From Diacronema lutheri (taxonomy: Eukaryota > Haptophyta > Pavlovophyceae > Pavlovales > Pavlovaceae): DNA of 64,000 nucleotides. The notes beneath the pieces were generated by a model. It was not told the origin of the DNA. It saw nothing but the letters and a program-made list of their open reading frames with translations, and ran no database searches. Below, piece by piece: positions 1 through 64,000 of this stretch; position 1 is the first letter of the stretch, and each line of letters starts with the position of its first letter. Location: assembly GCA_019448385.1 (NCBI GenBank), contig JAGTXO010000035.1:310001-374000 (forward strand), written 5' to 3'. Both the position numbers and the translations under genes were made by a program.

Positions 1-836
1 ACTTGCGCTCTGAGGTCGCCGAGCGCCTCACCGAGCGCCTCGAGGACATCTCGCTCGAGTATGACTTCCCGACGGCGCTCGACCTTGGCTCCGGCGCGGG
101 GCACGTGCGGCGCGCTCTCGGCGGGCGGGGCGGCGTGCAGCGGCTGATCGAGGTGGACTCGTGCGAGGCCGCGCTCGCGGCGAGCGCCGCGCGCCACGCT
201 GCTGAGCCGCCTGCTGACTTTGCGGTCGAGCAGCTCTGCGCCGACGAGGAGGCGGCGCTCCCCGTCGAGCCGGGTTCCGTTGACCTGGTGCTGAGCAACC
301 TGAGCCTGCACTGGACGAATGATCTGCCCGGCGCATTTGCGCACGCGCGCGCCGCTCTCCGCCCCAACGGCCTTTTTCTTGGCGCGATGCTCGGCGGCGA
401 GACGCTCGCCGAGCTGCGCAACTCATTTGTCGCGGCCGACCTCGAGCGGCGCGGCGGCGTTGTCAACCACTGCTCGCCGCTCACGCGCGTGTCGGACGTG
501 GGCAGCCTGCTCCAGGGTGCCGGCTTCGCGCTGCCCACCGTCGACGTCGAGACCATCACGATCGGTTACGAGGACCCTTTCGTGCTCATGCATCACCTCG
601 ACCGGATGGGCGAAGCGGGCGCGAGCGCGATGCGCTCGCACGTGCCGCGCGACGCGATGCTCGCGGCGGCGGCGGCCTATCAGGCGCTCTACGCCAACGC
701 CGAGGGCTCCATCCCCGCCACGTTCGAAGTGATCTACTGGGTGGGCTGGGCACCGCACGAGTCGCAGCCGCGGCCGCTCCGGCGCGGCTCGGGGCAGGCG
801 TCGCTCACGGGGCTCGGCGGCGGCACGCTCAAATGA
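1..836 (+). CDS. NDUFAF5: NDUFAF5-like complex I assembly methyltransferase/hydroxylase (5' partial)
   Basis: The frame is open from the window edge to TGA at 834-836, so the N-terminus and any mitochondrial presequence lie outside. The visible 277 residues start inside the class I SAM-dependent methyltransferase fold: glycine-rich motif I (ALDLGSGAG) is near residue 25, and the family segment LSLHWTNDLPGAF is near residue 100. It continues with GAMLGGETLAELR and ends with GWAPHESQPRP, the typical NDUFAF5 C-terminal block. In animals NDUFAF5 hydroxylates an arginine of NDUFS7 in the mitochondrial matrix during complex I assembly; the same role here is inferred from similarity. A generic BioC-like methyltransferase is the alternative, but the C-terminal match favours NDUFAF5. 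No intron is seen in the visible part. It is followed by a hairpin-rich spacer and a gene on the same strand. Confidence 0.85.
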   Translation, partial: LRSEVAERLTERLEDISLEYDFPTALDLGSGAGHVRRALGGRGGVQRLIEVDSCEAALAASAARHAAEPPADFAVEQLCADEEAALPVEPGSVDLVLSNLSLHWTNDLPGAFAHARAALRPNGLFLGAMLGGETLAELRNSFVAADLERRGGVVNHCSPLTRVSDVGSLLQGAGFALPTVDVETITIGYEDPFVLMHHLDRMGEAGASAMRSHVPRDAMLAAAAAYQALYANAEGSIPATFEVIYWVGWAPHESQPRPLRRGSGQASLTGLGGGTLK

Positions 837-1127
837 GACGCGGCGGGCGGCAGCGCGCGCCGCCGGGGCGCCGTTCGCGGGCAGCGACATTGGCAGAAAC
901 ACCTGCGATGCTGCTGGACTCTTCTCGTGCTTCTTTTTCTGCCCTCAGCTTTTTGCGCACGCTCGCGTCCGCGCGCTTCACGTCGCTTTCCTCGGCGTGG
1001 GCGGGATGGGAAAGCGCGCGAAACAGGAAGATGAGTTGAGCGGAAAGGCGCGTGCCGCCCGCTCGTCGCATGCCCGCAGCGCGGGCTTTTTTGGCGCGCG
1101 CCAACCGGAAAGACAGCGGGAGCACTG

Positions 1128-1211
1128 CTCGGGATGCGAAGTCCGAGCCCAAGGGCGCCAGGCAATCGCGGCGATCGCCTGGCCCCTTGGGCTCGGACTT
1201 CGCATCCCGAG
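1128..1211. repeat. Long near-perfect inverted repeat (hairpin)
   Basis: The left arm (1128-1163) and right arm (1177-1211) are reverse complements over about 35 bases with one bulged base, separated by a 13-base spacer. The arms begin CTCGGGATGCGAAGTCC and end GGACTTCGCATCCCGAG. It ends 54 bp upstream of the next ATG, so it probably lies in that gene's promoter or leader. It could be a MITE-like insertion or a structured RNA element; the sequence alone does not decide. Confidence 0.8.
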
Positions 1212-1255
1212 GGTCGCCTTTCTTTTCTTTTCTTTTTTTTTTCCCTGGGCGACCC
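1211..1255 (+). repeat. Second inverted repeat with CT-rich loop just before a start codon
   Basis: GGGTCGCC (1211-1218) is the reverse complement of GGCGACCC (1248-1255), and the loop is almost pure C/T. The right arm ends ten bases before the ATG at 1266. It may be a leader structure or an initiator-type pyrimidine patch. Confidence 0.5.
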
Positions 1256-1265
1256 TGGAAGACTA

Positions 1266-2303
1266 ATGGCGGAGGCCCAGGGGCAAGGGCGGATGCACGT
1301 CGCTGTCCTCGGCGCGGGCGGGATCGGGTGCTGGCTCGCGGCGCGCCTCGCGCTTGCGGGACAGCGCACGTCGCTGCTCGCGCGCGGTGCCTCGCTCGCC
1401 GCCATCCGAGAGCACGGCCTGCGCGCAGCCGCGGTCGACGGCTCGACTATCGGCACGTGCGGCGCGCCCGCGCTGAGCGTACACGGCGCGGCCGAGGAGG
1501 TGGACGCGGGGGTGGGCGTGCTGTTCGTCGCGGTCAAGACGCACCAGCTCGCCGCGTGCGTGCCGCAGGTCGCCGCGCTCCTCCGCCGCTCGCCCTCTGC
1601 GCTCGTCGTGCCGATGGCGAACGGTGTCGACGCGCACGATGTGATCGCCCGAGGCCTCGAGGAGTCGGGCGGCTCGGCAGATGGAGTGATGGGCGGCATA
1701 GCCAGGTCAGTCGTCTACATCAGCCATTCGGGCACCGTCGTCCTCGAGCGCGAGCTCGGCGTCGCCGTCGGCCCTATCCGCGCGTGCGCCCCGACCTGTG
1801 CACAGCTCGACGCGCTCCGCGCGGTGAGCCGGCTGCTGACCGACGTCGCGCGCGTGTCATGCGAGCTCATCGAGACGGCGGACGCGATGCGCACGGCGCT
1901 GTGGACCAAGTTTCTTGTCACCGGCTGCTTGGGCCCATTCAGCGCCGCCGCGCGCGCCCCCGTCGACGTGCTCATGTCGACGGCCGAGACGACCGCGGTC
2001 GTGCGCGCGCTCATGGAGGAGATGCGCGACGTGGGTGCGGCGGGTGGCGTGCGCATGCCCGACGGTGCGGTGGAGGACGCGCTTGCCATCTGCGCGCGAT
2101 CGCCGCCGGGCACCACCTTCTCGACCACGCGCGACGTGCTCGGCGGCAGGCCCAGCGAGCTGCTCGAGTTTTGCGGCGTTGTCGTGCGGCTTGGGCGCGA
2201 GCGCGGCGTGCCAACGCCGTCGCACGCGCAGTTGCTGGCGACTCTGCTGCCGCAGGAACGCGTCGCGCGCGGCGAGCTCGCGTACGAGCTGCGCGGCGTG
2301 TGA
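1266..2303 (+). CDS. Ketopantoate reductase-like NADPH-dependent oxidoreductase (ApbA/PanE family)
   Basis: The 345-residue protein is encoded in one exon. The ATG at 1266 is chosen because the Rossmann strand and dinucleotide motif LGAGGIGCW follow within about 15 residues, as in PanE; the frame is open further upstream, but only through the hairpin. Other family marks are VPMANGVD (substrate/cofactor Asn), the helix ALWTKFLVTGC with the catalytic Lys, and RPSELLEFCG with the C-terminal Ser/Glu region. The family reduces 2-dehydropantoate to pantoate for coenzyme A synthesis. The conserved Asn that normally follows the catalytic Lys by four residues is not evident, so a related 2-keto-acid substrate is possible. 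It ends 66 bp before the stop of a convergent gene. Confidence 0.82.
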   Translation: MAEAQGQGRMHVAVLGAGGIGCWLAARLALAGQRTSLLARGASLAAIREHGLRAAAVDGSTIGTCGAPALSVHGAAEEVDAGVGVLFVAVKTHQLAACVPQVAALLRRSPSALVVPMANGVDAHDVIARGLEESGGSADGVMGGIARSVVYISHSGTVVLERELGVAVGPIRACAPTCAQLDALRAVSRLLTDVARVSCELIETADAMRTALWTKFLVTGCLGPFSAAARAPVDVLMSTAETTAVVRALMEEMRDVGAAGGVRMPDGAVEDALAICARSPPGTTFSTTRDVLGGRPSELLEFCGVVVRLGRERGVPTPSHAQLLATLLPQERVARGELAYELRGV

Positions 2304-2369
2304 CATCTGAAGCATTGTCGAGGTGGCCGGGGTGAGATGAATTTGGCTGCGGAGGCAACAGTCAGACAC

Positions 2370-3047
2370 TCAATGCGCAAGCGACGCGGGCGCAGAGTGG
2401 CGGCGGAGCATGCTCATCAAGTTGTCGCCAAGCGCGATGGCGGCTGTGGGCATCGGCATGTCCGCCCTGTCTGCCTTGAGATGGCCCGTCTCCTCACGCC
2501 GCCGGCCGACGTGTGCGGGAAATTGGCCGACGCCGCTCAGCTCCTCGGCGGCTGCTCGCATCCGCGTGGAGAGGCGGAGGCGATCATCGAGCGCGCGCAC
2601 CTTACGCCGCGCCGTCTCTCGAAGCCCCTTATTAAACTCCTTGCCACGCGCCGACGTCGCCGGCATACGGCCGGGCACGCCGCGCAGTAGTGCGAGCGCC
2701 GAGCGCGTCGCCTCGTGCGCCTTGAGCAGCACGTCGTCCATGCCAGCTGCGAGGTGGGGCGTGTGCGCGCGGAGGAGCGCGAGGCTTGCTTCGAGGGTAG
2801 ACGGCGCGTCGTGCGCCGCACGCCGCGCCTCAGCGGTGGCCCGTGTCGCCTCGGCGTAGCTCGGCGGCGCGCTGCCGTGGTGAGCGTCAACGTCACAGTC
2901 GTCGTCCATGGACGGCAGGGACAGGGAGGACGGGTAGGCGGGCAGCTCAAGCAACGCCTGCGCGAATGCCATCTCGTCCTCGTCGATGTCCGAGTCAGCG
3001 CAGCCGAGCAGCTCCTCCTCGTCGATGGCGTAAAGTTTGAGCGTCAT
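2370..3047 (-). CDS. Hypothetical protein, 225 residues
   Basis: I do not recognise this gene. The ATG at 3047 (MTLKLYAID) is chosen because the product then opens with a compact acidic segment and because a TATA-containing palindrome lies about 100 bp upstream; the frame is open upstream into repeat-derived sequence. The protein has an acidic N-terminal third (residues 8-30 and about 45-55), a PPSYAEA motif near residue 65, and a helical, Arg/Ala-rich C-terminal two thirds suggestive of a short coiled coil (residues 90-190). No signal peptide, membrane segment or catalytic motif is visible. It converges with the ketopantoate reductase-like gene. Confidence 0.55.
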   Translation of the reverse strand: MTLKLYAIDEEELLGCADSDIDEDEMAFAQALLELPAYPSSLSLPSMDDDCDVDAHHGSAPPSYAEATRATAEARRAAHDAPSTLEASLALLRAHTPHLAAGMDDVLLKAHEATRSALALLRGVPGRMPATSARGKEFNKGLRETARRKVRALDDRLRLSTRMRAAAEELSGVGQFPAHVGRRREETGHLKADRADMPMPTAAIALGDNLMSMLRRHSAPASLAH

Positions 3048-3141
3048 CTCCAGTCCGCGCGCGGGCGCCAGATCCGCAAATTCGCCGACCTGGACGCCGG
3101 AAGCAAAAAGTACACGCCTTCCAGAAAAGGGCGGTTTGAAT

Positions 3142-3165
3142 CCTCGGCTTATAAATAAGCCGAGG
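3142..3165. promoter_or_regulatory. 24-bp perfect palindrome centred on TATAAATA
   Basis: CCTCGGCTTAT, AA, ATAAGCCGAGG is a perfect palindrome holding a TATA-like core, in strong contrast with its GC-rich surroundings. It sits 95-118 bp upstream of the minus-strand ATG at 3047. It is either a core promoter or the target or terminus of an adjacent repeat. Confidence 0.5.
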
Positions 3166-3179
3166 GATCGGCGGCGGGA

Positions 3180-3760
3180 AACTTGGAAAGATATCGCCCA
3201 CATCTTCTGAATCTGCTTGGCCTTGGCCTCGCTCGACAGCACCTTGTTTATGCCGGACTCCGACAGCTCACCGCGTCGCAGCGCCTAGCCGAGCTCTGTG
3301 AGCAAGCCTGGGATCTTGCCCTTGCGTGCGGCCGCGAGCGCGTCTGCCGCCTTCTCGCCCAACGGGTCGGAGAGTGTGTGGTCGGAATGGGTGAAGTTGG
3401 CGTTGAGGATGGCCCAGCCCTGGAGCGATTCCTCGAGGAAGATGAAGAAGTTGCACTTCTCGCAGCGGTCGCCCCTGGCCGTCGTTGCGCGTGCCGTCGC
3501 CCCGCTCGGGCCGCCTTTGCGTACCAGCACTTGAGGTAGCGCTTCCTCCCTGAAGCCGTTCCGGAGCGCCCACGCCTGCAAGCGGCTCTTCCGTCCTCAA
3601 ATTTGGGCTACGGACCCCTCGGCAGGTCGGAGGGCACCTGGATCTGGAGCATGTCGAAGGCCGCGTTGAACGCAAAGAGCTCGCGGCGCGGGTCCTTTAT
3701 CTCCGCGAAGTCCTCCGCGGCGGCAGTGGCGGCAGTGGCCGCGGCGGCGGGCGAGGCGGC
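3180..3760 (-). pseudogene. Degraded stretch resembling a FAR1/MULE transposase N-terminal domain
   Basis: Coding-like fragments alternate between frames on the minus strand. AFNAAFDMLQIQVPSDLP lies near 3690-3620, AWALRNGFREEALPQV near 3580-3530, a Cys-rich piece CEKCNFFIFLEES near 3460-3420 followed by WAILNANFTHSDHTLS, and GINKVLSSEAKAKQIQKMW near 3255-3195. The order (helical lead, C-x2-C, tryptophan, His-x-x-His) resembles the FAR1-type DNA-binding segment at the start of Mutator-like transposases. Frame changes and an internal stop at 3285 mean it is not an intact gene. The family call is a judgement by eye; a multi-exon host gene is the alternative. Confidence 0.3.
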
Positions 3761-4257
3761 GGCAGGGCGACCGGCTTAAGAGCGGCGGGCTCGACCGCGT
3801 CGGCGTCGGCGACTTGCCGCGGCCCTCCTGCCGCGTCGGCGACGTCATCGCCGGCTGCGCCGGCGGCAAGGGCTTGGCGACGCTGTTAAGCGACGCGGCG
3901 ACACCAGCGGCGAACGCGGCGATGACGGTGCGGATGGCGGGCCGCCCGTCGCGTAGAACAGGCTGGCCGCCGCGCGACCAAGCATGGATCCGAGCGGCAT
4001 CACGCTGCGCGAGGCGCGGCGCGGGTGTGCGGCGCGGCGCGCGCGGGCGCGCGGCGCGCGGGCGCGCGGCGCGCGTCGCGCGGGCGCGTGTGAGCTCGGC
4101 GCAGGGCGCGATCGGGCGGCGCGGTGCGCGCAAAACGGTGCGCGCGGTCGGCGTGCGCGCTGCGCCGCGCGCCGCCGCGCGTCGCGCGCTGCCGCGCGTC
4201 GCGCACCTTTTTCGCGCGCGCGCGCTGCGCCATTGGCACTCGTCTCTGGCTTGAAGA

Positions 4258-4342
4258 GACTATCTCCAGCCGCCATAATCTCCAGCTTATGGCGGCTGGA
4301 GATAGTCTCCCCGGGAGATTGTCTCCCCAGGAGATTATCTCT
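4258..4342. repeat. Perfect 21-bp-stem hairpin plus satellite short inverted repeats (MITE-like)
   Basis: Bases 4258-4278 and 4287-4307 are exact reverse complements (starting GACTATCTCCAGCCGCC) around an 8-base loop. The flank 4306-4342 adds three further GGAGAT/ATCTCC-type steps. Lower GC and symmetry suggest a small non-autonomous DNA element. No flanking target-site duplication is obvious. Confidence 0.6.
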
Positions 4343-4415
4343 GTGCACGACGGGCGCCGACGCCCGGATGAAAATGACGCTTTCAAGCGGGTCAGAAGAG
4401 GTGGCGCGGGGCCGA

Positions 4416-4475
4416 GGCGTGACGAACGGAGCGAGCGAAAGCGTGCACGCAGCGTCGGGCCGAAATCAGGGTGAC
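4416..4475. repeat. Dispersed repeat, copy 1
   Basis: This roughly 60-bp stretch, including GTGACGAACGGAGCGAGCGA, is nearly identical to 40018-40076. It lies about 50 bp beyond the stop of the minus-strand membrane-protein gene. It may be a terminal repeat of a mobile element; no transposase is attached here. Confidence 0.65.
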
Positions 4476-4526
4476 GATATTGTGCACTGCACGCGCGATG
4501 CCATTGGCATTTGCGCTGGCCGCGGC

Positions 4527-5838
4527 TTACGACGCTGAAGCCCGGCAATACGTCGTGTGCTGCGCGAATGGCAGATCGCTCAATTGCAGCGTGATCACGA
4601 GGAGCGCGACCCACGCGGCGAACGGGCAGAACCACGCCAGAGGATGCCAGCGACGCATGGCCGCCCCGCCAGATGGGAAGGAGAGAAGCGGCGAAGCCAC
4701 GTCAGTGATCGTGAAGAAGAAAGACGCGAGGCCAAGGACCTCCAGGAAGCGCCAGTCGCGCAGGACGTCGGGCGCAGCTACCCGCAGCGCCGTGTGAGCT
4801 GCAAATCCAGCCAACGAGACCAGGTTGGGGCCGAGATGCATCATGCCGAGGCGCTGGGCGACCTCGGGGCGCGCATAATTGACGCCAGGTCCCCGAATGT
4901 AAAAGCCACCGGCCCAGCCCAGAAAGGGCACGCCGAGGACGAGGGCGTAGAGGCAGCAGCCGAATGCACCAAACGGGTTGACCCACGAATCGTACGCGCG
5001 GAACGCGACACCTTCCATAGGCGCAAGCACGTGAGCGGCGGCCCAACGAGCAACCAGCAGCGCGTACGTTGCTGCGAACGCGAACCCCACATTTGCCGGG
5101 TCGACGGACTGGCCGCAAAAGAGCGCCATGTGGCCCGCCCAGTACGCAGCGGGCATGACTCCTGCCAACGCCAAATCCGCAAGCCCGCGATTGTATTGCG
5201 CGGCATCCGATGCCGCCACTTCGTCGGGCGACCGGCACAAGACCTTCATAAAGTGGCCAGGGACGGAATGCGCAAAGGTGAAGTGCATCTTGAGGAAGCC
5301 GAGGAGGCCGAAGCGGCGAAGCTGCTCTGAGTAGCTGAACCACCTCACGTCCAGATGGTCGGACCAGAGCCATGACGGCGAGTTCCACAAGTCTGTATCC
5401 TCGATGAGCACCTCGTCGCTGCGCGGCCAGGCGCGCGCGCGGCCGCACGCCAGGGGGTGAGGGGCGCGTCCGCAAACGCGCGCGGCCGCAAGCATGCGGC
5501 CGAGCGCACAAGTCTTCAGGCCGAAATGTCGGGTGCCCGCCGCCCATCATGTACTCGCCCATGCGCGACGCGAGCCGCGCGCCGCGAGCGCGCTTCGCGA
5601 CGGCCACAATCTTGAGGCGCGCCACGCGCCTGCCACCGAGCGTCGTCGAGTTCTCGCCGAGGAAGAATCCCACCAGGCCGCTCTCGTCGGTGGCGGCCAC
5701 GCCAAACAGGCCGGATGTCAGAGCAACCACGACCACCACGAAGACGCTCGGGAACGGGAAGGCGACGAGAGTCAGCTCGAGCACCGCGCGCAGGTGGTCC
5801 TTGCGCGTGAACGGCTCCAACTGTGGCTGTGGGCCCAT
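4527..5838 (-). CDS. Polytopic membrane protein of unknown function (2 exons)
   Basis: Exon 1 is 5838-5510 and exon 2 is 5418-4527, joined over a 91-nt GT-AG intron (GTGCGC donor) that restores the frame as D-F-D-E-V-L; the product is 406 residues. A strongly hydrophobic segment (residues about 22-50, including FVVVVVALTSGLFG) opens the protein. After a hydrophilic loop there are about five more membrane-spanning stretches, including MPAAYWAGHMALFCG, CLYALVLGVPFLGWAGG and LAWFCPFAAWVALLVITL. No transporter or enzyme signature is recognised. CFAP61 ends 122 bp upstream in the same orientation, and that gap must hold this gene's promoter, including a 13-bp palindrome. Confidence 0.75.
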
Positions 5839-5870
5839 GGGTCTGTCTACTTTCGGTGGGTTTGACGGGG

Positions 5871-5883
5871 ACTTTCGGAAAGT
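5871..5883. promoter_or_regulatory. 13-bp palindrome in a short promoter gap
   Basis: ACTTTC-G-GAAAGT is perfectly palindromic and lies 33-45 bp upstream of the minus-strand ATG at 5838; ACTTTCGG recurs at 5849-5856. It is a plausible transcription-factor site, but no factor can be named. Confidence 0.35.
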
Positions 5884-5960
5884 TCACCTCCCAAAACCAT
5901 ACTAGTCCTGTCCTAGATCCCCCATACTGGGAGCGGAGATGTTGCGAGCGCGGTCACGCA

Positions 5961-6976
5961 TCAGCTGGCGACCGCTTGCATCCCGTTGATCAGGTCCTTG
6001 TCCTCCATCTGGCGCATCACCGGCGCGCTTGGCACGAGATACATTGACAGCTGGTTCTGATTCGTCTGCAGGTATTCAACCAGCCGCTTCTCGACGAGTT
6101 GGCGCGAGCTCGCCTGTACGGCCGCGCGCAGCTCCTCGCGCGATGGCAGCTCGATCTCCATCTCGAGTCGCTCCTGCAGGTCGGCGGCGATTGCGGCGAA
6201 GGCATCCTCTTCGAGCAGCTCGCCCTGCGGCCGCGGCGGCGAGCGCCGCGCGCAGAGGCGGCGCGCGGAGCGCGGCATGAGCGCCGCGAGCGGGGGGCTG
6301 AGCAGGCGCCCCCCCTTGCACCGGGCGGCGGACAGGCGGCGAATGGGAGGTGGGCGGCATGTCCGCGCGCACCTTGAGCGCCGTCCGAAAATCGGCGAAC
6401 CTGTCGTGGAAGAGGCACACAGCCCAGCTGTCGCGTAGGAACTGCGGCAGGTCCGGCACCAGGCCCTGGACACGCAAGGGGGGGGGGGGGGGGGGGGAGG
6501 GGGGGGGGGGCGGGAGGGGAGGGCAGTGTGTGGGCCACCGCCCGCCTTCGCCGCCACCCGCCTTCGGCACCGCGCCGCGCAAGCACGCGCATGCAACGCA
6601 TGCGCACGCTACACGCGCACGCGGCGCACCTCGTTGTAGCGCGAGATGAGCCGGTTGCAGTACATCTGCGGAATGCCAATCAGCTGCTTCATGTTGGACA
6701 CTTCGAGCGGCGACTCGCCCAGGTAGGTGATCGCGTCGATGAGCTCATACTTGTCGATGCTGCGCGGCAGAGGAGGCGGCGGGAGGTGGGGTGGCGGGGA
6801 GGGGGGGGGGGGGGCAGTGGGATTGGTGCAGAGGAAGGCGGTCAGGCGGAAGGGAGAGCGCACATCGGGCAAGGGCGCGAGCGACGTCGCCGACCACACA
6901 GCCGAGCCAAAGCGCCCGGCACGCCTCGCGGCGAGCACGCATCCTATCCGGCGCCACCCCCCCCACCCCCACGGCC

Positions 6977-7012
<36 letters not shown>

Positions 7013-10000
7013 TGCCCCCGCCCTTCCCCCCCTCGCGAGCGCAGTATCTCAGTCATGCGCCGCACCGGAAGCAGCAGTAATCGGAGCCGCCGTTTGAGAC
7101 GGTCGTAAGCTCGCGGCCGACACTGCCCGAGCGCATCAGCTCGTCGTATGGGATCGGCTTGGCGGGGCGCTGCACGTGCATGTAGAGCAGCCCGCCGGGC
7201 AGCATCGCGCCCTCGCCGCGCGGCTGCGAGAAGGTGGGCAGCGCGTCGCCGGCCGCGCCGGCCGCGCCGCCGCCGGCCGCGCCGCCGGCCGCGCCGAGCG
7301 CGCCGGCCGAGAGCGGGTCGAGGAGGGGAAGAAGCGAGTGCGCGACCTTGACGCCGACATCGCGCTTGTCGTAGTGCTCCAGGTTGATCCCGCCACGGTA
7401 TCGCCTCGCAAACTTGGTGAGCGGCCCCGCCGCGTAGATGGAGGGATCCGACGTGCGGAAGCGCGCGTCGATGACCAGGCGGCCATCGTAGACGAGCGAA
7501 TTCGAATTGCACGCGCGAAAGATGGCGTCGTCGACGTCGGGCACGTCCGCGGTGAGTAGGAGCGCGCACGGGAGCTCGCGCTCGTGCTCGCCGTGCGCGT
7601 CGACGAGCACGACGGACGAGATGGAGCCGTCGATGCCCGCGCGCACGTCGCGCAGCGCCAGATCCTCAAGGACGGCGATGCCGAGCCGGTCGAGCGTCTC
7701 GCGCACGCGCGCGTCGACGCGCGGGTCGGCGAAGGGCGTGGGCGCGCCGGGCGGCAGCACGATGCAGAGCTTGTCCGCGTCGACGCCGCGCTCGAGCAGC
7801 GCGTTGAGCGAGCAGTACGCAGAGAGCGTCGCGCCATACACGAAGGCCGCGCAGTCGGGCAGGGCCGAGCGGCGCGCCCAGGCGGTCGAGCGCAAAAAGT
7901 GGTCGACGTCGCGCTCGACCTGGCGGCGCGCGTGCCGGGAGCGAGGTGGATGGCGCCGCGCGCGCGCGACAGTGCAGATGTTAAACGCCCATGCAACCGC
8001 GGCGCGGGATGCGCGCGGCCACTGCGCGCGCGCCACGCGCAGTCGCGCCCGCACGCACCTGCCCCCCCGACACGGAGAAGGCGCCGCCGACGGCGCGCGA
8101 GGCCTCAGAGAGGCCGGCGAGGGTCTGGTCGTGCAACGGCGGCGCGAGCAGCAGCACGTCGTACGGCACGCGCTCGGCGCGCCCTGCGAGCTCGACGAGC
8201 TTGCGCGAGCGGTCGATGTCGGCGAGGTGCGCTCGGATCACAGTCACGCGCGCGTCGAGGCCGAGCTGGCGGAGCTCGCGGCGAGTGTAGCAGAGCGAGG
8301 CGGCGGAGAAGGCGCCGGGTGCGATTGCCGGCTCGTCGTGCGTGCCGAGCGCCGCGCTCCCGCTCCCGACGCCTTTGCCACCGTCGTCGCGCGCCGGCTG
8401 CGCGGGCAGAGCCGTTCCGTCTGGAAGCCCGTACGGTGCGACGAGCGTGATGGAGGAGAAATGGAGGTAGGGCACGGCGAGGAGCGTCTCGAGAAAGGCG
8501 ATGGAAGTGTCGCGCCCACCCACCACCACGATCCGCACATTGTTCTGGATCTTTGGCTCCGAGATCAGCTTGCGCGTGAGGAAGAGCAACGCGCTGTCCG
8601 GAGGCGCGCCGTCCGAGCCGCCGAGCGCGAGCGCGTCCGCGCGCGCCGCGCGCGCGAGGTGCTGGGGCAGCTGGATCTGGCGGCGCGGGCGGACCTCGAC
8701 AAACTGCGCCGCGATATCGGGCAGCGGCGCGTCGTGCCGCAGCTGCAGGTAGAGCACCGACTTGCGCGCGCGCCGAAAGACCTCCTTGAGCACGAAACGG
8801 CTGCTGCTGTGAAAGACCGGGTTGATCACGAAATGCTCGAGCTGCGCGTGCGCGCTCGAGTCATGCTCGGAGAAGAGGATGTAATCCTCGAGCGAGTAGT
8901 GCCGCTTCAGGCTCTCCACGTCCACGCCTTGCTCCGTCACCGTCGCCACGCCAACGACCTGCGCCTGGCACTCGACGACGAACGCGACCGACGGCGGCCG
9001 CCCATACCCGCCACCGATCACCAACCGAGACGTCGCCTCGACCGCCTCGACGATGGCCGCCGAGTCGTGCAGCCCCTCGCAGAGCGCGCGCGCGCCGGCC
9101 ACGTCCGCCGACCGCGCCTCGCGCACCGTTAGCTGCCCGCCGAGCGCCGCACGATGGAAGACGTAGAGCACGTGCCCGAACGAGGACGACGACGCCCCCG
9201 CCCCGCCATCGTCGCCGTCGCCGCCGCGGTTGTCGCCGCCGCGGTTGTCGCCGCCGTCGCCGCCGTCGGCGGGCGAGCGCGCGTGCACCATCGTGAAGAG
9301 CGAGAGCAGCCCAAACTCGGCCGTCACGTGCGGCAGCGTCACGATGCAGTACTCGAGCCCCGGGAAGAGCGCGAACGCTGGCCGGAGCAGGTCGATCGCC
9401 CGCGACTCGGCGGATTCATCGAGGCAGAAGAGCGTGATGGCGAAGGCGTTGGGCAGCCAGCTGGAGCGGTCGATTGATACGAACGCGTCGTCTGCGTCGG
9501 CTTCGCCACCGCCGTCGCCCGCCTCGCCGAGATCCTCGCCGCCCTCGCGCGCGCGCGCGCTCGCACCTGCGCGCGCGCGCGCGCGCGCGGGCTGCGCCGG
9601 CGCGTCCGGGTCGGGGCGGAGCAGCCCGTCAAAGGGCTCGAGCTCAAAGTAGTCGTCAAGCATGCGCACGTCGATCTCCGACGTGAGCGCGAGCAGGCCG
9701 ACCGCGTGGCCGTCGGCCTCCGCGACGAGCGCCTGCGACTTTGCGTCCTGCGCTGAGATCACCTCGGCGAGGAAGAACTCGCCGTAGCGCGCCTGCAGGA
9801 CCTCGGACTGCTGGTTGAAGACGGGCACAAGGTCGTCATGGTCCTCCACACGCGCCGCGCGCACGAGCAGGTTTGGAATGTAGAGGCCGCGCGGGCACGC
9901 GTGCACCTTGCACGGTGGCTCGGCCGAGCCGTCGAGATGGGGCACGTACTCAAAGGACTGGCGCATGGGCGGGAAGAGGCGCTGGTCCACGGGGAGTGCA

Positions 10001-10661
10001 AGGAGGAAGACGTCAATCTCAGGCAGCGTCGTGAACGCCGTGCGCAGAATGTTCTCCGAGACCTCCGCCTCGTAGAGGTGGTCCGCGATGAAGAAGGCGA
10101 GCCACAGCGAATTTTGAGACTGCGCGCGAGCGGGCGGCAGGTCCGGCGGGTCCGGCGCGGCGTGCGGCGGACGCTCTGGGCGCGCGTGAGAGCGCGCACG
10201 CACCATCGCACGCGCGACTGCCACGCGCGCGCGCGCGCGCCGCTCTTCACGCGGCGCGGCGGCCGCGCCGCACGGTGAACTCAGGGTGGCCGTGCGTCTC
10301 CTCCAGCCATTCGGGCCATGTTGTGGGGTCGACGGAGGGCGTGAGCGCGGGGTAGTCGAAGAAGGCGGCGTAGCCGAGCACTTTGCCCTCGCCATCCACC
10401 GCCGTGATCCCGAGCGTCGCATTCTCGCTGCGGCAGGGCGGCGGAGCGGCGCCGCGCGGCGAGCGGGTGAAGCGCGCGCCGCGCGGTGAGGTCGCGCGGC
10501 GTCCGCCGGCGAGGCGGCGCGGCGCGCGCGCACATCATGTTGGTGACATCGAAGCGGCCAAAGCGCTTGTTCAGGATGTGCGCCTCGTCGCCGATGAGCG
10601 CGAGGATTGCCGGGTGGTCGTCAAACTCGGAGCGCCGGACGAACACCCCGGTCGCTGCCAT
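5961..10661 (-). CDS. CFAP61: Cilia- and flagella-associated protein 61 (7 exons)
   Basis: CFAP61 is a radial-spoke/calmodulin-associated axonemal protein of motile cilia. Exons are 10661-10534, 10427-10274, 10119-8059, 7919-7066, 6759-6630, 6465-6373 and 6224-5961. Every junction keeps phase with GT-AG borders and gives 1227 residues, close to the human length. Landmarks in order: N-terminal GNAT-like region with the conserved YAAFFDYP, VRAARVEDHDDLVPVF near residue 190, VRPRRQIQLP near 580, a Rossmann strand RIVVVGG near 625, LVYDGRLVIDARF near 970, and the C-terminal YLGESPLEVSNMKQL and FHDRF blocks. The start MAATGVFVRR is the only Met in the open stretch that leaves a short, family-like N-terminus. 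It is divergent from the DsbA-like gene, with 37 bp between starts. Introns carry long C and G runs. Confidence 0.93.
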
Positions 10662-10698
10662 CGCGGGTGTAACCGCCGCACGCGCGCGACGGCACGCC
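10662..10698. promoter_or_regulatory. 37-bp bidirectional gap between two start codons
   Basis: The ATGs of CFAP61 (10661, minus) and the DsbA-like gene (10699, plus) are separated by 37 bases. No TATA box is visible, so transcription must start inside the opposite gene's leader or body. The gap also argues for the chosen starts. Confidence 0.5.
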
Positions 10699-11511
10699 AT
10701 GGGCTCGATCCGCTCGACAATTCGCGCGTTCTCGACGTCGAGCAGCCTTCGCGTGATCGTCGAGCTGGTGAGCGACACGATGTGACCCAATGGCTTCATC
10801 GGCAAGCGCCACTTGCGCACGGCGATGGAGCGCGTGCGCCGCGAGCCGCTCGTGCCCGGCCGGCCGCTCGGCTTCTCCGTCGTGCGCGTGCCCTTCTTCC
10901 TCGAGCCCGACTTCCCCGAGGACGAGGCGTTTTCCGAGACGAATCGCGCGCGCCTCGTGCGCAAGTGGGGCGGTGAGCGCGGCTGGCTCGAGCAGAAGCG
11001 CCGCCACCGCCTCAAGGAGCGCGCGCAGGCCGCCGGTATCGCCGAGAAAATTGACCTCGACCGCCTCGCGTCCAACACGCTCAAGTCGCACCGGCTCGTG
11101 CAGTGGGTGTCGCGCACGCACGGACTCGACGCGTCCGAGCGGCTCTACGATGCGCTCAACGAGCTGCACTTTGTGCGCGGACGCAAGCTCAACGACGCGG
11201 CGATGCTCGCGGCCGCGGCAGCCGAGCACGCGGGTGCCGATGAGGCCGCTGCGCGCGCCTACCTCGACTCGGACGCGGGGCGAGCCGAGATCGACAAGGC
11301 GCTCTTGATCGCGCGCGCGTACGGCATCACTTCGATCCCCAAGTTTGTGATCGACGGCGAGCTCCTCGTTGATGGCGCGGCGCACGCGGATGAGCACGAG
11401 GCTGTCTTCCGCAGCATCGAGAGGCGTGGCGCGGTCAGCGGGCGCGCGCTCTTTGCGCACGCGCTCGGCATCACGCCCGAGGTGCTGCACACGGGTGACG
11501 CGCTGCTTTAG
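10699..11511 (+). CDS. DsbA/FrnE-like thioredoxin-fold protein with in-frame TGA at the active site (selenoprotein candidate)
   Basis: One frame runs from ATG 10699 to TAG 11511, broken only by TGA at 10783-10785. Read through, it gives 270 residues. The first about 18 (GSIRSTIRAFSTSSSLR) look like a mitochondrial or organelle presequence, then VIVELVSDTM, then TGA, then PNGFIGKRHL. The FrnE/DsbA family has SDTxCPWCFxGK here, so the TGA falls exactly on the catalytic cysteine and would be residue 29. Downstream family marks are intact: VPFFLEP, KSHRLVQWVSR, the cis-proline ITSIPKF and VIDGELLVDGA. The second CxxC cysteine is Gly and the Trp is Asn. Selenocysteine insertion is inferred, not shown. 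Alternatives are initiation at Met 10813 without the active site, a recent mutation, or a sequencing error. No canonical SECIS was found by eye. Confidence 0.7.
10783..10785 (+). other. Candidate selenocysteine TGA codon
   Basis: This TGA replaces the first active-site cysteine codon of the DsbA/FrnE motif, with uninterrupted family homology on both sides in the same frame. TGA is used as a normal stop by other genes here (for example 834-836), so a general code change is not the explanation. Confidence 0.5.
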
Positions 11512-12095
11512 ACGCCTGCGTCTGCGAGACGCGCGCCGCACGCCTGCGTCCGCGGCCGCCGCGGGTGGGATGACGAGCCGGCTCCAAACCGCGCCGCGGG
11601 ACCCGCTCCGGTCCCGCACATGGCGCGCGGGCCGGACTCCGACGGGGGAACGGCTTTGGGCCCAACCCTCCACGCCCGCGCGGCGCGGACCTGGGGCGTC
11701 GCACGCCGTCCGGGCGCCCGGTCATTCCGCATTCGCACGCGCGCTCGCGGCCGTCAGAATCTGACTGAGTTTGTCCGACTCGCGTGACTCGTGTACTTCC
11801 GGACCGCACGGTTGATTTTGCCCGGACTGCAGGCACGTCGATTTTCCCTCACGCCAGGAAAGCGACCTGCTCGGTGAGGATCGTGCGCGGTGCCGCTCGC
11901 GCGCTCCACCGCGTCACCGGCTGGCGCAAAGCGCTGACCGGGCGGAGCGCGCACGCCGGGCGCGTGACCCTTCTCCTTGTCGCCGCCGCGCCGCGCAGAC
12001 CACTTGTAATCGGTGGCGTCCAGTTCGGCCTTCCCAGCCCGCGCGTCGCTCGTCTCCCGCTTTGCCGACTGCCCCGCCGCACGCCGCGTACCATC
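11512..12095. other. 3' UTR / intergenic region between DsbA-like gene and RPSA
   Basis: This 584-bp stretch has no supported gene. It holds a hairpin at 11561-11618, a 13-bp palindrome GTCAGAATCTGAC at 11753-11765, and the RPSA promoter, in which no TATA box is seen. Confidence 0.5.
11561..11618 (+). promoter_or_regulatory. Hairpin weakly resembling a SECIS element
   Basis: An ATGA at 11570-11573 precedes a mostly paired 11-base helix (GAGCCGGCTCC against GGGACCCGCTC, two mismatches). An AAA opens the apical loop at 11586-11588, the spacing expected of a SECIS. However, the 3' partner lacks the GA needed for the sheared G-A pairs. It is listed as the only candidate seen, not as a call. Confidence 0.15.
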
Positions 12096-13176
12096 ATGTC
12101 GAACCTGCAGTACATCTCCGAGAAGCAGAAGCACCGCGATTTCCAGATGATGCTCGCGTGCTCGACGCACCTCGGCACCAAGAACCTCGATTTCCAGATG
12201 AACCGCTACGTGTGGAAGCGCAAGGCTGACGGCATCCACATCATCAACCTCGGCAAGACGTACGACAAGCTCATGATGGCCGCGCGCATCATCGTCGGGA
12301 TCGAGCACCCGGCGGACGTGTGCGTGATCTCGGCGCGCCCCTACGGTCAGCGCTCCATCCTCAAGTACGCGCAGTACACTGGCGCGACCCCGATCGCTGG
12401 CCGCTACACGCCCGGCATGTTCACCAACCAGATCACCAAGAAGTTCATGGAGCCACGCCTCCTCATCATCACCGACCCGCGCACGGACCACCAGCCGATT
12501 GCCGAGGTGCGCGCTTGGCACGCCGCCCCTTTGCAAGCCGCACCCGCGACGCGGGCGCACAGCGCCTCGCCACTCGCCGTTACCCCCCCCCCCCCTGGAG
12601 CCTACCGCTTGCTCACCCGCACGCCGTGCCGTCACGCGCCCCCTCGCGCAGGCGGCTTACATGAACATCCCGGTGATCGCGTTCTGCGACACGGACTCGC
12701 CCGTCAAGCACGTCGACCTCGCGATCCCTGCGAACAACAAGGGCAAGCAGTCGATCGGCCTCATGTACTGGATGCTCGCGCGCGAGGTGCTGCGGCTGCG
12801 CGCGACCGTCTCGCGCTCGGTCGAGTGGGAGGTGATGGTCGACCTCTTCTTCTACCGCGACCCGGAGGAGGTGGAGCGCGAGGAGAAGGAGGCCGCCGCG
12901 CTGCGCGACGCCGCCGCCGCCGAGCCGCTGCCTGTCCAGCAGTGGGACGAGGCCGCGATGGCGACGGTGATGCCCGCCGTCGGCGCCGAGCAGTGGGTCG
13001 ACCCGGCCGTCCAGCCGGCCGCAGACAACTGGAACGCGCCGCCCGCGCAGCCCGTGCCCGTCGTCGACGCGGGCGACTCGTGGGACGCGCCCGCAGCGCC
13101 CGTGCTCCAGCCGCCCGCGCCGGGCGGCTGGGACGCGCCCGCGCCGATGCCGACGCAGGCGCCGGGCGGCTGGTGA
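12096..13176 (+). CDS. RPSA: 40S ribosomal protein SA (uS2), 2 exons
   Basis: Exon 1 (12096-12506) and exon 2 (12652-13176) are joined over a GT-AG intron with a C-run; phase is kept at [12 protein letters not shown], giving 311 residues. The uS2 core is unmistakable: [11 protein letters not shown], the [15 protein letters not shown] block, the [19 protein letters not shown] block, and [17 protein letters not shown]. It is a structural protein of the small ribosomal subunit, needed for late 40S maturation. The C-terminal tail (about residues 235-311) has repeated tryptophans next to acidic or small residues (QQWDE, EQWVD, DNWNA, DSWDA, GGWDA), as in eukaryotic RPSA but Ala/Pro-rich. The start is the first ATG in frame with the conserved N-terminus. 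Confidence 0.96.
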
Positions 13177-13420
13177 GCGCAGCGGCCAGCGCACCGTCGC
13201 GGCGTGCGCGCACGCGAGCGGCGCGCAGCGCGCTTGCCTCCAAGGGCAAGGACAGCGGAGGAGGCGAGGAGCTGCTCGGCAGTAAGGCTGAGCAGGCTCA
13301 AACGACTTTCAGGGTCGAATGCAGATGCAGCCGTTCTGTGCGCGCGTGGCGCACCGCCTCGCCGTCCGCACAGCGCGCTCGGCGCTGATCTGAAGTTGTG
13401 GCACTGTCGTACTCCAAGAC

Positions 13421-14305
13421 ATGGCGGCCGTGCGCGAGGGGAAGGTAGCGTTCATGTTCCTCACGCGCGGAGGGCTGAACGCGGAGGAGACGTGGGCCGA
13501 GTTTCTGGGCGGCGCGCCGTCAGCGCACTTTTCGCTCTACGCGCACACCAAGACGCCGCCGCCACCCTCGTCGCTCCTCTCGCGCGCGCGCATCCGCGAG
13601 CACGTGCCGACCGAGTGGGGCACCGCCTCGCTCGTGCGCGCGACACTCGCGCTGCTGCGCGCAGCGCTGACGGACGAGGAGAACGTGCGATTCGTGCTCC
13701 TGTCTGAAAGCTGCGTGCCTCTGTACCCTTTTGCACGCGTGCGCGTCGAGCTCCTCGCCGATGCGCGCGGCTGGCTGTCGCACGCGCCGACGCCGGCGTG
13801 GATGATCCACCAGAAGGGGCCGACGCGCGAGTTCGTGCGTTGGAGCGCCGCGCTGCAGCCGCTCGTGCGCACGCCCGCTGAACTGCGGAAGCAGCAGCAG
13901 TGGACCGCCTTCAGCCGCGAGCTCGCCGCGCTGTTTGTCGAGCCGGGCGCGGACCACACGGCGCTATGGGAGGCAGACGGGCTCTTCGCGCCCGACGAGC
14001 ATTACTTCGTCAGCGTCGCGGCGCACGAACTGCGACGGAGAGGGCGCGCGCCCGCAGACATGGATGCTGCCGCCTGCCTCGACCTCGTCGCGCTCAATCG
14101 CCGCCTCACCTACGTCGAGTGGGGCGTGGTTGGTAACGGGCGCGCGCCGCTGCGGCTGCACACCGTCTCTGCCGAGCTGCTCGAGCGCGCGAGGGCGGAG
14201 GGTTGCCTCTTCGTGCGCAAGATTGCGCCCGGGGCTAACCTGTCGCTACTTCGAGCGAGCTGGCGCTGCGTGCGCGGGGACAGCGTGCAGCGCGGATCAG
14301 GATGA
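13421..14305 (+). CDS. Core-2/I-branching-type glycosyltransferase (GT14, DUF266 family)
   Basis: This single-exon gene encodes 294 residues. It opens with KVAFMFLTRGGL, followed by HFSLYAHTK, then TEWGTASLVRATLALLRAAL, RFVLLSESCVPLYPFARV, KQQQWTAFSRELAALF, and DEHYFVS with LTYVEW. This is the motif order of the plant and algal DUF266 branch of GT14. Such enzymes are Golgi type II membrane proteins in plants. Here no N-terminal anchor is visible, so the protein may be soluble or have an unrecognised upstream exon. Donor and acceptor sugars cannot be deduced. Its stop lies 26 bp from the stop of the convergent LRR gene. Confidence 0.82.
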   Translation: MAAVREGKVAFMFLTRGGLNAEETWAEFLGGAPSAHFSLYAHTKTPPPPSSLLSRARIREHVPTEWGTASLVRATLALLRAALTDEENVRFVLLSESCVPLYPFARVRVELLADARGWLSHAPTPAWMIHQKGPTREFVRWSAALQPLVRTPAELRKQQQWTAFSRELAALFVEPGADHTALWEADGLFAPDEHYFVSVAAHELRRRGRAPADMDAAACLDLVALNRRLTYVEWGVVGNGRAPLRLHTVSAELLERARAEGCLFVRKIAPGANLSLLRASWRCVRGDSVQRGSG

Positions 14306-14331
14306 AAAGAGAGGAGAGGGAGCGGATTTCG

Positions 14332-17009
14332 TCAACCAGAGGCCATGCGCAGAATGGTCGGTTTGGCCTCGGCAAGGATGCCCCTCAGCTTGTGCAGCTC
14401 GTGCGTGAGGTACCGCGCCTCGTTGAGCTCCACCTCGCCGTGCGGCAGGTTGCCCAGCGGCAAAAGGCCGCCGCGCGCGCGCTCAATGTCTGCGGCCGTC
14501 TTGAGCGAGGTCGCGGGAAGCATGTCGTGGCTCGTCGCCGTGCGCTGCCGAATGCGCGAGGGCGGAGCTGGTGGAGGCGGTTCAACGTCCTGCTGAAGGC
14601 GGAGCGCGCGCAGTGTGGCCTGCACCGTCTCGGCATCGATCGGCTCGTCGACGCTGTGCACTCCACTGCGGGGAAGGGGTGGGGTGGGGTTGGGGGGGGG
14701 GGGGGGGGGACAAGGGGAGCAGCAGCAGCAGCAGCGCGGTGAGTTGATATGTTGGCGAAAAGGCGAGCTGCAAGGGGTGGGCACGTGTGCGCACGCAGCG
14801 CTTTGCGAGCGAATGCATTCGCGCGCACCTTGCGGAGGCCATGCGCTGGGCCACAGAGCGCTGCGCTGTGGCGTACAGCTGTTCGCGCCGCTCTGAGAGC
14901 GCAGCGGCAAGCTGCTTGGCGGGAAGGAAGGCGGGGAGGCCCTCAATGAGCGCGCGCACGTCGTCAGGCGCAGCCCTGCATCCGACTGCCTCGAGCGCTG
15001 CACCCGCCATGTCGCGCGACACGCCGCCGCCGCGTCCGCTCCCGCTCCCGCTCGCATCGGCGCTTTCGCCCTCGTCCCCGCCGCCGCCTTTGCCACCACC
15101 CGCGCGTAGCCCTGCCTCGCCCTCTGCCCCCCCTGGCCCATTTCCCGACCCCTCCCCCGGCCCCTCCCCCGTCGCCTCCATCGAAGTGAGGAAGGCAAGA
15201 AGGTCGCGACTTAGGTCGCCCGTGATCTGCACCGCAAGTCGCGCCCTCTCGCCGCCGGCCCGCGCGGCGGCATGGCGCAGCGACGGTCGATGCGGTATCG
15301 TCGTGAAGGGCGACCACGCGACCTCGAAGGCCACGTGCACGACCGCGAGCGCACGCGAGGAGCGAACGACGCCATCGTTATGAGTAGACGCAGCAGAGCT
15401 GCGCCGGCGGCCGCGCGGGACAGCCGCGAGCGCGTGCAGCTCGACCTGCTTCGCAAGGCGGCCGTCCACGCGCTCGCCACTGAGCAGCTGCGCACGTTCA
15501 AAATAGGGGGAGGGGAGGGCCAGGGGTCAGGGGCCAGGGGCGAGGGGCCAGGGGCGGTCGCAGGCGGCGCTATGCACGCACGCGCGCGGGCGGGCATAGC
15601 ACGCGCACGGCGTGCCGCCGCGCGGCGCCAGCACACGCCACCGCCATTCGCCTCCGCGCGCGCACCTCGGCCAGGTCCACAGAGCCGGTGGCGAGCGCGT
15701 GCTTTGAGTCAACGCCGTGCTGGTCGAGCGCGAACAGGTCGAGGCGCGCGCGGTACTCGCGACCCGTCGGCCTGCGCACGAAGCGCTTCTGCAGCAGCAC
15801 GGCGTACGCCTCCGCCTCGCGCCCCGCCGTCGCGACCTGCGCGAAGCGCCAGTCGACGTCGCCGGCGGCGAGCGCGCGCAGCTCCGCGGGCTGCGTGCGG
15901 AGTGGTTCAGTGGGGATTCCCCACAGTGAACACGAGAGGAAGACGTGCGACGCGCCCGCCGCGGCGGCGAGCTCGGCGAGCGCGGGCTCGGCGCGCATCT
16001 GCCCGAATGTCGCGAGCACGCACGGCGTGTGCCCCTTGGGCGCCGCGCGGATCGTCGCAACCGTCGCCGCGCGCGCCAGCGGCGGCAGGCCGGGCGTCGA
16101 TGCCGGCGGCTGCGCGGGTGAACTACGCGCGCCGGCGTGCGCTGCGGTGGCGGCGGCCGCGGCGTTTGGCAAGGCGGTCGTAGGCCGCGCCAAATGCGCG
16201 CCGCCACCGCCGTGCGCCGGTGCTGGCGCCGCGCCTGAGGTCGTGTAGGCATATTGAAAAGTTGGCAGACTCGCCCCATTGAGCGATTCGTGCTCCTCCC
16301 GCGCGGCGCGCGCGCGCCGGCGTGCACGGACGCGCACGTTCTCGTCGATGATCCAGCGCTCGGTGACGGAGAATGAGTGCAAAGCCTGCGGCACGGGCCG
16401 ACCCCACGGTTCGATGCGCTGGCCGAAAGCCATCTTGCGCACGATGCGCGCGGTGTCAAAGAGCTTAGCGGCGGCCGTGCGCTCGGTGGGTGCGACTGCG
16501 TGCCGGTCGAGAATCTCGAGGGCGCGGAGGCGATGGACGGTGATCGGGCGGTAATTAGTCTCTTCGGCCACGGGGTTGCCAAACAGGTTGAGGATGCGCA
16601 GTCGCGATAGCCGCTCAAGGGCACCAAGCGTGCGGTCGAGGTCGTTGATCGCATTGTTGTGGAGCAGAAGCGTCTCGAGAGAGCGCAGGTGCGGGAGGGA
16701 GCAGGACGGCGCGGCGAGCGAGGCAATACGGTTGTTATCGAGGTAGAGGGCCGTGAGCCGCGGGTTCCCGTCCAGCCCCTTTAGCTTGCTCAGCTTGTTG
16801 TCGCTCAGCCAGAGCACAGCGAGGTTTGGGAACGTGCCCATCTCCGCGCCGTCGAGCTTTTCGATGCCGCGACCGGTGAGTAACAGCTCGGTGAGCTCCT
16901 TGCGGTGCTTCCGGTTGTCACTTGCGGCCATCTCGGCGGCCGGATCGGCCGCTCTCCGCCGCGCGCTCTCGCGCGCCACCGCCTCGCTGCGCGGCTGGAC
17001 GGTGAGCAT
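14332..17009 (-). CDS. Leucine-rich-repeat protein with C-terminal extension (3 exons)
   Basis: Exons are 17009-15666, 15487-14829 and 14665-14332, with phase kept at both GT-AG introns (GTGCGC donors); the product is 778 residues, or about 752 if the Met at 16931 is used. Residues about 38-190 hold five to six SDS22-type LRRs (LAVLWLSDNKLSKLKGL, LTALYLDNNRIASL, LETLLLHNNAINDL, LRILNLFGNPV), capped by an LRRcap-like YRPITVHRLRALEILD. A charged helical linker follows, then an Ala/Pro-rich linker, then a beta-rich region (HVFLSCSLWGIP, about residues 370-450) that may be C2-like, and a helical C-terminus. LRRs of this type are common in axonemal and centrosomal proteins, which would suit neighbouring CFAP61, but the specific family is not identified. 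Intron 2 carries a C-run on the coding strand. Confidence 0.8.
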
Positions 17010-17096
17010 CGGCCTCGCGCGGGACGGGAGTCACGATGGCGGGTGTAACAGCCGAAGGACCCCCGTTGGAGAAATCGTGCCGTCCGCGTGGCCGCC
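17010..17096. promoter_or_regulatory. Short bidirectional promoter gap
   Basis: 87 bp separate the start of the LRR gene (minus) from the ATG of the ZNF593-like gene (plus). No TATA box is visible. Confidence 0.4.
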
Positions 17097-17447
17097 ATGG
17101 CGGGGCAAGCGGGCCCGAAGAAGAAGAAGTGCTCGAAGAAGGTGCACCGGGACAACAAGACGCGGCACTACGTCAAGGATGTCGACCAGATCCACGAGGA
17201 GCTCGCGCAGCAGAGCGCCGACCCATCGCGCAAGCGCGCGCGCACGATCGACCCCGACCTACCCGGCCTCGGCCAGCACTACTGCGCCGAGACCGACCGG
17301 CACTTCATCTCGCAAGAGGCGCTTGACGCGCACAAGCGGACAAAGGCGTTCAAGAAGCGGAGCCGCGAACTCGAGAAGACGCCGTACAGCCACCTCGAGG
17401 CTGACTTTGCCGCGGGCAAGGGCGCGCCCGACAAGGGCTACGGATGA
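17097..17447 (+). CDS. ZNF593: ZNF593/Bud20-like 60S biogenesis factor with altered zinc finger
   Basis: The 116-residue protein starts at ATG 17097 with a basic N-terminus (PKKKKCSKKVHRDNK). It has the family's DVDQIHEEL helix and DPDLPGLGQHYC, then a finger-like segment and the downstream KKRSRELEKTPYSHLEADFA, matching ZNF593 (animals) and Bud20 (yeast), shuttling factors for pre-60S export. In the finger, the expected C-x2-C is C-A-E-T and the expected terminal H is F (HKRTKAFKKR). The second Cys and second His are therefore missing, and classical zinc binding should be lost. No frame problem explains this. It is a single exon and converges with the giant PqiA-like gene. Confidence 0.85.
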   Translation: MAGQAGPKKKKCSKKVHRDNKTRHYVKDVDQIHEELAQQSADPSRKRARTIDPDLPGLGQHYCAETDRHFISQEALDAHKRTKAFKKRSRELEKTPYSHLEADFAAGKGAPDKGYG

Positions 17448-17737
17448 GCGCCAGCGCAAGCCGACGCGCGCGCGCGCGCGCGCGCACACACGAGCGCCGC
17501 TCGTGGAACGGCGCGCGGCTCCTTGGTGCGGGACAATGGCGCACGTGCCAGCCCGCCGTTGCCGCGCGCGAGCTGACTTGGCGCCCCAGCTTTGAGCTGC
17601 GGTGGGCGGTCGAGCGCGTGCGTCAGCCTCACGGAGTCTCTAGCCACTGGAGTACGAAGGGCGTGTGGTTGCGGAGACTGCGTCACACGCTGGCCTACCA
17701 ATGCCCATGACCACGCAACTTTGGTCTCCTTCGCGCG

Positions 17738-20700
17738 TCACGCCGCTCCGGCCACGCGTGTTGTCGCCATCGCCGACGAGCATGAGGGGTCATCCGTAGT
17801 GCCCGCCGACGGACCAGCCGCTACCGGTGCCGTTGCGCCACGCGCGCCGGTCGTCGCGGCCGCCAAGTCGGCGCTCGCGCAGGCGTGCAACGCGCCACCG
17901 GGTAGCTCGTCCGACCAGCGGACCGAGCGCATCGAGCTGACACGCGGAGGTTGCTCGAAAACGTCTGCGCCTGCCGGCGCGCCCGTGCCGGCCGCTGACG
18001 CGTCGCGCTCCGTTGCGCGCGGGCGCGCGCGCGCCTGTGCGTCCGCATACGTCGCTGTCCACGCCGCCCACTGCGCCAACGCGAGCGCCGTGCCCGTGGC
18101 GAGCAGCCCGCCGATTCCCAGCGGCGGCGGGGGTGCTCCACTCCCATGAGCGGCTGCGCCGCCTGCCCGCGCCGCGCCGCCCGCCACGGCCTCGTCCGCC
18201 GGCTCCGCCGCGCCGCACGCCTCAGCGGCCGCCGGCGCGGCTGCCGCGCGCGCATCGCTCGCATCCGGCCACTTTCCGTCGCTGGCCGCTGGCGCACACT
18301 CGGCGTGCCGCAGGTGCGCGCGCGCGCGCGCGCGCCGGTTTTCGAGCGCGAGCTCGCACCTACGCAGGATGAGGCGGGTGGCTATCAAGGAGACGATAGC
18401 GGCCGCGAGGAGCGCCCAGTAGCCGCGCTCGAGCCGCGCCGTGACGGAGAAGCAGCGCGCGTCGCCGTCGAGCAGCTCAAGCGCGTACAGCTCGAGCGCA
18501 CGGTTGAGCTCGTCGCACCGCCCTTTGAGGAGGAACTGCCCGAGGCGCTCGAGCTCGGAGAGGCCGACTGCGAGGGCGAGCACCAAGATGTCGATGCCGC
18601 AGACGGCGTTGAGCAGGTGCGCGCCAAGGAAGCCATGCTGCTGCGCACGCAGTGAGAGCGGCGCTGCCCAGAGCAGCGCGAGCAATGGCGGCAAGCAGAT
18701 GGGCATCGCGAAGTGGAGGGCGACGAACTCGACGACGAGCAATTCGCTCGCCGCGCGGCCGGCGGGCGCAGTCGCGCCAAGCAGCGCAAAGCCCAGGTCG
18801 AGCAGCGAGAAGCTGCGCGCACCGGGCTCGCCGCTGGCCGAGATGAGCAGCCCTGCAAGCCCCGAGATCTCAAAGCGAAACGATTCGATGACCGAGCCCC
18901 ATACGCCAAGCGCGAGCGCTGCGGGCAGCGCGACGAGGGCAATTGCGAGCTTCAAGCGCTCCGCGCGAGAGCCGACCGTTGCCGACCGGAAGAGCGGTTC
19001 GCGCGCATGACCGTCGTCGGCGCCGTCGACGCTGGCGCGCGCGGCGTTGGCGCGCGCGCGCTGCGCGCGCACGCGCGCAAGCAGCCCGCGCGGGCGCCGC
19101 CTCCGCCGCGTCGGCTGCCAGTCCCCCGCCGCCGCGCCGATCTGCTCGACGTAGAGGTCGTCCGCCTCGGCGGCGGCGGTCACGCCCGCAGTCGCGCAGC
19201 GAGGCGCCGGCGGCGATGGAGGTGCCGATGGGGGCGCGCTGCCATAGCCAGCCGCGAGCGTGATGGGCGCGAGCAGCGGCGAAGGCGGCGCCCGACGCTG
19301 CGCGGCGCTCGCCTCGGCGGATTGCGTGCCATCGTCGACCGGCGCACTGCGCATGGCGGCTGCGGAGCTGGCGGTTGCGGAGCTGGCGGTTGCGGAGCTG
19401 GCGGTTGCGGAGCTGGCGGTTGCGGAGCTGGCGGTTGCGGAGCTGGCGGTTGCGGAGCTGGCGGTTGCGCGTGCGAAGGGGCGCGGAGCTGGCGCGACGG
19501 TGGGCGCTTGCGTAGCGGCAGCGGCCTGCGCGTTGCGCGGCGGCGGTGGTGGCGGCGGCCGCTCCGACCGGTCCGTTGCGTCGCCTGTGGTGGCCAGCGC
19601 GCTCTCGGCCCTCGCCGTTGCGGCTCTCGTTGTCAGCGTCGATGTCGCCGCGGCTCCCGCCGCTGTCCCACCAGTGCTGCCGCCCGGTCTTGGCAGCCTC
19701 AACGGTGCGTCGAGGCCAAGCCAAGCCCAGAGCTGCGCAATTGGCGGCGCCAGCTCGCTCGCTCCGCCGCGTGCGCTGGCATCCGCACCGCCGCTCCCAC
19801 CGCCGCTCCCACCGCCGCTCCCACCGCCGCTCCCACCGCCGCTCCCACCGCCGCTCCCACCGCCGCTCCCACCGCCGCGCCGGCGCGCGCCCTCGTCGTC
19901 GATTGCGCCGCCATCGCTGCGGCCGCATCGGTCGTCTGCAGCGCTCGCCGAGCGCGCAGGGAGTGGTGCGCTCGTGCCGCCTCCGGCGTTGCCGCCTGCG
20001 GCCGCGCACCCGCCAACGCCGCTCTCTTCCTTGGCGGCGCCGTCGGGCGCGCCGCCCTCGCCTCCGTCGTCGAGCGCGCGCGCCGCATCGCGCGCACGGT
20101 CACGGTCTGCCACGTGGTGCGCAAGGACGAGGTGCGAGAGGATGATGGAAGCGAGCGTGCCGAAGAGCAGGCCGTACAGCCCCGCCGCGGGTAGCACGTA
20201 CGCCGAGACGGTGAGCAGCGAGCTGCCCCCTCCGAGCCACTCTGCAGGTAGCGCGAGCCTCAGGTTGAAGGCAACCATTGCGACCTGCAAGATCGCGACG
20301 TCCACCAGGCTCCACTTGCCGTGCGCGTGCAGCGCGTGCAGCATGGCGCCGCGGTGGGCGGGCGGGAGCACCGACGCGGGTGCGAGCCAGCACGCGAGGA
20401 TCCCGCCCTGCTTGACGAACGGCCACACGCCGGAGAGCAGCACGACGACGACCGACACGGGCGTCGGACCTTTCCGCGAAATGTCGTCCAAAATGTTGCC
20501 GAGCGACACCTGGTAGAGCGGCGGCGGGCTGAGCTGCAGGCCAATGGGCGACTCGACGAGCAGCACGAGCTCGGCGTTCACCTGCGTGTTCGTCCACGCG
20601 AAGAGCCCCACGACCGCGAAAATGCCCGCCGTGACCGCGCACGCGACCGCGGGCCGCGCGTCGGCCGCGAGGCTCGTCGCGAGCGCGCGTGCGCACGCGC

Positions 20701-23700
20701 GCGACGCGCGCTGCCGCCTCGTCGGTGGCACGCGCACGTCGCCCATCTCAATTTGAATCGTCACGTCGGCGGCGACGACAGCTCCGCACTGCGCAGCGGG
20801 CGCGAGCGCGGCATCGCCCTCGCGCCCGCGCGCCGGCGACGCGGCCGCCGCGCGCTTGGCCGAACCGTCGCCGCCTCGGCCGCCATTGCCCGCGCGCGTA
20901 CGCCGGCGCCAGCGCACCCACCACACGGCGTAGGCGACGCAGCAGAGGCCCAAGAGCGCGCCGAGCGCGATCATTGCGATCAGCGTCACGCGCTCCATCC
21001 CGCCGCCATCGAGCTGCGCGTCCTGCGCCGGCAGCGGCTCCGGTGCGCTGCCGGACTCGCAGGACGCGCGCCAGCCGCGCACGGCGTCGTCGAGCACATC
21101 GTTGAGCATCGGCACGGCGATGTCGGGCAGCGCGTAATCGAGCGCATCGTTGACGAGCGGCGTGAGCCCGTCGCCAACCTCCGCGAGCGCGCGCTCGATC
21201 GGCTCGAGCGAGAGCGACTCGCCGCCGTCGGTTGAAGCCGAGCCGACGGCGCTCAGCTCGGATGCGGACGGACGGAGCAAGCCGACGCTCGCGCTTGCGG
21301 CGGAGACGCGGAGGCCGCCGTCGGCGATCGATGCGCCGAGGCACGTCCAGCCCGTGCCGTCGAGCAGCGAGCCAATGCGCAGCGCGTGCAGCCGGCTCGA
21401 GTCGACGCGTGCATCGAGGGCGATGGCGCCGCTCAGCCGAGTGATCGCGAGCGCGAGGCGCAGCCCAATTTGGAAAGAGGCGGCGCGACCGTCGAGCGCG
21501 GCGCGCATGTGCGCGGACGGGCGGAGCGCCGCCTCTCGCTCGCCGCCGATCGCGATCGAGCTCTGCAGCGCCGTTGCCGACGCGCCGTCCGCGCCGTCCA
21601 ACCGCCGCGAGCCGCGCCGCGCCACGCCGCGCGCGGCAAGCCGCCGAGCGCGCCGGCCGTCGCCGCCGCCGCCGCCGCGAGCGGCGTCTCCATCGCTCGT
21701 GGGTACGAGCAGCTCGAGCTGCGCGAGCGTGTCGACATGGCTCAGCTGCGGGTCACGCACGCGCACGTGCGCGACGCCGAGTTTGTCGCCAAGGTCTGCG
21801 TGCGCGTCGAGCACGGTGCCTTTCACGCTCAGCTCGCCCACGACGGCTGACTGCATGCGGCTCAGCGCGCGCACGAGCGCGTTGGCACCACCGACGCCAA
21901 GCACGTCGTGCATCGCATAATTGAGCAAGCGGAGCGGTGGGTACGCTGCCCAGCGAATGAGGCCTTCCTTCGTCACAAACGGCGGAGGCGCGCACGCGCG
22001 CTCCACGTCGCCGTCGCCGCCCGTCGCGGACTCGCCGCTGCCGCTGCCATTGCCGCTGCCGCTGCCGTTGCCGTCGTCGCCGCCGCCGCCATCGCCATCG
22101 TCGTCGCCCGCGTTGGTCGTGCCGCCCCGCAGCACGGCACCGATCGCGCGGTCGAGCAGGCCGGCGCGTGCGTCGAGCGCGAGCACCGCCGCACCCGCCG
22201 CGGGCAGCAGCTGCGCGCCGTAGCCGTCGACGAGCGCGCGGAGCGCTTCGTCGAGCAGCTGCTGCGCGTGGCCCTCGCGCGCGCCTGCTGTCTCGTCGTG
22301 CGACGACGATGAGCTGCCGCCGCGCGCCGCTGCGCCGGACGGCGCAAGACTGAACGCGCGCAGCTCGTTGACGGTGCCTGACAACCGGAGCGCGGTCAGC
22401 TGCACGCGCAGAGGTAACGGCGGCTCCTGCCGCTCGCCGCCATCGTGAAGTTCGTCGTCGGTCGAGTTGTGCTCGCGCGCTGCGTCCGCGCTGGCGTTCT
22501 GGCGTGCGGAAGGCGGCGCGGGCGCGGAGCAGCCGAAGTCGAGCAGGTCGCCGAGGGTCCATCCCAGGCCCGCTCCAGCGCCCGAGTCCGTGCTGGCCTG
22601 GCCTCCGCCGCTCGCCTGCGACGCGCGCACGCCGTCCGCGCGCGTGCCGTTCGCACCGGAGTCGTCGGCGATCTGCACGAGCACGGTTGCGTCGAGCGCC
22701 GGCGCGCCAAGTGTGGCCGCTAGCCTGAGCGCGAGTTCAAACGGCGCGTCGTCCTCGCTCTCCACGCCCACGCTGGCGAGGAGCGCGCGCCTGCCGCTCG
22801 TGCCGTCGCGCACGCACGCGCGCGCCGGCTCCGCGCCCGCGCTGTCCGAGCTGCCGCCACTATGCGCGGCGGGCGGCCCGACGGCGATGAGCACGTCCAC
22901 CGACGCGCTCAACGCTGCAAGCGCGACCTCGACGCGCGCGCTCTGGTTCTGCGCGGGCACGGCCGAGAGCGCGAGCTGCTCGACGGAGTCGAGGCCGCGC
23001 AGCGCGTACGCGCGCACGCTCACGTTGAGTGTGCCCAAGCAGGCGGGGAGCTCAACGTTTGAGACGAGCGAAGAGGCGGGCAGCGCGCTCTCGAGCGCGC
23101 CGTCGCCGCCCGTGAGCGCGAGCGCCATCTCGTTCGCGAGCGCGGGCAACTCGGCGCCAAACCCGGCAAGAAAGTCCGCCGCGATGCCGACAAAGGGCGC
23201 GAGAGACAGCGCGCCCGGCACGGAGGGCGGAGGCGCACCGTCCGCGCCGCGCGCCGCGCCGGGCAGCGCACGCGCATCGCAGCGCGCGCCGTCCTCGAGC
23301 GCAGCGGTGACGTTACGCAGCGCGCCGTCGAGCAGCGCTCGCACCGGACCCATCACCGCCGCATCAAGCAGCCCGCGCAAAGATGGCTCGGCCGCGTCGA
23401 TGAGCGCGCCAAGCCACCGGTTAATCGCGGGCGCAATCGCGCGCCAGAGCGGCCGTCGGCGCATGCCGAGCGCGATGGCGCCGAGCCGCGTGAAGCTGGC
23501 GTGCGCCTCGAGCAGCCGGACGTGCGCCGAGTCGAGCGCTCCGAGCATGCACTCAACGCCCGTCGCCGAGAGCGCGTCGCCGAGCGTCAGGTTGCGCACT
23601 GCGCGCTCGCGCACGGGCAGGCGCACGAGCGCGCTCGCGCGCACGTCGCGCAGCGTGACGACGATCTCTCCGTCGTCAATCAATAGCCACTCCGTCGAGT

Positions 23701-25714
23701 CAGCGGCGAAGAGGCCGGCAAGCAGCGTGGACGCGAAGGCGGAGAGGCTCAGCTTGATCGTGATGGACAGCTGCTCCAAGCCGGCGCGCAAGACGAAGGC
23801 CGTCGCCTCGTCGGTTGCGTTGCCGCCAAGGACGGGCGCGTCGTCGCGCTCGGCAAGCTCGGAGCCCGACGCGGCCGCGGGCACCACGTCGAGCAGCGTG
23901 ACGGTGTCGAGGCCGGTGATCTCGAGCTCGGAGAGCCCAAACTCGAGCGTCGCGAGGTCGCCCAACGTCAAGTTGGTCCGGATGGGCGCGATATACCTCG
24001 GCATGACCTCGAGCGCGCCCGCCCCGCCGCTCAGCGCGCGCGCGAGCTTGCTCGGCTCGACGAGCGGCGCGCTGCCGTCGGCGCCGTGCGCGACGAGCGC
24101 GTTGAACGCTCGGCTTACTATCCGCACGCCATCGCTCGCGCCCCAGTCGACCGCGCCCGTGGGCGGCTCGGGCCACGGCGCCGCACGGATGCGGGAGCCG
24201 TCGGGCAAGCACGCCTCCGAGCCGCGCGCGGCTGCGAGCATGCTCGCAAGCTCCTCGCGCAGCAGCGCGCTCACAGGGCCGGCGATCGCGCCCTCGGCAG
24301 CCTGGAGCAGCACGCGCCCAAATTGCGCCGCGATCGCCTGCGACACCGCGCTCGCCGCGTCGACGAGCTGCGGCCAGAGGCCGACGGGCGAGCGGCCTGT
24401 GAGGCCGAGGGCGAGGCCGCCGACGCTCACGCGCACACGTACGAGCGCGAGGGCGTCGGCGTCGACGGACGCGAGGAGGCACGAGAGCGCGCGCGGCAGC
24501 GCATCGGCGGGCGCGGCGATCAGCTCGTTCGCGTCGACCGAGTCGAGCGCGCTTGGCAGCAGTGGAACTTGCGCGACCGCTGAGATCGTGATGGAGCTAC
24601 CCGTAACGGTTGCGGTGCCCGTCCCGCACAGCTGCTGCGCGTCGAGCTGCGCGATAAGGTCGGCGCTGAGCACGAGCCGGTCAAAGGCGAGCTCGAGCAC
24701 CAGCCCCGTCCGGTTCGCCGCAGCCACCGCCTCGGGATCGAGCGAGACGCCGTCCGCCGGCGGCGAGCCGGCCGGGCGCGCGAGCTGCATGCGCGAGATC
24801 GACTCGAGGCCACCAAGACTCGTGTTGCGCACGCGCATGAGAGCGCCGTCAGCGCCGGGCACGGCGATGTCGAGATGAGCGGCGACGCCGAGGCCGAGCT
24901 GCCCGTCCGCGCGTGCGCCGAGCGCGCCGGCGAGCGCGCGCATCGTCGCGGGCAGGTCCATCGCCGCTCGGTCAGCGAGCGCGGCGTTGAGGGCCGCCGC
25001 CGCATGGCCGAGGGCGACGTCACCCCACGCATAGGCGGTGGGGTCGGGCTCGGGTGGCGCGGGAGGCTCGAGGGGCGCGAGATAGGGCGCGAGCACCAAC
25101 GAGGCGGCGGCGAGCAGCTGCGGCGGATCGAAGCTCGCGAGCTGCCGCTCGCCGTACGCGCACAGCTCTGGCCCAATCATCGCCTGCAGCGCCGGCCGGA
25201 TCACGCCGGACAGGACGCCGAGAACGTTGGCGGAGAGGCCACCGGAGAAATTGAGCGAGGTCAGAACCACCGTCGGTGCGCACGTCGCCAGCACCACGTC
25301 GGTCGGCAGGCCACTTGCGCCGTCCGCGCGCGCCTGCACGACGAGCGCAAGGTCTGATCCGGCCGATTCGATCGCCACGTCGCCGCTCCCGTACGGCCAG
25401 CCCAACAGGGCCTGCGCGAAGGAATACTGGCCACTGCACACGACACCAACGCCGCTCAGGTGCACCGCCACGCCCACTGCGCTCGGCTGCAGCGCCGCGC
25501 TGCGCAGCGCGCCGACGCGCATCGACGTGCACTGCACGTTGGTCACAGCGCCGTCAAAGCCGTACGCGGAGAAGGGCACCTCGTCAAGCGCAAAGGAGGC
25601 ATTGTCCAAGTAGTTCTCCACCGTCCACGTCGGGTCGCATGCCTCGCCCGCCGCCGCCACGCCCACTGTGGCCAACGCCAAGATGAGAAGCGCGAGCGAC
25701 CGGCGGATGGCCAT
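17738..25714 (-). CDS. Giant secreted-repeat ectodomain / PqiA-like polytopic membrane protein
   Basis: This single 2658-codon exon starts with a clear signal peptide (RRSLALLILALATVGVAAAG). Residues about 25-1560 form a large extracytoplasmic region. A degenerate unit recurs at about 292, 590, 897 and 1315, each with the pattern L-x-G-L-(D/E)-(S/T)-(V/I)-x-x-(L/M)-x-L (SLGGLESISRMQL, EITGLDTVTLLDV, ALRGLDSVEQLAL, and QLSHVDTLAQLEL). A membrane anchor lies near 1575. PqiA-like blocks follow at about 1690-1870 (GKWSLVDVAILQVAMVAF) and 2250-2450 (FEISGLAGLLI; LLDLGFALL), with a last hydrophobic segment near 2530. A Gly-Ser run (about 1946-1974) and an Ala-Thr-Ser repeat (about 2081-2116) sit in the linker. 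Bacterial PqiA/LetA move lipids with MCE partners; a lipid role here is inference. Absence of introns in 8 kb is unusual for this window. Confidence 0.78.
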   Translation of the reverse strand: MAIRRSLALLILALATVGVAAAGEACDPTWTVENYLDNASFALDEVPFSAYGFDGAVTNVQCTSMRVGALRSAALQPSAVGVAVHLSGVGVVCSGQYSFAQALLGWPYGSGDVAIESAGSDLALVVQARADGASGLPTDVVLATCAPTVVLTSLNFSGGLSANVLGVLSGVIRPALQAMIGPELCAYGERQLASFDPPQLLAAASLVLAPYLAPLEPPAPPEPDPTAYAWGDVALGHAAAALNAALADRAAMDLPATMRALAGALGARADGQLGLGVAAHLDIAVPGADGALMRVRNTSLGGLESISRMQLARPAGSPPADGVSLDPEAVAAANRTGLVLELAFDRLVLSADLIAQLDAQQLCGTGTATVTGSSITISAVAQVPLLPSALDSVDANELIAAPADALPRALSCLLASVDADALALVRVRVSVGGLALGLTGRSPVGLWPQLVDAASAVSQAIAAQFGRVLLQAAEGAIAGPVSALLREELASMLAAARGSEACLPDGSRIRAAPWPEPPTGAVDWGASDGVRIVSRAFNALVAHGADGSAPLVEPSKLARALSGGAGALEVMPRYIAPIRTNLTLGDLATLEFGLSELEITGLDTVTLLDVVPAAASGSELAERDDAPVLGGNATDEATAFVLRAGLEQLSITIKLSLSAFASTLLAGLFAADSTEWLLIDDGEIVVTLRDVRASALVRLPVRERAVRNLTLGDALSATGVECMLGALDSAHVRLLEAHASFTRLGAIALGMRRRPLWRAIAPAINRWLGALIDAAEPSLRGLLDAAVMGPVRALLDGALRNVTAALEDGARCDARALPGAARGADGAPPPSVPGALSLAPFVGIAADFLAGFGAELPALANEMALALTGGDGALESALPASSLVSNVELPACLGTLNVSVRAYALRGLDSVEQLALSAVPAQNQSARVEVALAALSASVDVLIAVGPPAAHSGGSSDSAGAEPARACVRDGTSGRRALLASVGVESEDDAPFELALRLAATLGAPALDATVLVQIADDSGANGTRADGVRASQASGGGQASTDSGAGAGLGWTLGDLLDFGCSAPAPPSARQNASADAAREHNSTDDELHDGGERQEPPLPLRVQLTALRLSGTVNELRAFSLAPSGAAARGGSSSSSHDETAGAREGHAQQLLDEALRALVDGYGAQLLPAAGAAVLALDARAGLLDRAIGAVLRGGTTNAGDDDGDGGGGDDGNGSGSGNGSGSGESATGGDGDVERACAPPPFVTKEGLIRWAAYPPLRLLNYAMHDVLGVGGANALVRALSRMQSAVVGELSVKGTVLDAHADLGDKLGVAHVRVRDPQLSHVDTLAQLELLVPTSDGDAARGGGGGDGRRARRLAARGVARRGSRRLDGADGASATALQSSIAIGGEREAALRPSAHMRAALDGRAASFQIGLRLALAITRLSGAIALDARVDSSRLHALRIGSLLDGTGWTCLGASIADGGLRVSAASASVGLLRPSASELSAVGSASTDGGESLSLEPIERALAEVGDGLTPLVNDALDYALPDIAVPMLNDVLDDAVRGWRASCESGSAPEPLPAQDAQLDGGGMERVTLIAMIALGALLGLCCVAYAVWWVRWRRRTRAGNGGRGGDGSAKRAAAASPARGREGDAALAPAAQCGAVVAADVTIQIEMGDVRVPPTRRQRASRACARALATSLAADARPAVACAVTAGIFAVVGLFAWTNTQVNAELVLLVESPIGLQLSPPPLYQVSLGNILDDISRKGPTPVSVVVVLLSGVWPFVKQGGILACWLAPASVLPPAHRGAMLHALHAHGKWSLVDVAILQVAMVAFNLRLALPAEWLGGGSSLLTVSAYVLPAAGLYGLLFGTLASIILSHLVLAHHVADRDRARDAARALDDGGEGGAPDGAAKEESGVGGCAAAGGNAGGGTSAPLPARSASAADDRCGRSDGGAIDDEGARRRGGGSGGGSGGGSGGGSGGGSGGGSGGGSGGADASARGGASELAPPIAQLWAWLGLDAPLRLPRPGGSTGGTAAGAAATSTLTTRAATARAESALATTGDATDRSERPPPPPPPRNAQAAAATQAPTVAPAPRPFARATASSATASSATASSATASSATASSATASSATASSAAAMRSAPVDDGTQSAEASAAQRRAPPSPLLAPITLAAGYGSAPPSAPPSPPAPRCATAGVTAAAEADDLYVEQIGAAAGDWQPTRRRRRPRGLLARVRAQRARANAARASVDGADDGHAREPLFRSATVGSRAERLKLAIALVALPAALALGVWGSVIESFRFEISGLAGLLISASGEPGARSFSLLDLGFALLGATAPAGRAASELLVVEFVALHFAMPICLPPLLALLWAAPLSLRAQQHGFLGAHLLNAVCGIDILVLALAVGLSELERLGQFLLKGRCDELNRALELYALELLDGDARCFSVTARLERGYWALLAAAIVSLIATRLILRRCELALENRRARARAHLRHAECAPAASDGKWPDASDARAAAAPAAAEACGAAEPADEAVAGGAARAGGAAAHGSGAPPPPLGIGGLLATGTALALAQWAAWTATYADAQARARPRATERDASAAGTGAPAGADVFEQPPRVSSMRSVRWSDELPGGALHACASADLAAATTGARGATAPVAAGPSAGTTDDPSCSSAMATTRVAGAA
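19365..19470. repeat. 15-bp tandem repeat inside the PqiA-like gene
   Basis: About seven near-identical copies of GCGGAGCTGGCGGTT lie in frame, encoding repeats of Ala-Thr-Ala-Ser-Ser on the minus strand. They sit in the disordered linker between the two PqiA-like blocks. Confidence 0.85.
19791..19876. repeat. 12-bp tandem repeat encoding a Gly3-Ser linker
   Basis: About seven copies of CCACCGCCGCTC encode (Gly-Gly-Gly-Ser)n on the minus strand within the same linker. Confidence 0.85.
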
Positions 25715-25824
25715 CTCCGTCCCGCCGATTTTGGTGGAGGGAACCTGTATGAGTTAGGAACCACTTACCCCAATGGGGGTCCAATGGATGGTTTCCTCAT
25801 GACGGTTACACCATACTCTACAGC
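25715..25824. promoter_or_regulatory. 110-bp bidirectional promoter with two CCAAT boxes
   Basis: The gap between divergent starts at 25714 (minus) and 25825 (plus) is visibly AT-richer than its surroundings. It contains CCCCAATGGGGG (25768-25779) and CCAATGG (25781-25787), which match the NF-Y/CCAAT consensus and are near-symmetric, so they can serve both directions. Confidence 0.5.
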
Positions 25825-28800
25825 ATGGAGCAAGCCTCCACACTCGAGGAGGGGCCGGCCGACGACCCGGCGGGCGAGTCGCTGCTCGAGGCGTCGCGCC
25901 GACGGCTCGACGCGCTGCTCGCGGCAATGGCAACCGAGCGTCGGCGCATCGCCGCCCTCCTCCCCGTCGAAGGCGAGGACGCGCTCGTCTCGCGCGTCGA
26001 CGCGACGGCGCGCGCGGTCGCGGCGCTGAGCGCTGAGCTCTCACGCCTGCTCGGCGCGCGGCTGCTCGAGCTGCAGGAGGAAATGGAGGGCGCGCAGCTT
26101 GAGACATTCTTTTCGCAGCCCGCCGTCGCCGCCGAGCTCCATCCGCACCTCCGCGCCGAGCACGAGCCGCTCAATGCTCTCGTGCAGGCGCGGCTCCTTC
26201 CGCGCGTTTACTCGGCCTTCTCGCGCACGATGGACGCGTTTGTCGGCGCGCAGCGCGACTGGGAGGCATGCCAGCAAGCGGTGGTCGACGCGGCGCGCGG
26301 GCTCGCCAAAGAGCTCCACGTCCTCTCCGAGCAGCAGGCGCGCGACCTCGGCTTCGACTTTACGGAGGGCGCGCTCGACGCTGCCGTGCGCGCCGCGAAG
26401 AGCGGCCGACGCGCGCGCGTGCGCCACACGCCGGCTCAGCGCGTCTCCCACCCGCGCCACCCGCGCGCGCGCGTGCACCGCCGCCGCGCGCAGGCTGTCG
26501 CTTCGATCGGCGCGCCCGCGCTCTCGCCCGCCGCGTCATCGCCCGGCAGCCGCTCGCGCGACGTGCGCGCGGGCGGCCCGGTCGGCGGCTCGGCGGGCGT
26601 GGGCGCGGGCGCGGGCGTCGACGCGGAGCGGCGACTGGTCGCGCAGCAGCGGCGGAGCGAAGTGCACACGCGCGCGCTGAGTGAGCGCCTCAAATCGACG
26701 CACGCTGAGCTTGAGCGCGCGAACGCCGAGCGCGACGCATGCCGCGCCGACGCCGCCGCGGCGCGCGACGAGCTCGCGCGCGAGGCCGCGAGTGCGGCGC
26801 TCGCGGCGCAGCGCGGCGCGGCGGAAACGGCGCACTTACGCGCGCGCCTCGACGAGTTTATGGCCGCATCGTCGAGCGCGGTGCAGCGCACAGAGCACTT
26901 GTCCGCGGCGACAACCGCCGAGTTTGAAACGCGCATGCTTGCGCTCGAGGCGGCCGGGCGCGAGGCCGTGCGCAAGGCCGAGGCGCGGATGCGCGCGCGT
27001 GCGGCCGAGCTGCGCGAGCGCGTGGAGGGCGCGGATGCGCGCGTGGCTGCGGCGCTCGCGCTCGTCGACGCGGAGAAGGCGAACACGGACGCGGTGCGGC
27101 AGGAGGGCGTCGCGCGCGCGGCCAAGCAGGCTGTAGAGATCGGCAAGCTGCGCGACAAGGTGCGGCAGCAGGAGGCGGAGAGGCGGCGCAAGGAGGCCGA
27201 CCTTGACGCGGGAAGGCGCAACGCGTCCGAGCGCGAGGCGCGCGAGCGCGCCACTCTGCAGCGCGCCCTCGACCTCGAGACGGACCGCGCGGCGGACCTG
27301 ACAATTCATCTCGACGGCGTGCGCGCGCGCCTCGCCGAGCACGACGCAGACGCCGCTGAGCGGGCGGTGACCTTTTCCGTGCTCAACGCGCGCGTGGACG
27401 ACGCCGAGCGCTCGGCGAGCACGGCTGCGCTAGAGCTTGCGCACGCGCGCGCGCGCGAGGCCGTGCTCGTTGCGGCGCTGTCCGACGCTGACACGGAGAG
27501 CGCGTTCGAGCTCGAGCTCGCGCGCGGCGCGCTCTCGCGCGCCGAGGATGGTTGGCTGCGCGGCGCGACGGGCGTGCGTGCCGAGCTCGAGGCGGAGCTC
27601 GTCGCGTTGCGCACGGAGAAGGCCGACGCGAGCGAGCGCCTCGCCAACGAGCTCGACACGTTTCGCAGCATGGCGGCTTCTGAGCTCGAGGAGACACGCA
27701 GCCGGGCCGAGCACGTCGAGAGGGTGCGCTGCAGCGCTGCGCGCCATGGCGCGCGCGGCGCGTGCGAGATGCGCGCGTTGCATCGCCGTGCCTCTGGCGT
27801 GCGCGTGCAATTTCCACACACACGCACCCTCCCCCCTCCACCTCACGCGCGTCTTTTTCACCCCATCGCCACTGCGTGACGCAGGTCCTTGGGGCCGAGG
27901 TCGAGCGCGCGCGCCAGGCCGCGACGCGCAATGGCGAGCTTGCGCTGCAGCTGACCGCGCTGGTTGAAAAAAGGTGCGAGCCGACGGCCGTGGGCGCGGG
28001 GCCGGAGCTGACGCAGCCGCAGCTGCAGCTCCCGAGCGGTGCCGAACACGCCGGGGCCACCGCCGCCGGCAACGTGTCGGGTACTGCCGACCAGGAAGCG
28101 GCTGGGAAGGAGCTCGGGCTCGCCGAGAGCGATGGCGATGACGCGGCGAAGTTTGCACTGGGCGATGGGAGGGCTTCGGGGGCACTGGGCGCGCCGATGG
28201 GCGCGGGCGCGGGCGCGGGTGCGGAGCCTTCCCCATTCGAGCGCGACGATCTCGGTAAGGTCATCTTGCCGCACACGTGGACAGGGCTAGTCGCTCCGAG
28301 CAGCGCGGCGCTCATCTCGCGCGTCGAGCGCGCGATCAGACGGCGACACGCGCCCGCCGACCTCAACCGAATCGTGCACTTGCAGGCGATCGTGCGCGCA
28401 CAGGCAACAAAGCTCGCCGCGGTGCGCAACGCGTTGGTCGACGCGCTCGCCGAGCGGGGCGCGGCTGCGCGTGGTGCAGCCGACGCGCAGCTCAAGCTGC
28501 AGGCCGTCGCCTTCCACCTGCACAGGCGCGCGCGGCGCGGCGCGCGCCTGCCCGCGCGCGACCTTGCAGGACGCGGGGCGGGGTGCAGCGCCGGGCGAGC
28601 GGTGAGCGGCCGTGGCGGCCACACGGCCGCATCGGGCGGTCGTCACGTCATGCGGCGCGCTCGGCAGCCCCACTTGCGCGTCTGCCCACCGCCCTCTTCC
28701 CCATGGCACCCTCTCCGTTTACCCCTCGTATGTGTTCCCTTCCCCCGCCTTTGTAAAACCACGCTCCCCCCCCCCCAACCCCCCTCCCCCCCCCGCGCGC

Positions 28801-30193
28801 GCGCAGATTCCTCGGGCAAGGCTCCACGGCGCTCTCGCAGCGGCTTGGCTCGGCGCCGCCGGGCGTTGGCCGAGGCAACGCGCCGCCCACCGACCCTCGA
28901 AGCGCGGCAGACGCACGGCGCAACTCTTTTGGATGCGGAATTAGCGCCCGTCCCACCGTCGACCGCGTGGGCTCGCCGCCGAGGGCAGACGGCGACAGCT
29001 CAACGCTACGCTGCCTCACATGCGGGGCGCACGTGCCGCCGCCCGCCCTCGTCAACCTGCTGCACGACAGCTTCATCATCGAAGGCGCGCGAGGGCACGT
29101 CAGCGGGCCGCGCGCGCCATCGCTCGCAATGGCCACGCCGATCGGGCTCGACGGCCAGGACGCACGCGCCGCGCTTGCTGTGCGCGCCGGGGCGCGCGCG
29201 GCCGGGGCGCGCGCGGAAGCGGACGCGGACGATGCTTACGCGCGCGAGGGCGTGAGCGCGGGGCTTGGCGACTGGCCTCTGCTCGGGCTGACGCTCGACA
29301 AGGTCGTGTTTGCCGCGGGTGGAGGCGCGCATCCCTCGTCGCCGCCGCGGCACTCGGTGTACGCAGCGAATGTGGGCGGCGTCAGCCTTGCCGCGAGCGC
29401 CAGCGCGCCGCGCGTGAGCATGGAGCGCATACCTCCGCCGTTGGGGCGCGCAGGCGCAACACTGCGCGACACGCAGCGCGTACCGTCGCCGCTCGCTGCC
29501 GCCGCCGCCGAGCTTGCCGAGCACAAGCCGCCGCCCATCTTTGGACGACCTTCTTCGTCCGTTGGGCCGGCGCGCGTGCGCTCGGCTCTGGACGTCCGCG
29601 GCGCGCTCTACCGCGGCCTGGCGCCGCAAAGCGTCGACCTGCTCGAGCACTTTGACGAGCATCGGCGACCCGCGCTGCCGCACGCGTTGCCGCCGTCGCC
29701 GTGGATGGGCAAACGGCCGTCGACCACACCGCACGTGTCGCGCGATGCAGGCGCCTGCAAGGCGGCGGCGGGCGGCGGCGGCGCCAGCACGCCGGCGCGC
29801 GCCGCCGTCGACGCCAGCGTAGGCCGCTCGGCCGAGGTGCGCGCGCACGATTCGCTCGCAGCGAGGGTGACGTACCGGCGCACCTCAGCCGCGCGCGCGC
29901 GAGCGCCCACCCACCCGAGCCGCACGCCGCCACGAGCACCGCTCGGCCAAATGCGCACGCTGCCCCAACTACGAGACGCTGATGCCGACGACCTGGAGCA
30001 AAGCCCACTGGTCGCCATCGTGTATGACTCACTGGGTCGCAGCCAGAGCCTCAACCGCACGGAGTGGCAGCGCAGGGCCGGAGGCGGGGCTGCGCGAGAG
30101 GGCGCGGGCGGCTCAAGCTTGGCGGCTGGGTCGACATCTCGGCCCGTGCCGACAAGCGTACGAGGCGGAGAGGGCGAAGGGGAGATGCAGTAA
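25825..30193 (+). CDS. Long coiled-coil protein (3 exons)
   Basis: Exons are 25825-27723, 27885-28525 and 28807-30193. The first intron is GT-AG; the second fits best as a GC-AG intron (CACAG|GCGCGC) that joins HLHR to FLGQGSTALSQRLGS in phase, giving 1308 residues. Residues about 1-190 are helical. About 270-640 form a strong Ala/Glu/Arg-rich coiled coil. The third exon begins with a Cys pair motif (LRCLTCGAHVPP) and DSFIIEG and is otherwise low-complexity Ala/Pro/Ser sequence. No signal peptide, membrane segment or enzyme motif is seen. The C-x2-C near the end of a coiled coil recalls DUF4795/QRICH2-type ciliary proteins, but this is only a suggestion. An alternative second donor at 28583 also keeps phase. 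Confidence 0.75.
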
Positions 30194-30431
30194 AGAGAGG
30201 CGACGGCGGGGGCGGGGCTGGGGCTCGTAGCGGACGGGCACGCGCGCCGTGATCTCAAGCAATCGGGCAGCGTGCGTTGAGCCCAAGCTGCAAGCTGACG
30301 AACGTGTTTGCGTGCACGTTGGTCTTTGTGCATTCGCTCTCGCGAGAGCTGCGTGAGCGTAGCAGACGTGCGGCCCACGCACGCTCATCGCTGCCCGGAG
30401 CTCCGTCGTCTAGCGCACGGGCGCGGGGTAT

Positions 30432-30462
<31 letters not shown>

Positions 30463-30764
30463 GAGAGGGAGGGAGGGAGGGAGGACGAGATGAGAGTAAG
30501 GGCGTTCGTGGCGCGCAAAGAGGACCGGCTAAAGCTGGACACAAGCGCTTCGATCGTTTGGACACGCGCTTCGACCGTTTGGACACGCGTCTCCGCGGCG
30601 TCGAGGCGTCGCTCATCGGCGTTCAGGCGTCGCTCAGCGGCGTCGAGGCGACGCTGAACTTCCTGCATGGCCGGAACGCCCACACCACAACACTACTATC
30701 GGCGCTCTTTCCAGGACAGCGGATGGGACCAATGGGGGGGAGGGGGGGGGGGAGCGGGTCAATG
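30194..30764. other. Intergenic region with TATA box, G-run and a short heptad ORF
   Basis: This 571-bp gap separates the coiled-coil gene and the MYCBPAP stop. It holds TATAAA at 30429-30434, a G-run (about 30438-30462), and a short plus-strand ORF described separately. Confidence 0.5.
30429..30434 (+). promoter_or_regulatory. TATA box (TATAAA)
   Basis: An exact TATAAA in very GC-rich sequence lies about 130 bp upstream of the short coiled-coil ORF at 30558. It is directly followed by a 25-base G-run. It is a possible core promoter for that ORF. Confidence 0.35.
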
Positions 30765-30809
30765 TCAACCGCGGTCAGTGTCATGCGCATGCAGCACTCG
30801 ACCGACTGA
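30558..30809 (+). CDS. Possible small coiled-coil protein, 83 residues
   Basis: The frame encodes regular heptads (RFDRLDTRLRGVEASL, IGVQASLSGVEATLNFL) and then a Gly/Met-rich tail. The heptads extend upstream of the ATG (KRFDRLDT), so the true 5' end may be an unrecognised exon. A TATA box lies about 125 bp upstream. Its end overlaps the antisense 3' end of MYCBPAP by 45 bp. The opposite strand is also heptad-like, as expected of repetitive DNA, so the coding status is uncertain. Confidence 0.3.
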   Translation: MDTRFDRLDTRLRGVEASLIGVQASLSGVEATLNFLHGRNAHTTTLLSALFPGQRMGPMGGRGGGSGSMSTAVSVMRMQHSTD

Positions 30810-33800
30810 GTCGGCCATCTCCTCGACGAGCGATCGCACGCACGCGACGACGCATGGCTCCGGTCGCCGAGCACGCACGCCAGGCTCGCTCGCCTCGTCG
30901 AGAACATATGTGCACGCTTGCCAGTCCCACTGCCAGAGCTGGCCTTCGCGCCGGATGCGCTGGCCACGCTGTGGCGGCCGCGCCTTTGGATAGAGCAGCA
31001 GAGTGTCGGCGAGGAGGAGCTCGTGCTCGACTTGCAGCGCGGTCTGCAGCGCGTCGAGTAGCGCCTCCTTCTGCGCCTGGGGCGTGTCCTGCTACAATAG
31101 GCGGTCAGGCAAAAAAGGCGCGAGCGCGCAGATGGCGGCGTGGTGGGCGTGCGCTGAGCTCAGCGCGAGCGCTCTCGCGGCGCACCGCGGCAGGCAGGCG
31201 GCAGGCGGCAGGCAGCACCGCTCACCTTCACCTCGAGGCCAAGTGCGAGCAGCCGGCGGCGCACAGCAGTTGGCCTTGCGGCCGGGAGCGCGTCAATCTC
31301 GGCACGACGCGTCGCAATCTGAGACCGCCTGTCAGCGATTGTGTCGAAGAGTTGGTCACGCAGCTGTGGGATGGGGGGCACAGGGGGGATGGGGGGGGGG
31401 GGGGGGGGGGGGGCGTAGCGGGCAACGGCGGGTGGGTGAGCGGCGCAAGACGCAACGCCTTGGCAGGGAGGGCCAGAGCGCGGCGGCTGAAGCAGGCGAG
31501 CGCACGGGCGTCGCTCGTGTCAGTGCAGCGCGCACCTGCCGCTCGTCGTGCGCGAGCCTGCGCCCGTCCGTCGGCCCGCCCGCCACACCCTTCAGCACGT
31601 CGGTCGTAATATCACCCTCGCCGCCGCCCTCGCTGACGTCGCCACCGCCGGTCGCCTCCGCCGCCGGCGTCGTGGCGGCAGTCGCGGCTGCCGCCACGGG
31701 CGCGTGCAGCTCACGAGCTGCGCCTGCTTCGCTCAAGTCGATTCGCGCGGGTACATCGAGGTCAACGACGGGCAGGCCGTGTCCCTCGCGCGCAGCGTCT
31801 GCCTCGTGCAGCACCGTCTCGCCGAGCGCGCCGAGCGCGCGCCACGTGAACGCCCACTGGTCCGCACGGCGTGTGCCCGCCGAGCGAGATAGCGCGCACT
31901 GCTGCACGAGGGCGTTCAGCTTGCGCAGATGGCGCGAGGCGCGTGCGCGCGCGTCAGCGCCGGCGTCTCCGGGTGGCTGCGCGGCGAACGGATGCGGGCA
32001 AGCGGGCGAGCGGGGCATGAGGGCGGCGGTTGGTGAGGGGGGGGGGGGGGGGGGCAGGTGTGAACAGGTATGCACCGCAGCAGCAGCAGCGGCTGCAGCT
32101 GCCCAAAGGACGCGCACGCCGCCACGCGCGAGGGCGCCGCGGTGGAAACCCCAAGTTGCACAGCGGCCACCACGCACCGCGAGCGCGGCCTGTGCGCAGA
32201 TGCGCTCCTCGAGCGCCTCGACGGACAGGTTCCACGTGCCCGCGCTGTCCATGTCAACAGCACCAATCTCGTCGTCATCCACGCACGCGCCCTGCCCCTC
32301 CGCCGCCGCGCTGCCGCCAAACGCCTCGCGCGCGATCGCGTGAAGAGCACCAACGATGGCCGCCTCATACCGCAGGCCGATGTCCTCGTTGGCCACCTCA
32401 AAGGCGGCGCGCCCGCCGCCTCTGCCCTCGCCTTCGCACGTGCGCGCCGGCGCGCGTGCGAGCGGCGCGCGCGCCGGCCGGCTTGCGCCGCGCTCGGCGG
32501 CGGGCGCCACGATGCGTGCAAGCACAAGGTCGCGCACAAAGCTGACGACCTCGGCGGCATCAAGGCGGGTGCGCAGCGCGGCGCGCTGGGCGCGCAGCGC
32601 GTCCGGCTGCGTGCACAGCGCGCGCAGCTCGACGCGTGCGGGCGGCGCGTCTGCTGGGAGCGGCGGGACCGTGTCGAATGCCCACGTCTGCGAGAAGGCG
32701 CCGGCGGTCGGTGATGCAAAGCTGAGACGCAAGCGGCGCGACTGCCCCGGCAACAGGGCGCCGCTCATCTCGGCGGCGAAGAAGCGCGGCACGCCGTCGT
32801 CAGACGCATCGCCCACACCGCCAAGCTCCAGCGCGCCCGCCAGCGCGTCCGTGCGACGCGGCAACGGCCGCCACGTGTACGTGAGCGCGGTCGTGCCCAC
32901 GTTGGTCGCGACGACGTGTGCGTCGGTCGTGTCGCCGCCGGCGACGGCGTCGAAGAGGAGGCGGCGCTCGGCGAGCTGCAGCGCTGGCCGCGATTCGGCC
33001 ATGTCGACGGGCACCGCCGAGCCGGCGATCAGTCGCGATTGCTCAAAGTAGGACACGGCCGCCTCGCACGCAGACGCGGCGGTCTGCGGCGGCGCCGTGG
33101 CCGAGTGCGGGGGGCCGGCGTGGCCCACGCGACGGCGCGCGGCGCCGCCGGCGCCGCCGGCGTTCGTGCCGCCGTCGTCCTCGTCGCTCGCCGCGCCCGC
33201 CGCGATCCGCAACTCGTGCTGCTGCGCGCGCGTGCGGCCAACGCTCGCGCGCTGCACGGCCAGCCGTCGCGCGAGCTCGGGGTGCGCGCGCTCGAGCGAC
33301 GAGGTGGGTGGCGCGCGCCGTATGGCCATGTACAGCCCGGAGAGCGGATCGCTCACGGGAAAGAAGGTTTCGTTCGCGCCGCGTAGTCCGTGCGACCATG
33401 CTGCGGCGCCAAGCCACGACGTGAGCGAGCGGTGGTCGTCGACGAGCCGCGCCTCGGCGATCACGTGGCGCCAGCGGTCCGCGCGCGACAAGACCGTCTC
33501 AGACTCGGCTCGGCCGACGCGCGCGGCGAGCGCGCGCTTTGAGCGGCGCCATGCGCGCAGCGCGAGCTCGTGGCGCTTGACGAGTCGCGCCTTTGCCGGG
33601 TCGATGCCCAGCTCCTCCGCCGACGTTGCCTCGCCGATCGTCTCGATGCCGGCGGCGCCGCGCGCCGCGCCGTCGGCGCCGGCGCCGGCGCGAACGCCGG
33701 CCGTCACCTGGGCCACGCCCGCCGCGCCCGCCGCCCTGCGTGCCGAGCGCGGACCGGCGGAGCGAAGCGAGGGCGCGATCGAGCTGCCGGGTGACGTGGG

Positions 33801-34400
33801 CTTGAGCAGCGCAGCAAACGACGCGGCCGCCTGCTGCTGCGGTAAGCCGAGCTGCTGCTGCGGCTGCTGCGGCTGCTGCGGCTGTACCTGGTGGGCGGGA
33901 TCGATGGACACGTACTCTGAAACGGTCCCGATGAGCGTGTGCGGCAGAATGGCACCATGCGGGCTGCGGCGAGGGCCGGTGGCAGCGCCAACGCTCGCCT
34001 CGCCCGTGGCCGTCGGGGTTGCCGCCACACCGCCCATGCTGCAGCCGGCCGCTCGCCGCCGGTCCGGCGAGCGGAGCAGTATCGATTCCAACTCGGTTGT
34101 CGCGTCGAGCAGCGTCGGGAAGGAGGCGACGCGCTCGGGCGAGGCCGCGAGCGCAATGGTCTCGCCAGGCCGGATCTTGCGCGCGAGCAGCACGCGCCGC
34201 TTCCCCGCGCTCGACACGCTGCCTTGAGACCAGTCCGACGGCACCTCGACGGCGGACGGCACGCCGCGCGCAGGGTCGGCGTCGACGGCAAAGCTCTGGT
34301 CATATACGAGCTGGCCCGGTTGATACCCCACCGGGGCGACCAGCTCCATCTCCGTCACCTCCGCGGTCGGCGGCCGCCTGCCGATAATGGGGCTCGCCAT
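30765..34400 (-). CDS. MYCBPAP: MYCBP-associated protein, ciliary central-apparatus protein (4 exons)
   Basis: Exons are 34400-32178, 31976-31536, 31363-31226 and 31088-30765, all joined in phase 0 by GT-AG introns, giving 1041 residues. Key segments: VLLARKIRPGETIAL (about residue 70), the central block RWRHVIAEARLVDDHRSLTS, ETFFPVSDPLSGLY, an Ig-like/ASH-type beta region (HVVATNVGTTALTYTWRPL, GALLPGQSRRLRLSF) around 530-610, and helical C-terminal exons ending VRSLVEEMADSVGRVLHAH. MYCBPAP is known from animals and is part of the central apparatus of motile cilia with ARMC3-type partners. Gln- and Ala-rich inserts account for extra length. The start (MASPIIGRR) lies 62 bp from the divergent SERGT1-like gene. 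Introns carry G-runs on the plus strand. Confidence 0.87.
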
Positions 34401-34462
34401 GGTCGTTACCGGGCGGACCAGCGAGTGCACTCGCGCCCATTTTCGTTCCGGACCCGTTCGGC
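34401..34462. promoter_or_regulatory. 62-bp bidirectional promoter gap
   Basis: This is all the sequence between the start codons of MYCBPAP (minus) and the SERGT1-like gene (plus). It has no TATA or CCAAT box on inspection. Confidence 0.4.
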
Positions 34463-36400
34463 ATGCGCGGCATGGCGGCCGGCTTGTTCGTCGCAGCGGT
34501 GGTGGGGGACGGCCAGCCATTTGCGCCCAGCGTGACACCTCTCACGAGCGTGCACACGGCCTTTTGCGCTGAATGCACCGTGAACTTTGACTGGAAGTCG
34601 CTCGGCATGTACCACTCGCACAATGCGAGCGGCATGCCCGGCCGGATCACGCGCCTCCTCGCGTGCAGCGCCGCGCAGCTCGCAACGTACAAGGGCCTCG
34701 CGCTCGGCCCGACGTTCGTGCACCCAAATTACGGCACGGGTGACATGCCCGGCTACGACCGCTCGCCCACGTACAACAAGCCCGGCTCGCTCGCGCACTG
34801 GCTGCAGGCGACGCGCATTGACGAGGACTATATCCTCTATGTCGATGCCGACATGCTCCTCCGCCGTCCGATCGACGTGCTCGCGATGGGCGCGCGGCGG
34901 GGCACGGTCGTCTCCGAGCGTGTTGGCTACCTCGAAGTTGGCATCGGCGCCGGCCTTCCCGAGCAGTTCATCAGCGCCGCGGCGGCCCAAAACTCGGCCG
35001 CCGCCGGTTGGTACCACATCCTCCACGTGGACGACGCGCGCGCCGTCGCGCCGCGCTGGCTGCACTTCTGCCGGCAGGTGCGGCAGCATCCGGAGAGATA
35101 TTGGGCGATCCCTGGCCGCTCCAACTTGACCGCGTCCATCCCGACAGGCGACGCCTACGTGACCTTTGGAGGCGTGCCTTGGATAGCCGAGATGTATGGC
35201 TACGTGCTCGCCGCCGCAGAGCTCGGGCTAAGGCACGTGCTCACCGACGGCGTCGTCGTATATTCGGACGACGCGGGCGCTGCTACAGGCGCCGCCGCTG
35301 GCCGCGCCGAGCCGTCCATCATCCACTACGGGCTCCACTGCTACGTCGAGCGAGGACCATCCGCGAGCAAATATCATTTCACCAAGTACGCATTCTCCGG
35401 CTTTGACGTGCTCGCGTGCGGCGGCCGGCTGATCCCGACGCCACCGCAGCCGACGGCGACCGAGGCGTTGTGTGTCGAGACCGTCGAGACGCTCAACGAC
35501 GCGCTGTGCGCCTACTACAAGCGCGCGTGCTCGATGCCCGTCGAGTGCCCGCAGCATCAGCGTGTGCTGCCCGCGCCGTGTGTTGACAAGGCGGACGGGC
35601 CGCAATGCGCGAGCTGGGCGAAGAGCGGCGAGTGCGAGCGGAACAAGCCATTCATGCTCACCCAGTGCCGCCGGAGCTGCGCCGCGTGCATCGACGGCCC
35701 GGTCGCCGCGCCGGCGGTGGGCGCGGTGGCCGTCGCCGCAACCGTCGCCGTAGCCGCCGCGCAGCCGCGCATTGCGCGCACACCGCAGCCTGAGCGCTTG
35801 AGCGAGCACATCGCGTCGCTTTCGGCAACAGCGTCGCCTGCCACAGTCGCCCATCCTGCGCCCGCGCAGCCGCAGCGTCTAGCGACGGGCGCGGGTCCAC
35901 GGCCGCTGGAAGGCATCGACGCGCACGAGCGCTTTGAGGCGGTCAGCTCGCCCTTGCCCGCGGCTCGCGCGCGCCTTGGCTCAGGCACCGGCGCCGATGC
36001 GCAGCGCGACAGCCGTGCGCGCGTGCGTGACGCGCTCGTGTCGCTGCGTGCGGGCGGAGTGCGCGGGGTGGGCGGGCGGTTGAGGCCGTTTGTGGGGGCC
36101 AGCGCGTCGCTCAACGTGCAGACGGGCGCCGAGCTAGTCAGTGGCGTGGTCGGTGCGTGGGCGCTGCTCCTCGGCCTGCTGTGCGCCGCGTGCGTGCGCT
36201 GGTCGGCGCGCAGGCGCAGACGGCGCGCGGCGGTCGCCTGCAACGCTCTCTCCTTTCCCGTGTCCAACAACGGGCACGAGGCGGCCAGCGCCAAGGGTCC
36301 GCCGCTGAGTGCGCGCGAGCGGCGGCGCTCGCGGCATGGCGCGGTGCACCCGCCAACCGGCGACGCGCACACGGAGTACGACTCGTCGCATGACGACTGA
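34463..36400 (+). CDS. SERGT1: SERGT1-like peptidyl-serine alpha-galactosyltransferase with ShKT domain
   Basis: This single-exon gene encodes 645 residues. A short hydrophobic N-terminus is followed by the plant/green-algal SERGT1 signature: HTAFCAECTVNFDWKSLG, GRITRLLACS, YNKPGSLAHWL, and a DxD-type center YILYVDADMLLRRPID (about residue 125), then WYHILHVDDARAVAPRWLHF and IIHYGLHC. These enzymes add galactose to serines of extensin-type proteins in the ER/Golgi. A ShKT six-cysteine domain follows (CVDKADGPQCASWAKSGEC ... CRRSCAAC, about 372-410), as in algal homologues. After an Ala/Pro linker, one membrane segment (VVGAWALLLGLLCAACV, about 560-580) precedes a basic tail, giving an unusual C-terminal anchor. 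Function is by family similarity. Confidence 0.87.
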   Translation: MRGMAAGLFVAAVVGDGQPFAPSVTPLTSVHTAFCAECTVNFDWKSLGMYHSHNASGMPGRITRLLACSAAQLATYKGLALGPTFVHPNYGTGDMPGYDRSPTYNKPGSLAHWLQATRIDEDYILYVDADMLLRRPIDVLAMGARRGTVVSERVGYLEVGIGAGLPEQFISAAAAQNSAAAGWYHILHVDDARAVAPRWLHFCRQVRQHPERYWAIPGRSNLTASIPTGDAYVTFGGVPWIAEMYGYVLAAAELGLRHVLTDGVVVYSDDAGAATGAAAGRAEPSIIHYGLHCYVERGPSASKYHFTKYAFSGFDVLACGGRLIPTPPQPTATEALCVETVETLNDALCAYYKRACSMPVECPQHQRVLPAPCVDKADGPQCASWAKSGECERNKPFMLTQCRRSCAACIDGPVAAPAVGAVAVAATVAVAAAQPRIARTPQPERLSEHIASLSATASPATVAHPAPAQPQRLATGAGPRPLEGIDAHERFEAVSSPLPAARARLGSGTGADAQRDSRARVRDALVSLRAGGVRGVGGRLRPFVGASASLNVQTGAELVSGVVGAWALLLGLLCAACVRWSARRRRRRAAVACNALSFPVSNNGHEAASAKGPPLSARERRRSRHGAVHPPTGDAHTEYDSSHDD

Positions 36401-36444
36401 CTTGCTGAAATCTCTCAGTCGGACGGGGGTCGTCAGTCGTCAGC

Positions 36445-37435
36445 ATGGCGATCGTGACGGCGGAGGCCGACCCTTTCGCTTCGGTCGTGTCGGAGATGAA
36501 GACGTCGATGCCAAAGGGCGAGGACATCGTGCGGAGCGCGGCCATCCCGGCGCCGTCTGCTGCTTTGCGTGGAACGCCGCCAACGCCCGCGCCCTCCAAG
36601 CTAGCGCCTGCGCCAAGCGTGGCGGGCGCAAAGCTCGCGGCGCACGCGCACGCGCTCGCCGCGAGCGGAGCGTTCGATGCCGAGGATTTCCAACGGCGCG
36701 CGTCGGCGCTGTTAACGCTCGTGAGCACGCGCACGGCTATTGTTGCTCGCCAGCACCACGCGCTCAAGCGCATGCAGCTCGAGATTGGCGCGCTGCATGG
36801 GCCGCAGCGCACGACCGTTGAGGAGCTCCGCCAACGCCTCTCCGCGCTGAGCGCCGAGGTCGAGGCGGCGCGGCAGGCGTTTGAGGCGGCGAAGCGGGAA
36901 AAGGCGGGTGCCGAAGCGCGCGTCACCGAGCTTTCCGACATGAAGGAGGCGCTCATCGAACGGCTGACGGCGCTCCTCGCCGAGACCGAGGCGGCAAAGG
37001 CGCGCGCGATCGAAACCCAACCCCCCCCCTCCCCCCCCCCCCCCCCCAACACACACACACACACAAGGCCACGATGGGACCATCCGCCAGCGTGCCGCGC
37101 ACATGGCGTGCTCCCTTTCTTCGGGTGGCAGAGGCCGCCGCCCGCCTGACCACCCCCAACCCCCGTCGTTGCAGGTGCGAAAGATTGAAGAGCTGATGGG
37201 CTCACTCGAGACGCTCGACGAGGACGCGCTCAACTCGCAGCCGGAGGTGATGGCGCGTACGGCCGCGGCCGCTGCGGAGGCCGTACGTCGAGGCGGCGCC
37301 GTGGGCTCGAGTTCGACTGATGCGGCTCTGAGCAAGAGCGCAGCGGCGGCTGGGGGGCAACGCTCGGCGGACGCCCACGCGCGAACAGCCGTGCCGCCGC
37401 TCGAGGAGAGTGCGCCCGCGTTCGACGGCTTCTGA
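36445..37435 (+). CDS. Small coiled-coil protein (2 exons, GC-AG intron)
   Basis: Exon 1 (36445-36999) and exon 2 (37175-37435) are joined by a GC-AG intron (AAAG|GCGCGC...TTGCAG|GTGCG), keeping phase as ETEAAK-VRKIEEL; the product is 271 residues. No GT donor in the vicinity preserves the coiled coil. Residues about 70-200 form one continuous coiled coil (QHHALKRMQLEIGAL, ELRQRLSALSAEVEAA), and the C-terminus is Ala/Ser-rich. The intron contains C-runs and a CA repeat. The family is not recognised; a flagellar or centrosomal role would be typical of such proteins but is not shown. It starts 44 bp after the SERGT1-like stop on the same strand. Confidence 0.75.
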
Positions 37436-37473
37436 TCTGACTTGCCGGGCCGGCCGGCCATCGACTTGCATCC

Positions 37474-39747
37474 CTATCTGCTCCCCGCCGTCATGTCCGA
37501 GACCCGGACCGCAAGGGAGCCGTTGCTCCCACGTGCGGTGGACGCCCTGGCAAAGCCGCCGCTCTGTCGGTTGCCGCCCATCGACAGGCGGGCGGCGGCC
37601 TTGCCCAGGATACCCTCGACGGAGTAGTGCGAGGCGATCGTGGCCTCGCCTGCCACGCTCTGGCTCTTGCTTGGCGATGGCGAGCGTAAAGGCAGGCGCT
37701 GGAGGAGCGGGGGGAGCGCGGTGCACGGCAGGGGGGGCGAGGACGTCGTCGGGCGCTTGGGAGCGCGCCTGTGCTCGGCAAGCTGCGCCTCCTCGTGCCT
37801 GTGCACGGCGGCCATGAGCAGCGTGACGAGCACCTCTTTGAAGACGCTCAGCCCTCCAAACCCGACCTCGATCACGGTGAGCAGCTTCTCGCGCTCCTCC
37901 TGACGGAAGCACGACGCGCGCCGCACGTCGAATGCCCTGATCGCGCCGCGCACGTCGAGCGACGGCTGCGCAGCGCGCACCGGCGTACCGGCGGCGCAGC
38001 TCGCGGCGGGCGCGGTCAGCACCGCGAGCTCGGCTGAGCCAGGGCTCGACGGTCCGGGCGGTCCGGGGAGGAGCAGCTCGATCCGGTCGGCGCTCGCGCC
38101 CATTTGCAAAAAGGTGAAGAGCTCCGTGACGCACCACACCCGGCTGAGGTACGTTGGCCCGTAGACCACGAGCAGCGTCGAGCAGCCGGCGAGGAAGACG
38201 GGCAGGCACATCAGGTTGGCGTCGATGTCGCCCTGCTCGATGCACGCCTTGTCGAGCCACACGAGCGGCTCGCGGCTGTGCTCCGCCTTGAAGCGAGCGC
38301 GCCATGCCTGCATCATCGCCCACTTTTCGTGCGGGTCGTCGCGCCAGCTGCGGCAAGAGCGGGGCGTGTGCGGTCGCGAGCGGCGCAGGCGGACGGGCGG
38401 TGCGCGGCGTGAGCAGCGGCCAGCGGACGCGCGGTGCGCGGCGTGAGCACCGGCCAGCGGACGCGCGGTGCGCGGCGTGAGCAGCGGCCAGCGGACGGGC
38501 GGTGCGCGGGCGCGGTGCTCGGCGCCCCCGGCCAGCCGATTGGCGGCGGAAGGGAGGGGAAGGGGGGGGAGGGGGGGAAGGGGGGGAGGGGCGAAAGCGC
38601 ACCTGTGCGAGATGAACGCGTCGATCTGGCCGAGCTGGCAGCGGCTCGACTTATTAAAAAGGAGCGGGTCGGGCTGCGGGCTCGCCAGCTCGTCAACACT
38701 GATCAGGTCGAGGCGAATGCAGCGCAGCCGGCGCAGCGCGATCTGCTGCACGTCATCCGCCGGCCGATTCCCGATCAGCGCGGCGATGGACGCGGCGGTC
38801 GTCACCGCCTCACCGCGGCTCGCGAGCCACGCCTGCGTGCGCGTGCGGAAGTCGGCGCGCAGCGCGAGCCCGCCGATGACACAGAGTAGGACGGTGAGTG
38901 CGATGAGGATGTTGTCAGACACGTTGTCTTCCCACGTGCCCGCGCGCATGGCGAGCGCGATGTACGTCACGTTGAACGTGGCGAAGCCGAAGAGAGACTG
39001 CGCCCATGCTGACCAAACGTGCTGCAGCATCGCCCGCGCAGTGCGCGAGGCGCGCAGCCCGGCTAGGAAGCGCGTGCCCCCGATCGCCGCGGTGAGCGAA
39101 AAGCCGAGATTGGAAGTGAGCGACGCCACGTTCACTGCGCACGGCTGCTGCTCGGTCGCGCGGCGCGCGGCGGCGGCGGCGGCGCGGCATGCCGCATAGG
39201 AGCGCAATTCGTCGGTCAAGCTGATGGCGAACATGATGGCGAGCACCGCGGCGAGGAGGGCGAGCGCGATGTTGACCCAGATAATGGCCATTCTGTCCGA
39301 CGGCAACAGCGAGAGGAGGAGCATGAGCACCGTGGGCGGCATGAGCAGCGCGGGCACGCTCCCGTACGTCGTCCGGTGAAGTAGGACGAACATCACGACC
39401 GCGCCGGCGAGCGCGGCCGAGCCGAGGCAGAGCGTCGGCCACTGCACGAGCCGCCGTAGCCGCTTGCCCTGCGCGCGCCCGTCCTCCAGCTTTGCCCGCA
39501 CCTGCGCCTCAGAGAGGACGAGCGCGCGCGCGCGCTCGCCCGAGCGCCCGTCGACGCTTGCGAGGAGCTGCGCTGCGCGCCCGGCTAGCCGGCCATCGCT
39601 CTCGGTGGAAATGATCAGCGAGCGCGTGCGGCTCGTTCGGCGCGCGCCACCGGCGGGCGGGACGAGGCATCCATGGCTCGCGCGGCGGCCGCCGCTGTCT
39701 GCGAGGGTGGCCGCCGCCCCGCTGGTCGACGGTATGACCCGCGACAT
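37474..39747 (-). CDS. Multipass membrane protein with TIR-like domain (2 exons)
   Basis: Exon 1 (39747-38603) and exon 2 (38347-37474) join over a 255-nt GT-AG intron, rebuilding the motif FISHSWRDDPHEKW exactly across the junction; the product is 672 residues. About five or six membrane segments lie between residues 105 and 330 (TLCLGSAALAGAVVMFVLL, VLMLLLSLLP, IALALLAAVLAIMFAISL, ILIALTVLLCVIGGLAL). The domain at about 375-480 has DAFISHSW, PLVWLDKACIEQ, LPVFLAGCSTLLVVYGPTYL and RVWCVTELF, a TIR/SEFIR-like fold found in many protist membrane proteins. The Glu of WCVTELF could correspond to the catalytic Glu of NADase TIRs, but this is unproven. The C-terminus is low complexity. The intron has no in-frame stop, so its retention would insert 85 residues. 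Confidence 0.8.
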   Translation of the reverse strand: MSRVIPSTSGAAATLADSGGRRASHGCLVPPAGGARRTSRTRSLIISTESDGRLAGRAAQLLASVDGRSGERARALVLSEAQVRAKLEDGRAQGKRLRRLVQWPTLCLGSAALAGAVVMFVLLHRTTYGSVPALLMPPTVLMLLLSLLPSDRMAIIWVNIALALLAAVLAIMFAISLTDELRSYAACRAAAAAARRATEQQPCAVNVASLTSNLGFSLTAAIGGTRFLAGLRASRTARAMLQHVWSAWAQSLFGFATFNVTYIALAMRAGTWEDNVSDNILIALTVLLCVIGGLALRADFRTRTQAWLASRGEAVTTAASIAALIGNRPADDVQQIALRRLRCIRLDLISVDELASPQPDPLLFNKSSRCQLGQIDAFISHRCAFAPPPLPPLPPLPLPSAANRLAGGAEHRARAPPVRWPLLTPRTARPLAGAHAAHRASAGRCSRRAPPVRLRRSRPHTPRSCRSWRDDPHEKWAMMQAWRARFKAEHSREPLVWLDKACIEQGDIDANLMCLPVFLAGCSTLLVVYGPTYLSRVWCVTELFTFLQMGASADRIELLLPGPPGPSSPGSAELAVLTAPAASCAAGTPVRAAQPSLDVRGAIRAFDVRRASCFRQEEREKLLTVIEVGFGGLSVFKEVLVTLLMAAVHRHEEAQLAEHRRAPKRPTTSSPPLPCTALPPLLQRLPLRSPSPSKSQSVAGEATIASHYSVEGILGKAAARLSMGGNRQSGGFARASTARGSNGSLAVRVSDMTAGSR
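38401..38502. repeat. 34-bp tandem repeat in an intron
   Basis: Three consecutive copies of a 34-bp unit beginning TGCGCGGCGTGAGCAGCGGC, with a few substitutions and a partial fourth copy, lie inside the intron of the TIR-like gene close to its acceptor. Confidence 0.85.
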
Positions 39748-39815
39748 ACGAGGCGGGCGGGTCTCGAATGATGATGATATCCCCGGTACTCCCCGGTCCC
39801 TCTTATATAAGTATG

Positions 39816-39865
39816 TTGCGTGCGCCCTTTCGCTCGCTCCGTTTGTCCAGCTTCGGCCCCGTGCG
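39816..39865. repeat. Inverted, diverged copy of the dispersed repeat
   Basis: The stretch containing CTTTCGCTCGCTCCGTTTGT matches the reverse complement of 40018-40076 with a few differences. With that copy it forms an inverted pair about 150 bp apart. Confidence 0.5.
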
Positions 39866-40017
39866 CGCCCCTCCTGCTGACCCGCCTGTAAGCGTCGTTA
39901 GTATATAAGTATCCAACACCCTAGGGCGGGACGGCTTGACGTTGACCAACTTTGAAAGGAGTTTCGAAGCTCAAGTTTTGAAGGGAGTTCCCATAACGAC
40001 GCACAGGCGGACGGGGA

Positions 40018-40076
40018 GAGGCGTGACGAACGGAGCGAGCGAAAGTGTGCACGCAGCGTCGGTCCGAAGTCAGGGC
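40018..40076. repeat. Dispersed repeat, copy 2
   Basis: It is nearly identical to 4416-4475 and ends about 28 bp before the ATG at 40105, so it is probably part of that gene's leader. Confidence 0.65.
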
Positions 40077-40104
40077 GACCACCCTGTGCGCGCCACTTTT
40101 GAAG

Positions 40105-41217
40105 ATGGGGCAGGCATGCAGTGGCGCAAGAGCAGCGCAAATGGCGCAAACGGCGGCGCCGTACGCGGAGCAGCTGGACGAGGCCACGCCCGAGCGCTTC
40201 CGACGGATCTCGACGCACGATTCGATCCGCAAGGAGCCGCGCATCCTCGGCTCCTCCCCGCTCGAGCTCGCACTTGCGCTTGCTGCAGGAACCGGCGCAT
40301 GCGCGGCGCTGGCGCTCGCGCCGATCGCGCCGGCGGCGCGCGGTGCGATCGCGTGCGTGTGGCTGTACCAAGCGGCACGGCTGCATCTGCAGGTGTGGCG
40401 CTTCGGCGGTTGGGCCGGCTTTGTCTTCCTCTGCCGCCGCTTCCCGCATGCTTACGTGTGGACGCTGTCGACACTGCCCGTCTTCCTCGCCGCAAAGCTC
40501 GCGCAATGGGTGTGCGCGCAGCTCTTCTTGGACAACGCGGGCCGCATGCACCGGTGCGAGCCGAATTCGCACGGCGGCGCTGACCTCACGCTCGTCAACT
40601 GGTGGCGCATGGCCACTGACCTGAGCAAGCCGCTGCGCGTGCATTCTGTGCGTGCATCCGTGATGCCAAACATTATCGCGCCGACGCTCGCGTGCAACGT
40701 GCACTCGGTGGGCGCGTGGGCGAGCCTCGACGTGCTGCGCGTCGTTTGCTCGGAGCACAGCTGCTCCATGCGCAACGACCTATTCGGCACGAGTGCGCGC
40801 GCGCGCGCGCGCTCTGCTGTGCTGTGCGTAGCTCCCGCCGCTGGGCACCGCCCGGCTTACCATTCGCCCCGTGCGTCGCCATTCCTCGCCGCCGCCTTCC
40901 GGGTCTCCCAACGCGGCCCAGACTTTTCGTACACCTTCCACATCTCCGGCGTCGTCGACGAGTCGCACATGTACTGGCTCGTCACCGACGCGACCGTGCT
41001 CTGGCCCCTGACCGCTCTCGTCTCCGCGATGTGGAACGGGTACGCTGCAACGCTCGCCGACGCAATCGCCGAGGCAGAGGCGCGCTCGCGCGCGCGGCCG
41101 GCGGTAACGTACACGGGGCTGCGATTTTGGACCGACCACGACCCACCCACGCTCGACTCGCTGTGGTACCCGCATTTGAGGGAGCGCAGACCGAGTGAGT
41201 ACGTGATGGACAGCTAG
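40105..41217 (+). CDS. Small polytopic membrane protein, possibly N-myristoylated (2 exons)
   Basis: Exon 1 (40105-40792) and exon 2 (40922-41217) are joined by a GT-AG intron of 129 nt with donor GTGCGC and acceptor CCCAG; the product is 327 residues. The frame is also open through the intron, but the splice removes a low-complexity Ala/Arg stretch and fuses DLFGT to NFSYTFHISG. The N-terminus MGQACSG fits a myristoylation plus palmitoylation site. Hydrophobic segments lie at about 55-80, 95-110 and 125-150, with another near the C-terminus (LWPLTALVSAMWNGYAA). The motifs SVMPNIIAPTLACNVHSVG and SGVVDESHMYWL look conserved, but I cannot name the family. Confidence 0.68.
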   Translation: MGQACSGARAAQMAQTAAPYAEQLDEATPERFRRISTHDSIRKEPRILGSSPLELALALAAGTGACAALALAPIAPAARGAIACVWLYQAARLHLQVWRFGGWAGFVFLCRRFPHAYVWTLSTLPVFLAAKLAQWVCAQLFLDNAGRMHRCEPNSHGGADLTLVNWWRMATDLSKPLRVHSVRASVMPNIIAPTLACNVHSVGAWASLDVLRVVCSEHSCSMRNDLFGTSARARARSAVLCVAPAAGHRPAYHSPRASPFLAAAFRVSQRGPDFSYTFHISGVVDESHMYWLVTDATVLWPLTALVSAMWNGYAATLADAIAEAEARSRARPAVTYTGLRFWTDHDPPTLDSLWYPHLRERRPSEYVMDS

Positions 41218-41264
41218 GGGTCTCTTTCCTTGGAGGGGGGCTTTCGGTCTTTCTTCTGAAAACA

Positions 41265-41740
41265 TCATTCCTCGCCCGAAGATGATGTCGAGTGCCTGTC
41301 GCGCGCACCATCCGCCGGCTCACGGCCATGGCTGCCTGCGTGTGCGCAAGCTGTGGCGCCTGCGCCACTCGTGAGCCGCGCCGAGACGGCAAGCACCGCC
41401 TTTGGCGCGCCGAATGGCCGGCCCGAGCGCACAGCGCCATGGTCGCGCCCGTCGGCCGTGGCGGCCGTCGTGGCCGCGCCGGCGGCTGCACTGCCCACAT
41501 CGCCGGGTCCGTCCGCCGGCGGTGAGAGCAAAGTGTGCGACGGTGGCCAGCGGGGAAGTGCGAGTGGAATGCTTGGCAGACTGGCGAGGAGCGAGCTCGC
41601 TTTGCGCGCAGGCTTGCCCTCGGTCGGACGCTCAGCAGCAGCCGGCGCGCATGCGGCGCCGGGGATAGCACCGCCCGTACCCACCCCACCGCCCGTACCC
41701 ACCCCACCGCCCGCTGCCCCACCGTGCGCTGCCTCATTAC

Positions 41741-41833
<93 letters not shown>

Positions 41834-44800
41834 AACTGCCGCCACCGCCGCCACCGGCAGCGGCCGTGGCGGTTGCGGTTGCGGTTGCGGTGGGATGCTT
41901 CTTCACCCCACCGCCGAGCCCGACGAAGGAGGAGACGATCGCCACGTTGCTCTGCAGCCGGTCATACGTGGCAACGCACGTTCCCTTGGCGGCCTCCTTT
42001 GCACTCGAGTACACGGTCGCCATCGCCTTTTCCGTCAGACCCACGAGGACCGTACGCGCGAAGGTGGTGTTGTCACCCATGTAACCGCCGCCCAACTGCC
42101 AGCTGTCCAACCTGTTCAGGGCGGCGAGCGGAGGGCGCGGAGCAAAGGGCGCGAGGCCGTCATGAGCGGCAGCGCGATCACGCGCACGAGACGCATGGCG
42201 CCTGCGCGGTCGAGCGCAGGAGCTAGCACAGGCTATGGCCGCCGCGGCTGCGGCCGGAAGGGCGCGAGGCGCAGCGCTGGAGCGTCCGGCTTGCCTGAAC
42301 GTGTTGTCGCCATGCTGGAGCGTGATCTTTTGAAACTCGAGCTCGCGGATGCGCAGGTGCGCGCCAAAGACGGGCACCTGCAACGGCTCTGTGTCGGAAC
42401 GGCCAACGAGCCGTGCATGCACCGCGCTCAGGATGGTTGCCTTTTGGCGCTCGCCCATCCTGCGACGGCGCAGGAACGCGCAGGCGCAGTCGGCTTAGGG
42501 AGGGGCCATTGGCCAGAAGAGCCGCGAAGCTGCAGCGGCGCATGCAGTCAATTGCATGCGCAAAGTCCACTCGCGCAAGGGAGAGCGCGAGCACGGGAAT
42601 GCGTAAGCCCCGCTGCAAGCAGCAGACCAAGAAGCAAGCAGCAAACCAAGAAGCAAGCAGCAGACCAAGAAGCAAGCAGCAAACCAAGAAGCAAGCAGCA
42701 AACCAAGAAGCAAGCAGCAGACCAAGAAGCAAGCAGCAGACCAAGAAGCAAGCAGCAGACCAAGAAGCAAGCAGCAAACCAAGAAGCAAGCAGCAAACCA
42801 AGAAGCAAGCAGCAGACCAAGAAGCAAGCAGCAAACCAAGAAGCAAGCAGCAGACCAAGAAGCAAGCAGCAAACCAAGAAGCAAGCAGCAGACCAAGAAG
42901 CAAGCAGCAAACCAAGAAGCAAGCAGCAAACCAAGAAGCAAGCAGCAGACCAAGAAGCAAGCAGCAAACCAAGAAGCAAGCAGCAAACCAAGAAGCAAGC
43001 AGCAAACCAAGAAGCAAGCAGCAGACCAAGAAGCAAGCAGCAAACCAAGAAGCAAGCAGCAAACCAAGAAGCAAGCAGCAAACCAAGAAGCAAGCAGCAG
43101 ACCGCTGCAAGCAGTGGACTGCGCAAACGGAGCCCCTGATGAAACCATGGGGGTAGGGGGTAGCGGGGGGTGGGGGTGGGGGGGGGCACTCGCCGTGGTC
43201 GGCACCAGCCGCGCCATGGTGGCGTGTGCGCTCTCACCTGCGTAGGGTGTCAAGCGGCAGCGAGAGGAGGGATGAGCCCGGCAACCCACCACCGCTGCTG
43301 CCGCCGCCGCCGCTGCTGCTGCCACCGCACGCCGCCGCGCACTCCAGCGTGCTCCCGTGCGCGGGCGCGCTGGTAGCCGTGTGCTGCTGCTGCTGCTTCG
43401 CTGGCGAGCGCGCGCCCGCGCCGACGCCATGCGTGCCGCCGGTGCACCCAGCGGCCACGCTGCCTGGTTCACAGTCAAGATCGCGACACCCGGCGGTGGG
43501 CGCAACGGGCGTGCGAACCTCCCCGTGCCGCCCTGCCGCGCCCACGTCGCCCTCGCCGCCGTGCATGCCGCCGCCTCCGCCGGCACCTGCCCCACCAATG
43601 CCGCCGGCCCTGTCGCCATCTCCATCGTCGCCGCCATCGCCGTCACCACCACCGCCCCCGCCGCCGCCGCTGCTGTGCCGCGCGCCCGCCTCCGGCGCTG
43701 ACTTGGGAGCGGGCGGTGGCGATCGTGAGGGCGAGTGCAGGCTCGTCGAACGCACGCGCAGCAGTTGGACGCGCGACGCGTCCACGTGCAACGGCATCCC
43801 GCCCTCGCCTCCCCCGCTCCCGCCACCCGCGCAGAATGGCCGCCCTCGGCTCAGCCCCAGCCCGCCCGCTCGCCCGCCGCCATGCGCCGCGCCATTGCCC
43901 GCTGCCTTTGAAAAATCGGGCACCGCGGCGGCCGCGCAGCCGCTTGCGGCGGCGGCGGCGGCGGCGGCGGCGCTCGTCGCGACGGCGGCGGCGGCGGAGA
44001 CGGCGGAGGTGACGCTGGCCTTCTTCGGAGCCGCGCCGCTGCTCGCGCCGCCCTTGGCGCCAGGTGCCACCCCATCAGCTCGCGCCACCCCGTCGGTCGC
44101 GCCGCCACCGGCCGCGCCGCCGCTTGCAGCGCCCACGCCCCTTCCGCCCGCCATCGGCGTGTGCCCGCCCGCCAAGGCGCCCGCCAACACCTCGGCCGTC
44201 GCTCCCGCCGCTCCCGCCGGCCCCTCGACGGGCGGCTGCGCGTCTGCCGCTGCGTTCTCGTGCGCCTTGCGCAGCCTTTCGGCAAAGTAGCCGAGGTTTG
44301 ACCGGCTGGGACCACCGCCGGCTGGTTCCTGACTTGGGTGAGTCACGGGATGTTGTGTGTATATGAGTGGGAGGGGGAGGGATGAGTGAGGCGAAAATGG
44401 CGCTCGAGGTTGGTGGACAGGGGCCGTGCGAGGACGGAAGGGATGGGCGGCGAGTACGCGCCACAAGAGCGCGCAGCCAACACCCGTCCGCACGCAGGGC
44501 CGGTGGACGTGGGGTGCGCGAGCGCGCGTGCCGCGCCTTCTCGTCGACGTAGAGCCAAAAGGTGGACACCTGCATGCGCTCGATCTCGCGCACGCCCGTC
44601 CCGAGCCACACCGGCACGCGCGCCGGCCCGACGCGCACGCAGTACATGCCAAAGAGCGACAAGGTGTGCAGAGCTGACGTCGTGCTCACGCGCAGCCGAG
44701 CAATGTCGACAATTGCGTAGTGCTCCCACTTGACGCCGTCGATGCTCGGGTTGGGGATCGTCAGACCTTCGATCGTCACGCCGTCCGGCCTTACGCGCAC

Positions 44801-45181
44801 GCGCCCTGCGTTCAACGCGCGGGTGCGCGCGCGCACGGCGGAGCGCGCGTGTAGCGTGAGCGCGCGAAGCGAGCGCCGGCGAGCGCGTGCGCAAATAGCG
44901 GCCGCATTCCTGCCCTCTCGCGCTGCACCCGCAAGACGTCGCGCGCTGCGCGCCGCACCGGCCGTGACGGGGACGCCAAGCAGCGCTGTGAAGAAGGCGA
45001 CAAAGTGGTCGGTGGCGAGGTCGTCAAAGTAGAGGTAGGCAAAGGCGGCGGCGAAGAGGATGGCGAGCGCAAGCGCCGCCTCAAGCGCGGCGAACAGCCC
45101 GCCCGCCCGCGCCACGAGCGCGAGCGCGCCGAGCAGGGCCGCGATTCGGACGCGCCTCATGGCCAAAGTGTTTTCGCCCAT
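41265..45181 (-). CDS. Membrane-anchored protein with Gly-rich tail (4 exons)
   Basis: Exons are 45181-44537, 44328-43238, 42459-42295 and 42111-41265. Introns 1 and 3 are GC-AG (GAAG|GCGCGG, TTCAG|GCAAGC). Intron 2 is GT-AG with a consensus-like donor (GCAG|GTGAGA) and spans the 19-bp minisatellite. All junctions keep phase, for 915 residues. The N-terminus has one or two membrane segments ([32 protein letters not shown]). A beta-rich region follows ([44 protein letters not shown]). The middle is Ala/Gly/Pro-rich, exon 3 gives [18 protein letters not shown], and exon 4 has [18 protein letters not shown] before a polyglycine run. The beta-rich part loosely recalls lipid-binding AsmA/SMP-like domains, but this is not firm. 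The acceptor before GERQK is inferred from phase. Confidence 0.62.
41738..41832. repeat. (GCC)n trinucleotide repeat encoding polyglycine
   Basis: About 31 GCC/GCCACC triplets are read on the minus strand as a Gly run in the C-terminal part of the membrane-anchored protein. Length variation is expected at such a tract. Confidence 0.9.
42611..43104. repeat. 19-bp minisatellite, about 26 copies, intronic
   Basis: The unit is RACCAAGAAGCAAGCAGCA in two variants (AGACC or AAACC) that alternate irregularly. It lies inside intron 2 (43237-42460) of the minus-strand gene. Because the unit has no stop in any frame, long artificial ORFs appear on both strands (Gln/Lys-rich on plus, Leu/Cys-rich on minus). 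Confidence 0.9.
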
Positions 45182-45264
45182 TCCCCCCTGTTTTGTGGAC
45201 GGCGGGTTCCGCCATCGTTGGCCACCCGCGTGTGCCGCGTGCCTTCGGGCGTGCCGTGCCGTCC
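45182..45264. promoter_or_regulatory. 83-bp bidirectional promoter gap
   Basis: This gap lies between the start of the membrane-anchored protein (45181, minus) and the REXO4 ATG (45265, plus). No TATA box is seen. Confidence 0.4.
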
Positions 45265-46704
45265 ATGCCGCACGGCCGGCGCCCGAACCGGAAGCGCGCG
45301 CGGCCGGCGGAGGAGGGGGGCGCGAGCGCGGCCACGACGCGCGCGCCAAGCCCTTTGGCGCGGCGCCCGAAGAAGCGGCGTGCGCCGCCGCGCCCGCCCG
45401 CCGCGCGCGCGGCCGTGGTGAGCCCCGCGGTCGGCACTGCGCGCGCCGGCGTGGACGGGACGGCGGTTGTGGCGAGGGCTGCGCGCGACGAGCCGCGCAA
45501 GCCGAAGCGAGCGCACACCTTTGCGCCTGTCGTCGTTGAGCAGCCCAACTGGGCACGCCTGCAGCAGATGCTGCACGGCGCGGCGGCGCCCGCCGATCCG
45601 GCCGCCCTCGGGCCAACAACGTCAGGCGCGCGCCACGCGGATGAACCGGCTCAAGGCGACGCTGCGCCTCCAGCCCCGCCCCGTCCCGCCCCAACCGGCC
45701 TCATCCCCGACGTGCCTCTCACAGACAAGCTCGGGCTCGACTGCGAAATGGTGGGCGTTGGACCGGACGGCGAGCGCTCCGTGCTTGCGCGCGTCGTGCT
45801 CGTCAACTGGGACGGGCGGACGGTGTACGACGCGATGGTCCGGCCGCGCGAGAGGGTGCGCGCACGCGCCGCCCTGCGCAGCGATGCGCTGCTCTGCGCG
45901 CGAGAGCGGCGCGTGGCTGCGCGCACCCGGCGAGCGCATGTGACCGCCACGTCCCCCCCCCCCCCCCCCCCTCGCTAGGTCGTCGATTACCGCACGTGGG
46001 TGACGGGCCTCACCGCGCGCGACGTGAGCCGAGGGCGCGACTTTTTCGAGGTGCAAGGCGAGGTCGCAACCCTCATACGCAACCGCACGCTGATTGGTCA
46101 CGCGCTACACAACGACCTCGCCGCCCTCATGCTCTCGCACCCAAAGGCGCTCGTGCGCGACACGTCGCAGTACGTGCCCCTCCGCACCGCCGACCGCGCC
46201 CGCGCCGCCGCCGGCGCCACTGACGCCGCCGACCGGAAGCCAGCCAAGCCGTTCCTAAAGTCGCGCCCACGGGCCCTCCGAAAGCTCGCGCTCGAACAGC
46301 TTGGCCTCGAGATTCAAACCGGCGCGCACGACCCGGCAGAGGACGCGGTCGCCTCGCTCCTCCTCTACCGCCGGCACGCGCGCGCGTGGGAGGCCGCGCT
46401 GCGCGTCGGTGGCGCCGCCGGCCGTGCCGCCGTGATCAAGGGCGCACGCGTCAAACGCCGCGCGCAGACGCCCGAGCAGCGCGCGCGGCGCGACGCGGCC
46501 AAGCAGCGCGAGATGCACGGCCGCGCCGAGGCGTCGGCGGCCGCGGCGGCGAGCGCGGTTGCGTCGAGCGCCGGCAGCCTTGGGGCCGGTAGCGGCGCTG
46601 CGGCCGCCGCGCTCGTCGCGAAGCACGCGCGCGTTGAAGCTGCGCTGCCCGCGCCCCGCGCCGTCGTGCGCGGGCGCAGCACGCGGCCAGCCTTTTTACA
46701 CTAG
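45265..46704 (+). CDS. REXO4: RNA exonuclease 4-like DEDDh exonuclease (2 exons)
   Basis: Exon 1 (45265-45855) and exon 2 (45979-46704) join in phase 0 over a GT-AG intron with a C-run before the acceptor; the product is 438 residues. A basic, Ala/Pro/Arg-rich N-terminus (likely nucleolar targeting) leads to Exo[15 protein letters not shown] (about residue 155). [12 protein letters not shown] follows directly after the junction. ExoII is [13 protein letters not shown], and ExoIII, with the catalytic His and Asp, is [15 protein letters not shown]. The motif set and spacing match REXO4/Rex4 (XPMC2), a nucleolar 3'-5' exonuclease linked to rRNA processing. The C-terminus is Arg/Ala-rich. The preceding minus-strand gene starts 84 bp upstream. 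Confidence 0.92.
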
Positions 46705-46724
46705 CCTTAACCCCGTGTGTGTGT

Positions 46725-46760
<36 letters not shown>
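46725..46760. repeat. 36-base G homopolymer between convergent genes
   Basis: An uninterrupted G-run follows a short GT repeat just beyond the REXO4 stop. It lies in the 3' flank of both neighbours. Exact length is likely unreliable in any read technology. Confidence 0.8.
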
Positions 46761-46764
<4 letters not shown>

Positions 46765-46783
46765 TCACGGCCCACACGGCACG

Positions 46784-46975
46784 GCGACGCGCTGCATATC
46801 TCATGAGCGCAGCAGACGCCTCCTCTGGCTCACTCACGCCATCCGACTCTGCTGTCGACGCGCTGCATATCTCGTGAGCGCAGCAGACGCCTCCTCTGGC
46901 TCACTCACGCCATCCGACTCTGCTGGCGACGCGCTGCATATCTCGTGAGCGCAGCAGACGCCTCCTCTGGCTCTC
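46784..46975. repeat. 71-bp tandem repeat (2.7 copies) spanning a stop codon
   Basis: GCTGCATATCTC recurs at 46791, 46862 and 46933, giving a 71-bp period. The innermost copy contains the last 23 codons and stop of the minus-strand 1696-residue gene; the others lie in its 3' UTR. The copies differ at only a few bases, so the duplication is recent. Confidence 0.88.
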
Positions 46976-49900
46976 GCGATGCGGCGCGCGCCAGCTGCTC
47001 TGGGCTCATCCCGCGCGCCTCGGCCACGGAGTAGGTGAGCTGCTTCGTCGATGGCCGCTCCTGCGCGCCGCGCGAGGTCGCCCGCGCATCACCACCGTCG
47101 TCCCTGAGCGCGATGGCCTGAAGGAAGAAATACGGAGGTGCGCCGCCGCCGACTCTGGGCAGGGTTGCGCTCGACACCTGAGAGGTGAGGGCCGGGTTGT
47201 GCGCGGGCGGCGCGTGTGAGTGGAAACGGGTGATGGTGCGGGTGGCGGGCATCGTGACGCCAAGTGAGGTGGACGGGCTGGGGGATGAGGGGAGGGGAGG
47301 GAAAGGTCGCGTGCACAACAGGTAGCAGAGCTGCGAGCGGCACGCGTGCACGCGCGGCGCGAGCGCGCACGAGGATGCCCTGCACGCCCGCGCTGTTGAC
47401 AAAGACGCACTCGGCCGGAATCTTTGTCACCGCCGTCGCCTGCGCGCGCCGCGCGCATGGGGGTGGGTGGGTAGGGGGGGGGGGGGACGCGTTCTCAAGA
47501 AGCGCGCGTGCATGTCGCCAGCATGGGCGCGCGGAGCGAGCCACGCGCACAGCGCCGCGCCCCACCGCGCCGCGCGCACCAGCTGCTTCGCGTCTGCCGT
47601 CGTCTCAACCGTCGCGCGCACCTCCGCGCCCAGCTCCGCGCCGCCATCGCCCGCGACCGTCCCGCGCTCGGCGCGCTCGGCGCGACCATCTTTGCGACCG
47701 CCCTTGTCGGCACGCGCCTCGCCTCCGCCGCCGAGCAGGCTCGCAAAGCCGCCCATCCCAAACATGGATCGCGGGCTGCGCGCCTTGCGCCCAGTTCCAC
47801 CGCCACTCCCGCTGCCGCCTCCACCGCCCAGCGCATCTGCCCGGCTTCCGGACCCGTCGGACGATACCGAGAACTCCGCGCCGGACTCCGCACCATTCGC
47901 AGCGCCGCGAGTCGCGGGCGTCGTCGCCGTCGCCGTACCGACCGGCGTGCTCGTCGGCGGCTGCGGCACAGGCACGGGCGGCGGTGGCCGGTGCCCGCCG
48001 CTCACCAGCGGTGCAGCCGGACCACCGGTGCGCGCGCCGGCGCCGGCGCCCGGGGTGACACGCGCCACGCCGTCCGCGCCCGCCTCGTCGAGCTGCGGCG
48101 CCGGCTGCGACGGCGGCGGCTCGGCGTGGCTCAGCGCGCCGCGCGGTGTCATCGCCGCCGTCAGCATCGAGCTCAGCCCTTCAAAAAATCCGCCACCGCC
48201 GCCGCCACCGCCGCTCGGCGCGCCCGGCGGCGCGGGCGGTGGCGCGCCGCCGGCGCGATCGCCAGCGGCGGCGGCGGCCGCCGTCTGCGCGTCCGCGTCG
48301 AGCGTCTGCTCGCGTGTCTGCACGGCCGCGCCTCCGCCACCGCCGCTCGGCGTTGCCGCCTGCGCCGCGCCACCACCGCCGTCGCCTCCGCCGCCGTCGA
48401 CTCGTTCGCATCGCACGTCTGCGACGTACAGGGTGCTCGCCGGCGTGCGCGCGATGAAGAGCGCGGTCGTCAGAGGGCCGGTCGCGGCGAAGTCGACACG
48501 CGCGCTTTTCCAGCCGGCGCGTTCGATGACCGCCGAGTTGGGCACCAGAATGCGACGCGACGCGAGCCGCTCGCCGGCCGAGCCGGCGGCATTCAGCCCG
48601 CCGCCCGTCAGCTGCACGCTCAGAGCACGCGCGGACGTCTCATCGGTGTCGACGCCGGCCACGGAGCAGACCAGCGAGTACCGCTCGCCCGCCGTCGTGC
48701 GGAACGCCTGCCCGACCGCCGCGCGCGCGCCTGCACTCAGCCCAGTCACGCTCAGACGCCAGGCATTCCCTCCCGACGGCGGCACCACCTCCGGTGCACC
48801 AGCGATGCCGCCCTCACCGTCGAGCTGCGTCCATCCCGCGAGCGCGCGGCCGCGCGCGCAGCGCGCGGCGCGCGCGGGCAGCAGCGCGGTGTGCTCAAAG
48901 ATCCCGTTGCCGATCCCCTCCTCCTCCGCCTCCTGCAAGACCGCGACCGCGGCGCGCGCGGCCGGCGCGGCGCCGTCGGCGGCGGCGACGGTCGACGCCT
49001 CCTCCAGCGTGTCGCGCGCGGCGAGCGCGCGGCGCGCGCGTTGCGGCGGCGTCGGCTCGTCGACGCGCAGCTCGTCGCGCTGCGCCACCTTGCCGCCCAC
49101 CGTACCGCCCTCGTCGTCGTCGTCGTCGCCGTCGCCTTCGCTCGCTGCGCCGCCGGCGCGCGCCGCCGGCGCGGACGGCGCGTGCGCCGAGCCGTAACGG
49201 TTCGAGCCGTAACGGTTTAAGCGCCACTGACGCGTGCACGGCAGCGCGTGGACAAATGTGCGCGGAGGCCGCACGCTGCGCGCGCCGCTCGCGCCGCTCG
49301 CCGACGCCGAGCAATCGGACGCACCGCCGGACGGCGGGGCGAGCAGCGCGCGCGCGGATGTCCTCGTCGGTCCGCCCGTCGCGGCGTCGCTCGCGGACGG
49401 TGGCAACGTCGTGGCGCGGTGCGTCGTGAAGAGAAAGGCGGAGCGCGGCACGCCATTGCGCGCGCGCGCGCCTTTCTCCTCCTCCGCCTCCTCGTCGTCA
49501 TCCGTGGCCGCCGCGCCGAGCGGCTCAGCCGCTAAGTCGTCGGTCGCGAGCTCGAGCTGAGCGGCACGGTGGCCGCCGCGCCGCTCGCCGCCGCTCGCGG
49601 AGGCGGCGGCGGCGCGCAGCGCGCCACGCCATGTGACGGTGAGGATGGCCCACAAGTAGACGCGCCACACGACGACGGCAGCTGAGAGCGCGAGGGTCAG
49701 GTCAATGAGCAGCGGTGCGGCCAGCCCAAGACGGCTGCCGCCATCGTCGGCGCGCGCGCGCGCGCCGACGCCGCGCGCGCCGTCGGCGGCGGCAGCGGCG
49801 TCGGCGATGTGCGAGCCGAGCGCGCTGCCGTGCACGTACTTGAGCGCGGCGGTGAGCGCGAGCATGGGCATGCCGCACACGGCGACGTGCAACGCGAGCG

Positions 49901-52900
49901 CGTCGCGCTTGACAGCGAGGTAGGCGCGCGCGTCCTGCGCAAGGCAGTTGAGCGCCGAACCGTCGACCATTGTGCCGAGCAGTATGGCGGCGGAGGCGTA
50001 CGAGTGCTCGCACACGTGCGCGCAGGTGAAGAGACGATGGTTTAAAAAGGAGGCGGCGAGGGCCACGTTGGCAAGCGCGGAGGTGGAGAGGATCGCCGCG
50101 GCTGCGACGAAGGAGCGGGACGCCGCGACGCTGAGGGCGGGCAGCGCGCCGCCGCCGCCGACGTCGAGGCCCCTCGGCGCGCGCGCGGCGGCCGCGGCGG
50201 AGAGCGCGTGCGAGCCCAGCGCGACGGCGAGCAGCGCGCTGCACAGCCAGTGCGCGAGCGTCACCGCCCACGACAGCGCGTCGCCGCGCCGCACGAGCGC
50301 GAGGAAGGCGGAGGGCGCGCGGCAGGGCACGGCGGCGTGCGCGCTCGCGAGCCCGACGACGAGCGCGCGCGCGCCCTTGAGCGCGAGCACCGCCGCGGTG
50401 AGTGCGAGCGGGAGGGCGATGATCGCTCCGTCCGCGCCGTCCGCCCAGTATGTCGCGCGCAGCCCAAGGAGGGCGAGGAAGGGCGCGTCCTGCGTGAGCA
50501 GGCCGACGGCTGAAAGGATGCGCGCCGCGTCGAGGTCTGAGCGCTCGCGCGCGAGCGCGGCGAGGACTTCGCCCGTCGCGCATGACGCGGCGAGGACGAG
50601 CGCTGACGTGCCGGGCAGCGCGAACAGCGTCGAGCGCAACGAGACGCTCGCACGCCGCAGCAGATAATGCGCGGCCGCCGCCCAATTGAAAAGGGACGAG
50701 GCGCCAATCAGCGCATACGCGACGATGGCAAAGGCGCGCGGCGTCTGCAGCGCGCCAAGCGGCGCGCGCGCGTCGAGCGCGTACGCGCCCGCGCCGTCGA
50801 GCGCCCGCGCGCCCGCGCCGACCGCACCCGCGGCGATGCCGAGGACGTGGCGTGTGCGCAAGTATTCGGCGGCGGTCACGCGCAGCCCAACGGCGAGAAA
50901 GGAGGCGCAGAGCGACGCGGCGATCGGCAGCCGCTCCGACGCGCGCACCGGCTTGGAGCTCAGCTGCTCGTCCTCGTCGTCGTAGAGGAAGAGGCCGCCC
51001 TCCTCCTGCGCGCCACGCGCTGTCGACCGGGCGACAACGAGCCGGCAGCCATTGAAGAGCGCGAGGGGCAGCAGAAATGCGCACGGCGCGATCGATGCGA
51101 ACGCGACGGGCGGCAAAGCGCCCGTGCTTGCCATGCCGGCGCCGGCGGCCTTGGCCGTCCCGCCGGCGCACGCGTGTTCCGCGCAGCCGAGCCAAAGGCC
51201 GACGGCAAGGTGCACGCCACCGCACGGCAGCGCGTAGAGCAGAAGCCATGCTGCGGTGCCTTGCGCCTTGGTCTCGTGGTATTGCTTGTCGTCCTGCAGC
51301 GTGTTTTGTGCGGAGGCAGGAAAGGAATTCGCGGCGCGTGAGCGGCGGTGCGCTCGGCGATCGCCCAAGCGGCGATTGCCCTCGCGCATCGCCGACGGCA
51401 GGGCGCGGCGCGCGCGGCGCGCGCACCTGCGTGAAGGCGTTGATCGCGCCAGCGTGGAAGAGGCTGACGAAGGCGTAGGCGGAGGATGCGAACGACTCTC
51501 GCCAGAGCAGCGAGTGCGCCCAGCTGCGCGCAGGGTGGGATGGAAAGGGGGGGGGGGGGGGGGGGGGGGGGAGGGGGGGGGGAAGGGGTTCGAGCTGAAG
51601 CGTTGGTTTGAGCTTCCGCGCATTTCCGCGGCGCCCGCCGTGTGGCACCCGCGGCGTCCGCCGCCGCGCGCGCACGTGTCGCGTCGCAGGTAGCGGGTGA
51701 GGAGGGCAAAGTTGCCCGCGCCGAGCGCAAGCAGCGAGGCGAGGATGGCAGCAAACGCCGCGCGCAGCTGCGCGCCGAGCGGCGTGCCGTCGACGCCAGG
51801 CCGCGTGGCCGCGCCGTGCAGCCAGACGAGCTGCGTGACCGAGAGGCAGAAGGAGACGACCGCGCCGGCGGAGGCGAGCACGTCGTCGGCAGTCAAGTTC
51901 TCGCCGATGAGGAGCTCGGGCTCGTCGTTCTCGATGTGCACGGTCAGGTGCGTGACCCACGCGCGGAGCAGCTTGAGCCCGAGAGCGAGCGCGGTGAAAG
52001 CGAAGGAGACGATGACGAGGGGCGGCCAGAAGCCGAGCTCCAAGTTGACGAGCGCGAGCTGCGCGGCGCGGGGCGAAACGAGCGGCGGTCCGATGCGAAG
52101 CGGCCGGATGAGCCGCCGAGCGGCCAATTTGCCACTTTGCGAAGTGGCCAAGCCGCCAAGCGGCCAAGCGGTCAAGCCGCTTGGGCGGACGTATGCGCGC
52201 GCGCGCAAGCCGCGTCGGTCTCGCGCGCAGTGCGCGCGACGCGCGCGCGCCCGCATTGCGCGCGCACGCGCCGCTTCGACGTGAGCGCCATCGCGCGCCC
52301 GTCCGCGCGCCTCGCCTCGGCTCGACGGCGCACACACCTGGATAGCAAGCATGGGCACGCCCTCGAAAATGTGCGTCAGCAGGCCGAGGGAACGGAAGTT
52401 GGCATGGTCCGTCATCTGGTCCGAGAGGAAGATGAGCACCTCGACGTTGATCGTGCCGAGCACGAGCACGAGCGTCGAGTTTTCGGGGTACTCCATCAGG
52501 CGCTCGCGCAGCGATGAATCTGCGTCGGCTGTGTGGCGCAGCACGTAGCTGCGAGCGAAGGCGCACGCGGAGGGCGGCACGCGCGCCGGCGCGACGACGG
52601 TCAACGCCGCGTGTGGATACGTCGCCAAGGCCGCGCGTGCACAGGCTGCGCGGCCGCGCGCAACCGCGCGCGCAACGCGGCCCGGGCAAGCACCGCGCCG
52701 CCGCCACAGTCCGGCGCGCGCACCGAACGATCGCGACGAGGTTGACAAACACGGCGATCGCGAGGGCCGCGATCGCAAGGTCAGAGTAGAGCGTGCCAGG
52801 CAGACGGTAATAGAGCCAGACGGCAAAGGCCACGTGGAGGCCCCAGTCTACCCAAGAGAGGAAGATGGACGACATGTTCCTGCGCAGCGCACGCGCGCGG

Positions 52901-53283
52901 CAGAAAAGCGCGGTGCAGCGCGCGGGCGCGCGCAGCGCGGGCCAGGCACACGTGGCAGTGTATGAAATGCGAGGTCAATTTGGCGTAGGCGCGCGCGGCG
53001 CGCGGTTCTGCGCGCCCACGCCCGCACGCCAAGCGCGCGTCTTGAGCGGGCGGCGGTTCGGCATGTCGGCGAGCGAGCGGCGCGGCGCGGCGCACGTGAC
53101 AATCTGGTCCGCGGTGACGACGCCGTCATTGTTCGCGTCGAGCGCGGAGATAAAGAAGCCGCGTGGCGGTGCTTCGTCCTCCGACTCGTCGTCGATCGCC
53201 CGTTCGTCCCTCTCTTCCTCCGCTCCGTCGCTGGAGGAGGTCGGCGGCGCCATGGGGCCCCAAAAGCCCCAAAACGGTTTCAA
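46905..53283 (-). CDS. Large EF-hand/multipass membrane protein (8 exons)
   Basis: Exons are 53283-53096, 52879-52724, 52548-52338, 52058-51676, 51523-51427, 51293-47580, 47439-47371 and 47177-46905. All are GT-AG and keep phase, for 1696 residues. Exon 1 encodes an EF-hand loop (DANNDGVVTADQIV, about residue 50) placed directly before the first membrane segment. Residues about 65-850 hold many hydrophobic helices (VDWGLHVAFAVWLYYRLPG, LVLVLGTINVEVLIFL, WPPLVIVSFAFTALALGLKL and more). An acidic/Ala-rich linker follows, then a beta-rich jelly-roll-like region (GNAWRLSVTGLSAGARAA, RYSLVCSVAGVDTDETSA, about 1130-1260), a Gly/Pro-rich linker, and a helical C-terminus. I do not recognise the family. 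Calcium-regulated channel or transporter is conceivable. The ATG at 52875 would give a shorter form without the EF-hand. Confidence 0.78.
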
Positions 53284-53970
53284 ACTTTGGAGCCACTGAA
53301 GTTTCGCGGAAACGCCAAGAGGCCCACTGGGTGTGGGTGCACATTTGCAAGTGGACGACGTTGACTCAGGTCAACGCGCCCCAAATGTTCTCCAGCAGTA
53401 TGCGCACCCGCACGCCAACCCGCATGCGTTACTCATGCTCGAGGTCGAGAAGCTCGATGCCGAGCCCTGACGCCGTCCCTGAGTTCGGACCTACCGTCGT
53501 TGCGGCGCAGGCGCGCAGCGCGCCTTTGTAATCTTCCAAGCCGCGGCGCCGGCTGCGCGCCATACTCGCACCGTTCGCGACATGCGGCCTTTGCGACGTG
53601 TCACCAGCTGCGTGTCATCACTCATCAGTCACTGGCTCACTACGCGTTACACGCGGCCTGCTCAACTGGCACGCCGGCGCGCGTGGCAAAGGCGGCAGCG
53701 GGGCGCCGACCGCGCGCTCACCGGCGTAAGGCGCACGCGTGCGCGAGCCCCTCGCGCGGTCGTGCAGCGCGACGCCGCCTCCGCCTCACGTCCCGAATTC
53801 CCGATCCGTCGGGCCGGGGCCGGTCACACTGCCCAGCCAAGCTACACTGGGCCACTTGCCCAACGAATTTCCCGTGGCGCCGCCCAGCCACACCAGCTGC
53901 TGCCAGGCCCACAGGTCGAGGGCCCCGAGGGCGAGGCTCGCGGCGCGCGCGCGCGCGGCCGACCGGGCGC
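53284..53970. other. 687-bp region between divergent genes
   Basis: This stretch lies between the EF-hand membrane gene (minus) and the kinase gene (plus). Frames are open over parts of it but show no recognisable protein or consistent start. It is locally less GC-rich near 53270-53500. It presumably holds two promoters and leaders; no TATA or CCAAT box stands out. Confidence 0.45.
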
Positions 53971-55224
53971 ATGGCGGCGACAGACGACTCCATCCCCGCG
54001 CTCATCGGCCCAAAGTCCAACCAGTATGTCCTCGACCGCACGCAGCTCCTTGGCGACGGCCACTCGGGTCAGGTCTACGCAGGCTGGAAGGTCAACGACA
54101 CCGACGTGCAGGTGGCGATCAAGCTGGACAAGACGTCGGGCGCCAAGCACGAGTGGGCCATGCTCAAGAAAATGGAGGGCAGGGGCGTGCCCAGGGTGCA
54201 CCTCACTTGTGCGCGCGCGCGCGCGCCGCGCGGGGCGCGGGCGGGCGGCGGCGCGGCGCGTGCGCGCGCGCGCGCGCGCGTCGTCTCGGGCACTGCGCGG
54301 CGGTGGTGGGCACCACGGCGCGCGCACGCCACGCGCGTCATCCAGCCGCCCGCCGCCGCTGCCGCCGCGCCCGAGACCGCCCGCGCGCGCCCCAGCGCCG
54401 CGCTACGCCGCGCTGCGCCACGCCGACCCTGCTGCCCCCCGTGCGGCCGCCCATGCCGCGCGCCGCGTGCGCGCGGCGCGTGCTCGGCTCGGCGTGGCGC
54501 GGCTCGGCGTGGCGTGGCGCGGCGCGTGCGCTCGCGCAGGTGTGAGCGGCAAGTGGCACGTGTGCGTGATGGACCGCCTCGGCCCAACGCTCGCGACATG
54601 GGCGGATGCGATGCGGTACAAGCACGCGCACACGTTTGTGCGCGAGCAGGTGTCTGCGGTCTCGCGCAAGCTGCTGCGGCTGCTGCAGGGGCTGCACGAG
54701 AAGGGGGACATCCACGGCGACGTCAAACCCGAGAACTTCCTCGTGCCGTACCGCCCCGCCGCCGACGGCCAGGCCACCGCCACCGTCGGCACGATTGACA
54801 TGCGGCAGGACGACCCCGTGATGGTCGACCTTGGCTTCTCGTCCGCATGGCGCAAGCGGCCGGGCGGCGGCGAGGATTGCGAGGAATGCGGCGAGGGCAG
54901 CTCCGGCGCGCACATCGACTACTCGCAGGCCCTCGGCCAGTTCCACGGCACCACGCGGTACGCGTCGCTCCACTGCCACGCGGGCCGCACGCTCGCGCGA
55001 CGCGACGACCTCGAGAGCCTCGCGTACACGGTGCTCTACCTGCTGCAGGGGCGGCTGCCGTGGCAGGGGCAGGAGGGTGCGGACAAGGAGCAGCGCGACC
55101 AGAAGGTGCTGCGTATTAAGGGCTCGATGACGCCCTCCGCCATCTGCGCGAACGCGCCCGAACGCGCCGCAGCAGGTGCGCCCCCCCCCCCCCCCCCGCT
55201 TCCCTCCCTTTTCCCCCCGTTCCG

Positions 55225-55267
<43 letters not shown>

Positions 55268-55396
55268 TTGGCGCCCGTTGACCCTCGGCGAGCGCGCGCC
55301 ACAACCCGCATGCTGCGCGCGAACCGGCGTTGTCCGCGTCTTTGAGCATTCGACGCTTCCCGCCAACAGCACCGCTCATCCCCCCCCCCCCCCCCC

Positions 55397-55434
<38 letters not shown>

Positions 55435-57202
55435 GGCAGATGCGCTATCTGCTCACGTATGTGCGCCAGCTCCCCTTCCACGAGGAGCCCGACTACGAAT
55501 TTCTCGACCACTGTCTCAACTTTGGCGGGTACAACTACATCGGGCCGTGGCTCGCACGGCTCAAGGTGCGGCGGCGGGCGGGGCAGCCCCTGCCGCATCC
55601 CCCCCCCCTCCCCCCCCCCCCCCCCCCCCCCCTCCCCTTTCCCTTCCTCTGTGCTCCTTGCCCATCGTCGCGCGCGCGGCCCACTCGGCCCCACGCAACC
55701 GCTCCGCGCTCGCCACCACGCCATCTGCCCGACCCACCCTCCACATCCCATCCCGCCCTTTTCTAAACACGCCAACCCTGCGCAGGCGATTTCTGGCCCC
55801 TTCACAACGGACGGTGTGCCCGCACAGCACGACGACGATGGCGGCGGCTGCACGGGCGCGGGAGCGGATGCGCCTGCCGCCGCTGCGGGCGCGGGTGCGG
55901 GCGACGTGGTGCACGCGGTGGGCGGCAAGCGCAAGCGCGTGGCGCGCGGCGAGGACGCGGAGGGCGACGAGGGCGAGGGTGGCGCTGACGGCAGCGATGG
56001 TGCGGGCGCCGACGGTGCGCCTGTCGCCAAGCGCGTCCGCATCGAGCTGCCGCAGGAGGCCGCGCGCGCCTTCATGTGGTTCGTCATCTCGGTCAACCCG
56101 CTCGAGGGGCGTGAGGCCTTCTCCTCGCATACCACCTACCATGTGCGCGCTCATGCCCGTCCTCAGCGCGTGCATGCGCGGTGGCAGCGCGCAGCGGCAG
56201 CGGCGGTGGCAGCGCGCAAGGGCAGGGGCGGGAGCAGAGCGCGCGGCCATGCCCGCGCGTCCTCGGGTCGCAACCGCGCTCCCCCCCCCCCCCCCCTCTC
56301 CCCCCCCCCCCCCACCTCCTCTTTTAGAACTTGATCACAAAGGTGAACGAGTTTTGGAAGCAGGGCCTGTGGATCAAGCACATCTGCTTTGACGGCTCGC
56401 TCTACACCGCCCTCTTCAACTCGAACCAGAAGTACGCGCAGCAGACCGTCTCGCACCAGACCTCACTCGAGGACTTGAAGCGCTTCATCAAGGAGTATTG
56501 GAACAAGGTGCTCCATGCCCTGCCCTGTGCCGTGCCGCCCAGCGCGCCCGTGACACGCCGCGCACACTCCGGCCGGCATGGCAGCCATCGTGTGACGGGC
56601 AGCATGGCGGCCATCGTGTGACGGGCAGCATGGCGGCCATCGTGTGACCACGCCACCGCGCCAACACCTGCCGCGCATACCCCCCTGTCACCTGCAGGGC
56701 TACTACGTGACGTCATTGGCGCGTGACGCAGTCGGCTGGGGCATCGTCGTTACCAAGTTCCAGCCGTACCACGCCTACTACAAGCAGTCGTACTGCGTGT
56801 CGTGCATGATTCCGATCAACTGGATCAAGCAAAAGTGGCAGCGTGATTTCTTCATCACGTGCGGTGCTCCCGCTGCGTGGCGCCCGCCCCCCTCCCCCCT
56901 CTGCTCACCAGCTGCCCCAAAACAAACCCCAATATCCACCCACCCCCCTCCCCCCCCCCCCCTTTCTACGCAGCTGCTGCGCTTTCTCCGACGAGCCGCA
57001 GCTCGCGTCCGTCGTGATCATGAGCAAGGGCGAGCCCTACTCGTCGCAGAAGGTGGAGGTCGACTTCAAGTACCCGAGCGAGGTGATCCACAAGCACTGG
57101 GACGCGGGGTACATCATCACCAACGTGGCGAGCTGGCAGGACCAAAACGTCTTTGTCCTCTCAAAACCAAAAGGCTCCACCTTCCTCACGCAGGTGACCC
57201 CG

Positions 57203-57238
<36 letters not shown>

Positions 57239-57556
57239 CCCCCCCCCCCCCCCCGCACGCCGCATTTCGCTCGTCTTGCGCACGCGGCGGCTTGCGCGCA
57301 GCGGCTCGCACGCGGCGCTTGCCCATGGCGCGCGCCCGCGTCGGCGCGCGTCTGCCTGCCCGCCCCATCGCCCCTTGTGCGGCGGCTCTCACCTTCCCAC
57401 CTTCCCCCCTTCCCCCCCCCCCCCCCCCCCTCTCCCCCCTCCCGTGTCCAATGCGTGCAGGTCTCGACGCGCACGCGCGACTACAAGAAGGAGATTAAGA
57501 GCGCGTGGGACAACAACCGCTCGATGGCGACGCTCGGCTTCTGCCGCGTCACGTGA
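53971..57556 (+). CDS. MUT9-like (plant MLK/PPK-type) CK1-family protein kinase, 8 exons
   Basis: Exons are 53971-54208, 54540 to about 55170, 55440-55565, 55786-56142, 56328-56507, 56698-56858, 56974-57193 and 57461-57556. All junctions keep phase except the second donor, which is unresolved (a GC donor near 55169 fits). Kinase landmarks: LLGDGHSGQVYAG, VAIKLDK, HVCVMDRLGPTL, catalytic HGDVKPENFLV, VDLGFS (for DFG), GTTRYASLHCHAG and DDLESLAYTVLYLL. The C-terminal half has WFVISVNPLEGREAFS, FWKQGLWIKHICFDGSLY, KWQRDFFITC and YPSEVIHKHWDAGYIITNVA, the DUF7477-like repeats of MUT9/MLK kinases. Those phosphorylate histone H3 and act in silencing and light/clock signalling in green lineages. A basic Asp/Gly-rich insert (about 345-420) may be a nuclear signal. 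Introns contain C-runs up to 43 bases. Confidence 0.88.
55225..55267. repeat. 43-base C homopolymer in an intron
   Basis: The longest C-run of the window lies in intron 2 of the MUT9-like kinase. A second C-run and a CA repeat (to about 55432) lead directly into the acceptor CGGCAG. Confidence 0.85.
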
Positions 57557-58367
57557 GCACGTCGGCACCAATCCGGACGCAAGCCGGACGCGGCGCGCTC
57601 GCGGCTCAGCGCGCGCCTTGACCGTGCACGCCTCGGCCCCCCCTCTCGACGGACCAAAGCGCGCGCGTGCTGGGCTTGGCTGTCGGGCTCCGCTTCGGCT
57701 GCTCTCGTTTCTGCTCCCGCACCTTCTGCAAACCCTGCCCGCGCCGCCGGCCGGCCATTGCATGGCTCGGCCCGGCCCGTGCGCGCGGTGGCCGCCCCAC
57801 ACGACCGCGCGCGCAATCCACGCTCAGCTCCATCTGGCCCCCTCGCCCGCTCTCTCCTGTGACTTCTGCCCCTTTTCCCACAGTCTGGCTCACTGCCGCC
57901 TGCCAAGGTCGGCCGCCCACTCGGCTCGACCAGCTGCGCGTCGGCTTCCGATGTTGCCGACGGCTGGCACGTCAGTGGGCGCAGCCGCACAGTCGGCTGC
58001 GCTCGCTGACGGCTGACTGAGCACCGACATCGCTCCGCGTCTGAATTGAACAGTGAACACCCTGTCTGCTGACGAGGCTCACGTCCACGTTGAAAATTGC
58101 ACGCTGAAAGCTCGTGGCGGCCGCGCGTCCTCGAAGGGGTGCCAAATGGCGTGGTGGGGGTGCTGCCCGGACGGCCCGATCGGCCATTACTTGCACCAAC
58201 AGTCTGCAGTAACAGAGACGCACGTCGCTGCAGGGCTCGCCGCTCGCGGCCAGTCGACAACGCAGGTGCGGCAGAGCCGCAGGGGGCCCCAGTCGACCGA
58301 GCGTTTCACGCCGCCGCCATGCCGTCGATTATTTCAATCCGCGCGGCCGCCGATTTCAATCCGCCAA
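57557..58367. other. 811-bp intergenic region between plus-strand genes
   Basis: I see no supported gene, tRNA or repeat. Small ORFs in several frames lack domains and consistent starts. A short imperfect inverted repeat around GCAGCCGCACAGTCGGCTGC lies near 57977-57998. It likely holds the kinase 3' UTR and the next promoter. Confidence 0.45.
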
Positions 58368-61300
58368 ATGCCGAGCGACGGGTTCCTCGGCCTCGAGGAA
58401 GACGGCGGCGGCCGCTGGCACCCGCTAGGGCACGACGAGGAGGCGCGGCCACGCGGGACGCGTACGCGCGAGGACTCCGACGCGACCCGCGAGCCCATCG
58501 GCCCGCCGAGCGGCGTGAACGCGTCGGTGCAGGGCGACGCGATCCTGCGCGCGCTGCTGCCAGCGCCGCTCCGGCTCATGATCCAGCTGTGGCCCTACCT
58601 GATCGGCGTGGTGCTGTTCGCGACGCTGATCATCGTCTTTGTCCTCCACCAGGTCTGGGGCCAGGGCCACGCCTTCCAGATGAACGTGATCGACCCGGCG
58701 AACGCGGCGTTCTGCGCCAAGGATTACGACTGGTACCGGAACGGCGATGTCGCGATCCTCGTGCCGCTGCTCGCGCTGCCCGAGGCGCTGCGGCTGCGCC
58801 GGTTCTGCCTGCACGCGTCGGACGCCACATTCTCCGCGCCGCTCGCCGACCTCTACTCCTCCATCTCCCTCCTCACGCCCGAGAGCTGGCAGCGCACGCT
58901 CCTGCTCAACGCCGGCCGGTGCGCGCTGGCGATCGGCGGCTGCATCGCCGCGTACATCGCCGTGCTGCTCCCCACGATGCTCTCGTCGCACCTGCTGCAC
59001 TACCCGAACCGGCTCGCACGCATTGAGCCGTACAAGCAGGAATGCGGCTCCGACTGGTGGTTCGGGCAGGCGAGACGCCGCGCCGCCGCGCCGCCGCGCC
59101 GCCGCGCGCGCGCGCCGCCGCGCCGCCGCGCGCCCGACGCGCCGGCGCGCGTGCGCGCACTTCCGCGGCGCAGGTGCCCGATATCTTCCTCGTCGCGTTC
59201 AACATGCCCGTCGTCGCGCTCATCTTCGTCCCCTACTTTGTGGTGCTGCACGCGGCGGAAGGCGTCCGTCTTGCGTTGCACGCGTACACCGCTGAGTTTG
59301 AAGCTCGCGTTACGCCGGCGCAGCGCGACGAGAGCGCGATGGGCGAGACGGTGCGCAAGCACCAGGCGCTCGAGCTGCTCCTTGAGCACGCCGCCATCGT
59401 GCTCGAGCCCGCTTTGCGGTGGATTCTGCTCTGTGGCCTGGGCGCCCTCCTCGCAACCGTGACGTGGGCATGGATGCAGTTTGCCGTGGGCGACCCACAC
59501 CGTTCGCTTGTCGTGTTTGCAATCGCGCTCGCGCTCGCACTCGCGCTGCTGCCCATGCTCCGCGCCGCCGAGGCGATCAACGCGTACCAGCAGCGCCTCG
59601 AGCGCGCGGCCTTTTCGGTGCGCGACCCGGCGGCCCTCGGCTCTGCGCTGCCCGCTTCCATCTCGCACGCGGCGATGCTGCGAGAGTATGTGCGCGAGCA
59701 CGCGCTGCACCTGCCCGTGGGCGGCGTGACGATCGCGCCGGGCTCTGCGCTCTCGTCGTCATCTCTTCTCTCCCTCTTCGCACTCATGATGGTGCCCTAC
59801 CTGGTGCTCGTGCTGCCGCAGCTCTTCGGCGACCCGCACCTTAACCGGCTCAAGGTGGCGTGCGCTCTGCCCGCGCATGCTGTGCCCGCCCTGGCGTGCC
59901 GCCCCGCCTACTGGCCCTCTCCTCGGCCGCAGCGCACCGCCCTGGCCGGTGCGGCCCGCGCAGCGCGCGCAGCGCTCCGGCGGCCGCCATTGTGCGTACC
60001 GCCATTGTGCGTCCCGCCATTGCGCGTCCCGCCATTGGGCGTCCCGCCATTGGGCGTCCCGCCATTGTGCGTCCCGCCATTGTGCGTCCCGCCATTGTGC
60101 GTCCCGCCATTGTGCGTCCCGCCATTGTGCGTCCCGCCATTGGGCGTCCCGCCATTGGGCGTCCCGCCATTGGGCGTCCCGCCATTGGGCGTCCCGCCAT
60201 TGGGCGTCCCGCCATTGGGCGTCCCGCCATTGGGCGTCCCGCCATTGTGCGTCCCGCCATTGTGCGTCCCGCCATTGTGCGTCCCGCCATTGTGCGTCCC
60301 GCCATTGTGCGTCCCGCCATTGTGCGTCCCGCCATTGGGCGTCCCGCCATTGGGCGTCCCGCCATTGGGCGTCCCGCCATTGTGCGTCCCGCCATTGTGC
60401 GTCCCGCCATTGTGCGTCCCGCCATTGTGCGTCCCGCCATTGTGCGTCCCGCCATTGCGCGTCCCGCCATTGTGCGTCCCGCCATTGGGCCACCCGCCAT
60501 TGCGCGTCCCGCCATTGTGCGTCCCGCCATTGTGCGTCCCGCCATTGTGCGTCCCGCCATTGGGCCACCCGCCATTGCGCGTCCCGCCATTGCGCGTCCC
60601 GCCATTGTGCGTCCCGCCATTGTGCGTCCCGCCATTGTGCGTCCCGCCATTGTGCGTCCCGCCATTGTGCGTCCCGCCATTGTGCGTCCCGCCATTGTGC
60701 GTCCCGCCATTGTGCGTCCCGCCATTGTGCGTCCCGCCATTGTGCGTCCCGCCATTGTGCGTCCCGCCATTGTGCGTCCCGCCATTGTGCGTCCCGCCAT
60801 TGTGCGTCCCGCCATTGTGCGTCCCGCCATTGTGCGTCCCGCCATTGTGCGTCCCGCCATTGCGCGTCCCGCCATTGTGCGTCCCGCCATTGGGCCACCC
60901 GCCATTGCGCGTCCCGCCATTGTGCGTCCCGCCATTGTGCGTCCCGCCATTGTGCGTCCCGCCATTGTGCGTCCCGCCATTGGGCCACCCGCCATTGGGC
61001 CACCCGCCATTGCGCGTCCCGCCATTGTGCGTCCCGCCATTGTGCGTCCCGCCATTGTGCGTCCCGCCATTGTGCGTCCCGCCATTGTGCGTCCCGCCAT
61101 TGTGCGTCCCGCCATTGTGCGTCCCGCCATTGTGCGTCCCGCCATTGTGCGTCCCGCCATTGTGCGTCCCGCCATTGTGCGTCCCGCCATTGGGCGTCCC
61201 GCCATTGGGCGTCCCGCCATTGGGCGTCCCGCCATTGGGCGTCCCGCCATTGGGCGTCCCGCCATTGGGCGTCCCGCCATTGGGCGTCCCGCCATTGTGC

Positions 61301-62051
61301 GTCCCGCCATTGTGCGTCCCGCCATTGGGCCACCCGCCATTGCGCGTCCCGCCATTGGGCGTCCCGCCATTGTGCGTCCCGCCATTGCGCGTCCCGCCAT
61401 TGCGCGTCCCGCCATTGCGCGTCCCGCCATTGCGCGTCCCGCCATTGTGCGTCCCGCCATTGGGCCACCCGCCATTGTGCGTCCCGCCATTGTGCGTCCC
61501 GCCATTGGGCCACCCGCCATTGCGCGTCCCGCCATTGTGCGTCCCGCCATTGTGCGTCCCGCCATTGCGCGTCCCGCCATTGCGCGTCCCGCCATTGCGC
61601 GTCCCGCCATTGTGCGTCCCGCCATTGGGCCACCCGCCATTGTGCGTCCCGCCATTGGGCGTCCCGCCATTGGGCGTCCCGCCATTGGGCGTCCCGCCAT
61701 TGTGCGTCCCGCTCCGCCGCAACGGCCGAACAGGCGAACGCCACACCCGCCACTCCTCGGATTCTGACCAAATGGCGCCGCACGCCCCCCCCCCCCCCCC
61801 CCCCCCCAACCCTTCCCCCCTTCCCTCCTTCCCGGGAGCAGGCCGACCTCGCACAGCACCCCAAGGGTGACATGTACAATGGCACCAAGCCGCTCTGCGT
61901 CTACTGCGGCCACTGCTCGTACCACGGCTGGTGCCCCGGCGGCTACTTCACGCAGCCCGGACTCGAGGACTGCCGGATGCCCTCGCAGTGCCGGCGCGTC
62001 ACGTACGCCGCCGAGATCATCGCCTCCGGCCAAAACCTGCAGCTCCGCTGA
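58368..62051 (+). CDS. Polytopic membrane protein with Cys-rich C-terminus (3 exons)
   Basis: Exons are 58368-59069, 59174-59854 and 61842-62051. Intron 1 is GC-AG (GGGCAG|GCGAGA). Intron 2 is GT-AG, 1987 nt long, and almost filled by a 15-bp minisatellite. Phase is kept, for 530 residues. About six or seven membrane segments are visible: LWPYLIGVVLFATLIIVFVL (about 72-95), LAIGGCIAAYIAVLLPTML (about 185-205), NMPVVALIFVPYFVVLHA, ILLCGLGALLATVTWAWM, VVFAIALALALALLPML and FALMMVPYLVLVLPQLFG. The last exon is Cys-rich (CVYCGHCSYHGWCPGGYF ... CRMPSQC), looking like a small extracellular or lumenal metal/disulfide module. The family is not recognised. The start is the first ATG in frame with the acidic N-terminal tail; upstream frame without homology is ignored. 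Confidence 0.75.
59986..61710. repeat. 115-copy 15-bp minisatellite in an intron
   Basis: The unit GCCATTGTGCGTCCC is repeated 115 times without spacers or length change (1725 bp). There are four main variants: TGTGC, TGGGC, TGCGC, and TGGGCCACCC. Variants occur in blocks: runs of seven G-type units at about 60136-60240 and 61186-61290, a 17-unit T-type run from 60601, and a C-T-H-C motif twice (60451-60510 and 60856-60915; H is the CCACCC form). The length is a multiple of three and no frame has a stop, so six long artificial ORFs cover it. Confidence 0.97.
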
Positions 62052-62600
62052 GCGCCGCGCTGGGCTCTCAGCACGCGCTTTGGATGGGCCGGGGCGCGCC
62101 AGGCGTTCGGTGAACTGCGCCAGGCTGTGCTGGGTGGGCAGCGTGGCGGGCGATCACGCGCACGGCGCCGCGCTCGGCTGGGGACGGAGCTCGCGGCTGG
62201 GCGTACGCCGGCGGAGGGGGCCGAGCGCGCGCGCTCAGCCTGGCGTGCGGCCATTAAAAGGTTCATCTACGGATTGTACAGGGGTGATCCGGACGGCTTG
62301 CCCGCTGATTCCCGCGCGCCGGCACGCCCGCTGCCGTGCTATGCACGCCATCGCAAGTTGGGAAGGGGCAGGGGCAGGGCAAAGGGAACATCATCATCAC
62401 GCGAGGGCCGGCGGCGCGCGCAGATTTGCAGACGCCGCCCGTAAGAGGTGCGGGTGGCGTTGGCGCGCGCGCGCGCCGCCGGCGGCGCGTGGAAACAGCC
62501 GCGAGACGGGGAGTGGCCGGGTGCGCCGCAATCGCCGATATGTCCAGCGTGGCGGTGCCCGCCCCCGTCCCCACGGCTCTCGACGAGCACGCCGGGCGAT
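62052..62600. other. 549-bp region between convergent genes
   Basis: This region lies between the stops of the 530-residue membrane protein and the ammonium transporter. No gene, tRNA or clear repeat is seen; it should be 3' UTR and terminator sequence of both. Confidence 0.5.
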
Positions 62601-64000
62601 TCACGCCTTGGCGGGCGGCACGGACAGGTCGTACGCCTCGCCGCCATGCTTGCTCACGTCCATGCCAGCCTCCTCGACTTCGGCCGGCACGCGCAGAATG
62701 CCCGCGAGGCGGAGCGAGCCGAAGATGACCGTGGAGCAGACACCCACCCAGATGGTGATGATGAGGAAGGTGACGATCTGAATGCCGAGCAGGTCGGGCT
62801 GCGCGCCGGGATAGACAAAGCCGTGCGAGCCAAGGCCGTTGTACGAGTACTCGGGGCGGCAGAAGACGCCCGACGCGACCAGGCCCCACGCGCCGCAGAC
62901 GCCGTGGACGGCGAAGGCGTCGAGCGGGTCATCGACCTTCATCTTGAGGACGAGCTTGGACGCGCCCTGGTAGATGGCACCGCCAAACATGCCAATCACG
63001 ATGGCCGCCCACGGCTCAATCACCACGCAGTTCGCCGTGATCGACACGAGGCCCGCGAGGATGCCGTTACCAACTGCCGAGACGTCCCACACATGCGTGA
63101 ACTGGTGCGCGATCATGACGGACGTGAGCGCCGCCGACGCCGCGCCCAGGGTGGTCGTCACGCAGACGCGCGCGAGGTCGCGCGAGTAGGCGGAGGAGAA
63201 GACGGCGAGCGTCGAGCCGCCGTTGAAGCCGTACCAGCCGAGCCACAGGATGAAGACGCCGAGCGACTGCAGCACGGACGAGTGGCCTGCGCATGCCACA
63301 CCGCGCGCGCGCGGTGGCGGTGGCGGACGGGCGCGCGGCGGCGGAACCATTGAGCCGTGCGTGCACGTGGGCGACGGGCGCTTCCCTCCGCCGTGTTTCC
63401 CACCGCCACCATCCCCACCACCACCACCACCACCGTGCGCGCGTGCACACGCACCGGGCATGGGCATTGGCTTGCCCTCGGCACTGAAGCGGCCGATACG
63501 CGGGCCGAGGAAGATGGCGCCCACAAACGCGGCGATGCCGCCCGTCATGTGCACGACGCCCGAGCCGGCAAAGTCGATGACGCCGCCGAGGACGGGCGAG
63601 CCCGAGTTGAACGCCGAGAGCAGGCCCTCCGAGTCCCACACGAGGTGCACGACGACTGGGTACACAAAGCCGGTCAGCGCGACGGAGTAGGCGAGGTACG
63701 CGGAGAGCGCGCACCGCTCGGCGACGCCGCCCGAGACGATCGTCGCGGCGGTGGCGGCGAAGGTGAACTGGAAGAACCAGGTGGCCCAGTCGTAGCCCTC
63801 CGACGTGTACGAAGCGGACCAGTCGCGCGAGTGCAGCGCGTAGTTGCCCACGCCGGTGCCAAAGTAGGGCGAATCTGTCGAGTCACCAAACGCGATGCCC
63901 ATGCCCGTCGCGAACCAGATGAGCGCGCCGATGCACGCGTCGAGCAGGTTCTTGATGAGGATGTTCTTGGTGTTCTTCGCGCGCACCGTCCCGGCCTCAA
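62601..64000 (-). CDS. AMT: Ammonium transporter, Amt/Mep family (5' partial, at least 2 exons)
   Basis: The gene enters from the window end. Visible exons are 64000-63455 and 63286-62601, joined in phase over a 168-nt GT-AG intron (MPMPG-HSSVLQSLGVF). The first visible residues match the conserved EAGTVRAKNTKNILIKNLLD. Then come WFFQFTFAATAATIVSGG, VVHMTGGIAAFVGAIFLG with the first pore histidine, ILWLGWYGFNGGS, and the second pore histidine in DAFAVHGVCGAWGL. The cytoplasmic tail is short (SKHGGEAYDL). About ten membrane helices of the usual eleven are inside the window. It imports ammonium across the plasma membrane, or an internal membrane if a targeting peptide precedes. The YD-containing tail just after the last helix is the region plants use for phosphoregulation. 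Confidence 0.95.
   Translation of the reverse strand, partial: EAGTVRAKNTKNILIKNLLDACIGALIWFATGMGIAFGDSTDSPYFGTGVGNYALHSRDWSASYTSEGYDWATWFFQFTFAATAATIVSGGVAERCALSAYLAYSVALTGFVYPVVVHLVWDSEGLLSAFNSGSPVLGGVIDFAGSGVVHMTGGIAAFVGAIFLGPRIGRFSAEGKPMPMPGACARAHGGGGGGGDGGGGKHGGGKRPSPTCTHGSMVPPPRARPPPPPRARGVACAGHSSVLQSLGVFILWLGWYGFNGGSTLAVFSSAYSRDLARVCVTTTLGAASAALTSVMIAHQFTHVWDVSAVGNGILAGLVSITANCVVIEPWAAIVIGMFGGAIYQGASKLVLKMKVDDPLDAFAVHGVCGAWGLVASGVFCRPEYSYNGLGSHGFVYPGAQPDLLGIQIVTFLIITIWVGVCSTVIFGSLRLAGILRVPAEVEEAGMDVSKHGGEAYDLSVPPAKA

Follow-up and report, generated by a model that had tools for sequence, protein, structure and literature searches.

Does the TGA codon at the catalytic site of a DsbA/FrnE-like gene in the haptophyte Diacronema lutheri end translation, or does it specify selenocysteine (Sec)? 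The gene lies in a window of 64,000 nucleotides (contig JAGTXO010000035.1, positions 310,001 to 374,000), which is the whole stretch of DNA that was analysed and to which the coordinates in Table 1 refer. An initial annotation, made from the sequence of the window, had proposed that the TGA stands in the place of the first cysteine of a CxxC motif and is read as Sec.

Table 1. Features of the candidate locus and its neighbours, in window coordinates.
Feature	Position	Strand	Basis and remarks
Candidate Sec-containing DsbA/FrnE-like gene	10699..11511	+	Read as one exon; 270 aa, then TAG; Pfam DSBA, 4.1e-17; PDB FrnE, 1.7e-9
TGA, candidate Sec codon; residue 29, catalytic first Cys site	10783..10785	+	Cys in relatives; TGA in the second FrnE gene
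Presequence-like N-terminus MGSIRSTIRAFSTSSSLR	10699..10752	+	Possible organelle targeting, judged from composition
Putative U-P-N-G redox motif; Gly32 (10792-10794) in place of the resolving Cys	10783..10794	+	Second Cys in 81/81 aligned relatives
Conserved thioredoxin-fold proline, Pro214 in TSIPKF	11338..11340	+	Invariant in alignments
SECIS-like element	11570..11643	+	ATGAC 11570-11574; helix II 11575-11584 with 11629-11639; unpaired AAA 11586-11588; CGAC 11640-11643; long apical hairpin
Divergent CFAP61 gene	7981..10661	-	Extent and start approximate; CFAP61_N domain; ATG 10661 linked by eye
Ribosomal protein uS2/RPSA, next gene	12096..13176	+	Pfam Ribosomal_S2 on 12096-12524; second exon by eye; TGA stop

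Apart from its terminal stop, a TAG at 11511, the forward-strand frame at 10699-11511 holds a single stop codon, the TGA at codon 29, which is followed by 241 open codons with normal codon use. When Sec is replaced by cysteine, the Pfam DSBA domain runs through the TGA, from residue 21 to residue 231 (E 4.1e-17; 63 bits, above the curated cut-off of 25.6), and the frame is thus conserved on both sides of this codon, as the initial annotation had stated. The match was also recovered, with E 1.1e-13, in a six-frame search of the genome (103 contigs, 43,492,796 bases) in which TGA was read through, while a search of NCBIfam returned one match only, far below its cut-off (23.6 vs 190 bits). The codons ahead of the TGA (1-28) look coding: their GC3 is 0.893 vs 0.892 for the remainder of the frame, their codon score is the highest among the three frames, and this score lies at the 96th percentile among all 28-codon windows of the forward strand. 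The GC content of the window is about 69-75%, and that given for the D. lutheri assembly is 73.25% (PMC8379373).

A truncated protein could instead start at the next in-frame ATG, 40 nt beyond the TGA, which would then sit in the 5' leader; this ATG lies at 10825 and not, as had been noted before, at 10813. Such a protein would miss the start of the domain together with the active site, and both the coding character of codons 1-28 and the alignment of the residues immediately before the TGA with the family argue against it, so that we hold this reading to be highly implausible. Compared with a second FrnE gene of the same genome, the N-terminus of the candidate is longer by 11 residues in the alignment; going by the N-terminus alone, the product is possibly imported into an organelle.

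The surroundings of the gene bear on its start and on the general meaning of TGA. On the minus strand, the frame at 7984-10620 contains the CFAP61 domain (PF16092, E 4.1e-48), and an ATG at 10661 lies 37 bp from the candidate start at 10699. The divergent CFAP61 gene that had been proposed here therefore stands as far as its domain and the distance are concerned, whereas the 46-residue piece behind the ATG matches no family, and taking 10661 as the CFAP61 start is a reading by eye. Two downstream frames on the forward strand end in TGA, at 13176 and 14305; TGA is therefore not generally reassigned and acts, as had been assumed, as a normal stop elsewhere.

In order to place the TGA within the family, we built an alignment of the candidate, the 80 best among 504 bacterial relatives from a profile search, and the second FrnE gene, in which C was written for its TGA; two viral-contig loci from the same profile search were excluded. 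Cysteine occupies the TGA position in 80/80 of these best bacterial relatives, a count that is partly forced, since the bacterial loci had been selected with two DNA patterns, one of which required the first Cys. Neither pattern required the second Cys, and its presence at the fourth motif position in all 81 aligned relatives (CPWC in 62, CPFC in 19) is a count free of this constraint; the candidate has Gly there. Both halves of the motif, the TGA at the first Cys and the Gly at the second, are thus as first described. The candidate matches 32 of the 43 positions conserved at more than 75% if its TGA is scored as Cys; the conserved proline is among these matches. This proline, Pro214, is invariant in the alignments and corresponds to the DSBA family proline that faces the active site. 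The proline at the active site of the thioredoxin fold adopts the cis form, and by analogy Pro214 would do so too.

The best matches by sequence among solved structures are Deinococcus FrnE entries (E 1.7e-9, residues 14-228). The mark of the dithiol enzymes is a resolving Cys within CxxC or UxxC; the candidate has Gly at position 4 and not a single Cys codon in its ORF. As judged from its sequence, it is a member of the DsbA/FrnE fold family that is set outside the dithiol enzymes.

The branch of the candidate in an 82-row tree measures 3.36, vs a median of 0.35. Searches for close relatives matched 7 stretches in viral contigs and 151 in genome contigs, with no true relative among them, and the UPNG pattern with TGA had no match in viral contigs. 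The long branch and the missing second Cys could also signal relaxed constraint, and both would suit a decaying pseudogene in which TGC or TGT at the catalytic codon mutated to a TGA stop while the other Cys of the motif drifted to Gly. Decay is difficult to reconcile with the long run of normally used codons after the TGA, with the well-conserved family positions that have been retained and with the SECIS-like element downstream, and we regard a pseudogene as very improbable.

This SECIS-like element starts 58 nt past the TAG stop, and its helix II comprises 10 pairs with one bulge. The initial annotation had named a search with SECIS models downstream of the gene as a check of the selenoprotein reading, and the outcome is in its favour: a home-made finder supports the element. 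The Rfam model SECIS_1 has no match at the locus. Under a lax threshold Rfam returned six matches in 10600-14500, all under the gathering scores of their families and none to SECIS_1; over the whole genome SECIS_1 gave zero matches, even beside clear selenoprotein genes. The finder looks for ATGA, a stem of 9-13 nt (later 9-14), AA, a bulge-tolerant helix II score and GA, and its first version also accepted GTGA in place of ATGA. The element scores 22 in both versions, a score that is not blind because the element had been spotted by eye before the finder was written. When the candidate's 584-nt 3' region was shuffled with its dinucleotide composition kept, 3 of 4000 shuffles attained this score; shuffling the window sequence gave 20 such matches in 2.56 Mb, or about 0.005 per 584 nt. 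Within the 64-kb window, on both strands, the score is unique to this element.

The predicted fold depends on the length of the sequence considered. In contexts of at least 141 nt helix II is part of the minimum-energy fold; eight of its pairs have probabilities of 0.81-0.95, and the final two 0.52-0.55. An alternative fold is better by 0.7 kcal/mol in a context of 105 nt, where the helix II pair probabilities are 0.05-0.12, and in a context of 94 nt it beats the fold with helix II enforced by 6.2 kcal/mol. As a whole the region folds with an unexceptional energy (z -0.62, -0.79 and -1.71, depending on where its ends are set), helix I appears weak by eye, and the span from ATGA to GA is 71 nt, vs 46-51 nt for all but one of the eight other elements found in the genome. 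Elsewhere in the window, a second SECIS-like sequence (36390-36457, forward strand) scores 19; it was discarded as a probable chance match, because no selenoprotein frame split by a TGA could be recognised ahead of it.

The genome is clearly equipped for the use of selenocysteine. Our search for the machinery took in tRNA-Sec and SecS, and it found SecS and also nine tandem tRNA-Sec(UCA) genes (G000:C19:159090-160638), which are spaced by 181-184 bp and seven of which have an identical score. Since tRNA-Sec is usually single-copy, nine is an unusual number. Twelve further loci of selenoprotein families carry one in-frame TGA: one FrnE, three Rdx-family, two GPx, four Sep15/SelM-type and two MsrA loci, where an inverted-copy pair on contig C3 was entered once. 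The first finder, with ATGA and AA required, placed an element scoring at least 20 after 6 of these 12 loci, and allowing a 14-nt stem added two, giving 8/12; among eight TGA-free control genes, each scanned from the match as far as 1.5 kb past it, the wider finder detected none at a score of at least 14. The loci without a strict element are the GPx locus on C27 and the Sep15/SelM-type loci on C76, C25 and C88, for all of which a relaxed AA or ATGA rule gives candidates (at C88 GTGA, score 26) that we left uncounted. Seven SECIS-like stretches of other genes were aligned; judged by eye, the alignment was poor in the 3' halves, and for this reason a covariance model was not built.

Two further observations concern these families. 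The MsrA pair (G000:C3:331119-332221) consists of inverted copies with identical scores, an in-frame TGA each and an identical SECIS-like element, and represents either a true inverted duplication or an assembly palindrome. One Rdx-family match (G000:C4:301780-302022) is free of TGA, while the three Rdx-family loci elsewhere have it.

The FrnE locus among the twelve (G000:C79:48972-49684) is the second FrnE gene used in the alignment. It reads SDVV-U-P-F-C-LLGKR, and its TGA falls at the alignment position of the candidate's TGA. Like the candidate, it is followed by a SECIS-like element with a long apical arm, here with an ATGA-to-GA span of 86 nt; unlike the candidate, it retains the second Cys (U-P-F-C) and has an intron, as the predicted splice suggests. 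The two genes do not group in the tree, but its forks are weak and each of the two sits on a long branch. Together with the SECIS-like element, the tRNA-Sec genes and SecS, the TGA of this relative lends weight to the original selenoprotein reading. It also bears on the possibility that the TGA of the candidate is a base-calling or assembly error for TGC or TGT, a concern that arises from having one genome only. An error would neither recur at the same site of the second gene nor produce a SECIS-like element, and at base level it is unlikely if the sequence analysed here is the published D. lutheri assembly, for which polishing with PacBio and Illumina data of high depth is described (PMC8379373); we consider its probability negligible.

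What the DNA itself shows by computation is a frame with a TGA at its catalytic site, a SECIS-like fold, and genes for tRNA-Sec and SecS, and a mechanism can be proposed around these features. The ribosome would decode the UGA at 10783-10785 as selenocysteine, directed by the SECIS-like element at 11570-11643, tRNA-Sec and the usual eukaryotic factors; we regard Sec insertion at this codon as highly probable. The product would be a DsbA/FrnE-family protein that keeps the catalytic Sec and the conserved proline and is devoid of the resolving Cys. As the chain would have no other Cys, an internal selenenylsulfide cycle would be impossible. In a one-selenol mechanism, Sec would react with a peroxide or a mixed disulfide and then be restored by a thiol from outside the protein, for which glutathione is the likeliest candidate. 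Such a cycle with an external thiol is the simplest scheme, since Sec and the proline are kept and the second thiol is absent. Overall, the candidate very likely functions as a selenoprotein gene in this pavlovophyte haptophyte and encodes a mono-selenol DsbA/FrnE protein. For the glutathione-coupled chemistry we would give somewhat less than an even chance. More tentative is the picture of a Cys-free one-selenol enzyme with a DsbA fold, perhaps organellar, that would act as a glutathione-using peroxidase or deglutathionylase and in which Sec would be the only chalcogen nucleophile besides the methionines.

Sec might also be inserted for a different purpose, namely ligand or metal binding or a role akin to that of kappa-class glutathione transferases, and not for peroxide or disulfide chemistry; this reading shares the Sec insertion with our preferred explanation. 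It would accommodate the absence of an internal resolving Cys, and kappa-class transferases, which combine a DsbA-like fold with the lack of a CxxC, count in its favour. The PDB sequence search with the candidate, however, returned FrnE and putative DsbA and no kappa-class entry, and selenoproteins of known function are mostly oxidoreductases (PMC2398784), so that we judge a non-redox role unlikely, though of appreciable weight.

If the one-selenol redox reading is true, a FrnE protein has become similar to glutathione peroxidases or glutaredoxins by retaining Sec and losing the resolving Cys. We speculate that the locus points to a route in which a dithiol oxidoreductase sheds its resolving Cys once Sec has been acquired. 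Because a U-x-x-C relative shares the genome, the comparison between the two is testable. Genes of this kind probably tend to be truncated or overlooked by standard annotation.

Sec-DsbA proteins of algae and animals have been reported before, as have bacterial UxxV forms, so that neither Sec in this family nor, among bacteria, the loss of the resolving Cys is without precedent. DSBA is described as an algal selenoprotein family (PMC7539508), a Sec-containing FrnE is reported from Mamiellophyceae (PMC6627142), and Sec-DsbA with U(or C)xxC sites is reported from Micromonas, Ciona and amphioxus (PMC2874816) as well as from other marine invertebrates (PMC3473315). The DsbA-like selenoproteins of the Sargasso Sea are given as UxxC (PMC1088965), and the Global Ocean Sampling data list, for marine bacteria, DsbA 3 selenoproteins with UxxV, with five sequences (PMC2398784, Table 2). 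According to work cited in PMC2874816, DsbA with the first Cys alone still catalyses thiol-disulfide exchange. Our literature search, which had supplementary alignments and the algal selenoprotein database outside its scope, found no Cys-free U-P-N-G form in a eukaryote, and a search pairing 'Diacronema lutheri' with 'selenoprotein' found nothing; where UxxG was met together with selenocysteine, the motif denoted arsenite methyltransferases, rhodaneses and related fusions and no DsbA.

Compared by description, the algal Sec-DsbA/FrnE proteins of Micromonas and other Mamiellophyceae share with the candidate the DsbA/FrnE family name, Sec and a eukaryotic algal host, and differ from it in having U-x-x-C, where the candidate has U-P-N-G and a Cys-free chain. 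The DsbA 3 proteins of the Global Ocean Sampling, likewise compared by description, resemble it in Sec, the Pfam DSBA domain and the absence of a resolving Cys, but are prokaryotic and have Val instead of Gly (PMC2398784). Deinococcus FrnE (PDB 5cnw, 5cp1 and others), the best structure match, is a CPWC dithiol protein without Sec. Set beside these systems, it is the U-P-N-G centre alone that is unusual in the predicted protein, which otherwise falls within Sec-DsbA/FrnE, an established algal selenoprotein family.
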